A program made the translations under genes and the position numbers. 64,000 nt of DNA, taken from contig VCMS01000005.1 in NCBI GenBank assembly GCA_022539475.1, forward strand, positions 124,001 to 188,000. The letters run 5' to 3'. Numbering within the stretch: the stretch's first letter is position 1; each line of letters starts with the position of its first letter. Positions 1 to 64,000 of the stretch are shown here, one piece after another. Below the pieces are notes generated by a model. That model was not told the DNA's origin. It made no database searches and saw only the letters and a program-made list of their open reading frames with translations. This DNA is from Gracilaria domingensis (Eukaryota > Rhodophyta > Florideophyceae > Gracilariales > Gracilariaceae).

Positions 1-1046
1 ACTTAAACAGCGGGGCTATAAAACGGCGCAGATGCACAGAATCTAGCGTATCGAAGATAGTTGCACGAGATTGGACAGTGTGCTGCGTTCCGTGGTGTGG
101 TGATTGGCTGCAACGGTAGGGAAGACTGTGGACGAGTGAACTATGTACGTGGCTGCACTAGCAGTAGGTCGCCAAATGTTGCACAACAGAGCAGCAACTA
201 CTTCAATCGCGGCCCCATTGAGAGGGTGGTGCGGAGGTTGCGTACGATAGCTGATCGTGACCTGCGACGCGGACCAGGCCTGGCGCTCCGAGGGTGGGCA
301 GATGGGCTGTTGGCAAGCTGCCGTAGATGCCAGTACCCTCCTATGAACTCAATAGTAGCGGCTTCGAGATTGGATTGGCGCCACGTTTTTGGACGTAGGT
401 CCCGTTGGTTGAAGCGCTGGTGCCTGTACTGCGTCGGCGATGCGCAATTGAGGGCCTCAACGCAGTTTAGCTCTGCTGACTTTTTGGCCCCCTTCCCTGA
501 AACCTTTCGGTTGTGTGACGCTACGGGCGTTCACAATTTCCAAGTTGTGAGGTTTCTCGAAGGCACCGCAGAGGGACGCCAGGTATGCGCACAGGTGCGG
601 CGAATTGAAGTGTGGACTGATCGAGTTGCGTTAACCACCGTCGGCGGTTCTCTCACACTGATTTCAGAGGTTGAGCTGAGGGTGCCGAAATGGCAGAGTT
701 AATGGCAGAAAATGATTCGACAAGAAACAGGTGCCTTCCAACGGAAAACACAGATCAGATTAGCATCTAGTTCACGGCGCATGTGGTGGTTGTTCCGCTG
801 CAGACAAACGCTCGGTGGCTGGGAGAAAAGCGTTCGGGAGAAGTTGCAATCAAATGCTGGGGTTGCGCAACAGCTGGTGCTCAAAACGGTCGCTTACCCA
901 AGGGTATAAGATGCGGTGAGGCGCTGCTAATTTTACAAAGCGCTGGACAAACAATACACATACGAAGGTATATCTGGCGCACACAGATTGGAACGAGGGT
1001 CAAAGGCCTAGAGAGTGGTGAACGACGGGGGCTCAAAAGGCAGGCG
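1..1046. other. Intergenic, no supported gene
   Basis: I see no convincing gene here. The longest open stretch (61-702, + strand) begins at TTG, has several in-frame stops just upstream and matches no family I recognise; its first ATG is at 343. The segment 900-910 carries AAGGGTATAAG, a short motif that recurs in other intergenic parts of the window. The left part may be the edge of a gene or an old repeat. Confidence 0.4.
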
Positions 1047-1574
1047 TCAAGAATCCTTCTTGGAAGACGAGGAGGCAGCATGTGAATGCGGCGCACGCCT
1101 TCTGGCAGTGTGTCTGGCAGTCGGACTGGTATCATGTGGGGCACGCAACACCAGCGAATCATCCTGCACGCGAGAATACGGACGAGAGGTCTGCGGCGGC
1201 GGTGAAACAAGGTCGTTGTAGAGCTGTGAGACATGGTTGGCCGCAACTCGACCTGCATTGGTGACAGAGTCGACGATGGGGCGAACAGCATTGGATACGT
1301 CCTGCATGGAAGGCAGGGCAAACGGAGCTTGTGACGGCTGCGCGTCTTGCGGCGCATAATTGCTGTGTCCAGACAGAGAATTCTCCTCCTCTTGCAGACG
1401 GCGGGCAAGCGCCTCATCGTGCGCCTCCTGCAGACGACGAGTGGTGGGGTCTATCGCAGGCTCGCCCTGCAGCAGAAAATCGACGGTGCGCTCGACCGAG
1501 TTGTTGTTGGCCTGAAGCGCGGCTTGCAGTGCGCTGCGGTCCTTGTCGGGAAACATTGCTCGAAGGGAGTCCAT
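1047..1574 (-). CDS. CUE-domain protein, ubiquitin-binding adaptor
   Basis: This predicted 175-residue protein begins at the ATG at 1574. Residues 1 to about 35 form a CUE-like three-helix ubiquitin-binding module: the MFP signature (SLRAMFPDKD) follows the start and a conserved leucine pair (VDFLLQ) closes it. After it comes a charged helix (RRLQEAHDEALARRLQEEE) like those that often follow CUE or UBA domains, then a Ser/Pro/His-rich, probably disordered tail ending in KKDS. There is no signal peptide or membrane segment, so a cytosolic adaptor in ubiquitin-dependent trafficking or degradation is likely. That role is inferred from the domain alone. The frame stays open upstream to 1796, but that part contains no convincing domain and reads like 5' UTR. 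Confidence 0.7.
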   Translation of the reverse strand: MDSLRAMFPDKDRSALQAALQANNNSVERTVDFLLQGEPAIDPTTRRLQEAHDEALARRLQEEENSLSGHSNYAPQDAQPSQAPFALPSMQDVSNAVRPIVDSVTNAGRVAANHVSQLYNDLVSPPPQTSRPYSRVQDDSLVLRAPHDTSPTARHTARRRAPHSHAASSSSKKDS

Positions 1575-1869
1575 GGTGAAAGGCAAGAAGCGTTCTGACA
1601 GCCGCTTGTCGGCGTGAAACGAACTGCGCGCGTGCGGATCGTCTGCTGCTGCGGAGCCAAGAAGGTGCGGCACATCACACCACGTCAGGGCAAGCGCACA
1701 GTGGAGGCGAGCAACCGCTGCGTCCAGGGGGGCGTGGTGGCAGAGCGTGTTACACGGGGCCACGCGTGGTCGTGGGCTCGTGTGCGCGGTGTACACGGCT
1801 TCGAAGGCAACGCGCGGATACTGGCGGCTACCACCACCTGCGGCCGCTATCGCGTAAAAAAGTTAAACT

Positions 1870-2079
1870 TTACAGGGTATTGGCGTGTTGCGACCGGTCA
1901 CGCGCGGTGACGCGAAGCGCGCGATGCGACGTGGCGTGCGCCATAGCGGCGGCCGTGCGTGGGAACGCGCCATCGCCGCCGCCGCCGTCGAGGCGGCGCG
2001 CGCTGTGAAACCCGCGGCGCGCGGCGACGCCCACGGCCGCGGCCACGGCCGCGGCCGCGGCGCCGCTCAGCGTGATCAT
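1870..2079 (-). CDS. Possible small membrane protein (weak)
   Basis: A 69-residue frame starting at the ATG at 2079. It has an Ala/Val-rich hydrophobic N-terminal segment (residues 4-20) followed by an Arg/His-rich tail. It lies in an extremely GC-rich stretch (about 1900-2330) where open frames arise by chance, and the frame continues upstream to 2610 without recognisable domains. It sits just upstream of the CUE gene on the same strand. I cannot tell a small gene from chance; transcript evidence would decide. Confidence 0.2.
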   Translation of the reverse strand: MITLSGAAAAAVAAAVGVAARRGFHSARRLDGGGGDGAFPRTAAAMAHATSHRALRVTARDRSQHANTL

Positions 2080-2502
2080 CACCGCGATGGAACCGCAGGA
2101 ACGAGCGCGCACGCGATGGAATGCGCCGCCCCGCAACTCTCTCAGCGCGCCGCAAAACGTGCCGCTTGGCCGCTTGCGCGCGTCGCGCGCCCCCCGTGTC
2201 ACGCCGCGCAGCGAGCGCGGCAGGTTGCCTTTCACGCGTCTGTATGAGCGTTGTAAGGAGCGCGCGCCGCGCTTGTGCGCGCGACGCGCCAGCTCATTTT
2301 CGCGTGACTTGTGAAACGCATCCTGCATCAACAGCTGCGCGGTAAGCTGCAGAGCCACCACCTGCGCCCGCCTCAAAGCGCTGCGCCTTCCTTCCATCCG
2401 TTCCCCCTGCCTTCGTCGCTCCCTGTTCTCCAGCGTGTCCCCTCCGCCACATAGTTTTCCTCCTTTGCTCTGTGCCTTTTGCCGCCCTCCAGTTCGTTCC
2501 CC

Positions 2503-3900
2503 ATGGCTTGTGCGCGTCTTGTTTTGTTGGCGGCCGTTTTGCTCGCGCGCCTTGCCGCCGTGCTCGCCCTGCCGGTTGACCCGGTGTTCGTGCCCGTTTT
2601 CACCTCCCATGATACTCCTAGCATGCGACCCTTCGCTCGTTCCGGCTCCGAGCCGCCGAATCCCACCACCGTGACATCATGCGGCCAATGGATATCGATC
2701 TACGAGCGCCACTGGCAGAAGTACCCAGATTGCCATCGTGGTAAGACCAATCGTCTATGTTGCCAACTCTACGATCTTATGGACAAGTCCATCCGTATCT
2801 TCAGGCATGAGCTCAAGTGTCAGGTAACCAACATGGCTTTCTATCAGAAGAAGTTTTCTTCCTTCTGTGTCAATGGCGGATCCACCACTAGCCATGCTTC
2901 TACACCCGCCGGCACAGTTGTCACGGGCTCTTCTGAAACCACCTCCATTACCCTGAGACCGCCTGTTACCATTGGCGGCTCGCACGGAACTGGCAAGATT
3001 ACCATCCTGGAGGAAGAGATATCTACGCACACTGGCCAAGTTTGTACCTCTGGCAATTGCTGTACTGGTCAGAGCTGTTTCTGCGAATCTTGTACCGCCA
3101 CCACAACTACTACAACCAGCACATGTACCTCCACAAGTTGCGGATGCGTGGGACAGCATTGTACCAAACCCTGTCAGGGCGTTCATTGTGGCAATCCTTG
3201 CTCCGGCACTAATTGTCCCACTCCATGTACCGGCGTCCACTGCACTACTGGCTGCACCGGCTCAAACTGTAACGTCATCCAACAGCCGCAATCACAACCA
3301 GTACAACCTGTGACTCCAGTCGCTAATGTGTGTCAACAAGGTGTTAACTGTGCTGGTATCTGCGTCAACAATCAATGTTTGGGTGCTACTCAGAATAGTG
3401 ACGATGGAGGAAATGTTTGCTTCCATCCGCAAACCACCGTCGAGCTAGCCTCTGGAGAAATCAAACCGATGCACAGCCTGAACATTGGTGATCATGTACA
3501 CGTTGGTCTTGGAAAGTACAGTCGTGTGTTTATGTTTACGCACAACGACGCTTCCATTCCAGCCACGTTCATGAATGTAACGGTGCAAAGTGGCGAATCC
3601 ATCATGCTTACGCCCTCTCATTTCATATACTTGAAACAAGGTCTTATGCAAGCTGCTCATATCAAGAGTGGTACCCTTATTCAAATGCACGACGGCCGAT
3701 ATGAAAGCGTTGTCTATGCGGACCGTGTGCGCAGTTTCGGCCTGTACAACCCGCAAACCATGCATGGTGATATCGCTGTATCTGGTTTCCGTGCTTCAAC
3801 GTACACCACCACTATTCCGTCAGATACCGCACATGCATTGCTTGCGCCTCTGAGAGCGCTTTATCGGATATGCGGGGCTCATATATCTGCCGCTTTCTGA
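2503..3900 (+). CDS. Secreted Cys-rich protein with C-terminal Hedgehog-type Hint domain
   Basis: Predicted 465 residues from the ATG at 2503. Residues 1-22 are a signal peptide. A Thr/Ser-rich stretch follows, then about 185-262 a cysteine-dense region built from short repeats of the type C-x-G-x-x-C (CQGVHCGNPCSGTNC and similar). Residues 303-460 resemble a Hedgehog-type Hint (Hog) domain: a nucleophile-like Cys306 in NVCFHPQT, the TxxH block as LTPSH (Thr370, His373), and the late GLYNPQTMHGDIAVSG segment that parallels the GxxAPLTxxG..VVDG block of metazoan Hog domains. Family knowledge predicts self-cleavage before Cys306, releasing the Cys-rich part outside the cell. Only about 25 residues follow the Hint core, so a sterol-binding extension seems absent. 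There is no intron. Function of the released part is unknown. Confidence 0.85.
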   Translation: MACARLVLLAAVLLARLAAVLALPVDPVFVPVFTSHDTPSMRPFARSGSEPPNPTTVTSCGQWISIYERHWQKYPDCHRGKTNRLCCQLYDLMDKSIRIFRHELKCQVTNMAFYQKKFSSFCVNGGSTTSHASTPAGTVVTGSSETTSITLRPPVTIGGSHGTGKITILEEEISTHTGQVCTSGNCCTGQSCFCESCTATTTTTTSTCTSTSCGCVGQHCTKPCQGVHCGNPCSGTNCPTPCTGVHCTTGCTGSNCNVIQQPQSQPVQPVTPVANVCQQGVNCAGICVNNQCLGATQNSDDGGNVCFHPQTTVELASGEIKPMHSLNIGDHVHVGLGKYSRVFMFTHNDASIPATFMNVTVQSGESIMLTPSHFIYLKQGLMQAAHIKSGTLIQMHDGRYESVVYADRVRSFGLYNPQTMHGDIAVSGFRASTYTTTIPSDTAHALLAPLRALYRICGAHISAAF

Positions 3901-5521
3901 GCTGACTGTCGTTGTTGAGATGTATATATGTTAAACCATGTGATTGTCTTCAATCTACACAAGCACCGCTGAGGGTCTTTAGCGCTTGAGCATATTTTTG
4001 GCTGGGACGCTTTTTGGCTGTACTACTTCACATTTGTAGCGAGTTATGATCATCATTTTGAACATGACCTTGACAAGCCCTTCATATTCTGGTAGTGTAT
4101 ACGATGTTAGCACATGACTTGCAGCATGAAGCTCTAGTTCACAAACGGCGTGGATGGCAATGATACTTATATCGATCGTCAACCCACTCTTCTTTCCGCA
4201 CTTCAAATCTCGTACTGCACTAAGATCCTGAGTGAAGTTGGTCACACATTGAACTCCTTGCGTGATTGTGCGATAACCAGCGCAAGAGAATAGATACATC
4301 GGCATAGAGAATTGAAAATGGAGTCGTACTGTTAGAGAAAGATGACGTAAACAAGTGCACTAATTTGCTACAGCCAGCCCGCAAAATGTTAAGAGCAAAA
4401 CTTCCGTGTTAAGGTGAATCTTGCTTCAAGCAACTTAACCTTTTTGCTTCGAAGTGCGTCTCATACTGGTTATTTGAATATAAGTCACTGCATTTTGATC
4501 ACATGTAAAATATGCCACTCGCTGCGTTTGTTTGTGCGCGCAAACTATCTGTGGCATCTGCACCGGATATGGCTAAGCGAAGATATGTATCTGTTCTGTA
4601 ATAATCAAACAATGCAGATCAGAGTGCTACGCGCGGGAAGTTGACGTTGTCGATATACGAAGATACCCCAGGTTGAAATTTTTCAAGCGACAAAGAGAAC
4701 GCTGGACCGCTGATTTAACAACAAAGATATCGGTGCGACGAACCACATGCGGAATACTGCGGTTTGTGAAGGAATCAGCGCCGATTCGATACGTTGGGGA
4801 CGTGCAGAACGAGGCAGGTGACAATGTTCGGAAAGAGGCAATACGTTGCTGGTGACCTAGCGAAGGATTTGTTCGAACGCAACCCTCTTGAATTCGTGCA
4901 AAGCAATCAAGAAGGTTAGGACTATCTATCTTATCCCTTGCAAGGAGGGGCGAGCGTGGGGATCTGAGCAATGACTAGGGTTGCTCTGCTGTTTAACACA
5001 CCGCGAGGTTGTGGGGCTACCACAGCCTGTCACCTTTTGCTGTTTCAAAAAGATACCAATGGCACGGATGGTGACAACGTTGCATCATGCGACGTGCGCC
5101 ATTGTAGATAAAACGGTGTGAATCAGAAACGGATTCTGCTGATGCAACGGAACACTTCCCTTCGTGTTTAAGCCACCACACAGCCGCGGCGACTTTACAG
5201 AGGCAACTGCGCCACGCTGGCCTGAGAGCGGCTCGCCCCTTTGTTGCCATCACGTGCAAAAAATCGACAACGTTCTCGCGGCGCACACTGTCCTGTACGA
5301 CCTCCTCGTCCAACGTCTGAGTTGGAGTTGCGTGTTCGTCTAGCACTCCCTCGTCTTCACCCCCAGAGTAGGGCTACCCCAGAGCTCTCGATCCACCGGC
5401 TCTCTCTGCGAACTGTTCTTGCGACCTCTGCCCCCCCTTCCCTTCCCTCATACGTTCCCTTGTTCTCCAACCCCTTCTACATGCGTGCGCTCTTCGGCGA
5501 CTGACTTCCCCCGCTCGGCTC
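3901..5521. other. Intergenic, one weak open frame
   Basis: About 1.6 kb between the Hint gene and the RING gene. A 108-residue frame at 3979-4305 (- strand, ATG) has no domain I recognise, and another at 4627-4971 (- strand) lacks an ATG start. The last 200 bp before 5522 are pyrimidine-rich (CCCTTCCCTTCCCTC type), as expected for the promoter and leader of the following gene. Confidence 0.4.
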
Positions 5522-6628
5522 ATGCCTGTCGCCCAGTCTAACGCGGCGCAACAAGCTTCGCCTCTATCATCTCCCTCCTCGCCGCAACTTTCGGCAGAAC
5601 GGGGCACGTCTTCCGCCGACGAAGAAACCCATGATTCTCCCTCTCAGTATGTAGCTCCCCCACCACACCTATTGGTACAACCAACACCGGACATGCACGA
5701 CGCTGAAGTGCAGTCGGAACCCATACCATCAAACGCTGCAAGTAGGGAACCCACCCAATCTTCACGAACGCGGTCTTTTACGGTCAACCATAATGTAATG
5801 GTACCGTACAACGTCATCGCGCTCCTGCTTTCTTTAATCGTTCTCACACGCAACTCCAACGTCGATGCGGGTAAGCTGAGGACATGGTTAATCGTATTTG
5901 TTTGTGTCAGCTCCGTGCGAATCATGGCTCGTTCTGTGTTGCGTCGACTAAGTTGGCGTGCAATGAATATCTCGTATATTGCTTGTCATGTTATTGACAC
6001 GGCCGTCTATCTTGCTTATATATCTTGGTTTTTCGTCGCTATTGCGTATCTCGTGGAGTACAAGGATCAACCCGAGGTCCGCTCAAGTTTCCTTTTCATT
6101 TTCATTGCTTGTATCGTCGCTCTTGAGCTCACGTTCTTCTTCTTCGCCTTACTGTTTGCGGCTATCATCTTTTTCTTTGCTGCCTCCCCGGTGCATAGAC
6201 GCCCTCCGCCCGGCGCAACCACCGAGGACCTCTCCAAGTTAACTTCTTACAAGTTTGTACCTCCTCAAGATGATGTCGAAAATCCCCCACCCGAGGGTAC
6301 CAACGTCTGCTCAATATGCCTCTGCGACTTTGAGGAAGACGAATTACTTCGTGAGCTTCCGTGTCCATCTGGAAAACATGTCTTCCACGCTGCATGTGTC
6401 GATGAATGGCTTATGCGACGAGTTTCATGCCCTATTTGTCGTGAAGATCCGCTGCGAAGCTTTCGAGAGCAGCCAGAAGACCAGGCGTATCAGGAGAACG
6501 CTGTTACAGCGAATACTAACCCGCGTCGCCGCAGGCTGAATATCAGCACACTGTTCACACGCAGTCGATCAGTTGAACAGGATTCACCAGCGGAGCACAC
6601 TGTAATCAACGTTGAGTCATCTTCTTAG
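5522..6628 (+). CDS. Multi-pass membrane RING-H2 E3 ubiquitin ligase
   Basis: A 368-residue protein from the ATG at 5522. The first 90 residues are Ser/Pro/Gln-rich and disordered. Four hydrophobic segments follow (about 95-111, 119-136, 149-178 and 190-222, the last very Phe-rich). A RING-H2 finger begins at Cys263 (VCSICLCDF) and runs through KHVFHAACVDEW to CPIC, with the full C-x2-C ... C-x-H-x2-H ... C-x2-C ligand set; the Trp before the last pair is typical of E2-binding RINGs. It should ubiquitinate substrates at an endomembrane, as plant and fungal homologues of this layout do. Substrates are unknown. The stop codon (6626-6628) overlaps that of the convergent DPH7 gene. Confidence 0.9.
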   Translation: MPVAQSNAAQQASPLSSPSSPQLSAERGTSSADEETHDSPSQYVAPPPHLLVQPTPDMHDAEVQSEPIPSNAASREPTQSSRTRSFTVNHNVMVPYNVIALLLSLIVLTRNSNVDAGKLRTWLIVFVCVSSVRIMARSVLRRLSWRAMNISYIACHVIDTAVYLAYISWFFVAIAYLVEYKDQPEVRSSFLFIFIACIVALELTFFFFALLFAAIIFFFAASPVHRRPPPGATTEDLSKLTSYKFVPPQDDVENPPPEGTNVCSICLCDFEEDELLRELPCPSGKHVFHAACVDEWLMRRVSCPICREDPLRSFREQPEDQAYQENAVTANTNPRRRRLNISTLFTRSRSVEQDSPAEHTVINVESSS

Positions 6629-7809
6629 CTACAGTCGGTACCTTCCAACCCTTTGCTCTTGTCTATGCTCCAAATGTGCACTGCGCAGTCATAGAATGAG
6701 CCCGTTATCGCCACTAATTCATGTTCTGAGTCTAAACTCGATAACCAGCTAGCGCCATATGCAATCGATTCATGCGCTTCAAATTCGGCTACAACTTGTA
6801 AATGACTACCATCAACCAAGCGCAGTGCCTTACATCCATCATACATGGCGGCCACCAATACGTACTCTGAATGGCGCGGGTGGAACCTTAATCGCCAAAC
6901 ACCACCTCCAACGTTCCGTTCCTCCACGCATCGTCGCAGTGAGCGAACGTCCCAAATGCGTACGGTGTCGTTGTACCCACCGGTCCAAAGCTCATGCTCA
7001 TGTCCTAAGCGAGTAGCAATTGTCGTGACGCCGACTCCATCATGAGCGTTGCGCCGTCGAAAGATACTCCGATCTGTGTCAGCACGCCACGCACAAAGAA
7101 CTCCGTCATCTCCACCGGAATATACCATAGTCCTCTCTGCACTGCATGCGACTGAACGGCTTACGCAAGCTGTCCATGCCTCTAGCGAGTGTGCATTCCG
7201 CTGAAACACCTCTTTTGCATCGCCTGTAGCGGACAGATTATACAAAGCCACAGCACCCTTGGAGTCGGATGTGGCAATAAGCCTTTCCCCCTCTTTGTCA
7301 TAGAGATCAAGAGAGAGTATCATAGTCTCCAGGTTGTCCTGAGGCTTGTTAACTGCCTTAGCATCCAGATGATCAGCTTTCTCTGAACAGCTCAAGGCAT
7401 ATAATTTGTTCTGCGAACACGCGGCGTATACCGTTCTCAGTGATTTGCACGATTGCACGTCCAATACCGCGGGCAGGGCTGTCTCGTCACGTTTTGTTAG
7501 ATGAAATGAGCACAGGGAATCTCCGGGGTGTCTTCTTGTGGCCTCCAAGAGCACAGCAGATCCTCTCCTAGTTGAAGTGCTCGAGTCGCCATTCTGACCA
7601 TCAGTGCGATTCTTGTGAACATATGTTCCAATCACTACATATTGGGAGACAGATGTTGCTCTTAGACACTCGTCGCTCTCGATTTCCGTCTTTTCAGTGT
7701 CTTGCAAGACTGCTATTGAGTCAACATTCTGAGAAGCTTTGAAAATCGCTTGCGATACAGGTTGCGATATTGGTCCTGAACTGTGGTCTGTGAGTCCCTG
7801 CATGGTCAT
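6625..7809 (-). CDS. DPH7: Diphthine methylesterase, WD40 repeat protein
   Basis: A WD40 propeller resembling DPH7 (WDR85), which removes a methyl ester from diphthine on elongation factor 2 before the final amidation to diphthamide. Hallmarks: early VVIGTY, the PAVLDVQ segment, the SGGDDGVLCAWR and WTGGYNDTVRIWD blades, GGGVWRLRFHP, and the late ESIAYGASWL followed by GSFYDCAVHIW, a combination characteristic of this family. With the ATG at 7809 the protein has 394 residues. The frame stays open to about 7890 but has no upstream ATG, so either 7809 is the start or a short upstream exon is missing. It acts in the cytosol. It converges on the RING gene with overlapping stop codons. Confidence 0.85.
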   Translation of the reverse strand: MTMQGLTDHSSGPISQPVSQAIFKASQNVDSIAVLQDTEKTEIESDECLRATSVSQYVVIGTYVHKNRTDGQNGDSSTSTRRGSAVLLEATRRHPGDSLCSFHLTKRDETALPAVLDVQSCKSLRTVYAACSQNKLYALSCSEKADHLDAKAVNKPQDNLETMILSLDLYDKEGERLIATSDSKGAVALYNLSATGDAKEVFQRNAHSLEAWTACVSRSVACSAERTMVYSGGDDGVLCAWRADTDRSIFRRRNAHDGVGVTTIATRLGHEHELWTGGYNDTVRIWDVRSLRRCVEERNVGGGVWRLRFHPRHSEYVLVAAMYDGCKALRLVDGSHLQVVAEFEAHESIAYGASWLSSLDSEHELVAITGSFYDCAVHIWSIDKSKGLEGTDCS

Positions 7810-8113
7810 CAGAACATCGGACCATGTGTGATCTAAGCGCGCGGGATAGGCAGTTTCTGAGCCTGGAAGTCCCACACATGAGCGGAACAAGAGGGCGGGA
7901 ATGTAAAAGCCCAGTTTCAGCGTTCCAACGCTTATGATCCTCAGCGCAAGGATTCGCTGGTCACGACGTAGCTACACTACAAGGGTATCCTTGTATACTA
8001 CCTTCGGTGCAACGGTAACTCTGTGCTGTATCTACGAACGAACGAGAACTTTATTTAGGAGCCTTTGAAAACACTTCTGATACGAAGGGTATAAGGATAT
8101 CATACCGTCATAC

Positions 8114-8150
8114 CTGCGCCCAGTTCTCAAAATTTGAGAACTCGGCGCAG
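8114..8150. repeat. Inverted repeat, 18-bp stem
   Basis: Two 18-nt arms (8114-8131 and 8133-8150) pair with one mismatch around a single central base. The left arm begins CTGCGCC and the right arm ends GGCGCAG. It is intergenic, upstream of DPH7, next to TATAAGGATATC at 8090. Confidence 0.85.
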
Positions 8151-8691
8151 ATCTTTTCTCCGCGTTGAGGGGCCAAACAAGTAAGGTTATCCTTCCGTCG
8201 GTATGAACTTTCGTAACTAGATACGAACTTCGTAGTACGATTCGTACGCAGGTGCAATATTCCCAAAACAGTAGCCTACCCTCAAATGTAAGGATACCGA
8301 CGGTATCAAAATTGCAATTTGCACCCACGGTTCAAGGCTGGATGCCTGGCAAGCGGGCCAGTATCCTTATAACCTTCCAACTCCATTATTGCAGGAAGCT
8401 CATCTTCTTCACCACTGTTGCATGTATATGTAGAACGATGAAGTGTTGCACGCCGGTGCCGTGTAAGGCAAGACTTTTGACGTTATCACAGCCATGCAGA
8501 ACATTGTTTCAAAGGGTTTGAAGAATGGGAGAGCTGTGTACGACAGGTAACGGCGTTATAAGGATACCTGCTGTGTCGGTTCATTGTTTTTGCAGATTTG
8601 CAAGGTTTGGACAAAAGATGTGCGTATCCGTTATCAGCATCTTCGGCCATGTCAGGCGCAAAACTCGTGGGGTGCATAGCTTCGGATTCCG

Positions 8692-8732
8692 AATCCAACG
8701 TCGTTTCCGAAGTTCGGAAACGACGTTGGATT
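8692..8732. repeat. Perfect inverted repeat, 20-bp stem
   Basis: Arms 8692-8711 and 8713-8732 are exact reverse complements with a one-base centre. The core pairs AACGTCGTTTCC with GGAAACGACGTT. A perfect stem this long is not expected by chance in 1 kb of DNA. Confidence 0.9.
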
Positions 8733-8862
8733 CCCCGAAACTGTGCTTCTCCCCTTCTTTGCTGTATAGGCACGGAATCCATGCCTTTATATATACAACG
8801 ACAAAATCGAATCAATATATAACCGCGAACAAACCTTCACCATTTGCTCTTCTTTTCCATTT

Positions 8863-9870
8863 CTAAAGACCAAGAAGGACTGCAACGGCTAGTGCCAACT
8901 CTTCCTGCCTCGTCTGATACCGAGCAGAAAACGCGGTATAGTACAACCCAGGCGTGGAAGACACAATTCGAAATTTTCGCCGATACTTCACATTATTCAC
9001 TGCCATTATTCTTTCGACGCAGGACGTTTTTTCGCAGTAAGACTTCATCATCATTGGTCTGGAATTGTGATAGACAATATGTCCGGCAGTAGCACAGCTT
9101 CCGTATAAATCACAAAGTACCTTCGAGTACGAGCTTTTCCTATATAGAAGGCTTTCGGGATGAAGATGCTCTAAAGCCACCGCGGAAACACAAGCTTTTT
9201 CATTCAGATCAAGATTCCCAAGTTCAAACTCCGTAAGTTCCTCCTCTAGGTTCTCTGATCCACTCGGTGCCGTAGTCGCATTTGATTGAGCAGAGCCATT
9301 CGATGCGTTGAGGTCTGAGCCTTCTGTCGAAAATGACTGATTCTCAGAACTTTGCGTGTCAGCGATGAAAGCAGGCCCGAGCTCTCGACCCTTTTCTTCA
9401 TTCAAGAATGGTTCTGAAGATACGATATCCCCATTGCCGTTTTCGGTATCAGTGAAAGGTATGGCGCAATACCCTTCCACGAGAGTGATAAATACGCATA
9501 TCCTGTTTGGAACACAATCTTCAGTCGACTTACATCTCTTTGGATTCGCAATGGAAGGTATTTGTGCATCAGAGAGGCAGGCAGGGCTTTCTTGCCAGAG
9601 CTCTGGATGAAAACATGATTCACCTGCATCACACTCAGAAGTTCGGTCGCATCGGGCTTTGTCTTCGTCGATTGGAACACATCCACAGTATTCACTGGTA
9701 GCCTTGCATATCTCAAGGGTTCGAGCGCTTCGGCATATTCGATTTCCTTTGCAATGTTTCTGCTCGATACAGGGATCAAGAGTTAACCCTGCGCATATAG
9801 CCGTTGGGATCATAGAGATGAAGAACGATGCTGAAAGCATACTGAACCACAGGAAATTTATGCGCTTCAT
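8863..9870 (-). CDS. Secreted cysteine-rich protein, unknown function
   Basis: A 335-residue protein starting at the ATG at 9870. Residues 1-27 are a signal peptide. Residues about 34-138 carry many cysteines arranged in pairs (DPCIEQKHCKGNRIC, TSECDAGESC, TEDCVPNRIC), resembling disulphide-rich extracellular modules. Then comes a low-complexity acidic, Ser/Asn-rich linker with potential N-glycosylation sites (NQS, NAS, NGS, NAT), and a second cysteine-containing domain near 235-315. The C-terminus ends in a short hydrophobic run (ALAVAVLLGL), which could belong to a lipid-anchor signal but lacks a clear cleavage site. I recognise no family. A cell-wall or surface role is inference only. Confidence 0.75.
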   Translation of the reverse strand: MKRINFLWFSMLSASFFISMIPTAICAGLTLDPCIEQKHCKGNRICRSARTLEICKATSEYCGCVPIDEDKARCDRTSECDAGESCFHPELWQESPACLSDAQIPSIANPKRCKSTEDCVPNRICVFITLVEGYCAIPFTDTENGNGDIVSSEPFLNEEKGRELGPAFIADTQSSENQSFSTEGSDLNASNGSAQSNATTAPSGSENLEEELTEFELGNLDLNEKACVSAVALEHLHPESLLYRKSSYSKVLCDLYGSCATAGHIVYHNSRPMMMKSYCEKTSCVERIMAVNNVKYRRKFRIVSSTPGLYYTAFSARYQTRQEELALAVAVLLGL

Positions 9871-10325
9871 TTGACAGTTTGCGTTAGAGTGCTTTCCTCA
9901 AATGAACACAAGCGCATTCAGTTTTCGTCTTGGAAGAAGGGTTGAATACAGGCAAGCGCTTTTGGACCCCCGTGCAGTAGAGCTGCATTTGAACGGTAGT
10001 TCTCTGCCGGTTTTGGAAGTAGACGATTGATCTACGGAAAAGGAAGATAAGAGATTAGTGCTAAGCGTAGGTATCCATAAGATTTCTTCTTCCAGATTTT
10101 CTATGAACCATGATTGCGAAGTGCATATGTCACGAAATCATTTCGTTGATTATGTTGGTATGGATCCGGCTTTCAGACATGAACAGCAGGCCTGAACAAA
10201 GATGGATTTTGTTTTGTTTACATCCGTGGCTTCTAACTTGTCTCTAGTACAGCAGTGATACACCCTTCTGCGGTTGACCACACCCTCGGGACCTTTAGAG
10301 CATCTCCTGGAGATGCCGCACTGTG

Positions 10326-10387
10326 CACGTGCATTGCTACCGACTTAGTAGTTGGTACCAACTACCAAATCGGAAGCAATGCACGTG
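10326..10387. repeat. 62-nt palindrome, 31-bp stem
   Basis: The two halves are symmetric about 10356/10357 without any insertion or deletion. The arms start and end with CACGTG and meet in GTTGGTACCAAC. Three internal mismatches interrupt a 31-bp stem. It could be a hairpin-RNA gene or the remains of a foldback element. Confidence 0.9.
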
Positions 10388-11486
10388 GCAACGGTATAGA
10401 GGTATTAAAGGTTGTTAGGGGGGTTAACATTCCTTCGCATACGAGTAATCAAGTACGAGTTCGCAAAATAGAGGAAGACACACATGTATTTCCTTGGTCT
10501 CTTTGGAGGATATTCTGGAGTGCAAAGTCCGGTGAAAGTACACACATACGTATCGATAAGGCCATGAAAAGCTCAAGACCTCACCAGGTGTAAGAACTCA
10601 TGATCATGATGATTATTGCCATCGTGGCACAATGATCCTTAAGGGATAGTCAACTGTGTGGCCTTTTCCATCCAACTCTTTTCTACAGATCCCATTGCCA
10701 TACAGAGATAGGTAGAAGATTTCTCTCTCCCTTGCTGCCATATTCACGAGTTTTGAGAAAGCACCATGTCTCAAATTGTAGTGTGTCGCTCCCCCTTATC
10801 ACTGTGACAATTGCTACTGATAAGTTTAGAATCGAAGCAATCAAGCCTACTCGACAGCAGCAACACATACAAAGAATTAAGAGTTGTCTACGATTCTGGT
10901 CCTCGACATTTAATACATTAAAACAACCAACGAGACAATTCTCATGCGCTGTGCAGCTAGATAGAAGCTTAACAATGATTGTCCTTAAGGATTACAACAA
11001 GAAATGGAATGTTCCAAGATTACTTCTCCGTTGTCATCCAACACAGCTCTCCAGAAAATAACGACCGAAGCAACAATAAGAACCGATAAAAACTAGAAGC
11101 TCGCTTCTACGCAACTTCTCGGAACTATATGTAAATTCGATTGACATGAAAAGCAGATGTTCAACAATGCTCGGCACCCTGCACAATGCCTTTTAGGCCT
11201 AACTTGGCGAGAGAGCTGCAGAATGTGCTGAAGTATCGCTGGCAAAATCTTCAAGTGGTGATGTTGAAACTTTGTATCCCTAGCTAGGGACTTACTTGGC
11301 ACTCTGAATGTCGCTCACGATCAACGAAAACACGTGAAGACCTTTTAGGTGCGTGTTTCGTTTGTATGTCACATGCCAGTCGCCAAGCATATTCATCACC
11401 TACCTGTTTCCCTGGCCTAAGTTCGTAACGACTGGCGTCTAATGTTTTCTCTTTATGCCGACGTTCTTTGTATGAGAGGAAAGCTG

Positions 11487-11510
11487 TCTTCTTCTTCTTC
11501 TTCTTCTTCT
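11487..11510. repeat. CTT microsatellite
   Basis: Eight consecutive TCT units in intergenic DNA. Confidence 0.9.
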
Positions 11511-11793
11511 TTGGCCGCTCTCTATTGGATCAAGCGTTTAGCAGTTTCATCATTGCCACACTCGAGAGACTTCTCTGGCTTCCGCAAGCTACCCAAGGGT
11601 ATCATCAAGGAATATCATAATATGAATTGATCGCCAAAGAATATCAACTTTGACATTCGGGTTTCTTCTTTTTGTTTAATGCGGACAACAATCTCAAATC
11701 TATAGGCGGAGATTGTGGTTTCACTTCTTCAGTCATTAACATCGCTGCAGTCTTCTCTTACATAAGAAAGGCAATCCGCTTGTTTATTTCGAA

Positions 11794-13296
11794 ATGATCG
11801 TTTTGCGAATAGACTCAAGGTTTGTCAATGCAGCTATCTATGTCGTGATTGATGTCATCTGCTTTTCAATAATCAGTCTTCAGTTGCGGAAGTTGCAAAC
11901 GAGTGTGACGAAATATCGCCTTCGTCGAGGTCAACATGTAGAACTACAGGAATCTCATTTCTCGTTTCTCGCAGGGGGAGCTCTTGCAGATGGCTCTCTG
12001 CTTTTTCCTTTTCTTGCCATTCTGCACTTTCTCTTAATGGCTTTGCTCTTTTTCTTTACTCTTGGTGTCAGCGGTACATCAACAATTGCGTTGGTTCCAG
12101 CATCAAGAACGTATATTACCCGTTTAGCAACCAATAGAACTGAAGATATCGTCCGTTCCCGCCTCAATCCGAAGTTCTTTGCAGGATGCGTTCGGAGTGC
12201 AGAATCATCGCTCAAGTATTATCCGACGGCTTTCAACGTGAACGGAAACTTAACAATCACAGACTTGTACACTTTTACTGATAACAACTCAAACGTTGCT
12301 TCCGTTGACATCAGGGACATGCTTTGCCAGAAGTTCGAAAACCTACCACCGCTGATGAACGTCGTTCAATGCGGGGAGACTAATGTTCAGTGCTCTAATT
12401 TGAACGTGTCGAACTTCATCACCGTTCATGTCCGAAAGGAACACGATTTCAAGTTCGAAACGGTGGGAGGCGGATATAGTTTACTGGGTGCATACATGAA
12501 CGTGAAGTCTGAGGCGAAACATATTTGGGAAACGGAATACGACAGGTTTATATGTTTCGAACAGCCAAGACGTGGAAGTGCCGAAACGCCCCTGGGGGCG
12601 TTTTTTAATTGTGTACTTGGCAGATGGGATGAAGAGGAAACCATCTTCAAATTCCGAATAGGAAAAGGATTGCTTCCATACAGCCCCACAGTCCTCGAGG
12701 ACCTACAGAATACAACCGTCAATAGCACTTTCGCCTTTCGAGGTACTTCTGCAGAAGTTGTGTTGAGCTGGGATCGTAGCAAGAATGGAGAATGGATATT
12801 CATACAGGCCTCCACACATATTGGGAAAGATATGATTGACGCACGAACCTTCTTGAACAATATGGTTAGTCGCACCATTGTCGCTGAAAAGGCAGATGGC
12901 TCTTCCCTCTTAAGAGAAGAAAGTGTTCCAGCCACAGAAATAGAAATATTCTCGTTTGTCGGATATATTGTCGTGCTTGCAGTATCGACAACCATTCTAA
13001 TCGTACGGATAGCCCATGTAAGCCCCATAAACCGACTTCTAGGAGTCGCAAACATTTGGGTAGATGTCACCAGTTACAATGGACTTCTCGCAATCTTTCA
13101 ACATGAAGGGTATGGCACCAGTGTACCACAACGGAATGTAAAGTTTGGAATAGTGAAGGACGAAATCAGTGAAATCCTTTCTATACGGCCCGTGCAGGAC
13201 GGTGATCAAAGTGTTCCAGTGAACCGTGAGACGTACGTAGCTCCCGAAACGAAGATGATTCGCCGGAAAAATGTTCGAAGCTCCGCTGAGACGTAG
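11794..13296 (+). CDS. Three-helix membrane protein with large glycosylated loop, unknown
   Basis: A 500-residue protein from the ATG at 11794, no intron. Hydrophobic helices lie at about 11-31, 68-93 and 383-407. The roughly 290-residue loop between the second and third contains at least six cysteines and several N-glycosylation sequons (NRT, NLT, NVS, NTT, NST), so it probably faces the cell exterior or an organelle lumen. The C-terminal 90 residues are polar and end with basic residues (MIRRKNVRSS). I recognise no family. The layout would suit a surface receptor-like or wall-sensing protein, which is only a guess. Confidence 0.7.
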   Translation: MIVLRIDSRFVNAAIYVVIDVICFSIISLQLRKLQTSVTKYRLRRGQHVELQESHFSFLAGGALADGSLLFPFLAILHFLLMALLFFFTLGVSGTSTIALVPASRTYITRLATNRTEDIVRSRLNPKFFAGCVRSAESSLKYYPTAFNVNGNLTITDLYTFTDNNSNVASVDIRDMLCQKFENLPPLMNVVQCGETNVQCSNLNVSNFITVHVRKEHDFKFETVGGGYSLLGAYMNVKSEAKHIWETEYDRFICFEQPRRGSAETPLGAFFNCVLGRWDEEETIFKFRIGKGLLPYSPTVLEDLQNTTVNSTFAFRGTSAEVVLSWDRSKNGEWIFIQASTHIGKDMIDARTFLNNMVSRTIVAEKADGSSLLREESVPATEIEIFSFVGYIVVLAVSTTILIVRIAHVSPINRLLGVANIWVDVTSYNGLLAIFQHEGYGTSVPQRNVKFGIVKDEISEILSIRPVQDGDQSVPVNRETYVAPETKMIRRKNVRSSAET

Positions 13297-13925
13297 ATGA
13301 ACCGTTTCATTACGTTGGCGAGACAGAAAGAGGGAGAGTGTGTATGTGTTTGTTTGCTGTATCGCGCTGCTTCATTTTCGGTGATTCCAACATGTATCAA
13401 AATCTTTAACCGCCTGAATCGTTTGGAAGATGAAGTGCATTCTCAGGCAGTGGAGCTCATAGTTTTCGGCCGTGTGCAAACTGTTTAAGCGGAGAAAACA
13501 GTGAAGTCGGATTCCAAGTACAAAATACAATAACGTAAACATCAAAAGTTCTGTTGCGAACCAACAAGATCGACGCTTAGAACCTCTCTCTGTAGGCAAC
13601 TGGCACATTAGCATGATGTAAAGAAAATTCAGGAAAACGACGCTTGCATCGAAGGGAGGAGGCTCTGAAGAACTTGAAAAAAAAAAGATGTTGGAATACT
13701 GTCCTGTGCCGATATTCAGCTGAGAAGTGCGCAACCTGTTGAACATCACATTCATCCAGTTGGACAAAATGGACAGTCTTCTAATCCAGTCCGGGAAGCT
13801 TCACTATTTGTGTTTTGACGATGGCACAACAAAAGGAACATGCCAAACGAGAAAACGCAAATATTCTGGAATACAACAGAGATGAGATTCCATGACGAAG
13901 CGCAGGGTTTCTTTGTTCGAACAGT
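13297..13925. other. Intergenic
   Basis: Contains 3' flanks of two convergent genes. A 131-codon frame on the minus strand (13372-13767) has hydrophobic stretches but starts at TTG and shows no family features, so I do not call it. Confidence 0.4.
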
Positions 13926-14255
13926 CTAGTTGAGCCAACTCTTGGCAAGGTCCCAGACCAGTATCAAGGTATAGCCTACGATAGCTGTGATGACAAAAAT
14001 AGGCACAAATAGGTCTCTTTGAGGGGAGTCCTTGGGGTTGCCACCGTCACCGGGTCGGTGTGGACCGCGATTACTCTGCATCGTTGGGGTTGTACTTCTT
14101 TGAGGTTGAGATACACGTCTTCGCGAGGAGGGATGCCAGGCAAACTTTCGCCAATGCTTTGAATTGCAGAACGATGAACGCCGCCACACACGCAAGTCTA
14201 CGCTGGATAGTGCGGCGTTGCAAGCGAAGGTTATTGAGTTGTTGTGAGAGGCCAT
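13926..14255 (-). CDS. Small protein with one C-terminal membrane helix, possibly plastid-targeted
   Basis: A 109-residue frame from the ATG at 14255. The N-terminal 60 residues are Ser/Arg-rich and poor in acidic residues, as in a plastid or mitochondrial transit peptide (MASHNNSITFACNAALSSVD). A Gly/Pro/Asp-rich linker follows, then one membrane helix near the end (LFVPIFVITAIVGYTLILVW), finishing DLAKSWLN. This resembles small thylakoid or envelope membrane proteins of algae, but I cannot name a family. It is short, so a chance frame is not excluded; the clean order of targeting-like region plus helix favours a real gene. Confidence 0.55.
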   Translation of the reverse strand: MASHNNSITFACNAALSSVDLRVWRRSSFCNSKHWRKFAWHPSSRRRVSQPQRSTTPTMQSNRGPHRPGDGGNPKDSPQRDLFVPIFVITAIVGYTLILVWDLAKSWLN

Positions 14256-14421
14256 GGTAGTGAATCGGTAATTGACGAGCAACGCACTTCGTCGGCGTTG
14301 AGCTCCCAGAACTTAGGTTCCGCGAGGCTCAGGAACTATGGGAACCTGTACTGAATCCATTGGACGTAAGTCCTGTCCGACAAGAAGGTTACAGGGTAGA
14401 AGGATATAAGGCTACCCTTGT

Positions 14422-14524
14422 ATTACGCAGGACCGAACCGAGCGATATTGCGGACCGCAGCTCAATGCCTGCTCGGGAAAGCATTTGCCTCGGTCCACTA
14501 TCGCTCGACACGGTCCTGTGCAAT
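14422..14524. repeat. 103-nt imperfect hairpin
   Basis: The left arm (starting ATTACGCAGGACCG) pairs with the right arm (ending CGGTCCTGTGCAAT) over roughly 45 bp, with a few mismatches and one indel, around a loop near CTGCTCGGGAAAG. Size and shape resemble a small-RNA precursor, but an old inverted duplication is equally possible. Confidence 0.8.
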
Positions 14525-14647
14525 AGCTTCTACGAAGTACGAATTTTGAACGTACGATGTTCGGTACCGTCGGTACAGCGTCGGTACCGTCGATACAGTA
14601 CCGACGGTACGGTAAAGAACAAGCTGTTGTGACACCTCATAGCTCCG

Positions 14648-14704
14648 GAATATTGGTGACCTTTACAAGCATCTTCCAGATGCTTGTGAAGGTCACCAAT
14701 ATTC
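14648..14704. repeat. 57-nt hairpin, 27-bp stem
   Basis: Arms 14648-14674 and 14678-14704 pair with a single mismatch around a 3-nt loop (TCC). The stem begins GAATATTGGTGACCTT and reaches AAGCATCT at the loop. Confidence 0.9.
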
Positions 14705-15209
14705 TGTTGGCCCATGCGGCCATCATCATGATGGCATCATGATGATGATGGAGTTCAAAAGCATTACAAGAACTCGGTTTACTCCGGATCACCCTAAGTT
14801 GCCGTTGTAATTTCTACGTTCCTTCAGACGGCCCAGACCGCTCAGTTGTTTTGTAACGAGGTAGGCTTTTCGGCGCAGATAGCATTGGTTCGCGGATTCG
14901 CGTTGACTCAAGAGATTCGGTAGTACACAATGTATTCTAACCCCAGGAAATCAGTCAAAAGCTCGTTGAAAGTTTTCGTTTCCGATAAGCGCAAGTCATC
15001 TCTAGACTTCGGAGTCTCACAAAGCTGCTCGCAGGTGCTCGTCTGCGAAATCTCGCAAGGACTTTCATCCTTCTGAGGATTCCGGGCGCGTCGCAGCTGC
15101 TTCACAGACGGAAGTTCTTACTTCAAACACTTTTGTTGCTGTCGCAACCGCACATCCTCACTCTTGAGACACGGGGTTTGTCCGATAAAGTTTATCGACA
15201 TCCTGAATC

Positions 15210-16288
15210 ATGATGTTCAAGCATGTTGCGTTAATTGGTCTTCTAGCACTTCTGCAGTTGGCGTCTGCTGCACTCCAATCCAGCTGTTCCGCCAACCCTT
15301 ACATTCATCATTTCTCCATCAACAACGTCTCAGCCATAGTCACGTCCGACGGACCCATCAGGATTCCCGGTAACTTTTTCTCTGTTCCTGACGAAGCCGT
15401 TTCACTGTCATACTCGTACGTCTTTCGATCCAGCTCTCCAGTTGTTTGGCAGCAGAACATTCTTCTGATCGATTTGCCCATCGGTCGTGTTCTGGTCGAC
15501 ACAGGTGCGAATGGTCTCCCAAACCCACCTTTTGCCGCAACTGGTGCACTGCTCGACAACTTGTTCTCTATTGGAATCGAACCGGAATCGATTGAACATG
15601 TGCTTATCACACACGGTCATCCCGATCATGTTTCCGGACTCATCTACGCTGATGGCAATCGTACATTCCCGCATGCAACTGTGTACGTCTCTGAAGTTGA
15701 GTACGAGTTTTGGACAGCCGAACCTTTTGTCAATCCTAACCCGCAAGTTCCAAACGCAACTTTAGGTACGCAATTTTCCTCAGGACTCCCCCACGAACAG
15801 TTTAACCAACAACACGCTGATGGTCTAACTAACTACAAATCGTCACCACTCCTCGAACAGACACGATGCGAACGATATTCACCCGGTCTTTGTCCGCTTA
15901 TGATGGGGATATTGTGTTTGTCTCTGACGGTACATCACCTCTACCAGGAATAACTTTTCTTCTTTTTCCCGGACATACACCAGGTCATTCCGTTGTTGAA
16001 ATTGATGTCGGCGGTGATAAGAAGATAGTGTGCGTGGGTGACGCTTGGTTTAGCCAACCTGATCAGCTCAGACATCCAGAATGGGTGCGCCCAGTGGAGA
16101 CAGATGGTCTGCAGGGCTTCAGAAGCCGTGTGTCCTTGATGGCTGGCCTATCGCGCACGACTGATTTGGTATTGGCATTCCACGAGCAGTTCCCAGGTTT
16201 AGGGCATATCGTTAACACCACACAAGGATTCGACTGGGTGCCTATGTTTGATGTGAACCGCGATGTTGTGTACACACAGTGTTCGTAG
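15210..16288 (+). CDS. Secreted metallo-beta-lactamase-fold hydrolase, two exons
   Basis: Exons 15210-15765 and 15861-16288 join in frame to give 327 residues. The 95-bp intron starts GTACGC, has a TCTAACTAAC branch region and ends ACAG. Residues 1-20 are a signal peptide. The zinc-binding HxHxDH motif is THGHPDH (His135, His137, Asp139, His140), preceded by LVDTGAN; exon 2 supplies FPGHTPGH and VGDAWF, the next metal-ligand blocks. The layout resembles bacterial MBL-fold lactonases and related hydrolases, so a secreted ester or lactone hydrolase is plausible, but the substrate cannot be read from the sequence. Without splicing, exon 1 would run into 15953 and lose the second half of the active site, which supports the intron. 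Confidence 0.85.
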
Positions 16289-17722
16289 TTTTGCGTAACA
16301 GTATGCAGATACGTCTTCTTCTTGTTTCTGTCGTTGACAGTGAGTTTGGGCTTTAGGTTGCTAATACGCAATCGATCACTTTTTGGTATTAGCTCCGCGA
16401 GAGTCTCGCGGCGAGACTGTAACGCTCAAATTCGTATACAAGGGTAACGTTATGGAGCGACGCTAGCGCACAGTGTGAATCTCGAGTTCCGTTTTAGATG
16501 GTGTTCCCGTACAGATAGTTGCATTCTTCGGTTATGAATCACATGATGCGAAGTTTTGACGAGGTCTCAACAGGCCAAAAGTTTCACGTATTCAATTGAA
16601 ACCTTCGCGTTGTAAGTCGCGAGGCTTAGCCGAATCATTGCCTGCCCGATGTGCTTCTGTTATCTACCATCCACCATGATCGATTAATGATGACTCGCTT
16701 CAAAAACGATCTGCTTCCAAGATACAACATGTTATTTCTTGAACTCCTACGTCCACGTACGTATGAACTACCGAAGGTAAAGGTGTCAACAGTTTTTCTG
16801 CGCTGTATAAAGTTTGAAGAAGAGAGAAATTTGTTGCCGAATCTATGCGCAAAGTTACATGAAGGAATATAAGGCTATCTACGTTTGAATCGTATATGAT
16901 ACAGGAGTGGAATCTTGAAAGTGCACACTACAAACCACGCGAACGGGGAGTTCGATGTAGGCTTCTTCTACACGTAACTTGATTATCAAGTTAGGCCTGC
17001 TTCCGGAATGCATCATGCATCATGCATTCTGGAAGCAGGCCAAACTTACATGATGCGCTTGGCCACGAATTGTGGCCCACGATTAATCCGTTCGACACTG
17101 TGATCATCACATGATGCCCTAGATTCTTATTCAGATGACCAGCGCGGGCACGACTTGAGCATTTTGGCCCATCTAGGTCCGCTGCAGAGCTGCTCTGACA
17201 CTTCTAGCCACTGGCTAGTCTGGGCTAGTTATGTTTTGCGTTTAAAGTTACCGTTGTGGATAACCTTCCCTCACAGTTTTACCGACTGGTATACTATTCC
17301 GCCAGTTCCACGGTGCAGTTACCGACGGTACCCTATTTCTTGGGCAGCTTATGGTATCCTTCCGTCGGTACCCAGGGGTACCGGCTGTCGAGAACAATTC
17401 TGAAAATCCCGTACCAGAGCTGCGGGTATGATAGCGCGTTGTTTTGCACGTGCATTTTTGCCAACATTACAGAAAAAGTAGAGCCAAGGCCTTGTGAATC
17501 ACAAGTTGTGATGACCTACCTTACGTATGTAAGTAAACTGCTGGGTGCTGATGTCCACCAACGGACGGCTGTCCCATCGACGCTTGCCACCGTCGGTCCT
17601 GCATTTGATTCGAGTCTCGTGAACTTCTCTGTCGGTTGTCTCTCGTCCGCTGTCTCTTCGACCTACCGCACCATCACCCTTCACACTGCTCCGTCTCCGC
17701 GGCTATATATCTACCGTACACA
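16289..17722. other. Intergenic with hairpins
   Basis: No supported gene. It holds competing short stems around CCGCGAGAGTCTCGCGG at about 16394, a TATAAGGCTATC motif (16868-16879), a 60-nt hairpin (16988-17047), a GGCCAC/GTGGCC stem (17061-17077), a second CATGATG site near 17110 and CCGTCGGTACC-type elements at 17325-17385. Confidence 0.5.
16988..17047. repeat. 60-nt hairpin, 26-bp stem
   Basis: Arms 16988-17013 and 17022-17047 pair with two mismatches around an 8-nt loop (CATGCATC). The stem contains GGCCTGCTTCC paired with GGAAGCAGGCC. An additional small stem follows at 17061-17077. Confidence 0.9.
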
Positions 17723-20700
17723 ATGACCTTCGGTAACAAGTACCATTCGCTCTCCTCCAGATATGCGAACAACTATTCACCGCACCGGCTCCAACCAACG
17801 CCAGCAGCATTCACCCGCAAGCGACCTTACTCTCCACCACGCCCACCATCTCCAGCTTATCCCTACATGAGCCCATCACGTAATCCATCTTCAGCGCGTA
17901 GACGACGTCGAGATATTGATTCCCCCCATTCTTCATCTCAGTCATCGTACGACCCTTCTATAAGACCTCAAAAACGTCATCGCAGAGCTCCGCTGTCTAC
18001 AATTGCTCCCAAAAATCTCTACGACGGCACATCCGTCTCGCAATCGACAGTGATCCATTGTGCTTCTTTTTCACAGGGCGCGCTTGGCTGCATCTCTACA
18101 GCGGTTGAGCGGAAACTGGGCGTGAGAGGGCTAGCCCAGGAGGGCGTAGCCCATTTGTGGGATGTGCGCGGCAACCCTCCGTCTCTCAGGTTGCGCAGTA
18201 CGCTCCATCACCAGAGCCGCGTATTTCGTGCCGCTCTTTGTTCCGACTCCCTGACGGCTGTGACTACCAGTCAAGATGGTATCGCTCGTGTGTGGTCAGC
18301 TGTGGGTAATGAATACACTGCAGATAGGCTGTCTTTCTATCAGCCTTTCAGAAATGCACGGGCATGTGCTCTATCACCCGACGCAAAGTATGTAGCTGTG
18401 TCTTTCTACAGTGGCTCTAAGAAACCCACTTACGAAGGTGGAGATTGCATTTCTTCCTTTAAGAGTCAAGTTTTTGTGAGACAACTTCAAACTGACTCGA
18501 TTGTATTCGAACAAGTTGAAAAAGGAATCGCTGATCAGATAGTTCTAGCCGAAAACGCGTCCATTATTGCCATTGGCCTGTGCGGCGTGACACCGGCCCC
18601 CAAGATTGCAAGGAGACATCGCATTCTCTTGTACAACAAGAGGGGAACTTTATTACTTTCTCTTCATGATTGCTTCCCTCCGGAGCAACACAGTTGCACT
18701 GCTTGGCATATGTCTATGACGGGTGACAGACTCGCCCTGTGCTCAAAAAGCAATCAATTGCAAGTCTATCTCGGTGGCAATAGGAGAGAATGGGATCGGA
18801 CTCCAACTGTTCTGTCCTCGCAGTCGTTTCATAGCTTTCGGCAATGCCGATTTGCCCGTAATCCTGACATATTGGCTGCCGTAGGCATCAGTGGAAAGTC
18901 TGGGGAATCTGTTCTTGGCTTGTTTCGGGTTAGCGATGGTACTGCACTTTTCGTCGTTCCAATGCAAGTACCCATTGCAAACGTCCTTGACATCCATCCT
19001 TATACATCACAGTCGCATGCAATGGATGCCAAAAACACAGCTCACTCTGTGAGTGTTGTTTCGGCGGTTTCTGGCAAGGCTTCAAGGCCCGGATCTCTTT
19101 TGAACCTGCACGTTTACAGTGACCCTAGAGAGACGAAGGGAGCTCAAAGATTTTCAAAACCGGAATCGAAGTCCAGGAAGGCCGAACAAAGAGCTCCAGA
19201 AAAGATGGCCGTAGACAACTCTAGGAACACCCATTTTGTGAATACAGGGTTCGTTCCGTTTCGCTTATGCAGGGATCCCTCTCCCCTCCGACAGGTGCAC
19301 CTTGAATCACCGTCGGCTTCGCGTTCCTCAGCAGCTTTGAAATCATCAGAATCTTCTGTACAAACCCCACTTCACAATAGGTTTGCATCTTGGTCATTCG
19401 ATAGAACTGCAAAACAAACCTTAACATCATGTGAAACTGAATCTCAAAACTTGCGGCGAGGTGAGAAACACCAGTATGTTGGAGAGAAAATATCAAATGT
19501 CCCAGACCCCGTTGAAGGCGCTCTTAAGAACTGTGATCCCTCTCCCGAAGAGAAGGGCGTAAGTTGTCCAGAGTCTTGCATCTCACCAAAGGCTGATACA
19601 GCTCAGTTATTGAAGAACCACAAAAACACCAAAGCAAGAGATGCCAGTGTCCCCACCACGACTCGAGAATCATCAACAAAATCAAAAGGACTTGTAAATA
19701 GCAACGAACCAGTGAGCTCTATAGAACCAGGCTCATTGTCAAATAGCAAAAGTTATGAAGCTCAACTCGAATCTCACGTCAAAACGAAAAAGTCAGCAAC
19801 GCCTTTATCAGAGCACAAGCTCGACAGCACCAATGCCTCAACAGAAAACGACCAAAATGTTATCCAAGAAAAGCAACTTATTATTGACAAAGATAAGAAT
19901 ACATGGAGGCGGTCCGAGACTGAAGAAGACAAGAACGGATGCGAGAAGAAACCGTCCCATACTGAAGAGCCTCTGTCTATGCAGAATAAGGCAGCGTCTG
20001 AGACTAAGAAAGGATGCTTCAAAGCGAATCAACAGGATGGTAGTGACATTTGTCCGGACAAAGAAAAGTTAGCGAGACAACCTGCCCACCAGGAGGAACT
20101 GCCAAAGGCGCCTTCAAAGAAAAACGATATGAAAAATTGTCCGCCAAAGACTTTGGTCCCAGTGCCAGAAACGAATTTAAAACAAGATGATGCTTGTGAA
20201 AACAACGAGGTAAGGGTCAATACTTCGGTCGATCCGAAAGACTTTGGGAGGGGCAATAGGAGTAAGAATGGTTCAGCAGTGATTGAGAAAAACGCAAAGA
20301 AAGGCGGCCAAGCTGAAAAAGGATCTGTGACCATACAAGATGCTCGTAATCATGTAAACGAATCATGCGAGAAAGAAAAGGTTGAAAGCCTTTCAGCTAT
20401 TAGTACACCTCAATCGGACGATTGGACACCAGCCACAAGGTTTGCCGCGATGGAACAAATTAGGATGAGAGATGCAAAAAGTACGGCTAATACAGGCGAA
20501 AACGAACACCCTACTCCGCAGATTCTGAAGCGGGGCGTCACCGGTTCTAAGGATAATCAAATTCTAAAGGATGTACATAAAAAACAAGTGAGTGTCGAAA
20601 ATGAAGACGCAAAACTTGTTCTTCAAAACGAAGTTGGAACTGAAACTCTTTCAGAATGCACGGAAAACCTCAGTCGAACGCCCTTAAACAAAGGAGGATC

Positions 20701-21637
20701 TCACCGAGATCTTTTGACTGCAACCAAGAACATAAAAACAGAAATGCAACCCATTATGGTTAATAGATCTACAACGACTCCAGCAAGCGGGAATGAGAGG
20801 CAGGGAGAACGAGCCAGAGACGACTCTAAGGGAGGGGGTGGTACTGCGGACTTGATTCGGGCTCCTACTTTTATCACTCAAGAAGCTGAAGCTCGGGGTG
20901 TATTGAGAGCAAGTGAGCAGCAGAAGACACAACAAATACTTAAAGAGGACCGTCATCTTTGTGCACCAAACGAGATTTCAACGAAGAGTATAGGAGTGCT
21001 GAACAAAGAGTGTCACACAACGCCTCTAACCGTGCAAGATAAGGAGGCACCAGCTTGGCCTACAGTTGATGCTCAGTTGGGCCCCGATGAAAACAAAATC
21101 CACATGGTAGAGGACGAGCCAGATGGCCAGGACACCCACGTCAAGGTTCCTTCCCGCTATCTTGAACGATGTCGAAAGGTTTTTTCTGAGGCTTGCCAGG
21201 CTTTCCAGGTGGCCGACATGAACACATTGACCAACCAAGATGCCTACACGATTATGTTAGGCTTTACGGAGAAGGAACTTAACTATGTGGAAAAGAAAAG
21301 CGTTGCGAAGATTATATATGACATTGTAGGGATTCGAAACGCATGCTCTTTGCCAATGTTCATTGATGCCTTTGGACAAATACTGGAAACGGTTAGGGCT
21401 TCGCGGATAGAATACTGGACGGGTGTATTTTCTCGTGCTACATGCAAAGCTGGAGAGTCTATTCTTGTTTTCCACGCTCGCGATCTTCTTAAAGGGGAGC
21501 GAGATCAGGGTAACATTAGTTTGGGACAGAAATGGACAGACACAGAACTGGAAGCCTTGTTCGAGAGAATTTCTGATGGTATGCTTGTTGATCTCGCTTC
21601 CTTCTTGCATTGCGTGGACGAGGTTTTGGACAGTTGA
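17723..21637 (+). CDS. Large WD40-like protein with long charged tail, unknown
   Basis: A 1304-residue protein from the ATG at 17723, no intron. Residues 1-90 are Pro/Ser/Arg-rich and basic (nuclear-type clusters SARRRRRD, PQKRHRR). Residues about 100-470 look like WD40 blades (GVAHLWDVRG, TTSQDGIARVWSA, ALSPDAKYVAVSF). Residues about 480-1130 are highly charged and low in hydrophobics, so disordered. A compact helical C-terminus (about 1145-1304) contains YLERCRKVFSEACQAFQVADM and ends DEVLDS; it has a faint EF-hand-like pattern without convincing calcium ligands. I recognise no named family. A nuclear scaffold is the simplest reading, inferred from the basic N-terminus and propeller. Confidence 0.8.
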   Translation: MTFGNKYHSLSSRYANNYSPHRLQPTPAAFTRKRPYSPPRPPSPAYPYMSPSRNPSSARRRRRDIDSPHSSSQSSYDPSIRPQKRHRRAPLSTIAPKNLYDGTSVSQSTVIHCASFSQGALGCISTAVERKLGVRGLAQEGVAHLWDVRGNPPSLRLRSTLHHQSRVFRAALCSDSLTAVTTSQDGIARVWSAVGNEYTADRLSFYQPFRNARACALSPDAKYVAVSFYSGSKKPTYEGGDCISSFKSQVFVRQLQTDSIVFEQVEKGIADQIVLAENASIIAIGLCGVTPAPKIARRHRILLYNKRGTLLLSLHDCFPPEQHSCTAWHMSMTGDRLALCSKSNQLQVYLGGNRREWDRTPTVLSSQSFHSFRQCRFARNPDILAAVGISGKSGESVLGLFRVSDGTALFVVPMQVPIANVLDIHPYTSQSHAMDAKNTAHSVSVVSAVSGKASRPGSLLNLHVYSDPRETKGAQRFSKPESKSRKAEQRAPEKMAVDNSRNTHFVNTGFVPFRLCRDPSPLRQVHLESPSASRSSAALKSSESSVQTPLHNRFASWSFDRTAKQTLTSCETESQNLRRGEKHQYVGEKISNVPDPVEGALKNCDPSPEEKGVSCPESCISPKADTAQLLKNHKNTKARDASVPTTTRESSTKSKGLVNSNEPVSSIEPGSLSNSKSYEAQLESHVKTKKSATPLSEHKLDSTNASTENDQNVIQEKQLIIDKDKNTWRRSETEEDKNGCEKKPSHTEEPLSMQNKAASETKKGCFKANQQDGSDICPDKEKLARQPAHQEELPKAPSKKNDMKNCPPKTLVPVPETNLKQDDACENNEVRVNTSVDPKDFGRGNRSKNGSAVIEKNAKKGGQAEKGSVTIQDARNHVNESCEKEKVESLSAISTPQSDDWTPATRFAAMEQIRMRDAKSTANTGENEHPTPQILKRGVTGSKDNQILKDVHKKQVSVENEDAKLVLQNEVGTETLSECTENLSRTPLNKGGSHRDLLTATKNIKTEMQPIMVNRSTTTPASGNERQGERARDDSKGGGGTADLIRAPTFITQEAEARGVLRASEQQKTQQILKEDRHLCAPNEISTKSIGVLNKECHTTPLTVQDKEAPAWPTVDAQLGPDENKIHMVEDEPDGQDTHVKVPSRYLERCRKVFSEACQAFQVADMNTLTNQDAYTIMLGFTEKELNYVEKKSVAKIIYDIVGIRNACSLPMFIDAFGQILETVRASRIEYWTGVFSRATCKAGESILVFHARDLLKGERDQGNISLGQKWTDTELEALFERISDGMLVDLASFLHCVDEVLDS

Positions 21638-22613
21638 GATTTCTGTGGCCACGATTTTCAACAAAGTGGCGACGTGAGAGAGAAATTCTATCTTCTTGTT
21701 TAACCGTGGCGAGAAGGAGAGAACTTGTACATGTAGGTACCTCATTTGGAGCTCTGTACGAACAAGGTGTATAACTGGGAGGAGCCACATACACATTCGT
21801 GCTTAATCCGAACGGCGTTCTCATGACGTGGTCAGCAATATCTCTTTCTATTTCTTAGCAAAGCCGAGCTGTCGAGATCGTATTCGTCATGCCTTGTCAG
21901 CACCTCCTGAGAAATCGACACATGTTAGCCGCAGCCCCACAAGCTTCTTTATCCTAGTAAGTCACTGGGACTGTCGTTTTGGCGCACGCTTGAAGAAGTC
22001 TAAGAATCAATTACTACCCTCAGAACTATCCCGATTTCTTTGATGGTGTTTGAAAAGTCACTCTGACTCACGCGGATTTGTCGCAGTGTTGAAGGGGAAC
22101 TGCTCTAGAGGTCAAGGCTACATTCCAAATAGTCTTTGCGAAGTCACATTTTTCAGGACTTCTTGCGCTCTGAGCTTTCTCTTCCACATTAGCATTGTAT
22201 GGCGCAACTCACAACTCTCTCTCTCTCTCGTTTATTGGTGGCCATTGGGTATCAAACTTAATTCTAACTACATGTAGATAAAGACGGCTCTGTTCCGTTC
22301 ATGGGAACACTTTCTCATTGAAACGGATCATTCTGAAAAGATGCTGCTCTGGTTTTGGAGGTCCATCCCTTTCTTTTCCCAAACCGGACGAGGCACACTA
22401 CGGTAAGGCGGATCGCATATGCCTCTCCTGACTACATGGAACTTGAAATACATGTGCAATACATTTATGCCATTTGTGGTCTAGCCATCTACGTTGCGAA
22501 AGCCTCTTTGAGGCCTAAGTTGTGCCTGCCAACCTTCGAAAGAACGTGTGAGGTTGCAAGAAACACATTAATACGTCGTGCATCGACCCGCGATTGTGGC
22601 CCGTCGCCAATGA
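21638..22613. other. Intergenic, nothing recognised
   Basis: Lies between the 3' ends of two convergent genes. Open frames here are short and lack domains; no strong repeats seen apart from short CT runs near 22220. Confidence 0.4.
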
Positions 22614-23490
22614 CTAGTTCCGACCAGCCATGACACCACCATCCACATCCCAGATAGCCCCTGTGACCCAAGAGCTCTTTTCATCCTGCAGTAAGAACAA
22701 AACTGTATTCGCGACATCAGCCGGTTCACCAACTCGACCAACTGGGTGAAACGAATTGAAGGATTTCATGGTGCTCTCCAATTGATCCGGATCAATAAAC
22801 GCCTTGTAGATGGGTGTGTGCACAACTGCGGGCGATACTGCGTTAACACGAATTTTGTGGTCAGCCAGCTCCATTGCGAGATGTTGAGTAAAAGCATGTA
22901 GACCAGCTTTTGCCATAGAGTAAGCGGAACTCGGTGTGGCCTTGATTGCTTGCTTCGCCCACATGGAGCCGATAGAGACGATAGATCCTCCACCGCGACG
23001 CTTCATGTGCTTCGCCACTGCCTGTGTTATAAAGAAAGTACTTTCGTTCAGAGAGTGGTATTGCTGATGTGAAGGAAATCCCAAGGAGGTTAGCCAAGAT
23101 TTGCGTACTAGCATTCTACAAGTTATGATACAAGTTGACACAGGGACATACCTGATAATCTTCTACGGAGTGCTCCAAAAATGGTTTAGGGTTGAACACG
23201 CCCGCAGAGTTGACAAGGTAGCGAACGCGTAGTTGCTGTGGAAGAGACTCGATTTTTGCAATGACGGAGCTCCAAGAATGGTTGTTGGATAGGTCGGTTT
23301 GCCAAAACTCAATAGCTTTCTCAAATTCTGGAAGTTGCTTAAGTACGTTTTCGAACTTTTCCCTATTGTTTCCTATGAGCTTGACGTCAACGTGGGAATG
23401 AAGGAGTTGCTTAGCTACAGCGAGTCCAATACCAGAAGTACCTCCGACGATGATGGCGATGTCGCGTTCCATTGGGGTGCTTGGAGTCAT
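22614..23490 (-). CDS. Short-chain dehydrogenase/reductase, two exons
   Basis: Exons 23152-23490 and 22614-23063 encode 262 residues; the 88-bp intron (23064-23151) starts GTATGT, contains GGCTAACC and ends CATCAG. The classical SDR pattern is complete: cofactor motif GGTSGIG near the start, NSAG in the fourth strand, catalytic Ser in GSIVSIGS, and YSMAK for the YxxxK pair. The end (WDVDGGVMAG) is typical of classical SDRs of about 250 residues. Splicing is required because exon 1 alone stops soon after DYQ and exon 2 lacks the cofactor site. It probably uses NAD(H) or NADP(H) in the cytosol; the substrate is not evident. Confidence 0.9.
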
Positions 23491-24470
23491 TGGTAGAATA
23501 CGGTATCCTTACTTTTGGAAATGGTTGCGGTGAGGGTTGATAGTGGTGATGATGTTGATGTTGACGAACAATGGAGATGAAGTTGCCAGGGCTTTTATGG
23601 ACAAGTCGGGATTGAGAAGCGGGACTGTCACGATGATACTCGCTGCATGAAGATTGCACATGAAGACAGTCAATGTAGAAACTGTGATGATCTAGAAAGA
23701 AAGGAGTTTGGATACAACCGTTAAGAGTACAAAGCTTGTCCATTTCACAGCGTAACATGGGAGCGAGATGTTCAAAGAGAAACTGGACATTCTAGCCGTC
23801 TGACTACTTCATTGAAGAAGCTCTAGTTGGGGGCGCGGGTTCACGTGACAACGACTGACCCCACCGCGAAGCAGATTGAGACAGTGATACCTGTAGGTTG
23901 ACGTGCGATATCTCGAACTACCGAAGGTAGTTGCCATCAAAGAGACATCAAGCGGGCCTTGATATGAGAGATGTGCGGAGCGAATTGGACACAGCAAATG
24001 AGGAAGATTGCTGCACGGTCGAGTGTCAGCGGCATGCGGTCGTTGTGCAACATAGGGAGATCGCTACCCTCGGCGAAAATGAAGATGGACGCACGAGAGA
24101 CCACGCGCGGTCTGTCATTCTCGTCCCAAAGCACCAAGCGTCGTCGAAAAGCCAACCCCCCAGTGCAAGCCGCTCAGTAGCGCGCGCCTGTCGCGTGCAC
24201 ACGGCGCATGCCAGCGCTCCACTCGACCGCACGCCGCCGGCGCGTGTTCGACGCATGGCGCTGTCCAATCCAATCAGTGGTTGCGCCTCACCCCGCTCAC
24301 CTCGGCGTTCACTTGGCGCTGTCGGCGCTGGTCGACGCTTACCGCGCTGCCGCCAATAGCGCGCCCAGAGCCCGGGCGGCTGCTACGGCAGCCGCGGCAG
24401 CTCCTTGCTTCTGTGCTCCGGCCGGTACGGCCGTGGGCGCTCTCGTCGGCAGCGAGCCCTGACGTCCATC
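23491..24470. other. Divergent intergenic region
   Basis: Separates the SDR (-) and the proline-rich gene (+). It includes CGGTATCCTTAC at about 23501, CTACCGAAGGTAG at about 23920 and a GC-rich block (about 24170-24470) just before the proline-rich gene. Overlapping open frames in the GC-rich part show no domain and look like chance. Confidence 0.4.
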
Positions 24471-25511
24471 ATGATGCGCGCTCATTTCGCCGAGCTGGAT
24501 GATAGCCTCCTCAGCGCTGAGAGACGCGTACATGCCATCAAGCTGCGACTGGAGGCACTTATTGCTCATCAACTTTCGCTGCCTTCTTCTGGTACGGCTT
24601 CCTCGGATTCCGCGTCTTCGTCTTCCAATGTCTCGCTGCGCCGTCGCGCGCGTTCCCGTTCTCCCGTCAAGCCAAAACGTTTGGATTTTGCATCGAATCA
24701 GCACGAATTGCAGTCTCAATGCGGTACATTCTTATCAACGGCTCAACAATGTCCATCGCAATCTCAACCACAATCGTCTCACTCTCCGACTTCGCATTCA
24801 CTAACAGCGTCACCAAATTCTCAAGTGCAAACTCAATCCAAATGTCTCTCACCCGGAATAACATCCACCACACACGCTTCTCTTTCTCCTCTTACACCTC
24901 AACTAGCATCATCACCGTCTGCGCCACCACCTTCTGCACCGCCACTTCCTCCTCCCCCACTGCCACCTGCGTCACGCACCCGCGTACCGAATATATCCTC
25001 GAAAAGCGTTTTGCCGCCCCTACCGCCCTCCCCGCCTATTGTGCAGTCCGCCCTGAAGGAGAGCATCCAGTCCTCAGCATTACCGTCGTCAAGGTCGCAT
25101 CTTCCGCCTCCGCCTCCGCCTCCGCCTCCGCCTCCGCCTCCAAACCTGGTGCAAAGAGTGTCCTCCAATCGTCGAACCCCGCCCCCACCCCCATCAGCAA
25201 CTTTTGCCACACCCGCCGAGACTGTTGAGGAGCAAAACTCCTCTTCATCGACACAATCTCGTATCGAAAAAAAACTCGATGCTTTACATGCGGCGCTTAC
25301 TACTGCGTTATCGCTGTTGCAATCACAACCCGCAGCAGTCTCTATCCCTTCGGGTGCACCGCTGGACACCGCGAGACCGCTCAAGAAACAACCGCCGCCT
25401 GAGCACGCCGTTAAAGTTTTTGATGCCCGACAGCAAATGTTGGAGGAGCTCAAGAAGAAGATTGGCAAGAGACAAAAAGCGGCTGAGGAGGGCGCTATCG
25501 CCAATTATTAG
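24471..25511 (+). CDS. Proline-rich protein with C-terminal helix, possibly cytoskeletal
   Basis: A 346-residue protein from the ATG at 24471. The N-terminus is a short helix with coiled-coil character (FAELDDSLLSAERRVHAIKLRLEALI). A Ser/Gln-rich region follows, then polyproline tracts at about 145-170 and 203-240, the second formed from a CCGCCT-type repeat. The last 40 residues form a basic helix (ARQQMLEELKKKIGKR). Polyproline followed by a basic helix recalls actin-regulatory proteins such as WASP-family members, but no WH2 consensus or FH2 domain is present, so the family stays unnamed. Long minus-strand frames over the same DNA are shadows of its Pro codons. Confidence 0.7.
   Translation: MMRAHFAELDDSLLSAERRVHAIKLRLEALIAHQLSLPSSGTASSDSASSSSNVSLRRRARSRSPVKPKRLDFASNQHELQSQCGTFLSTAQQCPSQSQPQSSHSPTSHSLTASPNSQVQTQSKCLSPGITSTTHASLSPLTPQLASSPSAPPPSAPPLPPPPLPPASRTRVPNISSKSVLPPLPPSPPIVQSALKESIQSSALPSSRSHLPPPPPPPPPPPPPNLVQRVSSNRRTPPPPPSATFATPAETVEEQNSSSSTQSRIEKKLDALHAALTTALSLLQSQPAAVSIPSGAPLDTARPLKKQPPPEHAVKVFDARQQMLEELKKKIGKRQKAAEEGAIANY
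25101..25140 (+). repeat. CCGCCT minisatellite encoding polyproline
   Basis: Consecutive copies of a CCGCCT-type hexamer inside the proline-rich gene. It keeps frame and would vary proline number if it slipped. Confidence 0.8.
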
Positions 25512-25907
25512 CTCTCGCGACCGCTTCAATTGGCATCTGTATATCGCATGACCTCCCACTCTATGCCATGCTATGAGTGTTTCACAATGCGGAAACACCG
25601 GATGCCGTCAGATGGACGAACTAGTTTGATAGGTAGATAAGGCGTAACTTTCTTCATTTCGATTTTGTCATAGATGTAAAGCGAATAGTTCCCATATATC
25701 ACATTGCGAGAAACATTTTGACCCGTCCGAACTTACTGCCCACTGATGTTACGAGAACCGTGAAATGAAAGTGTTGCTCCGAAATTCCTATAGAGCGCCC
25801 AGCTCAAACGCAATAAAATCTGCTGGGCTGAGAAGCCATCGATACGTCGTTCTCTTGATACTTACACAATCTCATTCGCTGTTCTCCGACTGTAGAAGTG
25901 AGGCTCT

Positions 25908-25932
25908 GAGCACTGCTCAGTGAGCAGTGCTC
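25908..25932. repeat. Perfect 12-bp hairpin
   Basis: Arms GAGCACTGCTCA and TGAGCAGTGCTC around one base. It lies 400 bp beyond the stop of the proline-rich gene. Confidence 0.8.
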
Positions 25933-26305
25933 TCGAAGTTTCGAAAGTTTGTTCTTTCTTTCTCTGAAAGGGAAACATCGCCTTTCCCTCCCAGAAAGAG
26001 AGAGAGAACAGTTCTATGAATGAATGAGGCCTTTGCTGCGGGCAATCTTGCGGTGCATGTACCCAAGGTTACCGTACTCCCCGAAGCTATCAGCCGCGTC
26101 CGTTCTCGAGACTCAAAGAGTGGTGTTATTTCATAAAATGAGAATGTCTGTGGAATCACGAGATTTCGAACTTCACATACCAGGGGTATTATGTGTGAGA
26201 TCAAATTTCTCATCATCGCGGTTCACACTTCTCTCTCTCTCTCTGCTGGGGCAGAAGTCTAATTCCTACAAACAGCAGAGCGTTGCTGTCGAACGAAACG
26301 CTCTT

Positions 26306-26335
26306 TCAGGGGAAAAAGTAAGCACTTTCCCCTGA
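26306..26335. repeat. Perfect 10-bp hairpin
   Basis: TCAGGGGAAA and TTTCCCCTGA separated by 10 nt, 70 bp upstream of an ATG. It may lie in the 5' leader of the following gene. Confidence 0.7.
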
Positions 26336-26402
26336 CCATTTCTCTCTCCTTCGCATTCAGGCAAATCTTTCTGCTTGGTTCAATACTTGCGTTTCTACAA
26401 GA

Positions 26403-27452
26403 ATGCGTCCAGCGACTGCCATGCAACGGGGGTGTGATTTTGACCCCGTCTTGACCGTATTGACATGGATTCCCACTACTGTTTCGTTAACACATCGTCA
26501 CCAAAGGTCGCACCAATATCAAGCATGGAGTACCCAGTGTACCCGGGCGGTCTACTACGGCGCACGGCAATGTTCTCGAAGGTCTGTCCTTTTAAGCGTA
26601 GCAGCTTCAGTCCTTTCGCTATCCTTGAACGAAGCTGGCGCCGTGTGTGGTGAACCGGATCCTTTCTTCGCTCATTTCTTGGACTGGCGGGAGGACTTCG
26701 CAAGTTTTGAGGGCCGCCAGATACACTACCGGCTAATTGGGTCGAAAAAGAAAGAGAAGAAGGCGAAGAAATATCCTGTGGTGTACCTGGGAGACGCTGG
26801 TGTTTCTATGGCCAGCGGTGAAACCCTAGAATTACTTGGTGGCACAGATCGACGTGTCTTGCTCGTTGACCAGCTCGGAGTTGGAGAATCACAGAGTCTA
26901 GAAGGGCAACAGAAGCGCCAATGGCCCGACATGGCCGCGGATGAACTTTCTTCTGTCCTTCTCCAATCAGGTATTGCAAATGAGAAGACAGCTACAAAGA
27001 TTCATCTTGTCGCAGTTGGATTCGGAATTCAGGTAGCAGATGTGCTCCTAAAGCGCTTTGATGCCGATAGCACAGGTTATCAGGTGGCATCAGTGGTTAC
27101 GGAAGGATGGTCCCTACCTCAGAGCACTAAGAACATGTCGTTCAGCGCTATGCAAGGAGAACGTATATGTGCTGCAGAAGGAGCTGAAGGTGGTAACATC
27201 GACCTACTGCGAACAATTTATGGTGGTACGAAGTGGAATCCCAAGGCTGCGATGAAGGACATATCTGCACTTGTGCCAGTGATGGCCTTGCAAATGAAGG
27301 AATGGCCGTCCATAGATTTACAAGGTACATCGATAAGAGAAAAGGAGCTCGATGGAGACGGACGAATCCCACATCTGGCAGCGCCTGACAGAACTCTGGG
27401 AGAAATGGAGCGTTTTTTTGACGAAGTCGAGGGTCGTGTAGCTGAAGGTTGA
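26403..27452 (+). CDS. Alpha/beta-hydrolase-fold protein lacking the nucleophile, probably plastid
   Basis: A 349-residue protein from the ATG at 26403. The first 80 residues are basic and Ser/Thr-rich with a hydrophobic stretch after a twin arginine (SRRSVLLSVAASVLSLSL), as in a transit peptide followed by a thylakoid-lumen signal. Residues about 85-230 resemble the prolyl-iminopeptidase branch of alpha/beta hydrolases (YPVVYLGDAG, VLLVDQLGVGES). At the nucleophile elbow, where the family has G-x-S-x-G, the sequence reads AVGFGIQVA, so Ser is replaced by Gly. No obvious catalytic His block follows, and the C-terminus is shorter than usual. It may be a binding protein rather than an enzyme. 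Confidence 0.7.
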   Translation: MRPATAMQRGCDFDPVLTVLTWIPTTVSLTHRHQRSHQYQAWSTQCTRAVYYGARQCSRRSVLLSVAASVLSLSLNEAGAVCGEPDPFFAHFLDWREDFASFEGRQIHYRLIGSKKKEKKAKKYPVVYLGDAGVSMASGETLELLGGTDRRVLLVDQLGVGESQSLEGQQKRQWPDMAADELSSVLLQSGIANEKTATKIHLVAVGFGIQVADVLLKRFDADSTGYQVASVVTEGWSLPQSTKNMSFSAMQGERICAAEGAEGGNIDLLRTIYGGTKWNPKAAMKDISALVPVMALQMKEWPSIDLQGTSIREKELDGDGRIPHLAAPDRTLGEMERFFDEVEGRVAEG

Positions 27453-28338
27453 ATGAAGAAGTATCTGGCGCCAATATTCAATGACTCATTTCGACGAATA
27501 TTGCAGCGGTCTTGCGAGAAATCGGAAGTGCTTCGATGCCGTAATGCATCGGCATACTCTTCCTTGCTCGATCAAGCTCGTCCCTTGAAAACAGAATAGG
27601 CTTTATGTAGGCTATGCGACCAGATTGTCGCTGCATCAGCATCAGGCGTCTATTTGACTGTCTTGCCCGATTTCATACCGAAGAGCAGAATCTCTCTTTT
27701 CCTTCTGCCTTCCATGCGAGCGATGCAATCCTTGTACGGAGACACCATAGCAGAACTCACCAGATGGCTATTCTCATTCCGCGAAAAAGCATATGCTCGG
27801 CCTTTGTTGTGAATCTGAGCAATTATTTCCCGTTATGCTCTCGTTCTCAGGCAAGTGTTCAAGATGTGATAGGTTCGAGAGAGGACCCGGTACGAAAAAA
27901 CCAGTACAACTCTTAGCTTCCCGAAGCCATTCGCAGAAGACAACTCACTGCTCACGAGAAGCCACAAGGTGAACAATTGAAATAAATTCTTTGTACAGAA
28001 CTGTAACATCAGAACGTCTGGATCCCTTCCGGAATGTCGATGCTCGTTGGCCAACTGTGAGTCAGCTCTTCAGTTCGGACAGTTCTACGATGACGATGAC
28101 TGCAGCGTTTGTTAAGATTCATCGGGAACCATATATGTGGCAATAAATGAACTGTGGACCGCTGCGCACAATCTGCACAGGAAACAAGAGCTACGAAGTG
28201 CACGTTCCCAAATCATCTCGCGTGTTTAGAAATTAGGATCGACGGTTAACCATTCCAAATACACTCAAAAACAGTAAGCGGTTTGGATTGAGGTGAAGAA
28301 GACGCGGCAACATAGGGCACGGTGAACCTATTCGCATT
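27453..28338. other. Intergenic between convergent genes
   Basis: No supported gene; open frames are short and without domains. No strong repeats noticed. Confidence 0.4.
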
Positions 28339-29528
28339 TTACGGCTTTTGTTGCGCCGCAAGGATTTCCTCCACCTCATCACGAGCCAAGGAATAAATCT
28401 GTCCACAAAACTCGCATGTTGCTTCAAGAAACACATAGAAATATAGGGTAAGTACAATGAAATAAATGACAGACTGAACACTGAAGGAAGAGACGTACCT
28501 TCAATGCAGCCATGATCCAAGAGCAGTTGCCGGATTTCGATTTCTGGTATGAGCGCTACCGTTCGTTTCACTCGCTCAATTCCGCATTGGCAATAGTATC
28601 GTGGCGACGATGAAGCAAGCTTCATGGGGGACAGCTCAGCCATGAGCTCACTAACAATCTGTTCTGGGGTCATTCCGGCCCTTATTATCTCTGTAGGTGC
28701 TCCCAGCGCTCTGACATTCTTCTCCACGAGTTCTGCACTTCGGGACGAAGCACCGGGTAACAACTGCAGCAAATAACCACCCGCCGCTGTGACGTTGCCT
28801 TCCGAAGAGACGTATACACCTGCTCCAAGTGCTGAAGGAGTTTGTTCAGATTCGAGCAAATACATGGCAAGGTCCTCCGCGACCTGGCCCGATGTAATCC
28901 GCACAATGCCCGTGTATGGCTGTTTGCTGTATACGCTATCCCTGACAACGGCGACGATACCTGAGCCGATTGCGCCAGGCACATCGAAAGAGCCTTCTTT
29001 GAACGGTAGCTGCACATTGGGGTCGCCGACGTAACCTCTGACTTGTCCTACGCCATTCGAAATGGCGGTGATGCCCTTAATAGGTCCCGAGCCACGAAAT
29101 TCGACTTGCAGGGTCTCGCCATCCTTCTTTCCACTACTCATGAGCAATGCACAAGACAAAGCTCTGCCGAATGCTGTGGAGGCCACAGGACTGGTACGGT
29201 GTAACCTGGTAGCGCCGCTGACAAGACCGGTACATGACACGACGCTACACGACACCTCACCGTTTGCACTGATGGTACGTACCATGGTATCACCAGGAAC
29301 CGGACCCTTCAGAAAGAGCTTTTCGAACGGGAGAGGGTCATCGTGGTGCGGAGGGGGATCGGAAGGGCTGGCCGCATGGCACGAAGCATGGCGCGCTAAG
29401 CGAGACGTGGACAGGGAATACTTGCGGCGCGGCGGGCAGGAGAGGGGGTAGAGAGTGTCCGTGAGCGGTGCGGCAAAGGAGGACGGCGACAATGGCTGTA
29501 GCAGAAACGCAGCCGGAGCCCGTGCCAT
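28339..29528 (-). CDS. hslO: Plastid-type redox chaperone HSP33, two exons
   Basis: Exons 28499-29528 and 28339-28421 encode 370 residues; the 77-bp intron starts GTACGT and ends TTGAAG. The first 70 or so residues are Ser/Pro/Arg-rich, as in a transit peptide. The body resembles HSP33: VRTISANGEV, GSGPIKG, VRGYVGDP, GAIGSGIVAVVRD, PYTGIV and GAGVYVSSEGNVTAAGGYLLQLLPG. The redox zinc centre is split by the intron: CQC in exon 1 and CEFC in exon 2, giving the expected C-x-C ... C-x-x-C set. On oxidation HSP33 releases zinc and binds unfolded proteins, so this should protect the stroma from oxidative stress. The start is the ATG at 29528; upstream codons in frame lack an ATG. Confidence 0.92.
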
Positions 29529-29886
29529 GGTTCGGTTTGGAAAACGACGTTGGCAAAGAGCGATGCGTCTTCGGCGCGCGTTGATCTGTCGCGGTGAGAT
29601 CAACAGCGCATCGAGCTCAAGCGCCGTGGATCGTTTCCCGGCACCACGTGGCCACGACTTCAAGCGGGGGGCCTCTCACCAGTTGGTCGGACCGACTCGG
29701 TCCCATACTCTAATGAAATTGCAACTTGTGTCAGTCGAATCAAAGCCAAGCGACGCTGTGGCGTAAGCGCTGTTGTTCACCGTCTGGCCTTGTCTTTCGC
29801 GCCGCCCCCGATGTTGGTCTCTCCTGCGACCGTCCGCCAGCGCGCTTCGGCCCCGCGCTCAGTTCACCCGCAGCTGCTCGTCTGCT
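29529..29886. promoter_or_regulatory. Shared divergent promoter region
   Basis: A 358-bp GC-rich gap between the start codons of HSP33 (-) and ERGIC3 (+). Both promoters and leaders must lie here. I see no clear TATA box. Confidence 0.5.
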
Positions 29887-31110
29887 ATGATGACCCTTCC
29901 TCAACGAGCAAACGGCCCCGAGCAACATGGGTTGGCTAGTGGGTACGCGCGGTTCATGCGCTCGTTGGATGCGTTTTCGCGTATGATGAAGGTGCCAGAG
30001 GACTTGCGTACGCAGTCCACCGTCGGTGGCACCATTTCGCTCATTTCATTTGTGGTCATATCTGTTCTGTTTCTTACAGAATTGTGGTCGTATCTGACGC
30101 CGAAGCGCACCACAACGCTGTCGGTCGATGCGGGCGTCGGCGAAACTTTGCGTATCTACCTCGATGTCGACTTCCCGCACGTCAATTGCGAGGTTATGGG
30201 TGTCGATGCACTGGACATTGGTGGAACTATGCAGTTGGAGATTACCAATCATATGTTCAAGACGCCCATCGACCACAAGGGACGGAAAGTTGATGGTGAC
30301 ATACGGACAAAGTTGGAGGCACCACAACGACAGGCGGCTGCCTCTCCATCCCCATGGCCGAACGCTTGTGGTAGCTGTATGGGCGCTGGTTTGACCGGCA
30401 AAGAGTGCTGTAACACATGCGCTGATGTGCGCAAAATGTATGAAAAAAGGGGCTGGCTGCTTACTGACTTAACTAACATACCACAATGCATACGCGAGGG
30501 TATCAAAACCATAACACCAGGCACTTTTGACGAGCGATATGGATGTAACATTCACGGACACATTGAAATCTCCAAAGTTGCGGGACGAATCAATCTCACA
30601 CCTGGCCATTCATTCCAATTTCATGGCCATACGCTGCACGATTTAAGCGCAGTCCGAGACCATAAACTGGACCTTAGTCATCGTGTCAACAAGCTCTGGT
30701 TTGGCGAACCATATCCAGGACAGGTGAATCCTCTGGATGGTGTCTCCAAACATGCGACACGAGCGCAAGACGCAATGGGTGCCCACGAATACTTCATCCG
30801 CGTGGTGCCCACAACTTACAAACTGCCGTTTTCGCGGACGTTGCGAACCAACCAGTATTCACAGTCGTACTTCTTCCGTCGAAGTGACGCCAGTCAAGGC
30901 TCGCAGATAATGCCCGGAGTGTTTTTGAACTATGATTTGAGTCCTATTCATGTTGAGGTAGAGGAATCGCGGCGATCGTTTTTACACTTTTTGGTTCAAT
31001 TATGTGCGATTGTTGGAGGAGTGTTCACTGTGGCCTCCATGTTGTCGACGTTCATGGACGACGTGGTGCTCCGAGCTGTGCGAAAACGACAGGTGGGCAA
31101 ACTAATGTAA
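29887..31110 (+). CDS. ERGIC3: ER-Golgi cargo receptor, Erv46/ERGIC3
   Basis: A 407-residue membrane protein from the ATG at 29887. The N-terminus has the family pattern (LDAFSRMMKVPEDLRTQSTVGGTIS) followed by a membrane helix (about 52-72). The lumenal domain shows DVDFPHVNCEVMGVDALD, the cysteine cluster CGSCMGAGLTGKECCNTCADV, GCNIHGHIEISKVAGRINLTPGHSF, and the late PGVFLNYDLSPIHVEVEE before the second membrane helix (near 370-390). Erv46 cycles between ER and Golgi in COPII/COPI vesicles, retrieving soluble proteins. The family usually has about 380-415 residues, so this is full length. The C-terminus is RKRQVGKLM, basic, without a classical dilysine end. Confidence 0.95.
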   Translation: MMTLPQRANGPEQHGLASGYARFMRSLDAFSRMMKVPEDLRTQSTVGGTISLISFVVISVLFLTELWSYLTPKRTTTLSVDAGVGETLRIYLDVDFPHVNCEVMGVDALDIGGTMQLEITNHMFKTPIDHKGRKVDGDIRTKLEAPQRQAAASPSPWPNACGSCMGAGLTGKECCNTCADVRKMYEKRGWLLTDLTNIPQCIREGIKTITPGTFDERYGCNIHGHIEISKVAGRINLTPGHSFQFHGHTLHDLSAVRDHKLDLSHRVNKLWFGEPYPGQVNPLDGVSKHATRAQDAMGAHEYFIRVVPTTYKLPFSRTLRTNQYSQSYFFRRSDASQGSQIMPGVFLNYDLSPIHVEVEESRRSFLHFLVQLCAIVGGVFTVASMLSTFMDDVVLRAVRKRQVGKLM

Positions 31111-31989
31111 CTCATGAGATTTTTGGAGTAGTTTAGCGTGGATGACAGACTTCAATGTTGCTTGCATATGTTGAGCGAAGGTAAAGCTCTCACTTTAACT
31201 ATGGAATTTGAAACGAAACAATGCGGGAGGACCAATGGTCCAACGGACCAACGGACGAACTGATGAATGAAGGGAGCCGCAGTTGCGGATGGATACATCG
31301 TGATACAACTTGTGAGCTTCCATCTTTATCTACGACCCTGCGTTCTAAGCGAGAGAAGAGAGATCAGCGTCTGTTGATTGTGAGTTAGTTGGTCCAAGAG
31401 GCTTGAGCTTGTTTTCGTAGGTCAGAACAGTGTAGAACAGTTTTGTATCCGAAATCGGCGTGCCATGCCTTCACCTTCGCCGAAAAGAATGCGTCGATTG
31501 CATAACGGGGCATAGAGGGAACCTCTGCATCGATTCTATGCAGGCCCTTTGGGCCTGTATCATACTTCATAGAGGATCGAACGATTCCATACATTCACGG
31601 ACCGGCGTCTCGAAATGTGCGGACCGGTACGTCAACATCATCGGCAATTGGAGCGCTGTACCTGCTGATGTGCGTACCTGAGGGACCGTTTTGTCCGTTC
31701 CAAAGTTATGATCGGTTGCCAAAAAGATGCTGTCGGAGGAACGATCCGCAGTAACCAAGGCAGGAACGCGAAAACACGGTCAAAAAGGAGGATTGTTTGA
31801 AACTGTAAGCCGTCCGGGCTGTAAATTTCTGCGCCATGGACACTTCGGTTCCTGATGAATGTTCGTTCGGTTCAACCGAGAGGTCTGGTTTTGGTGGTCC
31901 ATGGTTCCACAGGCACCAAATATGGTTCCTTTGTTACGCGAACCCAGTTACTGATGATGATGTGACGCGGAGAGCAAAGGAGCACGTGG
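31111..31989. other. Intergenic, upstream of the permuted tRNA
   Basis: No gene seen. It contains short tandem GGACCAACGGAC-type words near 31230 and a 10-bp stem with one mismatch around TTT at 31538-31562 (GGCCCTTTGGGCC core). Confidence 0.4.
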
Positions 31990-31995
31990 AAAAAA
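31990..31995 (-). terminator. Pol III terminator of the permuted tRNA gene
   Basis: Six T residues on the minus strand, 16 nt beyond the 5' tRNA part, exactly where a Pol III transcript reading 3' part, linker, 5' part would end. Confidence 0.75.
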
Positions 31996-32011
31996 TACCG
32001 GGGACATCGCT

Positions 32012-32102
32012 TAGCGCCTTAGACCACTCGGCCACGCTGCCTCATCCTTTGACAGCGGTGAGATTCGAACTCACGCATACAGAGTATACTACGACCTGAA
32101 CG
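32012..32102 (-). tRNA. Circularly permuted tRNA-Leu (anticodon CAG)
   Basis: Read on the minus strand, the order is 3' part (32102-32051), a 9-nt linker (32050-32042), then 5' part (32041-32012). The 3' part has an anticodon loop TTCAGGT (anticodon CAG at 32098-32096), stem CGTAG, a 14-nt variable arm, T arm GTGAG/TTCGAAT/CTCAC and acceptor CGCTGTC. The 5' part starts with acceptor GGCAGCG, then TG and a D arm with GAGTGGTCTAA, ending GCGCTA. Joined as circle then cut at the linker, these form an 82-nt cloverleaf: acceptors pair 7/7 with one G-U, and CTA plus CG restore the anticodon stem CTACG against CGTAG. The join is ambiguous by one A. A Pol III T-run follows the 5' part. B box (T arm) precedes A box (D arm). 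Permuted tRNAs are known from Cyanidioschyzon and some green algae. Confidence 0.9.
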
Positions 32103-32507
32103 TTGCGCGCGAACTCCCGATGTGCAAAGCTTGATTTTTTTCAATCTTTAAACAGAAAATGAACGGGTGAATACACGTGTTCGCGTATTTGCGGTATAGG
32201 CATGTGTTTACATGAATTGCACAAACAAGGCTGGGTTGCCATGATACGTTCGCGCTACTCCACGCATTTGTGCGATGGAAACCGCTCACCTGGCGCGCTA
32301 GCCGGCGTCGTCCGGTCCAGTCTTTCGACAGCAGCTGACGATATTCCTCTTGAAACTTGTTCTCACACACGGTTGCTCACGCCTGCTAAGAAGTTAACAC
32401 AGGCTCTGACCCACAGCCCGCTGCTGCTCTCCAGCCAGCATACGCGTTACGCCCCCCGCGGTTTGTGACACTCTCCGTTCGGTCTTAACCCCATCTGTTT
32501 CCGCAAC

Positions 32508-33698
32508 ATGTCGCAAGAAGCTTCTGCCAATGACCCCTCAGGAACTGCAAAGACTGCGCCAGTCTCTGAGCCAAAGCCTGACCCGAGCGGACAGTCCCAA
32601 CATGCTGCAGAAAATGCACCGGCCACCACCGAACCCAAGACCACGGTTGCTGCGAACCCCATTACCTTCGACTTGACACCCGCTCCGACTGCCCTTTCCC
32701 GTCTTCAGCATCAAATGGATCAAACGTCTGAGAAGTTCGCAGCAAGAGCTGCCCGTTTTGGTGCCACGGACCTCAAGAAACATGCAACAGAAATCGACGT
32801 GCTTGGTGCACGTCGCGCGCATTCACGCCAGGGATTTATGTCGGGATTTGATCCTCAAGCCCCCGATCAGCAGAGCCGACGTGAAATGCGCGCAAAACGC
32901 TTTGGCGATCAGTTGCCTGTTGATGCTGAGCAGACTGCACGTGATGCCCGTGCGCAAAGGTTTGGCGGAGAGGCCCGTCAACTCGTTGGGTTGGCGCGTG
33001 TATGTGATGATGCACTTGAACGCCGTCGGGACGTCGCTGTGGGTGAAGTCGCGCGTCCGGAAGTGCTACATGTGTTTGGAGTTGACATGCTTAATACCTC
33101 GGAAGTTTTACGTCATTTCCAGGAGTATGGGCCGTCTTGGTGTGAGTGGCTCAATGACTCCTCCTGCAATGTTGCCTTTGAGGACCCGCACACGATGCGA
33201 AGAGCGATACGCGGTTTAACTGAGCATGGTAAACAGCTTGGCATAGATGAAGTGGTCAATGATGCCCCAGAAGATAAAATGGATGACGGGGAAGGTGCCG
33301 GTTTGAGCCTAGCGGTTGCTGGAGATGGTACTCTTGCGGAGGACTTGACATGGCGTAGCGGAAAGCCGTTTGAAAAGGGTGATACGGTTATTCCCATATG
33401 GATTCGACAAGCTACAGAGAAGGATAAACGACCGGAAATGCCAAATCCAAAAAGTAGGTGGAGTCGAAGTATCAACTCCAAAAAGCGAATCAGTTCTAGT
33501 TCTAATCGACGGAACAGTGATACTACAAGTAGTCGTAGGCGGAGACGAAGGAGTGATACCGACGCCGTGGATGTGGCTCAGCGACCCAGTCGAAGAGGAC
33601 CATCACTCAAAGTTCATCAAGACCGGAAAATCGCCATTCTCAAGGCTCAAACGAAGAAGGTTACGAAGATGGATCTCGATCGCGCCTTGGGTTCATAG
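32508..33698 (+). CDS. NCBP3-like nuclear mRNA cap-associated RNA-binding protein
   Basis: A 396-residue protein from the ATG at 32508. The first 60 residues are disordered. Residues about 80-150 carry three copies of a short basic motif R-A-x-R-F-G (RAARFG, RAKRFG, RAQRFG), as in SARNP/Tho1-type mRNA export factors. Residues about 183-240 match the RRM-like domain of NCBP3: VLHVFGVDMLNTSEVLRHF, then the hallmark EWLNDSSCNVAF. A later segment (IPIWIRQATEKDKRP) corresponds to the second conserved NCBP3 block. The tail is Arg/Ser-rich (SSRRRRRRSD), as in nuclear RNA proteins. NCBP3 joins the cap-binding complex and promotes mRNA export, so a nuclear export adaptor is likely. Confidence 0.85.
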   Translation: MSQEASANDPSGTAKTAPVSEPKPDPSGQSQHAAENAPATTEPKTTVAANPITFDLTPAPTALSRLQHQMDQTSEKFAARAARFGATDLKKHATEIDVLGARRAHSRQGFMSGFDPQAPDQQSRREMRAKRFGDQLPVDAEQTARDARAQRFGGEARQLVGLARVCDDALERRRDVAVGEVARPEVLHVFGVDMLNTSEVLRHFQEYGPSWCEWLNDSSCNVAFEDPHTMRRAIRGLTEHGKQLGIDEVVNDAPEDKMDDGEGAGLSLAVAGDGTLAEDLTWRSGKPFEKGDTVIPIWIRQATEKDKRPEMPNPKSRWSRSINSKKRISSSSNRRNSDTTSSRRRRRRSDTDAVDVAQRPSRRGPSLKVHQDRKIAILKAQTKKVTKMDLDRALGS

Positions 33699-34269
33699 TC
33701 ACCGGCACTTTTAACTTGGCATCACATCCATTTGTACAGGACTGAAGGACCATAGAGAACTCACTTTGCATAGATTCTATTGATCGCCTAGTTAGTTTGA
33801 ATATATATATATATATATATATGTATTCGCGCTGAAAGCACAGGTGTACTGTTAATGAATCAAACAAACTGCGAGTGGTGAATCCAAGGCATGAGATCAA
33901 CATCTTGATACTTACGCACTGTCTAGAGGTCCACTGTGAACCTGACCCATTGAAATTCACATGATACTATACATATTGATTATCTTCTTCGACCTATGGG
34001 CTTTGCAGTAGCACACTGTAGGTCCCAAGAATGACATGCAAATGAAACTGTGACAGCAGTGCTTAACATATCGCTGTCATCTGGCTCATGGAGTCATCGA
34101 TTAGATGATGGAGACCGCCTCATACGTCAGCAAGTCCATGAAACGCTTGGGCAAGTATTCAGAGGCACGGACATGAACGGAAGAGTGTGTTACTTGAACA
34201 GTATCAGTTGGGTTCGACTTCGCTCGCAACGAACACATGTATCAAACAGACACTTGTCATTCCAGGCCT
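33699..34269. other. Intergenic with AT microsatellite
   Basis: Between convergent genes. It contains an (AT)n tract at 33801-33822. No gene seen. Confidence 0.5.
33801..33822. repeat. AT microsatellite
   Basis: Alternating AT over 22 nt after the NCBP3-like gene. Confidence 0.9.
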
Positions 34270-34800
34270 TCAGACAAGGTATCCAACGGTAATATTAGAG
34301 TAGTAGATGCTAAGCGTCTCGAAAGTGTGATCACCCACTATCTGAAACACGGTGAACCAAAGTATCCAGAGAAATATTTCCAATAATGCTACGATAAGTG
34401 AAAGCCAGAGGTACTTTCTTATACGGAAGTTGCCTGACTCGGCCTTGAAGTCCTCTGCAAAGTGAATAACATTGACGAATAGTAGCAAAGGCAAACCAAA
34501 ACAACCAACCACGAAATACCTTCGACAAAGCCTAACACGCTCGTCCTCTAACATATCCTGTTCAAGGTCCTCTTCCTTTTCAAGCTCGAGCTTTCGTTCT
34601 CGCTCAGCGTCACGCGCTTCTTCTCTTCTCGCGTCCTTCACTTCCACCCGTTCTTCGGGGCCAAAAAATTGGTCCTTATAGTCCTCCAAGGGGAATTCCT
34701 CTGTGTTCTCTTCAACGTTTGCACTTTGCATCCATGGGCTAGTCACGTTTTGGAAAACAGACTGGGAAGTTCCCCTCTGTGCAGACTCTGGTTCCGGCAT
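34270..34800 (-). CDS. PEN2: Gamma-secretase subunit PEN-2
   Basis: A 176-residue protein from the ATG at 34800. Residues about 85-176 match PEN-2: the start of the core EDERVRLCRRYFVVGCFGLPLLLFVN, then a polar loop, RIRKYLWLSLIVALLEIFLWILWFTVFQI, and a short tail. Charged and hydrophobic positions of the two membrane hairpins are conserved. PEN-2 activates presenilin in the gamma-secretase intramembrane protease. The C-terminal DYLSF of animals is replaced by ETLSIYYSN. Unlike the roughly 100-residue animal protein, this has an 80-residue acidic, coiled-coil-like N-terminal extension (ARREEARDAERERKLELEKEEDLEQ). The frame is intact without introns, so the extension is probably real. Confidence 0.9.
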   Translation of the reverse strand: MPEPESAQRGTSQSVFQNVTSPWMQSANVEENTEEFPLEDYKDQFFGPEERVEVKDARREEARDAERERKLELEKEEDLEQDMLEDERVRLCRRYFVVGCFGLPLLLFVNVIHFAEDFKAESGNFRIRKYLWLSLIVALLEIFLWILWFTVFQIVGDHTFETLSIYYSNITVGYLV

Positions 34801-35513
34801 AGCTTTGAACGTGAATCTACGAAGATATCTTACAAAGCAGAAGCGAACACCAGAACTCTTTCTCTTAGTTGTACTCCTTCACAAGCCAAACTCAGAACAG
34901 CCTTCATAGAAACAGTGTGTCGTTGCGGCCTAGGTCCCATTGAACAGATTAATACAGGAATCTGCAGATTAGTGATATTCAAGTGCTGTTTGAACCCAAG
35001 GTTTAGGTATCGCATGAAGATCAAGATGGGCGCCCTAAGATAGAGGTGAGCCATTGGCTGCTCACCTTGGGCACCGTGATGGTGAAGATCTTGAGTTTTT
35101 CAAAAACATACACTTGTTCGACGGTTATTTGCCATCGAGCTGTGTCATCGTCAAGATGATCGCCGATCATCTTCCGGATCTTCCACACCGGATGTGAATG
35201 CCAACATTGTCATCAGCCGGCGTTGCAGCATCAAACGATACTCTGTCTTCGATCTGGACGATAAAGTGTTTCAGGCGGAGGCGCATTGCGGAGACCTCGG
35301 TGTCCTTTGCGAAAGTGGAGTCTGTGCGCTACCCTGGTACACATCTTACAGCATTTCGCTGAGAGTAATAAGCTACAGGTCTGATTTACTTGTGTCGAGT
35401 CGGGAGCAGGCCAGGAACTATACCTGCAGCCGGCCATTTGTGCGGACGAGGTCAGTAGTCGTGCATAGATCGGAACCGTTGACGTAGGCTTCCTGCCTAG
35501 AATCCGCTCCCAA
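34801..35513. other. Intergenic, divergent promoter region
   Basis: Between PEN-2 (-) and uS13 (+). A perfect 10-bp hairpin lies at 35153-35173 (AAGATGATCG, one base, CGATCATCTT). A 97-codon frame at 35194-35487 starts at GTG and has no domain. Confidence 0.45.
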
Positions 35514-35870
35514 ATGCCTCGATTCTTGAACGTCAATCTCCCGGAAGCTAAAAAGTTATGGATCGCCTTAACAGAGATCTACGGAATAGGATATTCTCGA
35601 GCGCGCGCACTTTGTTTCGCAATTGGTGCGACACCTAACGCAAACGCCTCCGAACTGCGACCTCATCATCTCAGCCAACTTTATGCCCTGGTTGGACAAC
35701 GATATGTCGTTGGGAACGATCTTCGCGCTGCAACGAAAGTCAACATTCAAAGGCTAATTCGGATCAGGTCGTACCGCGGTTCCAGGCATTTGCAAAGGCT
35801 TCCGGTCAGGGGGCAACGTACGCATAGCAACGCCAGGACGCAAAAGAAGAGGTTCCCTCCATCCACATGA
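35514..35870 (+). CDS. Ribosomal protein uS13, probably mitochondrial
   Basis: A 118-residue uS13 from the ATG at 35514. The helix-two-turns-helix signature IYGIGYSRARALC is present, as are the central IQRLIRIRSYRGSRHLQRLPVRGQRTHSNARTQKK block and its basic tail, which contact 16S-type rRNA and tRNAs at the small-subunit head. Cytosolic uS13 (RPS18) is longer and differs in this block, so this is the bacterial-type protein. Plastid uS13 is usually plastid-encoded in red algae, so the mitochondrial ribosome is more likely. No long presequence is visible. Confidence 0.9.
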   Translation: MPRFLNVNLPEAKKLWIALTEIYGIGYSRARALCFAIGATPNANASELRPHHLSQLYALVGQRYVVGNDLRAATKVNIQRLIRIRSYRGSRHLQRLPVRGQRTHSNARTQKKRFPPST

Positions 35871-36531
35871 CGAAACCTATCACTGCTCTCGCACTACCTG
35901 TGCTATTCTTCTTTGAAAGGAGCCACGTAGTCGTGGAATTAATAGGGCTCCTCGGTCGCATATCGTTGTGTTATGCACGGTTAATCGCTTAAGATCAGAT
36001 CCGTTGAGCTTGAAAACATGTCCATGTTTACGTGTATAGAAACGTGATTTTTTTTCGTAGCACACTGAGAGTTTGCTGCTAGCTAGAATACGAAAGGAAT
36101 TGTTCGTACTTGCTGCGGAGAGCGCGTCGTAGGATTATCTGTTTCTAATTTTGCGGGTTGCAGCATCATGTGCCCATGTGCTGCATGTGCCATGCTTACT
36201 CGATACTTAAGAAGGAGCACAGCGGCCCATAGATAGGAAGTATCATGGCCAAACATATACAGTATAAATAAGTCTGCCGACAAGTTGAGCCAATCAGTCA
36301 CGGCCCCAGTCGACGTTTATATCTCGAGTCACATCTCGAGCATTGCCATTGTCAGCTTATGAGGATGCATTGCAGCTGAGAACTTGGGTTGTCGTAATGC
36401 CGGGCCATTTCTTCAGTTAGATGTTTTGCCCCAGTCCCGCCGAACAGAATTGCACCTATTGCAATTTTCATCCCCTATCTTGCACCTTTTCTCTTACTTT
36501 TGTTGCTCCCCTTTGGACATTTCCATATTCA
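35871..36531. other. Intergenic, nothing recognised
   Basis: No domain-bearing open frame and no strong repeats seen between uS13 and the small frame at 36532. Confidence 0.4.
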
Positions 36532-36756
36532 ATGACTGTCTCGTTTGCGCGCAAGGAATTCAGGACGTGGGCAGTTGAGCACAAATTTCAATACTATCGT
36601 CTGAAACACAAGAGGCGAAATTCCCCTCTACTTCCGCGCTCGGCGGCATTGGAACGTCCTTCAAGAAATAGGGGAGCAACGCACGTTTCGGATTGGCAAG
36701 TCCGTAGTCCGGACTCTAGCCCCAACGAATCACAACCGGTTGCCTGCTGTATCTGA
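36532..36756 (+). CDS. Small basic frame upstream of Yippee (weak)
   Basis: A 74-codon frame from the ATG at 36532. It is basic and Ser/Arg-rich (KEFRTWAVEHKFQYYRLKHKRR) and ends in QPVACCI. It finishes only 33 bp before the Yippee start, so it could equally be an upstream frame in that mRNA. No family recognised. Confidence 0.25.
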   Translation: MTVSFARKEFRTWAVEHKFQYYRLKHKRRNSPLLPRSAALERPSRNRGATHVSDWQVRSPDSSPNESQPVACCI

Positions 36757-36789
36757 GTAGACCTGACTGTTTTGTTCTCAAAGCTCCAA

Positions 36790-37131
36790 ATGGGACGAGT
36801 TTTTCTTCAGTTTCTATCGTCATCGCGTGTCTACACTTGCTCCACGTGCGGTGCGGAGCTTGCCGATGAGGGCCACATTATTTCCAAGAGCTTCCAAGGA
36901 CGTCTTGGTACGGCGTTTCTGTTCGAGAAGGCCATTAACACGTATCAAGGGGTAATTGAACATCGCCAACTGATATCCGGAATTCACAAAGTGGCTGACA
37001 TCAGATGCAAAGCCTGTTCCGTTTTGCTGGGTTGGAAGTATTTAGAAGCAAAGGAAGAGAGTCAAAAGTATAAGGAAGGTCGCGTGCTTCTGGAGAAGAT
37101 ACGTTTGCAGAGAAAAGGGGATTGGTATTAG
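36790..37131 (+). CDS. Yippee-like zinc-binding protein
   Basis: A 113-residue Yippee protein from the ATG at 36790. The paired zinc ligands are C-x-x-C in YTCSTCGAEL and C-x-x-C in IRCKACSVLLGWKY, 50-odd residues apart as in the family. The block ELADEGHIISKSFQGRLGTAFLF and the final ESQKYKEGRVLLEK are near-consensus. Yippee proteins are about 100-120 residues, so this is full length. They are found throughout eukaryotes; animal YPEL5 is part of the CTLH ubiquitin ligase, while others are poorly defined. A cytosolic or nuclear role is expected. The gene has no intron. Confidence 0.95.
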   Translation: MGRVFLQFLSSSRVYTCSTCGAELADEGHIISKSFQGRLGTAFLFEKAINTYQGVIEHRQLISGIHKVADIRCKACSVLLGWKYLEAKEESQKYKEGRVLLEKIRLQRKGDWY

Positions 37132-37170
37132 GTTCGAAGATACCACGTTCGTACATGATACAAAAATTGC

Positions 37171-38205
37171 TTATATGTGCACGCCATCTCTTGCCATGCT
37201 CGTCGCGCGGGCGCATACGTCATCTGCGACTATCTTCTCAATAATGACTCCTCCCGCTTTTAGCAAACTTTCAGAAGCATTATTAGCGCCATATTCGGAT
37301 TGGAAAGCAACTCTTGAAACCCCTGCTTGAACTATTTTCTTCGAACACAAAATACATGGAAACACAGTTGTATAAAGAGTACTGTCTTGACAACGCTGGC
37401 GGCCAGCTTCAATGATAGCATTTTCTTCAGCATGAAGACATAGACAAAGATCTAGACCCACTCCTTGCACGGTTTGTTGATTGCAACGTGGACATCCCCC
37501 TTCAAAACAGTTGGTAACTCCAGCCGGAGTTCCATTATATCCAGTAGCAACCACCCTTCGATCACGAGCAATGACACAGCCTACACGCCTCTTCATGCAG
37601 TTAGTTCTTTGCGCCGTGAGACGGGCCAATGACATGAAGTAGGTGTCCCATGTGGGCCGCAAACGACGCATATCAGTGAAATCAATTTGCGCTAGAGCTT
37701 GATGGAAGAGTTGAACAGAATCGAAATCGTTGAAGATTCGAATGTGAGCGAGCTTGTACAGTTGATGCATGTCGACGCCATTGAGGGCTTCGCGAGGACT
37801 GTGAGCCGACAAGTGATAGTGCGAATCATAATGTATGTTCGAAAAGGAATGCTCTTGCTCAATGAAAGAAAGAAATGAGCACCAGTCTTTCGAATACTGG
37901 AGTTTCTGGCGAAATCTGTGAAAGCGAGCCAGAACTGGGCCATCAACGTAAACAATAAGGACCCATGGACGTTGCAATAGATTCATGAGTGATTTGTCTT
38001 GCGACGGATGGCAGACGATGACGCCGACGGTATCCTGACGCCAGCAAGAGGATACAAGCGATGGTAGCTGAGGCGAATCAGACTTTGGTTCATCTGTGTC
38101 TGGGGCTGGAGCTTGATCCACGCGAAGAAAGCCGAGCGTATCAGTAAGATATCGAGCGAGGGTTTTCTTTCCCGCACAGTGCGGGCCGCACACGAAGATG
38201 AGCAT
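37171..38205 (-). CDS. Deoxycytidylate (dCMP) deaminase with N-terminal P-loop domain
   Basis: Predicted 344 residues if started at the ATG at 38205, where the protein reads MLIFVCGPHCAGKKTLA, similar in position to the start of yeast Dcd1 and giving a P-loop. In-frame ATGs upstream (38256) would add 17 residues. The C-terminal half is a dCMP deaminase: ATGYNGTPAGVTNC, the catalytic HAEENAI (zinc His and proton-shuttle Glu), PCILCSKKIVQAG with the two zinc cysteines, and GCPRC for the second zinc. It converts dCMP to dUMP to supply thymidylate synthesis in the cytosol or nucleus. The N-terminal nucleoside-kinase-like domain is degenerate apart from the P-loop. Confidence 0.92.
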   Translation of the reverse strand: MLIFVCGPHCAGKKTLARYLTDTLGFLRVDQAPAPDTDEPKSDSPQLPSLVSSCWRQDTVGVIVCHPSQDKSLMNLLQRPWVLIVYVDGPVLARFHRFRQKLQYSKDWCSFLSFIEQEHSFSNIHYDSHYHLSAHSPREALNGVDMHQLYKLAHIRIFNDFDSVQLFHQALAQIDFTDMRRLRPTWDTYFMSLARLTAQRTNCMKRRVGCVIARDRRVVATGYNGTPAGVTNCFEGGCPRCNQQTVQGVGLDLCLCLHAEENAIIEAGRQRCQDSTLYTTVFPCILCSKKIVQAGVSRVAFQSEYGANNASESLLKAGGVIIEKIVADDVCARATSMARDGVHI

Positions 38206-39154
38206 GGTGCACGGCGGTGAAGCGAAGGACTGCCAGGATTCTGCCGTAACTATCATACATGGGGCAGAAAGTCGAGTGCTAGGTATGATAATGCTCTCCA
38301 AACGATACAAGATGATGATCTTTCGCTACGGATCAAGCTGTGTCTGTGGTTTGCTTTCCCTTTGCCCTTGACGTTGGCTTCGCGCCAAAAAGCAAATACT
38401 TACAGAAACGCGGCTTACTGGATGCACGCAGTAGCCGCACGACCTCGGCCATTAGGTCAGTAACCGTACCGATCTCGAGCGAAAAAAGGCGCGTCGTGTG
38501 GCGATTATTTGCCCAATCATGATCGTTCAACAAGGTGAAGGTAAAATGCAACAGAAGAAAAAAAAGCACAAAAGAGGAGCTCGCAAATTTCCACGCATGC
38601 ATGAATGCACCTCGAACGCAAGAATACAAAAAAAAGCTCCATGCGTTGTTGCTTGCAATGCAAAAATGGCGAGTCCATTCTGTGCACGTCAGCAGCGCCA
38701 GCTGGCGTCTCTTTTCCGCAACGGCGCGCGCTGCTAGTGGCGCACCGCGCGCGGCGAGATCTCATGAAGATATCTAGACTTGTGCACGGCGCGCTCTCGA
38801 GTCTGCATCCAGCCCTGCCGCCGAAAAGCGCGCGCCGTCTGTCGCGGCGCGCGAAGCGGCACACTGATCCCCCGCTTTCGGGACCTGACATGTGACAATC
38901 TTTCACCGCAGACCGCTTTAGCCAGGGTTTCAGCGCAGGCAACGGAAAAGTAGTATGAACTATGTACAACACATGCATGCATGCCGCCCGCAACACATGC
39001 ACTTTACCATCAACAGCGAAAGACTAACTTAATAACAGGTATCAGGTACAGTTTTTACCGAGCATGCAGGCATGACGCAGACTGTCAAGACTGCCAAGTT
39101 AGACGAGTACCAGCATTCACAAACCTCCCACCACATCCATAAATACAAAACGGC
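38206..39154. other. Intergenic, GC-rich in part
   Basis: Separates two minus-strand genes. It has a GC-rich stretch (38700-38880) in which open frames overlap on both strands without domains. No gene supported. Confidence 0.4.
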
Positions 39155-40006
39155 TCAAACAGCACGCGCAGGCTGGATGCAGTCGCGTGCGAAGTCCGGA
39201 TCGGCGGCTTCAGCCGACACTATTTGAGGAGCAGTGAGCATATCTACCAACTTCGCAACTTGAATAGGATCGTAGGGTCTTCTGGTAGCGTCCAGGAATG
39301 ATGGTTCTGCGGGTGGTCTACCCACAACGGTCTCCAACTCTGATAACCTGTTATGCAAATTGAAGTTCTCCTGACGCAGTGAGTGTAGCTCTGTCGCGAT
39401 TGCCTTCTTCTCATCTTCAGAAGTTTTGACAAGCTTCTCCAGTACATGCACATATACTTCTTGTGCATGTCTGGCGGCCGCGGCCGAGTCCTGGTTCATT
39501 CTTAAGCGTCTGAGGTACTTTTGTCGAGGAGTCATTGACGTGTCACCCTTCTTGCGCCTCTTCATGCGGTCAAAGTCCCCGTTAGCCATATGCTCGTTCT
39601 TCTTCATTTCCTTGAAGCGCTCACGCGCGCGCTCTTTGCAGTGGTCGGCAAAAGCAAGACCGCCCATTTGTCCGACAACATGCGGGTCAATCGGGGGGTC
39701 CTCATCTAGCACGAAGCTGGCGGGGCGCAGCGGTTGTTGTGAGTGCGGTCGCTTCTGCGCGGCGGATGGCTGCGACGAAGAAGGGGCGGCGCTTGCGCTT
39801 GCCTGCGCCGCGGAGGAAGACTGCGCTTGTTGCGCGGGGTTGGAAGAGAACGGGATGTCGGCAGCGGGACCCCACGGCAACGGCTGTTGGGGTAGGTTGT
39901 GGTTGGCGTTGAGAAGGTTTTGCATGGCGGCAGGTTGCGTGGAAGAAGACGGTTGATTAGCGTCTTCCACAGCGTTTGGAGCCAGACTGAAGTCTAGCAG
40001 GTCCAT
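39155..40006 (-). CDS. bZIP transcription factor
   Basis: A 283-residue protein from the ATG at 40006. Residues 1-100 are Gln/Ser/Ala/Pro-rich, as in activation regions. A basic region spans about 159-182 (TPRQKYLRRLRMNQDSAAAARH); the invariant bZIP pair N-x7-R is Asn171 and Arg179. Leucine heptads follow to about 226 (LEKLVKTSEDEK...LRQENFNLHNRLSELE). A preceding basic segment (RMKRRKKGD) could serve nuclear import. It should bind DNA as a dimer; the target is not readable. A conserved-looking acidic patch (DEDPPIDPHVVGQMGG) precedes the basic region. No intron. Confidence 0.92.
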   Translation of the reverse strand: MDLLDFSLAPNAVEDANQPSSSTQPAAMQNLLNANHNLPQQPLPWGPAADIPFSSNPAQQAQSSSAAQASASAAPSSSQPSAAQKRPHSQQPLRPASFVLDEDPPIDPHVVGQMGGLAFADHCKERARERFKEMKKNEHMANGDFDRMKRRKKGDTSMTPRQKYLRRLRMNQDSAAAARHAQEVYVHVLEKLVKTSEDEKKAIATELHSLRQENFNLHNRLSELETVVGRPPAEPSFLDATRRPYDPIQVAKLVDMLTAPQIVSAEAADPDFARDCIQPARAV

Positions 40007-42647
40007 GGGGGGACGGAAGTGTTTGTAGAGTGAGGACGGGGGAGGGGGGAGCGTTGAGGCGAGGTGAGGTGCGCGTTAGGGGGAGCGATTGTGGTGACGA
40101 GGCGTGTTGCAGGTGACGGGGCGAGATGCGGGTCACTCTTATACGCGAGTTGGCGCAAGAGGGGGGCGTGTACTGTGCGCGAGGGCGGCAGGGTGTAAGT
40201 GGCGGCGCCGGCACAGCAGGCGCGTTTGTGCGGGGCTTCGCGACACAGCCCACGGTCGTGTCGGTGGCGCTGCGGTGAGCACGTGCGGTCTACCGACCAT
40301 TCAACGCGCGCTGGGGGCTCTGGCGCGCAGATTTGGCGCCTATTTTTTCTTTTTTTTGGTTTGTTTTGCGTCCGCCAAGGCTGCCGCAGTCCGTTTTGCA
40401 TGCAAAGCATTATGCCTGACCGGCGCGTGATATTACGTCCACGCAATCCGAATTAAAAATTTGCAAAATTTAGGCAGCACTCGCGATGTCTCGGAACGTG
40501 TTCGCCACTGGGATCCCACAGATTATATGGGGCCATGCCTTCGGGTGTTATTTTTTTCGTTTTACGACTTGGGAGGCTCTTGAGATGAAGATCAAGCGAA
40601 TATGATTGGCCGCCACGGCAGATTTTGCTTCCCTCGGGTTGTTGTCGCCTACCAAGCCATATATGTGTAGGCTGTCGCTTGTGCGTACCGCTTTTCCTAT
40701 TTGTGTGAACTATGATTTTGTCGCATTGAAGCTGCCGGTATATCTGACCTTCCTCGGCCGCGCATATGCGCCGGCCAGCGTGCACACGCTTGTCCTTCCG
40801 GAGAGTGTGGCTAAGGCTAACCACCCTCTGCAGGACTCTCTAGATAGAGGGAATGAGTCTACCCCTACCCCGCACTACTGCCCGAGGAATACGTCGCCTT
40901 CGCACTCGCCCAAACGAGTAGTGCTCCTCTTCTTCATCACCCGCCCCATGCATCTATAGCCGATCCTGAAGTGACATACACCCTGTATGTGTAAGTACTG
41001 TACTTGTCCCTCTACCCACTCTCAGTCACCGCGCTGTCGTGAGCCCCGTGTTAAACACATTGCAGTTGTGCACAAGGGCAACGCCAACGGCAGCGGTTGG
41101 GTGAACAAGCGCATTCGACGGCGACCCATGTGCTCCAGGCCGTCGGCAGTCAGCTCGAGAGCAATGGGAACGAACTGCGAAGAAGAACTCATTCGACCGA
41201 TACCGACTTGCTCTACGTAGTCGGCAGTCGGCACACAGCACAGAAGCAATGGCATCGACTTGCAAGCACGGGCGCATACTACCGAAAGGGAGGGAGGGGG
41301 GAAGGGGTCAGAACGCACTTGTTACGGATACGGGGCCGTCAAGGGAGCGATGCCAACGAATTGCGAGAGAAAATACATTGGACGGATACGCACTTGCTCC
41401 AAACCGCCGACTTTGTACTCACTCTCGCTCCAACTGTAACTCTCAATATCGCGCCTGTGACGGTGAGTACGGACTCCAACTCCTTTTGATGGCCGTGACC
41501 TACATATTCGGCACGCACTCGCAACCCAGTTTTTCATGACATCATCAGATCGTACCCCCTTTCGAGAAAGGAGTATCCTTATAGCCTGCGGTTTCTCTCT
41601 CAAACAACAATCGCTACAAAACAGTGTCCCTACTAGCAGCTTGAGAACCTAATTTATGCGTGTGTCATTACCTCACATACACGTCTGTCACGCAAGACTG
41701 TTGTACAAACTGAAGCTAACTGCTTGCGCCATTCGATCTATTACTCTGGCTCATACGCGTCGGACAGCTGCGCTGTGCTGCGGCGATATCTACGGTTAGC
41801 TTTCTAAAATGAGCAAACCTTACGCTTACCAATTATGCTCCTCAAATTTGTACAGCTGGGCTAAAACGTACAAACCGCGATTTGACCAGGTACAGTAGGA
41901 GGGGCAACTTCCCGGCGCTAAAGCTACACGAATCGTTGGCGCTCCAGAGATGCGCAGTGTTTCATTGGTAGTCTTCCTCACACGGCAAGGAGAATTTCTA
42001 TGTGCACCGAAAGCTGGCCTAATGTGGCAGCGCACACTCAAGAAATGTGGTAACTACTTCATGTACATTATCACCGTTCTTCTCTTTCACAAGTTAGCTC
42101 AAGGTTGTCCAACAAGAGAAGAATCTCGTGGTGATCAATAGCCCCCCCTCATCATGCAACAAGTATTCAAATTTTTGACAGTGTGGAAAAAGAATCGCAC
42201 AATTTGAAACGCAATTGCATAGCGCATTGCTGCCGCCACGGTTGATACTGTACACGGCGCCAGTAATCTGCATTTGCGATTGCTAGCACCACTGGCCTGA
42301 AGCGCATTATGTCATCACTTCGGGATACAGTCGTACACGAATAATGTTCATAATATGAATTATGACGCCTCTCTGATGGGCTCGGACTTCTACAAGGTAT
42401 TTGTGTATCGGGAATACGCATTCCCTGTGCATGTACGTTAGATATCGTCAACCCCTCATGGATAATACTCAGCACACTTTATTTCACTCAATCACACTAC
42501 CAACGTGGGCCTAGTATTGCGTAGAACCTCTTGTTACAGAGATCATTACGTCCTCGCGAAATATCCACAAAGTGTACATCGAAAGATATCTTGACCGTCA
42601 CAATGATCAAAAACTCATAGACATTCTCCGCCCCAAAAAGTCCTCAG
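40007..42647. other. Gene-poor region with degenerate tandem repeat
   Basis: No convincing gene. GC-rich promoter DNA of the bZIP gene occupies 40007-40350. Imperfect repeats sit at 41100-41412. A TATAAGGATAC motif (complement) lies at 41573-41583, and a GGGAATACGCATTCCC hairpin at about 42409. Confidence 0.45.
41102..41412 (+). repeat. Degenerate tandem repeat, about three copies
   Basis: Copies at about 41102-41150, 41177-41230 and 41364-41411 share CATTCGAC or CATTGGAC, GATACCGACTTGCTC-like and GTCGGCAGTC-like words. In one frame they read HSTATHVLQAVGS, HSTDTDLLYVVGS and HWTDTHLLQTAD. Segments 41151-41179 and 41340-41367 are also alike. The frame spanning them starts at TTG, so coding is doubtful. 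Confidence 0.6.
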
Positions 42648-42923
42648 TTAATGCGGATACGTAGAGGAGGAGGAACCTCCTCCCAGATTATGTTCGAGTT
42701 TTGCAACTTCAAGGCGTTTCTTCTCAATCTGCTTGATAACAGTCTGCTTCCTATACTTTTTCGCTTCACGGGAGGCTGCATCTGAGGCGTTGTTACTGTC
42801 CTTCCGCCTCTGCTTCGCATCGGCATTAGGATGCTTATGTTTGAGGTCCTTTTTCTTCTGTATCCTCTTCTTCTCGCCAGCTAATTTGCTTCCAGAATCG
42901 ATTTGCTTCTTTACGAAGTCCAT
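42648..42923 (-). CDS. Small lysine-rich protein, unknown
   Basis: A 91-residue frame from the ATG at 42923. It is strongly charged (EKKRIQKKKDLKHKH, KQRRKDSNN, IEKKRLEVAKLEHNL) and contains a predicted coiled coil near residues 55-78, ending in GGGSSSSTYPH. There is no membrane helix. Composition and helix suggest a nucleic-acid or ribosome-associated small protein, but I recognise no family. It stands alone in a gene-poor region, which makes a real gene more likely than chance given its clean codon-by-codon charge pattern. Confidence 0.5.
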   Translation of the reverse strand: MDFVKKQIDSGSKLAGEKKRIQKKKDLKHKHPNADAKQRRKDSNNASDAASREAKKYRKQTVIKQIEKKRLEVAKLEHNLGGGSSSSTYPH

Positions 42924-45539
42924 GACGGTCGGTTTTCGGGTTCAGAACAGAAAGTAGAAGACAGAGAGCTGAAGATTGTAGTCGGTAGTTCTGTATAGGA
43001 ATGGTAGGGAGTAGGAAGAGCTTGCTTGTTACAGATCCAGATGAGCGCAGTTGAGAGAAGATCGGAGTCTTTTTAAGTTGTTCGGCACGAGAGGAATACG
43101 AGGAAAGCGAAGTCTCTCCAGAAAGCGAGCAACGAGTCCTCAGAATCTCTCAAAACATGTTCAATGCGCGTGTACTGCATTATTTATGACAAATGACTAA
43201 TTTAGGCAATCGCTTCTTGCTTTTCTTTGTTTCTCACATGCATATGCGCGCCGTGCAAAAGCCGTCACGGCGGCTCGGCATCTGTCACCTATTCCATTAT
43301 TGACAGCAGCTTCCGAAATCTTCGTTATGGGTCAATGCCTTGCAAAATGGAGAAAAGTGAGAGCGGCTTAATCCTACGTTGTTCCACGTTCGTTTGAGCT
43401 ATTTAAGTTTACATAGGTAGCGTATCCGCTGCATACATCTGGTAATATTTAAAAGCAGCGCTGTGCCAACTCTGCATACCATGCTGTTTGCTCGCACGAA
43501 CGCAGGGATACGGCACGCGGAGAGTTCAAGCCTGGGCTAAAGTCTTAGCTCTGAAATCACTTCCCTGATAAAACAATTCGAACGTCACGCGTGCACATCA
43601 TGTCCTCCTACGTGTAGTGGGAATCCTGCTCCAAGCCGCCAAGCACCGCCTTTCTCCTCCCTGGCCTTTGTTTACCTCAACAACTTTTCGTTATTCGTTG
43701 AAGGCCATTATGGTAGTATTGTTGAGAGACTTTAGAAAGTCCTCCAAGGTCTCATTGCACCTCTCTGTCTTGTAAGAGTTAACACATGTGTTCTATTGTA
43801 CCCTTCTCCTTTCAATTAAAACGATTCAGTACGTGATGATGCGCTGGTGGGTCTTAATGCGTCACATCCCTGTTTAGCCATATTCTAATTTCAGTCACTG
43901 TGAGTAGCACAACGCAAACCGATTCCAACATCATTTTTGACAAATGCTCAATGCCGTTCTGGAAGGAGAGCTCTAAGGAAGACAGAAATCGAAATATGGA
44001 CAGTGTCTCCTTTTTTGACTCGACACCCTCATTTACACTCCCATACTCCAACTGCCTCGCTCACAGGATCTACTTTAAGTATTCAGAGATCTTTCATACA
44101 TAACTGCATATTCCCATTTCTTGTTCCCTCCAACCCATTTCGACGTCACATTTAACGAAAGACGTGAGGAAGATGGAAACAATGGTACTACAGTCAGTAA
44201 GAGGGCACGGAAAAGTAACGCATTCACTGGCCTGGCGGCATCTGATGGTGAGTCTTGGAGATCTTGTTGTTCCCTTCAGGAAAATCTTTAGCACCTGCGT
44301 CGTTCCGAAATAACGTCGAAGCACTTTTCGAACATGAGCTCTACTCGTTCCTTACAAGATCCAGTCATATGAATCACAAGTTTCTGGTGAACGACTCGGT
44401 GTTAGAACGGACAAAGAACTAAACAGGAATATATGCCGCAACAGGCCAGACAAAACCTTATTTTTGCACTTACTCGTTGCTACGTTTTCGGACATCGTAT
44501 TGACCACAGAATCGATCGATTTGCAAATGTGCAAGGCTGTAGTTCCTTCTATAATTGTTGTTACATGGCTTGCACACTTCGCATGCTCACCAAACCCTCC
44601 GAATCACTTCCATACAATGGAGCAACGGAACTCGGTTTTTTTCAACAATGGCAGGCAAGCAATGTTGTGATACAGAGTCGTACTTCACCAATGCAACTGA
44701 GAAGACCTTCTGTGGTTTCTAGTACTAGTTCTTTGCGCGATCCGGTGCATTAAATCTGATTTAGCATGTAACTTACACTTCATCGAAACGATTTGCCGTC
44801 CTAGAACAAATCTTGCCCTTCGCCAAGCTTTAAACACATGGAAGCTTGTGGCAAACAGTTGAGGGAAACAAGGCCCGCGTCAGGATTCTCACGCACTGAC
44901 GCATGGTGGAATTGCGGCATCCCTGCAACTGTTGCAGAAAACTATCTGGTGACCGCAGTAAGGTATCATTAGATTTCAAAGCCGTCCTTAGGACACAACA
45001 TCGTTGCCGTCGTCGATCAGGTCACTACAAGTGCGCTTTTAAAGATTTCTTGTTGCAAGCCGCTATCAGCCACATCGCGGACATTCGTGCAAGAACGATC
45101 AGTTTCCTAAAGGATTATTGCGCTACATCTAGAGAATTCCGTTTAAGACAAAAAACGTTGTGTATGTCGTTTTCGGTGTGTATGCAACTCCGTTACCCAC
45201 ATCGAGCCCTTGCTCGTTCCACTGTGTGCGTGTCTTTCTGATATTTGGAATGCGCAGATGTCTATGCCGCCCTCTCTCCCTCGTACAGGGAGCTGCTCGT
45301 CATTAGAGGAGAAGGAGAAAGAAATGGCAACGAGATCCAACATTGCAACGTGAAGCGTGAACATCAGTGTGCATGTGATCCTTTGTTTGGTTTCGAATGT
45401 CACGATGTGCGCCAAATTGGTCAAGTGTGACGGGGGCTCAAGTTTTTATGCATCAACGCGCACAGACACGAGCAGCAAAACTGTCTCCCTGTTGAACTAC
45501 ATATACGTAAACGAATTCGAAAGCTAGCAGCGAACACGT

Positions 45540-45632
45540 CCTGCCCATAACTGATTCGATTTGTGAAAGCAACAAGCACATTCTTTAAGAACGTGCTTGT
45601 TGCTTTCACAAATTGAAACAGTTATGGGCAGG
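45540..45632. repeat. 93-nt hairpin, 40-bp stem
   Basis: Arms 45540-45579 and 45593-45632 pair with two mismatches in 40 bp around a 13-nt loop (ATTCTTTAAGAAC). The stem contains CCTGCCCATAACTG at its base and GAAAGCAACAAGCAC near the loop. This is the longest clean stem in the window. Confidence 0.95.
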
Positions 45633-45653
45633 AGATGCCAAAAGTTGGCATCT
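45633..45653. repeat. Second hairpin abutting the first
   Basis: AGATGCCAA and TTGGCATCT, a perfect 9-bp stem with a 3-nt loop, beginning at the base after the 93-nt hairpin ends. Confidence 0.8.
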
Positions 45654-46645
45654 GTACGTACCTCGTTGAAGGCTGGTCTGCCAGGCGCTCATGCCGCTCA
45701 TGCCGCATGATCGGTTTAAAATTTGAACTTAAATACAGCCTTCCATAATGGCCACATTTTTGAAGTTGGGTAATGTTTCGTTTTAGGGCTTTAAACTTTG
45801 GTCATCAAAGAGAGCATTCTGAACGCACTTGCTTGGAAGAAACAAGGCTTGTTTCATATCATATCACATATCAATTGCGTTACCCGACTACCCTTGTACT
45901 CGTGCGCCTCTGTATACGGCTGTAAACGGAAGCCTGCACGTACAAGAAACTGTGATACCAAGGGTACAGCGAGCCACTCAAGTTGAGTCCCAACACGGAG
46001 CAGAACATAAATTGTACGCGCAGCTCCATAAACAGGCCATGCCTTCTTCATCAACCACAGCCTTACCTCTCTCTCCCAGCTACAGCCTGTAACCATGTAT
46101 CCCTAGTTTCTTGTACAGTACCAACGGTAGCTCTCGAAGTTATTGCTTAAGGAGTTGAAACTTTCGACAGGACCCCTCTGTCGTGCAGATTTGTGCGCAT
46201 TGTTTCTGTATAAGTTCTCAACAGCCAATTTAGATTCTCTTCAGACGCTTACATGGCGGGGGTGCATGCAAACTGGTCCAGGCTTGTCGCAGTACACGTA
46301 CGGTACTATACATTAGATGCTTCGCGGTCCAACAACAAGTGGAAGTTATTGCTTCTGTTTCTGCCATTGCTCTCAAAGTACTATTGACCGCCATACCCTT
46401 ACTGGCTATCACACACGAGTTGATTGTTTATTACATGAGCAAACACAGAGCAAATGTCTCACTTACCCGTTCTCATAACAAAAGCCGAACGCGACTCAAT
46501 CCCCACTCCTCCCCGAGTTCGAGTGACTGTAAACAGGCACCTCCCTGATGACATCTCGCAAGCTTTCATCATATCTGTGCACTTGTATTGCTGGAGACCG
46601 GACAAGAGCGGTGAATAAGGGCCTTCGTTGTACTGTTGTAGAAGA

Positions 46646-47782
46646 CTATGAGCTCTCCGGCGCACTTGTGCCTTTCGCACTGACATTCGTCACTTTCTTC
46701 CATGTGCCATCCATTTCCTCCTTCCAAAGAGTAACCTGATCATCACCACACGCCACACCAAGCACACTTCCGGTGGGGCTCCAGCTAACAGACCATACAG
46801 GTGCTGAGAACGGATCCAACTCTGTACAGGTCCAATCCGACATGCCGTCACCCTCCACTTCTTGGTTCCACAAAACCACCTTTTTGTCCTGTCCAGCACT
46901 TGCAATGATTGATCTCGGCAGTCCAACGTTCGGCGCCCAAGCCACGCATCGAACCATGTCACGGTGTGCTTTGAGAGGCTTCCCTTCCAGAACCCAGTTG
47001 TTCGAATCATTGTCAAATTTCCATACCTTGACCATTTGATCGCATCCTCCTGTGACAATTCGCATTGGTGGCGGCGCGGCGCGTTCAGGCATCCAAAGCC
47101 CACCTGGCGCAACTGCAGGTGCCCACGAAACCGAATTTGCACCAAGAGGATGTGTGTGCGCATGACCGCCAACGGACTCACTTACGCGACGTTCATCCCA
47201 TGTTCCATCCTGCAACCGTGTGCAAATTGAAACGAAACCATCTGAGCTGGCGCACGCAAAGATTAAACCGTATTCGCATGGTGCAAATGCAACCGAGTTG
47301 ACCGAAGAAGCGTGCCAGGAGTATTCGTAATATTGTCGCCACATGCTGGGAGAATCTTCTATCCAGACGATTACTCGACCATCATGTGAGGCAGAGGCAA
47401 GAAGAGGCCTTCCGTGACGCGTAGGATGCGCCCATGCTACTTGCCATACCGGACCATCATGCCCTTCTAGAGTGGCTTCATGACGATGGGACCCGTTTCT
47501 ATCAACCTGAAAAACTTTGATGGTTCGATCCGATGAACAAGTTGCCAAACGACGGCCGTAAAAATCGAGTTGGGCGTCATGAATCATATCGGCGTGGGAG
47601 GTTTCGACGACGGATTTTGGCGGTGTCTGCAGAGGGTTGTTAGTACAAGCGTGACGGAGACGGGAGCAGGAGAAAAGTCATGGTGAACTCACCGTCTGTT
47701 GGTTGACAGGCGCCGATACGGCACCGACGGGAGGAGGGGCCGCCATGGACGTCTGCGGCATCATTGGAGGTGGCATAGCCAT
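46646..47782 (-). CDS. SEC13: COPII coat and nuclear pore protein SEC13, two exons
   Basis: Exons 47693-47782 and 46646-47626 join to 356 residues. The 66-bp intron begins GTGAGT, contains a perfect TACTAAC branch site and ends CTGCAG. The protein is a short six-bladed WD40: VETSHADMIHDAQLDFYGRRLATCSSDRTIKVF is the SEC13 start, followed by GHDGPVWQVAWAHP, LLASASHDGRVIVW, and later HRDMVRCVAWAPN, ASAGQDKKVVLW and SVSWSPTGSVLGVACGDDQVTLWKE. SEC13 pairs with SEC31 in COPII vesicle coats and is also part of the nuclear pore Y complex. Exon 1 adds a Met/Pro-rich N-terminus (MAMPPPMMPQTSM). An upstream frame without splicing lacks this context. Confidence 0.95.
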
Positions 47783-48411
47783 GGTAGTAGGACGACGACG
47801 GGCGCCCGTGGCCGTGGATGATCGCGAAAGACGAAGGTTGGCGTGGCGCGGATGTGGCGGCGAGCGTGCGGCTACGGATGAAGACGCTAGGGATGAGGAC
47901 AAGCTGAGCTGTAGAAAGACGTAGGCTCTCCAAGAGTACGACGGTAGCTTGATACGAACGTAGCGCGCGATTCGGACCCGGAGCACTCGAAGGCACAAAG
48001 ATGATTGCTCGCAGACGAATGTCATGTTTTCCGTTTTGTGTGCAGCGTCCGCGTGAGAAGGGCAGGCATGGGCGCAGATGCGGCTTCGTGCCACCTGTCG
48101 TGGACACGTGCCACTTCAAGCGCGGATCAGCCAAATGGCTGCTTCGCTGACGAGCAACGCGACGCGTCTGCTGCCACTTTGCGGCTGGCTCTGCCAAAGG
48201 AGAATCAGCACTCCGCGCACATGATGCTTCCCTCGTCCTTCGTCGTCACGCATCTTCATAGTCGTGCGTCGCCGTCGCCTGCGAGTCGCTTGCTGTCGGC
48301 CTCCGGCCAGCAAGGCAGGGCCTCTCCCGTTTCATCCACTTCGCCTGTCTTGTTGTTGAGAGCCCAGCACCCGCCGCCTAGCACGCGCTGATCTATTGAG
48401 TCAGCGTTACC
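47783..48411. promoter_or_regulatory. Divergent promoter region of SEC13 and the transporter
   Basis: A 629-bp GC-rich gap between the two start codons. Open frames in it overlap on both strands and show no domain. Core promoter elements are not evident. Confidence 0.45.
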
Positions 48412-50334
48412 ATGATTACCTCCGCCCGCAAATTTGTCAATTCCATCGTCCATAACTTTGGCTGGCACTTCGCTTTATTGCTTGTATCTGTGTATATCGG
48501 TTTGAAGGGTTTTATATAGTGAGTAGAAATGCGCCAACTTTCAAACTTGAACCACGTCACCACAAGAGTGCGCTAACGTCGCGACTTTTGGATCTCGCCA
48601 TGCAGCCAGCTTGCCTCCAATGCCCAGCTCCCGTTCTTCAAATCGCTTGGCGTCACAGGTGACAAGTATCAGTCTTTCGGCACCGTAGCCATGACGCCAT
48701 GGTCTCTAAAGGCCGCCATTGGCCTCATGTCTGATACAGTTCCTCTTTTTGGATTCCACAAGCGTTCTTATATTGTGCTGGTTTCAATTGCTGGAACTGC
48801 AGCGTTTAGTATTTTAGGTGCCGTCCAGCTCACTCATGTTCTCGCTCCTATTGCCGCTTTTCTGCTGCTTCTTGGCAACATGCAGCTTGCTACAGTAGAT
48901 TTACTTTGCGAAGGCAAATATGCCGAAATGATGGTTTCCAAGCCGGAGAGCGGCAGTGATCTTGTATCATATGTATGGGGATTGTATAATATAGGAAGTT
49001 TCTTTGGGTCCCTTATTGCTGGGCCGATGGCCGATCACTTCAACCCACGCTTCATCTGGCTTGTATGCGTACCATTCGCAGTTCAAGTCATATTCCCTGT
49101 TTTGGCTGGATGGCTTCCAGAAGAGCGGCTACCCCCCGAGGAGCGCCATTTGAGAACGGATAAGATCCGCAAACACCCTGACTTATTTAAGTTATCCGTG
49201 GCCATGACTCTTGGTTCGATAGCTGTCGGAGTATCCGCGCTTCTTGGCAGTGGATATGTTCAGTCAGTTGCGTCCAGTACAACGTCACTCGTGCTTTGCG
49301 TTCTAGGGCTGAAGTGGCTCCCTCGCATGCTTGGTCGAGCCAATCTGTATATGTTTCTCAGTAGCTTGTTGTACGTTTCCTTGCCTGGCGCACTTGACTA
49401 TTGGTTCACAGGCTCAGAAGAGTGCGTGCCCGGTGGACCTCACTTCTCCTTTACGTACTACGTGACTTACGCTTCACTAGTTGGAAGCGTCGCTGGTGCC
49501 ATTGGTGTCGCTGCGTTTCAGCGTTTCCTTAGCAGAGGTAGCTTTCGCACGGCCTTCTGGACGACATGCCTTGTGAAGCTAGCTGCATCTGCTTTTGACA
49601 TTGCAATCGTCAAGCGATACAATATTTCTTTGGGAATCCCAGACAAGATGGCCTTTCTGCTAGGCGACGCTATCATTTTGCAGGTTGCGGCCACTCTGGA
49701 TTTTATGCCCGCAGTGGTACTTACTTCGAAAGTTTGTCCCAAAGGCATGGAAGCTAGCGTCTATGCTTTGCTTGCCTCGTATCAAAATTTGGGGAGCAAT
49801 GTTTCCCGAACTCTTGGAGTTGCGCTTATCGATTGGCTCGAGATCAAGACTACTCCTCCGTGTGATTTTACAAATCTGCCGATGGCCATAGTTATTGCTC
49901 ATGTTTTGCTCCCCCTGCTCGTCTTCCCCCTTGTATTCGTATTAATCCCCAACGTCAAAATGACAGATGATCTTATCGAGCAGGTGGACGAGGAGGGTGG
50001 TTCGCAGTTTGTTCGGGTTCCTTCCGAGGAGGACATGGACGAATTAGCACCAGAGGACAAGGAGTCAACGAAAGCATCATTGATGACAAAAACGCCATCA
50101 ATTCCAATTCAACAGAGTGAGGCAAAAGCATCAGCAATTTCGGTTGAAGCTGATCCCGCGCAAGACAAAGATGATCCGCTCGCTTCCAGCGACGGCACAT
50201 CTTTGGCTTCAATCACTCCAGGAACGTATCAACAAGCTGAGACGCCATCGTCTTCCCAAATGCTAGAGTTTCCGTACAGTTATGTCGACGACGGGGGGGA
50301 CGAAGATGTGCACGAGAGAAGACAAGAGAGATGA
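48412..50334 (+). CDS. BT1/FBT-family folate-biopterin transporter-like protein, two exons
   Basis: Exons 48412-48518 and 48606-50334 encode 611 residues. The 87-bp intron starts GTGAGT, contains GCTAACG and ends ATGCAG. Exon 1 supplies the first membrane helix; the join reads KGFIY|QLASNAQLPFFKSLGVTGDKYQS. The BT1 hallmark follows: VAMTPWSLKAAIGLMSDTVPLFGFHKRSYIVL, with SD in the first loop. About twelve helices end near residue 520, then an acidic Ser-rich cytosolic tail. BT1/FBT proteins are MFS carriers for folates, biopterin or S-adenosylmethionine, in plasma membrane or plastid envelope. The substrate here is not known. The ATG at 48691 in exon 2 would lose the first helix and much of the conserved start. 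Confidence 0.9.
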
Positions 50335-50506
50335 AAAGCCTGCAGTTTTGTCTTGTCACGCTGGATGCGCAATCCAACGTTTTCGAAACTCTTAACTTTG
50401 AATTCCATAACATATTGCAGCTTTGCCAGCTTGGTTTGGTTTCGATTAAAGAATACTTTCAGAATGAGGCACTGAGATGCATCACTTGCAGCGCGTCTTC
50501 GCTCTT
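50335..50506. other. Convergent intergenic gap
   Basis: A 172-bp stretch between the stop codons of two convergent genes. Nothing notable. Confidence 0.4.
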
Positions 50507-51781
50507 TCACTGAGAGACAGAGGCTTGTTCAAAGCTGTTCTTCGTGATTTGAAGCAAGTGCCTAATTAATGTTCGCGTGTGGCATTCGTTGACTTGCCAA
50601 GGGATAGGGGATGCGCTAATGGTTACAGAGTCCCAAAAAACGTTGCCTGAGCGCACCTTCTCTGGGAAATCTTGTTGCATTGAACGAGACCTTGTAGTAT
50701 CGAAGAAACAGGAAGACTCCAACACTTGCAAAATTCTCAGGGCTGATGTCTCAACGTTCCATGCAAAACAAGAGACAAACAAACGAAGGATTGACCCTGT
50801 GATTCCCGGTTCGTTTTTGTATAGATTCGTGGCTACTATGCCAGGATGTATGACAATACATGGTTTTGCCGAACGCAATCCCCAATCAATCATATGCGCC
50901 AAGCTTAGTGTCTTTGAGAACGGATATGCCGCGTAAGGCGATTGAGCTGCGTTCAGTACGCAGCTTCGTTTGAGTCTCGGAGACACTCTCTGGGACGACG
51001 AACCGATGCATATCACCCCACTGAGCGTGCTGCTGATAGCTTCAATGAAAGCCACCGGTAAGAATGTGTTAATCAGAAGGGTCCGTTCAATAGAATTCGA
51101 AGTGTTACTTTTGGATGGATTATAAACGGCCGCGCAATGTACGAAGAATACGTCGCGATTCGGTGGTAAGTTTCGCAACTCGGCGACAAGATTATTCGCA
51201 GTTGCCAGAGTACTCTCAGCTGATTCGAAATCAATGGAAAGCATAGTACATTTGTCGTTGAAGACAGGTCGAGGGTTATAACCAAGGGCTATCACGTGGG
51301 CCGAAGTGGCAAGAAAATGGCGCATTAACTCGCTCCCTATCCCCGATGTAACGCCGCTTATTACAATGATCGGTTTGTGCGTATCAACGTCCATAAGTAG
51401 CTGGGTGATGCGGCTGTGATCAATCCGAGTTGCAAACAGCCATTGACGTAGCAGCTCATATATGCCGATAAGATACAAGAGGAAGAAATCAATTAGCATT
51501 CGATATCTTGGTGCTCGAGGCGGAACCGTGCAATTGCATTTTGAGCACCGAAGCTGGTTTTCATGCTTGGCTTGGATTACCATCGCTTTTGATGTACGGG
51601 GGTTGTCCGTACTCTTCATCGCGACTATGAGCGGTGAACTCCAAAGAAACACCAGTACTTGAATTCTGAAAGTTGCTTTTGCAGAAGTGCGAAGGTGTCT
51701 GCGAAGTGGCTGAAGCGATATCGATGTCACGTATAAAATCGTCAAAGCCTTAGAATTCAGGAGTAAATGATCAGATATCAT
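50507..51781 (-). CDS. Membrane-anchored short-chain dehydrogenase, retinol-dehydrogenase-like
   Basis: Up to 424 residues from the ATG at 51781, but the conserved part starts later; an ATG at about residue 95 (MLIDFFLLYLIGIYELL) would give a typical membrane anchor. The SDR features are ISGVTSGIG (cofactor site), HCAAVYNP replacing NNAG, GVICIGSSS for the catalytic Ser, and YPFSK for YxxxK. The later HPGIVATNLYKNE is typical of the retinol dehydrogenase/WWOX branch. It should act on a lipid-like alcohol or ketone at the ER or another endomembrane. The long N-terminus contains CSKCNC-like cysteines and may be leader or a real extension; the start is uncertain. Confidence 0.8.
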   Translation of the reverse strand: MISDHLLLNSKALTILYVTSISLQPLRRHLRTSAKATFRIQVLVFLWSSPLIVAMKSTDNPRTSKAMVIQAKHENQLRCSKCNCTVPPRAPRYRMLIDFFLLYLIGIYELLRQWLFATRIDHSRITQLLMDVDTHKPIIVISGVTSGIGSELMRHFLATSAHVIALGYNPRPVFNDKCTMLSIDFESAESTLATANNLVAELRNLPPNRDVFFVHCAAVYNPSKSNTSNSIERTLLINTFLPVAFIEAISSTLSGVICIGSSSQRVSPRLKRSCVLNAAQSPYAAYPFSKTLSLAHMIDWGLRSAKPCIVIHPGIVATNLYKNEPGITGSILRLFVSCFAWNVETSALRILQVLESSCFFDTTRSRSMQQDFPEKVRSGNVFWDSVTISASPIPWQVNECHTRTLIRHLLQITKNSFEQASVSQ

Positions 51782-52527
51782 CTGCGAGGACAATTGTATC
51801 GATGGATCACTTGTTTTGACTTCTGTTGCAAGAGCCCTTATATTCTCTTGTATTAGGGAAACGTTGTGGCATGTTCGGGAGGAACTCTTTCCAGAATGTA
51901 TTTAGTATAAACCATCGACGTGCCCTGTGGCATGGCCCGTTCAACTTGGCGTATCTGCAAGTGTCTGTGGCATTGCAGGCTTTCCGAAGCATCGTTGCTA
52001 CGTGATCAAAAACCTTCAGGTAAATCGTCCATGATGCATGTCTGGCGCCGCGGCCAGGACCAGGCCATCTGGGCGAGATACAGAACATTTTCATTTTGGG
52101 TGAACTACCGTCGTACATATCATGCCTCTTCTCTCATCTGAAACACGTTTGCATATTCCTCGTACGTAATGTTACGCGTGGGTTTCCTAAAGACCTATCA
52201 ACCTATAAAACTTTTCTACCGCAGCCATTAGCTGATAAACTGCGGCTGTGCTGCACTCACTGGGCTACGACAAGTACTAGATTTCTTAGGTGATTTCGAT
52301 CTCGGGGCTTTTCGTCACCGACGCTTATCGTGACTACACAAATATATCAACCGATCGAAAGTTGACCTTTTCTTCGCCACTGCGCCCGCACCTCATGCTA
52401 TCTATGCTTTCTGGGCGCATACACTAACATTCTCTGTAACTTAAAAGGTGCAAGGTTCTGCCCGTTTTCAACCTACGTTCAAGTTACCTTTGTAACTTTT
52501 GGAACAGTCCAAGTTTCCCTTGCAGCC
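51782..52527. other. Intergenic with dispersed repeat copy
   Basis: Divergent promoter region between the SDR and the CCB gene. The block 52178-52330, which includes a TATA-like CTATAAA at about 52205, is a diverged copy of 62881-63038. Confidence 0.5.
52178..52330. repeat. Dispersed repeat copy A with TATA-like element
   Basis: Shares with 62881-63038, in the same order, GTGGGTTT, an ACCT word, CTATAAA, a GCAGCCA word, TCTTAGGTG, TTTCGTCA and CGACGCTTATCG. Together these span about 155 bp with small indels between. Confidence 0.7.
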
Positions 52528-53372
52528 ATGGAATTAGGAAACAAAACATCGTTCATCCATAGCAGAATACTAATGCCTCCCATGTGTCCGAAAAGAATTC
52601 ATGTTGAGCCACGACGATGTGTAGCAAGGATGGGAGTGAATTTTGGCCGCATGTCTTTGATAACAGGTGGTTGTCTGTTGACGGGATTGCTCGGAAATCG
52701 GCTAATCTTGACACCATTAGATGGTCTCACGGCCACGCAATCCCGAGCTGATCTTCTCGGCGTAGCAGCGAGTGCTACGCTGATTCTATATGGGTTAGCT
52801 CGAACAGAGATTTCTGAAAAACGTGCGCGAGTGGAGATGGGTGGAGTGGACGTTGCTGCAGGCTTCGAAGGTTCTCGAAGTGTTGGCGTGCAGCTTGGAT
52901 GTCGAGCTCTTCTTGACGGCGTCCAGGGGGTCAAGAGTGTCGCTGTTGTTGTTAAAGGTCAGGGGCGATTCTTCATGGGCAAGTTTAGAGCGGAAGTGCC
53001 AGTTCTTATCCTTGAGCAGGAGGGCGTCATTTCAAAAGCGCTTCAGTCCGGCAATCGTGCATACTTGGCTGATATGAAGGTTGTTCCTGTTCGAGAGACT
53101 GAATTTGGATTTCTGCCTAAAGAATGCCAGGTACGTGGGGAAACCAAAGTTTTATTGATCTGGTAGTTCCTAACAGTTGGTTCGATAGACTGACCTTACT
53201 CTTGCATTAGTCTGTGCTTGTGCAGCCAGTGAACGAAGATGTCTGCGTCATTGTCGGCGCAGATCGTCCTAGGCCGTTTACGGGACAAGATTTTGGGTGG
53301 ACTCAAGCTATATGCGATCGAATTGGAGCTTCACTGGTCGTTCCTGGGGAAGAAACCGCAATGGCTGTGTAA
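52528..53372 (+). CDS. Cytochrome b6 haem-attachment factor, CCB2/CCB4 family, two exons
   Basis: Exons 52528-53130 and 53211-53372 encode 254 residues. The 80-bp intron starts GTACGT and ends GCATTAG. The N-terminal 45 residues are basic and Ser-poor-acidic, as in a transit peptide. The family core is clear: GLLGNRLILTPLDGLTATQSRADLLGVAASATLILYGL, with two membrane helices, then a stromal domain, and the exon-2 end VCVIVGADRPRPFTGQDFGWTQAICDRIG. CCB2 and CCB4 form a complex that attaches the extra haem (c-i) to cytochrome b6 on the stromal side of the thylakoid. I cannot decide between the two paralogues. It would be an obligately photosynthetic function. Confidence 0.88.
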
Positions 53373-54367
53373 ACCGAAAGGCGTCTCTCATCTAGTCTTT
53401 CTCTGTGATTCCTGAAATGCCGTGCACAATCGAGAGGTCAGCAGCACCATACAGATTCCTTGCATACGTCCCGCAATGCAGGAAAGTAAGCTTCATCTTA
53501 ACCGTTACTTGTTTCATAAAGCAGAAGAAAGGAGATTTGTTGTCACACCAGATGAGCATATGCTTCGAGTGTGCGAGCGAAGGCCTCCTGGGGGAAAAAG
53601 AACAGAAAGGGAAAACTCAGTACAGAGTTTACCGTCTGGTGTGAATGTTTCGTGAGGGATATGACACGCCGCGTTTGTTCATAGCAAGTTTAATTACATG
53701 AGAGTTATATCACCATTCTCTCAAACACCTACAACACCACTCACATTGGTAATATGGGTATCGCAACGTATGCAGAGGGCTACGTCTGAAAGGGTGAAGA
53801 TGTCAGCTCAACAGCTTCAACTTCGGGAAGGCACCGTTACGTGCAGTTGCACAGTCGCGGCTGCTGTGAGTGATAGAGGCAACCATGCAGAGATGGGCGA
53901 CATGTGCTTTAATATGCTTCATACTGCTGTGAAGAGCCATGATGAGCTGAATCGAGGGTGATTTACTCAGTAGGTTCAACTGCAACGGCAGAGAACTCCA
54001 GAAAAGTTAGTGGTGGATGCGTGTCGCACTAGATACTAGATCATTAAAATGGACATATCGTCTGATGAACGAAGTGAGATTGGAATTGCGGGCTCTACTC
54101 TGAACGAGTCACCAGCTAGGTATTGTTCCATGTCAATATCTCCAAGGACAAACCTGAGACCAAGCCGTCTTCAACCAATGAAAATCCGGTAAGTATGCCA
54201 CTGCGAAGATAATGAGATCGAAAGGAAACTAAAGGTTTGGAAGGGGATCATGGTGAAGCCGAACGCATCGCGTTACAAAACACTGCATTCATCAGCAACA
54301 ATCAAAAGGTTCAAAAACGCCTGGGCACATACCCAAACAGATTCGGCATGCGACCACACGTAAGTCT
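53373..54367. other. Intergenic between convergent genes
   Basis: No supported gene. An 87-codon ATG frame at 53698-53961 (+) has no recognisable domain. No strong repeats seen. Confidence 0.4.
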
Positions 54368-55582
54368 TCATGTGCTGTTCGCAGCAACAGCCTTTGCAAC
54401 TGCAGGCAAGGGGTTTGTGGGCAAAGCAGCAGCTGGAACAATACCACACCAAAGTTTGATGGAGTCATAAATAAGGAACTGCCCCCCAATCATGCAGCTG
54501 ACCTGCACAAGCCTCGGCAAAAGCCCCACAAACAAACCCCAGAACCCGGCAGCGCGGGCAACTCTGATGATTTGTTGCACGGCCGAACCTTCACTTTCTT
54601 CTTGATTAATCTTGGAAAGAATAGTATCACCGGGATGGGATATGAAGGCGGCGCTTATACCAGCAACGAGACCTGCAAAAGATGAAATGCTTGCAACAGC
54701 TGAGGAGCCGCTTTGGGCACCAACGAACGTGAAGACAATACGCTTAACAATATTGACAGCGAGTTCAAACGAGACAAACTGGCCAACTGTGTATGGTACT
54801 TGTTTGAGCAGCATGGCTGGCAGTCCCTTGAACCATCCATGAAGACCTTCAGCCTTGAGCAAAACAGAGAGACCAGACATGACACTGGTCGGGAAGGACG
54901 AGTCTGACACAGATCGAATTCGAATAGCCTCCATAGGACACAACAAAACGCACGCAATGCACTCGGCAAAGAAACCAGACAGAGCGGCGATGGAAAGAGG
55001 AGGCTTCACTGCTTGCGCAGGGTCGGCAGAAAAAAAGAGCTTAAAGACCTCGTAAAAGGAGTACTTGAAGGCGCCATGCAAAAAGTAACCGCCGGCGGTG
55101 GCACCAAGACCCTTGAGCAAGGTGGAAGAACCCTCTTCGGAAACAATTCTGTTGAAGGCATCCACCATGCCGTTGTATCGACCAGGCATGGTCTGAATCC
55201 TGGTCTTGACGACGTCAATAGGCGTGCATGCAGCGTGGGTGATAAAGGCGCAGATACCGCCAGCAAGAAAGAATTGGAAGAAGCGAGTAATACTGATATG
55301 TCCATCGGCAGCCAACAGCGCCAGTCGGCGAACAAAAAACGAAGACATGGTAAGCAAACACAACAGCGCAACAAGTCGATCAATGTGGGGAAACCTAGCG
55401 GTCGGCACGAGCGAAAGCGACTTAATTAGTGACGCCAGGAGCAGGAAAACAGAGCATAAAAGCAGCAAGTTGAGCGGGTGCGGCGCAGAAGCAGCCGCCT
55501 CTGCCAGCGGCAGGGCTTGGCTCAAAGTGGGCAGCATTGCCGCCGCCAAGGGAAACATGGCGTGCACGGGAGCGAGCTCCAT
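54368..55582 (-). CDS. Mitochondrial carrier family protein, phosphate-carrier-like
   Basis: A 404-residue protein from the ATG at 55582. Three repeats of about 95 residues occupy roughly residues 100-390. The first carrier motif is TPIDVVKTRIQ, the third region SHPGDTILSKI, with a divergent second motif CPMEAIRIRSV. KYSFYEVFKLFF and the GGYFLHGAFKYS block are phosphate-carrier-like (SLC25A3/MIR1). An unusual N-terminal extension of about 95 residues contains two hydrophobic segments (NLLLLCSVFLLLASLI and LVALLCLLTMSSFFV). It could be a targeting sequence, or indicate location in another organelle such as the plastid envelope. Confidence 0.82.
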   Translation of the reverse strand: MELAPVHAMFPLAAAMLPTLSQALPLAEAAASAPHPLNLLLLCSVFLLLASLIKSLSLVPTARFPHIDRLVALLCLLTMSSFFVRRLALLAADGHISITRFFQFFLAGGICAFITHAACTPIDVVKTRIQTMPGRYNGMVDAFNRIVSEEGSSTLLKGLGATAGGYFLHGAFKYSFYEVFKLFFSADPAQAVKPPLSIAALSGFFAECIACVLLCPMEAIRIRSVSDSSFPTSVMSGLSVLLKAEGLHGWFKGLPAMLLKQVPYTVGQFVSFELAVNIVKRIVFTFVGAQSGSSAVASISSFAGLVAGISAAFISHPGDTILSKINQEESEGSAVQQIIRVARAAGFWGLFVGLLPRLVQVSCMIGGQFLIYDSIKLWCGIVPAAALPTNPLPAVAKAVAANST

Positions 55583-56065
55583 GACAGCGTTGAGCAGCTC
55601 GGCGACGCTCTCTCGTCGTGCTCGCGCGGGGCGGGGACGCAGCGACAATGGCAAGCGCGAGAACGGCGCGCCTGGCTGCTGGCGACGGAGCGTGGCGCTT
55701 TAGCTGACTGCCGAGGCGCTGACTCGGCGCGTCCGGGTCAGCGGCAAGCAATGCGCGGCGCGGAGAGCTGTCGGGCCTGACACCCAACGCGTGTTGCACC
55801 GAGCACCGAATGAATTTGAACACGCGCAATTATCGCGCCGGCACAATTGCGGCGCCCGTCAACCAATGGGCACCTGCGCACCACCAAAAGCGCGCAAAGC
55901 GCCTCCACGCCTCGACACGCGTCACACGCTTTCATCGCGCCATCACACGACTGCGTCGCAGCGACGAGCCCCTGCGCGCTAAAGCCGCGCGGCCTTCGGT
56001 GTGCGCGGCGCCAGCGTCGACGCATCTCCGCGCGCGCGCCGCGTCCCCGTCGTCGTCACAGCATC
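55583..56065. promoter_or_regulatory. GC-rich divergent promoter region
   Basis: The 483-bp gap between the carrier (-) and the LHC-like gene (+), strongly GC-rich, with a CCAAT word at about 55861 (AACCAATGGG). Open frames over it are chance products of composition. Confidence 0.45.
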
Positions 56066-56707
56066 ATGCAGCAGCGCGCCATCACCGCCCGTTCGCCGCG
56101 GCGTCGTCGTCGCTGCGCCGCGCCTTCGCAGGCGTTTGCAATCCCGCCACCTCCCGTGCTGCTCGCCGCGGCCGCCGCAGCCACCGCGGCCGCCGCGCTG
56201 CTGCTTGCGCGACGCGCGCGGCGTGCGAGGGGTGCGCAACGCTCGGCGAGCGTGAGGGAGGAGACAATGCCTCCTGCGGCTTTGCTGAGCGCCGATGCAG
56301 ACCTGCGTTGTGAGAAGGTTGCACGCCAGTACGAGCAACTGAGCGCGTTACAGCGACGCAATTTGTTGGCGGCTACTATTGCACGAGCTGCTAAGAACGT
56401 GCAACGGTCGGAGGTCCTGCCAACGCGGACCGCGCCGGTTCGGAGTGAGGTTGCCGTGCGGGTGACGGAGGGGGAGCAAGGGAACGGTAGTGCTGTGATT
56501 GCGGGCACAGAGTTTTGGAAGGGTGTGGAATCTGTCAACGGCCGTGCCGCTTCGCTGGGGTTTTTGCTGTGTCTCATGAGGGAGGTTTTGGAACCGGGGC
56601 ATCCGTCGTTGTTCGAGCAGGTGGTGGACGTGGTTGTGCCCATCGCGCAGAAGACGCCGCCGTTCGTGGTGGCGGTGGTGGACCGCCTCGCAGATCTTCT
56701 TACTTAG
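56066..56707 (+). CDS. One-helix light-harvesting-like (HLIP/OHP-type) plastid protein
   Basis: A 213-residue protein from the ATG at 56066. Residues 1-70 are Ala/Arg-rich and resemble a transit peptide plus a hydrophobic Ala segment (AAAAATAAAALLLA). Near residues 150-185 is a chlorophyll-binding-type helix: WKGVESVNGRAASLGFLLCLMREVL. The E-x-x-N-G-R-x-A-x-x-G-F pattern is that of the LHC superfamily helices, with Glu/Asn/Arg in register for pigment binding. Such HLIP/OHP proteins sit in thylakoids, protecting photosystems or aiding chlorophyll delivery. A second weaker hydrophobic segment follows. The family usually has a Met or Ile after Ala; here it is Ser. Confidence 0.75.
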   Translation: MQQRAITARSPRRRRRCAAPSQAFAIPPPPVLLAAAAAATAAAALLLARRARRARGAQRSASVREETMPPAALLSADADLRCEKVARQYEQLSALQRRNLLAATIARAAKNVQRSEVLPTRTAPVRSEVAVRVTEGEQGNGSAVIAGTEFWKGVESVNGRAASLGFLLCLMREVLEPGHPSLFEQVVDVVVPIAQKTPPFVVAVVDRLADLLT

Positions 56708-56817
56708 CTTCTACTAATACACCTCACATGCGAATGGTTAGGGTCTTTATCTCCTTTCAATGTACTAAAAAGTCAGTGCTTAATCGCTCGTAAGTTGCAA
56801 ACATCCACCACTCTCTG

Positions 56818-57201
56818 TCACAACGTATTCCGTCGCGGGTAGTCGCACACCAGGTTTCCGTCAGCCGTCATGTACACCGCCACATCCGCGAAGCGAGCAT
56901 GGTCCTTATCGGACCTGAGGAAGTGCTCGTATTCCCGAATCGTCCTCAGTTTGTCCCCCATCTTCTCGTCCCACGCGCAAACCAGATAGCCCTCATCGGT
57001 TTCATTCACAGGCGCCAGTGGCGCCGGCTCACCAAGCCGTTCAACGAAGCGCCCATAATCAATCAGCTGCGCGCGACGCTGCGCGCGATTGAGCGCAGCC
57101 GGCGGGGCGGCCTCGCGCGGACGGGCGGCGACGGCAGTCGGCGCCGTGCGCCGCGGCACGACGGCGGCTGTAGAAGACAGGGAGAAAGCGACAGACTTCA
57201 T
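56818..57201 (-). CDS. Small possible plastid protein, unknown
   Basis: A 127-residue frame starting at the ATG at 57201 (the frame continues upstream to 57477 in GC-rich DNA without family features). The N-terminus (MKSVAFSLSSTAAVVPRRTAPTAVAARP) is typical of a plastid transit peptide. The mature part is compact and polar: RRAQLIDYGRFVERLGEP, then GYLVCAWDEKMGDKLRTIREYEHFLRSDKDHARFADVAVYMTADGNLVCDYPRR. No membrane helix. I recognise no family. It lies 110 bp from the stop of the LHC-like gene, convergent, which is spatial context only. Confidence 0.65.
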   Translation of the reverse strand: MKSVAFSLSSTAAVVPRRTAPTAVAARPREAAPPAALNRAQRRAQLIDYGRFVERLGEPAPLAPVNETDEGYLVCAWDEKMGDKLRTIREYEHFLRSDKDHARFADVAVYMTADGNLVCDYPRRNTL

Positions 57202-57593
57202 GGCGTCGATTGCGTCCACGACGCTCGGCCGCGCTGTGGGCGCGTAGCCGGCGGCCGTGTGCTCATGCTTTATGGCGGACGGCGCGGCTGACGGGGCGTT
57301 GACGGCCGCGCGCCGCCGTGTGCGCTGGCGGGATTGTGATGTGCTGGCACCGACGCGGCGGCAGTTGCCGGTGCTCGCGCGCTGCAAATTGCGGAGCGCC
57401 CGCGTCGATTGCGCCAGTTGTGCGCGACACGTGGCTGCCCAACCCGGACAAGTGCCCCAGCGCTGTCCCAGGCACATCGCCTTCTCCGCCCAGAGAGTGC
57501 AGGCTGTTTGTGGAGACGGCGGGTGTATCTGCGTGCACCCGTATGTTTACTTTTACAGCTCAGCTGCAGCCTGTCTAATGCAGCTGATAGTGA
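57202..57593. other. GC-rich gap upstream of the small plastid gene
   Basis: Between two minus-strand genes; overlapping open frames in all directions reflect composition. It should hold the promoter of the 57201 gene and the 3' flank of the glycosyltransferase gene. Confidence 0.4.
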
Positions 57594-60500
57594 TCACCCC
57601 AGCAGCCTCTGCTGCTCCCCAACCCCGACCTCTCCGTCTTTCTGTACAACATGGAACGCCGTCGAGATCTTCTCATAGTTGAGCAGACCATACACCACAG
57701 AGCCCATTTCAATTAAGCCAAACACTGGTGTTAAGACCAACTGCGCATATAGCAGAACGATATATCGAACCAGTCCCACGGCCCACACCGAAAAAGTTAC
57801 CATGAACCCGAGCACATAGCTCCACAGAGATATGGCCGCTAAGATTGGAAGCATTGAGTGGTAGTATGTGTGCTCCCACCAAGTCTCTTCCGCAACGTCG
57901 CCCAGCGTCACCGCTACTATCAACGCAACGTATGTTACGGGCATCATCGACCACAGTATGGTCAGCATGCCCATAGCAGCACGCAAATGAAGCGGAATTT
58001 GTCCGCTGCTTACCACTCGCATACCTCCAACGAGCCATCTGGACCTCTGCTTGATGAAATCTCGTATTGTGAAAGGACTTTGTTCGAACATAAGCGCATC
58101 AATCCAACGGAACTGAACTTTTGCCGACCGCGCCAGCATAGCGAAGAAAGCATCTTCGGCAATGCTTCCTTCCACACCGTGATCGAATGTGATCTCCTGC
58201 TCAACGCAGTTCGCAGCCACAACAAACGAGCCGTGCATGCCTACCCAAACCTCGCCGCATTCGAACTGCACCCTATATCTGCCGCAGTCATCGGAAACAC
58301 GATTAGAATCCGCTAAAGTGGTTACCCAGTTACCACACCCAGTTGAATAGTCTGTCATTGCTCTTCCGTATACTATTGGTCCTTGCCCAATACGAGGCCA
58401 TTGCTGAGTGCGTGCCACACGAGTGTTATAACTCTCCACGCCGCAGTGATACACAATGGCACGAACTGTGTCTACGTCGAAAAGAGTTTCTTCGTCCAAA
58501 TGTACGATCCAGTCACAAGCTCTTGCGTTGGAGGCCTTAATCGCATAATTAAGTGCTCTCGCTTTGTACTTTGCCCCATGGGGTGGCTGATAATCGGGAG
58601 GGACAATAATCTCGTGAACGGACACATCATTCACTTGCTCCACAAGACGCATACTCTTGTCAGTGACGACTTCGACACACCACATATGCCGTGGCAACCC
58701 GCTTTCATACATAACTTGTAGTGCGCGTCTTGTGTTGGTGGTCACTGTGCGTGGATTGGTTCCTCGTGTCACATATCGAATAAACAGCACAAAATCGAGA
58801 TTCACAGGATTCTTGAGCAAGCTGGTATTTTTGTTCACGCCATGTGTTTGATCTCTTTCCGTATGCAGCGCAGCTTCGTCAACGATGTCGTCGTTGCCCT
58901 GAGAGTCCAGCATTTGCGAAATGGTTGGCAGATCCTGCCAAATCGCTTTCGGGAACAGAAAATGTCCAACCAGGTTGAAGGACATCGCCGGCAATGTCAA
59001 CAGTGATATGAAACGACATAGGGCGACAACTGCTTGTGCATATCGATTTGTCAACAAGAAATGAATAAATCCGCGGTCATCTGCGGCAGGTGTTTCACAG
59101 TGGTAAAGCGCGCTTGGCAGCCAGCACAAAAACGATCGCGGTCTCTTAACCCACTGATAGGCAAGCGGTTGTGAGAAATGATAAGCAAGGCACATAAACA
59201 AAGCGGAAAAGGAGTAATACACGATCAAACGAAAAAGAAGCTCAGGCTTTGAAACATCGCGACGGGGAGTTTCATGTACACCGTGTCCATGCATCAGAGC
59301 CATCAAGGGTGGCAACAAGCCTTCCTCAGCAAGGTATGAGACCCTCCTGCAGACTGCATCAGCCAAGTTAGCAAGCGGAACGAACACAAGATGGCACGCA
59401 ATACACGACGCCAGTAGTAGGACGAATAGATAAGCAATAATATTCACCCCTTCTTCGAAAACAAGAGAGGTGGAGAGAGCACGTACGACAGCGCTCTCAA
59501 CGGTGGACTTTGGGGTTTGACCAGCGATGAGGGGCGAGAACAGGCCTTCCTGCCCGACAATTCGCGGCGGCTCGTGTGACTCGAAACATACAAACGAAAA
59601 AGTGCCATGTAACGGAGTACACAAAGAACGCGAGATTGCACGATATAGTGGAATTGCCAGTAGAAACGCGGCATACGACATGCGATTGACAGCGCGAATA
59701 ATGTTAAGCCGAGAACGGTGCGCGTGATTTGAAGAAGATTGCAAACGAGGGGGAATATAACAGGCGTCCACCAATAGCACGAAGAACGGTACAGGGAAGG
59801 CAATTACGCTCAAGGATCGAATGAGCGGAGAGATGTTGTCAACGGCCAGCAGACGTGATACAGCAAGGAGAATGACAAGCGGCAAAACTACTCGTAGGAA
59901 TGCAAACGAGCTGCGAGATTGCAGTGGCATAGCGGCGCTATGCCAGAAGGAAAGCAACATGCCCACCATGAATACAGGAATGTGGGAGAGAAACGGGACG
60001 TAGACGGCCAAGTCAGGAATGATGACTCCGCGACCAGCAGGCAAGTGGGTGAACCAAAACGCCTGTGCCAAGAGTACGCCAAACACACACACACCAACAA
60101 ACGCAATGTGGGCACGATTATTAGGCTGCGCCGTCGGCAACATGGAATGCAAAACCGGGAATATCAAGGTGCACAATATCAGTGACGGCAATATTGACTG
60201 TGCGGGCACACAGGCATCATCCGGCGAAAAGGAGAAGTTGGGAGGCAGAAACGGCGCAAGCGCAGTAAGCTCACCAACCAAAGCACTCAACGCAGAGCGT
60301 CTGGCAAAAAGCAGCGCATGTATCAAGGCGCACAAGGCGTAAGGCGGCCATAACTGCAGCAGTCTTCGCAACGCAACGAGCGGCGCAGGACGGAGAGGAT
60401 GGGCATGTGCGAGCAAATAGCCGGCGAGAAACAGTTGGAAGGGAATCTGAACCTGTGCAGCGGCGCGAAACAACGGTAGGAACGAATGGGGCGCGGAAGC

Positions 60501-60602
60501 GGCCGGGATCGATGCCAGCACCAAATGGAAGCCGCTGATGAGACGCAATAATAGAAGAAGCGGCTGCGCGGAGGGAGGCGGCGCCGCCGCCTTGGGCGTC
60601 AT
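57594..60602 (-). CDS. Membrane fusion: acyltransferase-3-like domain plus egghead-type beta-mannosyltransferase (GT2)
   Basis: A 1002-residue protein from the ATG at 60602, no intron. Residues 1-330 have about ten hydrophobic helices resembling the acyltransferase-3 family (LISGFHLVLAS, QIPFQLFLAGYLLAH), though the usual catalytic His block is not obvious. A membrane linker follows, with helices near 390-410, 455-475 and 525-545. Residues about 600-860 match egghead beta-1,4-mannosyltransferase: PPDYQPPHGAKYKARALNYAI, HLDEET (701-706), ADSNRVSDDCGRYR, GSIAEDAFF (catalytic Glu-Asp 816-817) and QRSRW (852-856). Three more helices close the protein. It should transfer a sugar from a nucleotide sugar to a lipid or polysaccharide in the Golgi or plasma membrane, perhaps coupled with acylation. 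The fusion is unusual. Confidence 0.85.
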   Translation of the reverse strand: MTPKAAAPPPSAQPLLLLLRLISGFHLVLASIPAASAPHSFLPLFRAAAQVQIPFQLFLAGYLLAHAHPLRPAPLVALRRLLQLWPPYALCALIHALLFARRSALSALVGELTALAPFLPPNFSFSPDDACVPAQSILPSLILCTLIFPVLHSMLPTAQPNNRAHIAFVGVCVFGVLLAQAFWFTHLPAGRGVIIPDLAVYVPFLSHIPVFMVGMLLSFWHSAAMPLQSRSSFAFLRVVLPLVILLAVSRLLAVDNISPLIRSLSVIAFPVPFFVLLVDACYIPPRLQSSSNHAHRSRLNIIRAVNRMSYAAFLLAIPLYRAISRSLCTPLHGTFSFVCFESHEPPRIVGQEGLFSPLIAGQTPKSTVESAVVRALSTSLVFEEGVNIIAYLFVLLLASCIACHLVFVPLANLADAVCRRVSYLAEEGLLPPLMALMHGHGVHETPRRDVSKPELLFRLIVYYSFSALFMCLAYHFSQPLAYQWVKRPRSFLCWLPSALYHCETPAADDRGFIHFLLTNRYAQAVVALCRFISLLTLPAMSFNLVGHFLFPKAIWQDLPTISQMLDSQGNDDIVDEAALHTERDQTHGVNKNTSLLKNPVNLDFVLFIRYVTRGTNPRTVTTNTRRALQVMYESGLPRHMWCVEVVTDKSMRLVEQVNDVSVHEIIVPPDYQPPHGAKYKARALNYAIKASNARACDWIVHLDEETLFDVDTVRAIVYHCGVESYNTRVARTQQWPRIGQGPIVYGRAMTDYSTGCGNWVTTLADSNRVSDDCGRYRVQFECGEVWVGMHGSFVVAANCVEQEITFDHGVEGSIAEDAFFAMLARSAKVQFRWIDALMFEQSPFTIRDFIKQRSRWLVGGMRVVSSGQIPLHLRAAMGMLTILWSMMPVTYVALIVAVTLGDVAEETWWEHTYYHSMLPILAAISLWSYVLGFMVTFSVWAVGLVRYIVLLYAQLVLTPVFGLIEMGSVVYGLLNYEKISTAFHVVQKDGEVGVGEQQRLLG

Positions 60603-60845
60603 GGTTCGGCGGCGTCGGCGTCGATGGCGGCGTCTGCAAGGCGGTGAGTGCTTGTCGCCGACGCGCGCGGAGGCGGCGGTTGCGTGCGTGCAAGGGCGGC
60701 AGCGACGGAGTAGGGCGATTCCCTGGTGCCAATGCCACGTGTAGGGCTGCTGGGCATGGGAGCGCCGTTAACGGCTCATCATTGGATTCAGATTCTCGTG
60801 AGGTGACGTGGCGGCGGCGGCGGAGAAGAAGCGCAAGAAGCGCAG
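60603..60845. other. GC-rich promoter DNA of the glycosyltransferase gene
   Basis: Immediately upstream of the 60602 start on the minus strand. Open frames here have no domains. Confidence 0.4.
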
Positions 60846-60854
60846 AAAAAAAAA
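60846..60854 (-). terminator. Pol III terminator of tRNA-Leu(AAG)
   Basis: Nine T residues on the minus strand, 9 nt after the tRNA 3' end. Confidence 0.85.
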
Positions 60855-60863
60855 GAAGGAATT

Positions 60864-60942
60864 GAAAGCGGTGAGATTCGAACTCACGCCCCGGAGGACT
60901 AGTGCCTTAAACTAGCGCCTTAGACCACTCGGCCACGCTTCC
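60864..60942 (-). tRNA. tRNA-Leu (anticodon AAG), conventional order
   Basis: A 79-nt class II tRNA with normal order. Acceptor GGAAGCG pairs with CGCTTTC (one G-U). The D arm (GAGTGGTCTAA loop), anticodon stem CTAGT/ACTAG around TTAAGGC (AAG at 34-36), an 11-nt variable arm and a T arm GTGAG/TTCGAAT/CTCAC follow. It reads CUU and, with A34 modified to inosine, other CUN codons. It shares D-arm and T-arm words with the permuted tRNA-Leu(CAG) at 32012-32102. No intron. Confidence 0.95.
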
Positions 60943-61105
60943 GCATCTGCGTTTCAGTTGGCTTCGCTCGGCGTCTTTGTTCCGTATGTATTTCTGAGAA
61001 GTCCCGACAATCTCCCTAGTACAGTAGCTACGAGCTAGAGAACGTCTCGGTGTATCTCCCCATCGTCGCCCGCCTTCCTTGCGCTGATGAAGGCCCCCCA
61101 TCGTC

Positions 61106-62188
61106 ATGGCCCCGACCACCACGCCCACCGAACTAGAACCCCGCCCTGCCGCCGCCCACCTTCTGCCGCGTCCAGTGTACGACTACTTCGCCGGAGCCGC
61201 CGCTGACGAGTACACTTATCGCGCCAATCTACTCGCCTTTCGTTGCTGGCTCTTCGCCCCGCGCTTCCTTCGTGCCGTCGACAGTATACGCACCACCGCA
61301 ACTGTTCCCCCGCTACCGCCTCTTTCCAGTCCTCTGCTGGTGGCCCCCATGGCCATGCAGTGCATGGCCCATCCAGACGGCGAGCTGGCTGTTGCCCGTG
61401 CCGTGCAGGCCGAGCAGCTTGCCTATATCGCATCCACGTTCGCAACTACCTCATTGGAGCGAATTGCATCTACAGCCGTGCCCCGCGTCTTCCAGCTTTA
61501 CTGCTTTTCCGACCGTTCAATTACGAATTCGCTTATTCGACGCGCTGCGAAAGAGTCGTATTCGGCTGTTGTCATCACTGTCGATGCCCCGGTGTTTGGC
61601 CGCCGTGTTCGCGATGAAAATAACTCATTTCGACTACCTTCTCACTTATCCTTTGCTAACTTTGATCACATCAATCCCGAAAACGGTTCAAACACCATGC
61701 AAGTTTTGTCCGAGCAAGTCGACCAGCGACTCACTTTTGACGTCTTGAGACAGCTTGTAGCCCAATCTCCACTGCCTATCTGGGTCAAAGGTATCTTGCG
61801 TGCGGATGACGCTCTAGCCGCCATTGAAGCTGGCGCTTCTGCTATTGTTGTCAGCAATCATGGCGGACGCCAGCTTGACGGATCATTACCCTCTCTGCAA
61901 GCTTTACCTTCTATCGCCAAGGCTGTCAGTGGCCGCGTTCCAGTACTTTTTGATTCGGGTATTCGCTGCGGTGAACATGTCGTGAAGGCTATTGCACTGG
62001 GAGCCTCAGCTGTCCTGCTCGGTAGACCTGTTTTATGGGCGTTGGCAGACGGCGGCGAAGACGGTGTGCGTTCGTACCTTAGAGATATGAAGCAACAAGT
62101 TGAGCTTACCATGAAGCTTGCTGGTGCCACTTGCATCGAAGAGATTACTCCCGATTTGTTGGTAGAGAACGGGCTCTCCAAACTGTGA
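61106..62188 (+). CDS. Peroxisomal FMN-dependent (S)-2-hydroxy-acid oxidase
   Basis: A 360-residue protein from the ATG at 61106. It matches the glycolate/lactate oxidase family: LPRPVYDYFAGAAADE at the start, LLVAPMAMQCMAHPDGELAVARA, FQLYCFSDR, the ITVDAPVFGRR strand, WVKGILRADDA, and the active-site block SNHGGRQLDG, whose His is the catalytic base. DSGIRCGEHVVKA and LGRPVLWALADGG bind the FMN phosphate. The last three residues are SKL, a peroxisomal targeting signal 1. It oxidises a short 2-hydroxy acid with oxygen, giving peroxide. Glycolate oxidase of photorespiration is the obvious candidate, but lactate oxidation cannot be excluded. No intron. Confidence 0.93.
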   Translation: MAPTTTPTELEPRPAAAHLLPRPVYDYFAGAAADEYTYRANLLAFRCWLFAPRFLRAVDSIRTTATVPPLPPLSSPLLVAPMAMQCMAHPDGELAVARAVQAEQLAYIASTFATTSLERIASTAVPRVFQLYCFSDRSITNSLIRRAAKESYSAVVITVDAPVFGRRVRDENNSFRLPSHLSFANFDHINPENGSNTMQVLSEQVDQRLTFDVLRQLVAQSPLPIWVKGILRADDALAAIEAGASAIVVSNHGGRQLDGSLPSLQALPSIAKAVSGRVPVLFDSGIRCGEHVVKAIALGASAVLLGRPVLWALADGGEDGVRSYLRDMKQQVELTMKLAGATCIEEITPDLLVENGLSKL

Positions 62189-62880
62189 CACACAGCATGT
62201 TTGGTTTTCGCGATTATTACATATGGTCTAGGTCGTTTCGGGCAATGTCATCCAGTTACCTTGTTTCAGCTAGTTGGAGTCGCTCTTAAGCTTTTGACGA
62301 TCGGCTCATATTGTTATTCGTTGCTGGAACGTTACAATCCCATGTTCACTCTCCTGAAAATGCAGGCACCAAGGTCAGTGCGCCCGTGATGAACGGAGAA
62401 GTTCGTCATCGGCTTCTGTTCATCCCGGGTTAGGGGTCCATTTGCAAGAGCATACCGTCTTTGTGAGAGCTCACTAGAAGTACAGCCGTCCACCTGCATC
62501 ATATATCTGGCCGCACACTTCCGTACAGTGGTTTACTCACAGTTTTGATTGCATTCCTCTCGATCTCAACACATACTAGTCAACACTGTTACCGGGAGCA
62601 GGACGGCAGTTTCATGCCAGCCTTTTTTGGCAAGAGAAGAACAAAAAGGATGTCGACTTTATAGACCGATAGGTGAAAATCTTGCTGCCCCAGCGTGGTT
62701 GAAAAAGCATTTGTAAGAACCTAAGATTCTCGAGCCTTGGATGGACGTCCCCGACATCATTTCGCAGAGTGATGATGATTGCTGCGGCACTTATTCGAAG
62801 AGTTCCATATCTTTATGATAGTCTTTTCCTTCACTGGTACCTCTCTCTCTCTCATCATTGAAGTTAATGAACCTCTACTC

Positions 62881-63038
62881 GTGGGTTTGCTGAACACCTG
62901 GCGATCTATAAATACCTCTTTATCGCAGCCACTAACCACTAATCAGTAGCTCTCCTAAACTTTCTAAATGACGACGAGAAACTATTAGGTATCTTAGGTG
63001 TTTCCGACGGCAAAGCGTTTCGTCAACGACGCTTATCG
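62881..63038. repeat. Dispersed repeat copy B with TATA-like element
   Basis: Diverged copy of 52178-52330, including CTATAAA at about 62906, GCAGCCACTAA and the shared end CGACGCTTATCG. There is no open frame after it. Confidence 0.7.
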
Positions 63039-63561
63039 CCTTCTTCTTTCCCTCATTCATTCTCTAAACATCTGTGGAGAGAGGGTTCACTACTTTTCGA
63101 CAGTGCAACAAGCATGGCTGTCCCTATTGCAGCAAGTTCCACGGTCGAAGCAGTGCATGAACGAAGATTCGTAACTATCATTACGATAATGTTCTGATTC
63201 ACTACACGTACTCGTAAAATTCGAACTCTTGGGGTTTCGTTCAGACTACCAAGAAGTTGTTTAACTTGAGCTTAGCGCAACATCGGCTTTCTCCACAAAC
63301 AATCTGTCTAATATAACTTCACAGGCCTTACTATCTCTCTCTCCTTTATAGTCATCTGCCCCCAATTACGAGGCAGAAGTAAGGCTATTTCTATGCCTAG
63401 AAGTAAACGGCCTTACTATGTGAGAGAAATCCCTTACACGGAATCTAGTTGCAGAATCACACAAAGAGATATGAGAAAGACCTGCTACCAGAAACAAGTG
63501 GTCATCCCACAATAGTGCCTTACGCAACTAGATAGTCACTTTTCGCTCGAAAAACAATGTA

Positions 63562-63652
63562 CTATCTTACAGGTGTTAATCAGACAGAGATACTCACCAT
63601 CATCATCATCATCATGGTGAGTATCTCTGTCTAATTAACACCTGCAAGATAG
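63562..63652. repeat. 91-nt hairpin, 39-bp stem
   Basis: Arms 63562-63600 and 63614-63652 pair with two mismatches in 39 bp; the loop is a CATCATCATCATC-type run of 13 nt. The stem contains CAGGTGTTAAT near the base and GAGATACTCACCAT near the loop. Confidence 0.95.
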
Positions 63653-64000
63653 CATCATGATGATTATGCAAGCCTCCGACAAAGAAAGAAGCTTGTTCGA
63701 TGCCATCGAGGGAAGCAGTCGGAGTGGAGATTCCCGAGGTATCTGAGAGCTAACCAATCGCCTTTATTCTTACTTCTAATTCTTATTACTATGTGAAATA
63801 CAGGAGGCTATTCATGCATACTACCTGGCCCACACTTCTGAGCAAATTCCGTTCTGGGCGTATTTGGGCAAGTAATGTACAACTCAGTTGCTTTAAAATT
63901 CAATCCCTACGTAAAAAGCGTAAGGGTTATGGACTCTTCCGAATGTAATGTAGAATGTGGATGTGTCTATCCCGGAGATCATAGCTGCCTCCATAACGAC

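Follow-up and report, generated by a model that had tools for sequence, protein, structure and literature searches.

A probable circularly permuted nuclear gene for tRNA-Leu(CAG) in a florideophyte red alga

Circularly permuted tRNA genes, in which the 3' half of a tRNA lies upstream of its 5' half, are already known from Cyanidioschyzon, prasinophytes, nucleomorphs and Thermofilum. A 2014 review (PMC3978253) catalogues 34 such genes of one archaeon and six unicellular algae; their junctions fall at positions 15/16, 20/21, 37/38, 50/51 and 59/60. The green alga Auxenochlorella is a further case (PMC12633428). In the open-access titles and abstracts searched, no permuted tRNA is reported for a red alga besides C. 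merolae. The junction position serves to classify the known permuted genes and is not a defining trait of the family.

Here, we describe a nuclear locus of a florideophyte where tRNA-Leu(CAG), cognate to CUG, is very likely encoded by a functional gene in circularly permuted form. Neither the host lineage nor the junction position of this gene occurs among the 34 genes listed in PMC3978253. The permuted Leu(CAG) gene of C. merolae (PMC3978253, Table 1) likewise comes from a red alga, encodes the same isoacceptor and has the 3' half first; its intervening sequence is 9 bp compared to 8 nt here, with no extra intron listed. On the other hand, its junction is at 37/38, which places the anticodon in the 5' half, whereas our locus has junction 29/30 and the anticodon in the 3' half. 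The likeness is one of listed features. The permuted Leu(UAA) of C. merolae (type I; PMC3978253) shares with our locus an HBh' motif at a junction away from 37/38, but it combines a 20/21 junction with a 37/38 intron, while the Leu(UAA) gene found here is in normal order with a D-arm intron. The permuted tRNAs of prasinophytes and of the Bigelowiella nucleomorph are nuclear or nucleomorph algal genes, too, and mostly of class II, but nearly all of them show, unlike our locus, a 37/38 junction with hBH motifs (PMC3978253). The permuted tRNA-iMet and tRNA-Tyr of Thermofilum pendens are archaeal, with junction 59/60 and an encoded CCA (PMC3978253, PMC3218864). Finally, the archaeal split tRNA-Lys(CUU) is joined at 30/31, i.e., within the anticodon stem and one position from 29/30, but from two separate transcripts joined in trans (PMC3218864), unlike the single transcript predicted for the permuted locus.

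The locus is part of a 64-kb window (the whole stretch of DNA that was analysed) and is flanked by two frames, one ERGIC3-like with its end at 31110 and one NCBP3-like with its start at 32508. Direct reading of the minus strand from 32102 to 32012 yields the 3' half of tRNA-Leu(CAG) (53 nt), an 8-nt linker and then the 5' half (30 nt) of this one and the same tRNA, i.e., the order of a circularly permuted gene. Including the flanks, the minus-strand order is leader, 3' half, linker, 5' half, trailer and T6 (Table 1). The 3' half comprises the anticodon hairpin CG-TTCAGGT-CG, TAG, the variable arm, the T arm, the 3' strand of the acceptor and A73, while the 5' half holds GGCAGCG, T8 and G9, the D arm, G26 and CTA. 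The linker AAGGATGA contains neither promoter nor terminator, and its length is inside the 1-74 bp range of catalogued permuted genes. Having only 8 nt between the halves and no signal seen in between speaks for a single transcript, the halves of split tRNA genes being on separate ones. The first-pass annotation of this sequence had proposed the same permuted gene with a 9-nt linker and an 82-nt tRNA; these two lengths left A73 out of the tRNA and become 8 nt and 83 nt once it is counted.

Table 1. Features of the permuted locus, the comparison gene and normally ordered tRNA genes with D-arm inserts. Plain coordinates refer to the window, all others to contigs of the assembly.
Feature	Coordinates	Strand	Basis or details
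TTTAAA (TATA-like), 50 nt upstream of the 3' half	32147..32152	minus	comparison with other tRNA genes
HBh' leader strand	32103..32118	minus	h' TCGC 32112-32109, H GCGC 32108-32105, AA 32104-32103
3' half of tRNA-Leu(CAG), positions 30-73, first in the predicted transcript	32050..32102	minus	direct reading, ARAGORN on rejoined sequence
Linker, 8 nt, between mature 3' and 5' ends	32042..32049	minus	direct reading
5' half of tRNA-Leu(CAG), positions 1-29, second in the predicted transcript	32012..32041	minus	direct reading, ARAGORN on rejoined sequence
HBh' other strand and trailer	32001..32017	minus	H GCGC 32017-32014, bulge TAA 32013-32011, h' GCGA 32010-32007
T6, probable Pol III terminator	31990..31995	minus	direct reading, comparison with other tRNA genes
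Ordinary tRNA-Leu(AAG), comparison gene	60863..60942	minus	Rfam, ARAGORN
tRNA-Leu(UAA), 16-nt D-loop insert (L080)	G000:C1:77138-77239	minus	
tRNA-Ala(UGC), 12-nt D-arm insert (L114)	G000:C48:152100-152400		
tRNA-Arg(UCU), 10-nt D-arm insert (L115)	G000:C13:59820-60010		
tRNA-Cys(GCA), 11-nt D-arm insert (L117)	G000:C330:33600-33760		

Rejoining the halves such that CTA is followed by CG results in a class II cloverleaf of 83 nt that has a long variable arm, the anticodon CAG, G37 and A73, as expected in the first pass, where CTA and CG were taken to complete the anticodon stem. ARAGORN reports tRNA-Leu(cag) for the rejoined sequence and makes no call for the locus as written. Applied to the whole window, ARAGORN and Rfam find no tRNA at the permuted locus as written, the ordinary Leu(AAG) gene being the only one reported. 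The acceptor stem is paired at 7/7 positions (one pair is G-U), in agreement with the full pairing claimed before. Both halves closely resemble Leu(AAG). Relative to this gene, pair 3:70 has changed from A-T to C-G; this change, also pointed out in the first pass, is the sole paired one that spans both halves. The anticodon-stem pairs 30:40 and 31:39 differ from Leu(AAG) as well, but both are located within the 3' half.

We also used a covariance model of the permuted order (T arm, acceptor, linker, acceptor, D arm), for which 17 ordinary tRNAs of this genome were permuted in silico, with the permuted locus itself left out. At the locus (L033), the whole model is covered with a score of 60.2 bits (E 1.1e-16 in 64 kb), while the other three matches in the window reach 16.3 and 14.9 bits (both at the Leu(AAG) gene) and 5.7 bits. 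When 56 of the 66 loci are scanned, 100 matches pass E 1. The best of them besides the permuted locus (45, 35.9 and 31.2 bits) all belong to one mitochondrial locus, where tightly packed neighbouring tRNA genes imitate the permuted order; the nuclear loci among the 56 score at most 23.5 bits. For 24 additional loci the maximum is 20.1 bits, for three more it is 21.7 bits. Weak matches at ordinary tRNA loci were discounted, as they consist of one real arm plus flanking sequence or a neighbouring organelle tRNA. Both this covariance-model match and the ARAGORN call side with the permuted tRNA.

With regard to folding energies, RNAfold predicts a minimum of -29.4 kcal/mol for the rejoined tRNA versus -27.8 kcal/mol when the cloverleaf is enforced, i.e., the minimum fold is not a cloverleaf and the gap is 1.6 kcal/mol. 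The respective values are -27.3 and -24.1 kcal/mol for the ordinary Leu(AAG) (gap 3.2) and -33.1 and -29.2 kcal/mol for the ordinary Leu(UAG) (gap 3.9). According to these predictions, the rejoined cloverleaf would be similar in stability to the cloverleaves of ordinary leucine tRNAs.

In the unconstrained fold of the precursor, a helix forms between leader and trailer. Its core corresponds to a relaxed BHB (HBh', as defined in a figure legend of PMC3978253), in which TCGC and GCGC of the leader are contiguous and face GCGC, the bulge TAA and GCGA. The H strand GCGC at 32017-32014 is at the same time the end of the 5' half, and GGGA of the leader (32118-32115) lengthens the helix. By convention, cuts are placed after the second bulge base and at AA^C. 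The expected cuts are 32103/32102 (AA^C) and 32012/32011 (TA^A), such that CTA would be joined to CG, as the anticodon stem needs. The product junction is 29/30 within the anticodon stem; 28/29 yields an identical product, and both are outside the five catalogued positions. Of 200,000 dinucleotide shuffles, 289 show the exact 8/8 pairing, as do 12 of 20,000 flanks taken at random from the window; the effective chance is a few times larger since the HBh' register was picked after inspection of the sequence and 28/29 gives the same product. The energy of the leader-trailer duplex is only moderately unusual (reached by 68/2000 shuffles and 92/2000 random flanks).

A genome search for a conventional Leu(CAG) gene had been named as the refuting test in the first-pass annotation; none was found in the 77.9-Mb draft assembly by heuristic D-arm, T-arm and full-length searches. 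The D-arm pattern (at most 2 mismatches) matches 24 times in the whole assembly, and the five exact matches are the permuted locus, three Leu(AAG) genes and one Leu(UAG) gene. A second D-arm pattern has six matches, namely two Ser(GCU), Thr, Ser(CGA), Ser(UGA) and Leu(CAA). By reading, the Ser(CGA) (L062, C17), Ser(UGA) (L064, C91) and Leu(CAA) (L065, C227) genes contain 37/38 introns; for these, ARAGORN makes no call at L062 and L064 and reports Ile(gat) at L065. The T-arm pattern (at most 3 mismatches) results in 69 matches, 44 of which were read, and adds Leu(UAA). Repeated T-arm-like matches (ACGGGAGTTCGAATCCCGC and kin) were rejected as tRNAs, given that the copies read share long flanks like a dispersed repeat and that ARAGORN calls none of them. 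When the full-length mature tRNA is used as query, we recover three Leu(AAG), Leu(UAG) and, in two pieces (query 25-83 and 1-30), the permuted locus. That is, within these heuristic searches of a draft assembly, all five leucine anticodons have at least one gene, CAG in permuted form only and the other four as normally ordered genes, two of them with introns. The overall tRNA list is a partial one, since Rfam scoring for tRNAs across the genome covered 63 of 3349 candidates. In the four frames of the window with Pfam support, 23 of the 153 leucine codons are CTG. A need for Leu(CAG) does not follow from this, since wobble may allow Leu(UAG) to read CTG.

A partial sampling with DNA queries revealed no second two-piece tRNA, with Gly, Asp, His, Glu and Tyr baits left unmatched; the same sampling gave partial matches for iMet (bases 1-61 or 8-61, four places) and Ile (three places). 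Thr(CGU), Thr(AGU), Ala(UGC) and Arg(CCU), which are permuted in C. merolae, have ordinary genes here.

The locus could also be a pseudogene, i.e., the remnant of a tandem tRNA-Leu duplication that has no outer halves and produces no tRNA, which we consider distinctly unlikely. Tandem duplication is the origin proposed for permuted genes in PMC3978253, and the nearness of both halves to Leu(AAG) fits such a history. Against it, the halves are fully paired, with a paired change at 3:70 and a locally re-paired anticodon stem, the pairing of leader and trailer yields the correct junction, and no remnants of outer halves were detected when leader and trailer were searched for them. Furthermore, a pseudogene would leave no Leu(CAG) among the genes found.

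A functional gene is also in line with the flanking signals. Besides TTTAAA, a run of As precedes the 3' half by about 39 nt. Six-base A/T runs within 70 nt upstream occur in 18 of 29 ordinary nuclear tRNA genes (for one of which, L116, just 34 nt upstream are covered) compared to 1409 of 5000 random window stretches, and 28 of the 29 genes have a run of at least four Ts within 40 nt downstream. The T6 of the permuted locus, already noted in the first pass, starts 17 nt past the junction and resembles these downstream T runs. Judged by such sequence comparison, both the TATA-like element and T6 are compatible with Pol III. In the permuted gene, the order of the A and B boxes is inverted. A candidate for the B-block subunit of TFIIIC is present (32.9 bits at G000:C25:489156-489398, 1991-aa frame), although the B-block model also matched 8/14 prokaryote controls, in four cases above the cut-off; an absence of TFIIIC is thus no valid argument for the inverted boxes.

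We infer that the permuted tRNA is transcribed, cleaved, ligated and charged, probably as follows. RNA polymerase III, guided by the upstream TATA-like element, would make one RNA of leader, 3' half, linker, 5' half and trailer, with T6 ending the transcript. Leader and trailer would pair, together with the end of the 5' half, in the HBh' motif, where the tRNA-splicing endonuclease (Sen2/Sen34) may cut at AA^C and TA^A. An RNA ligase would join positions 29 and 30 to a 91-nt circle, from which RNase P and tRNase Z would excise the 8-nt linker, and CCA addition would complete the mature tRNA. The genome encodes the ligase RtcB and two PF01974 proteins, one nearest to Sen34 structures and the other nearest to Sen2.

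It is highly improbable that the permuted gene is transcribed but matures by some other route or junction (28/29, or an end-joining ligase without HBh' cuts). The identity of the 28/29 and 29/30 products would allow for it, as would the HBh' motif itself, which has no helix h and would open part of the D stem, i.e., the H helix occupies positions 24-27, and the predicted precursor fold shows a non-native D arm and no exon helix h. On the other hand, the expected HBh' cuts coincide with the product junction, and HBh' junctions are listed for Leu(UAA) of C. merolae (PMC3978253). That an assembly error swapped the halves of an ordinary gene is hardly credible, since the assembly is a draft but the locus sits inside a 699,606-bp contig, and it is very unlikely that a swap would have left T6 and a leader-trailer helix along with a clean linker of 8 nt.

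Inserts within the D arm are found in four normally ordered tRNA genes, i.e., those for Leu(UAA), Ala(UGC), Arg(UCU) and Cys(GCA) (Table 1). These ectopic introns, like the splicing proteins above, speak in favour of a functional permuted gene. For the first three, ARAGORN recognises the expected tRNA once the insert is removed but makes no call while it is present; the RNAfold minimum fold of the joined Arg(UCU) is not a cloverleaf. Apart from its insert, the Cys(GCA) copy is identical to an intronless Cys gene. Each of the Ala, Arg and Cys inserts contains a CCA or CCAC whose complement, TGG/GTGG, lies in the D loop, and the Leu(UAA) insert is located at about the place of the 20/21 permutation of C. 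merolae Leu(UAA) (PMC3978253). D-arm introns also occur in C. merolae tRNAs (PMC9602550).

A florideophyte case would bring permuted tRNAs into the lineage of the large red seaweeds, and 29/30 would be a sixth junction position, inside the anticodon stem, beyond the five catalogued in PMC3978253. Permutation and ectopic tRNA introns would then occur together outside Cyanidiophyceae, and the gene would lend itself to studying how the splicing endonuclease of a eukaryote locates sites away from 37/38. Tentatively, one may also regard permuted tRNA-Leu(CAG) as an ancestral red-algal character whose ring opening point has moved eight positions since, a reading we find rather doubtful. Ancestry becomes more likely given that the same isoacceptor is permuted with near-equal linker length in Cyanidioschyzon and a florideophyte, while coincidence is quite possible since five or six class II isoacceptors turn up repeatedly in permuted form. 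If the character is ancestral, red algae would have retained a circular tRNA intermediate for most of their evolution, alongside a splicing system that tolerates ectopic D-arm introns. A Leu(CAG) survey of red-algal genomes makes ancient versus recent origin testable.

Concerning the genomic surroundings, the best named match of the mitochondrial Cox1 among the best 120 of 8000 matches is a cluster named for Gelidium sclerophyllum (92%). For the ERGIC3-like protein beside the locus, the best organism-named match is from Pyropia (45%), with closer matches at 48-78%. Both proteins support a red-algal host and suggest a florideophyte, probably one of the Gelidiales. Two contigs look like organelle genomes, i.e., C680 (179.8 kb) like a plastid and C679 (28.5 kb) like a mitochondrion. 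The end of the latter (G000:C679, L028-L032) carries tandem copies of a 659-bp unit with tRNA genes, which may be a genuine repeat or may have arisen artificially when a circular molecule was assembled. A short stretch at L106 (G000:C264:25250-25760) looks like part of a mitochondrial tRNA whose variable arm is long and is possibly mitochondrial DNA transferred to the nucleus. Within the nuclear window, a minus-strand frame at 28236-29663 contains an HSP33-family domain (Pfam, 220.8 bits).
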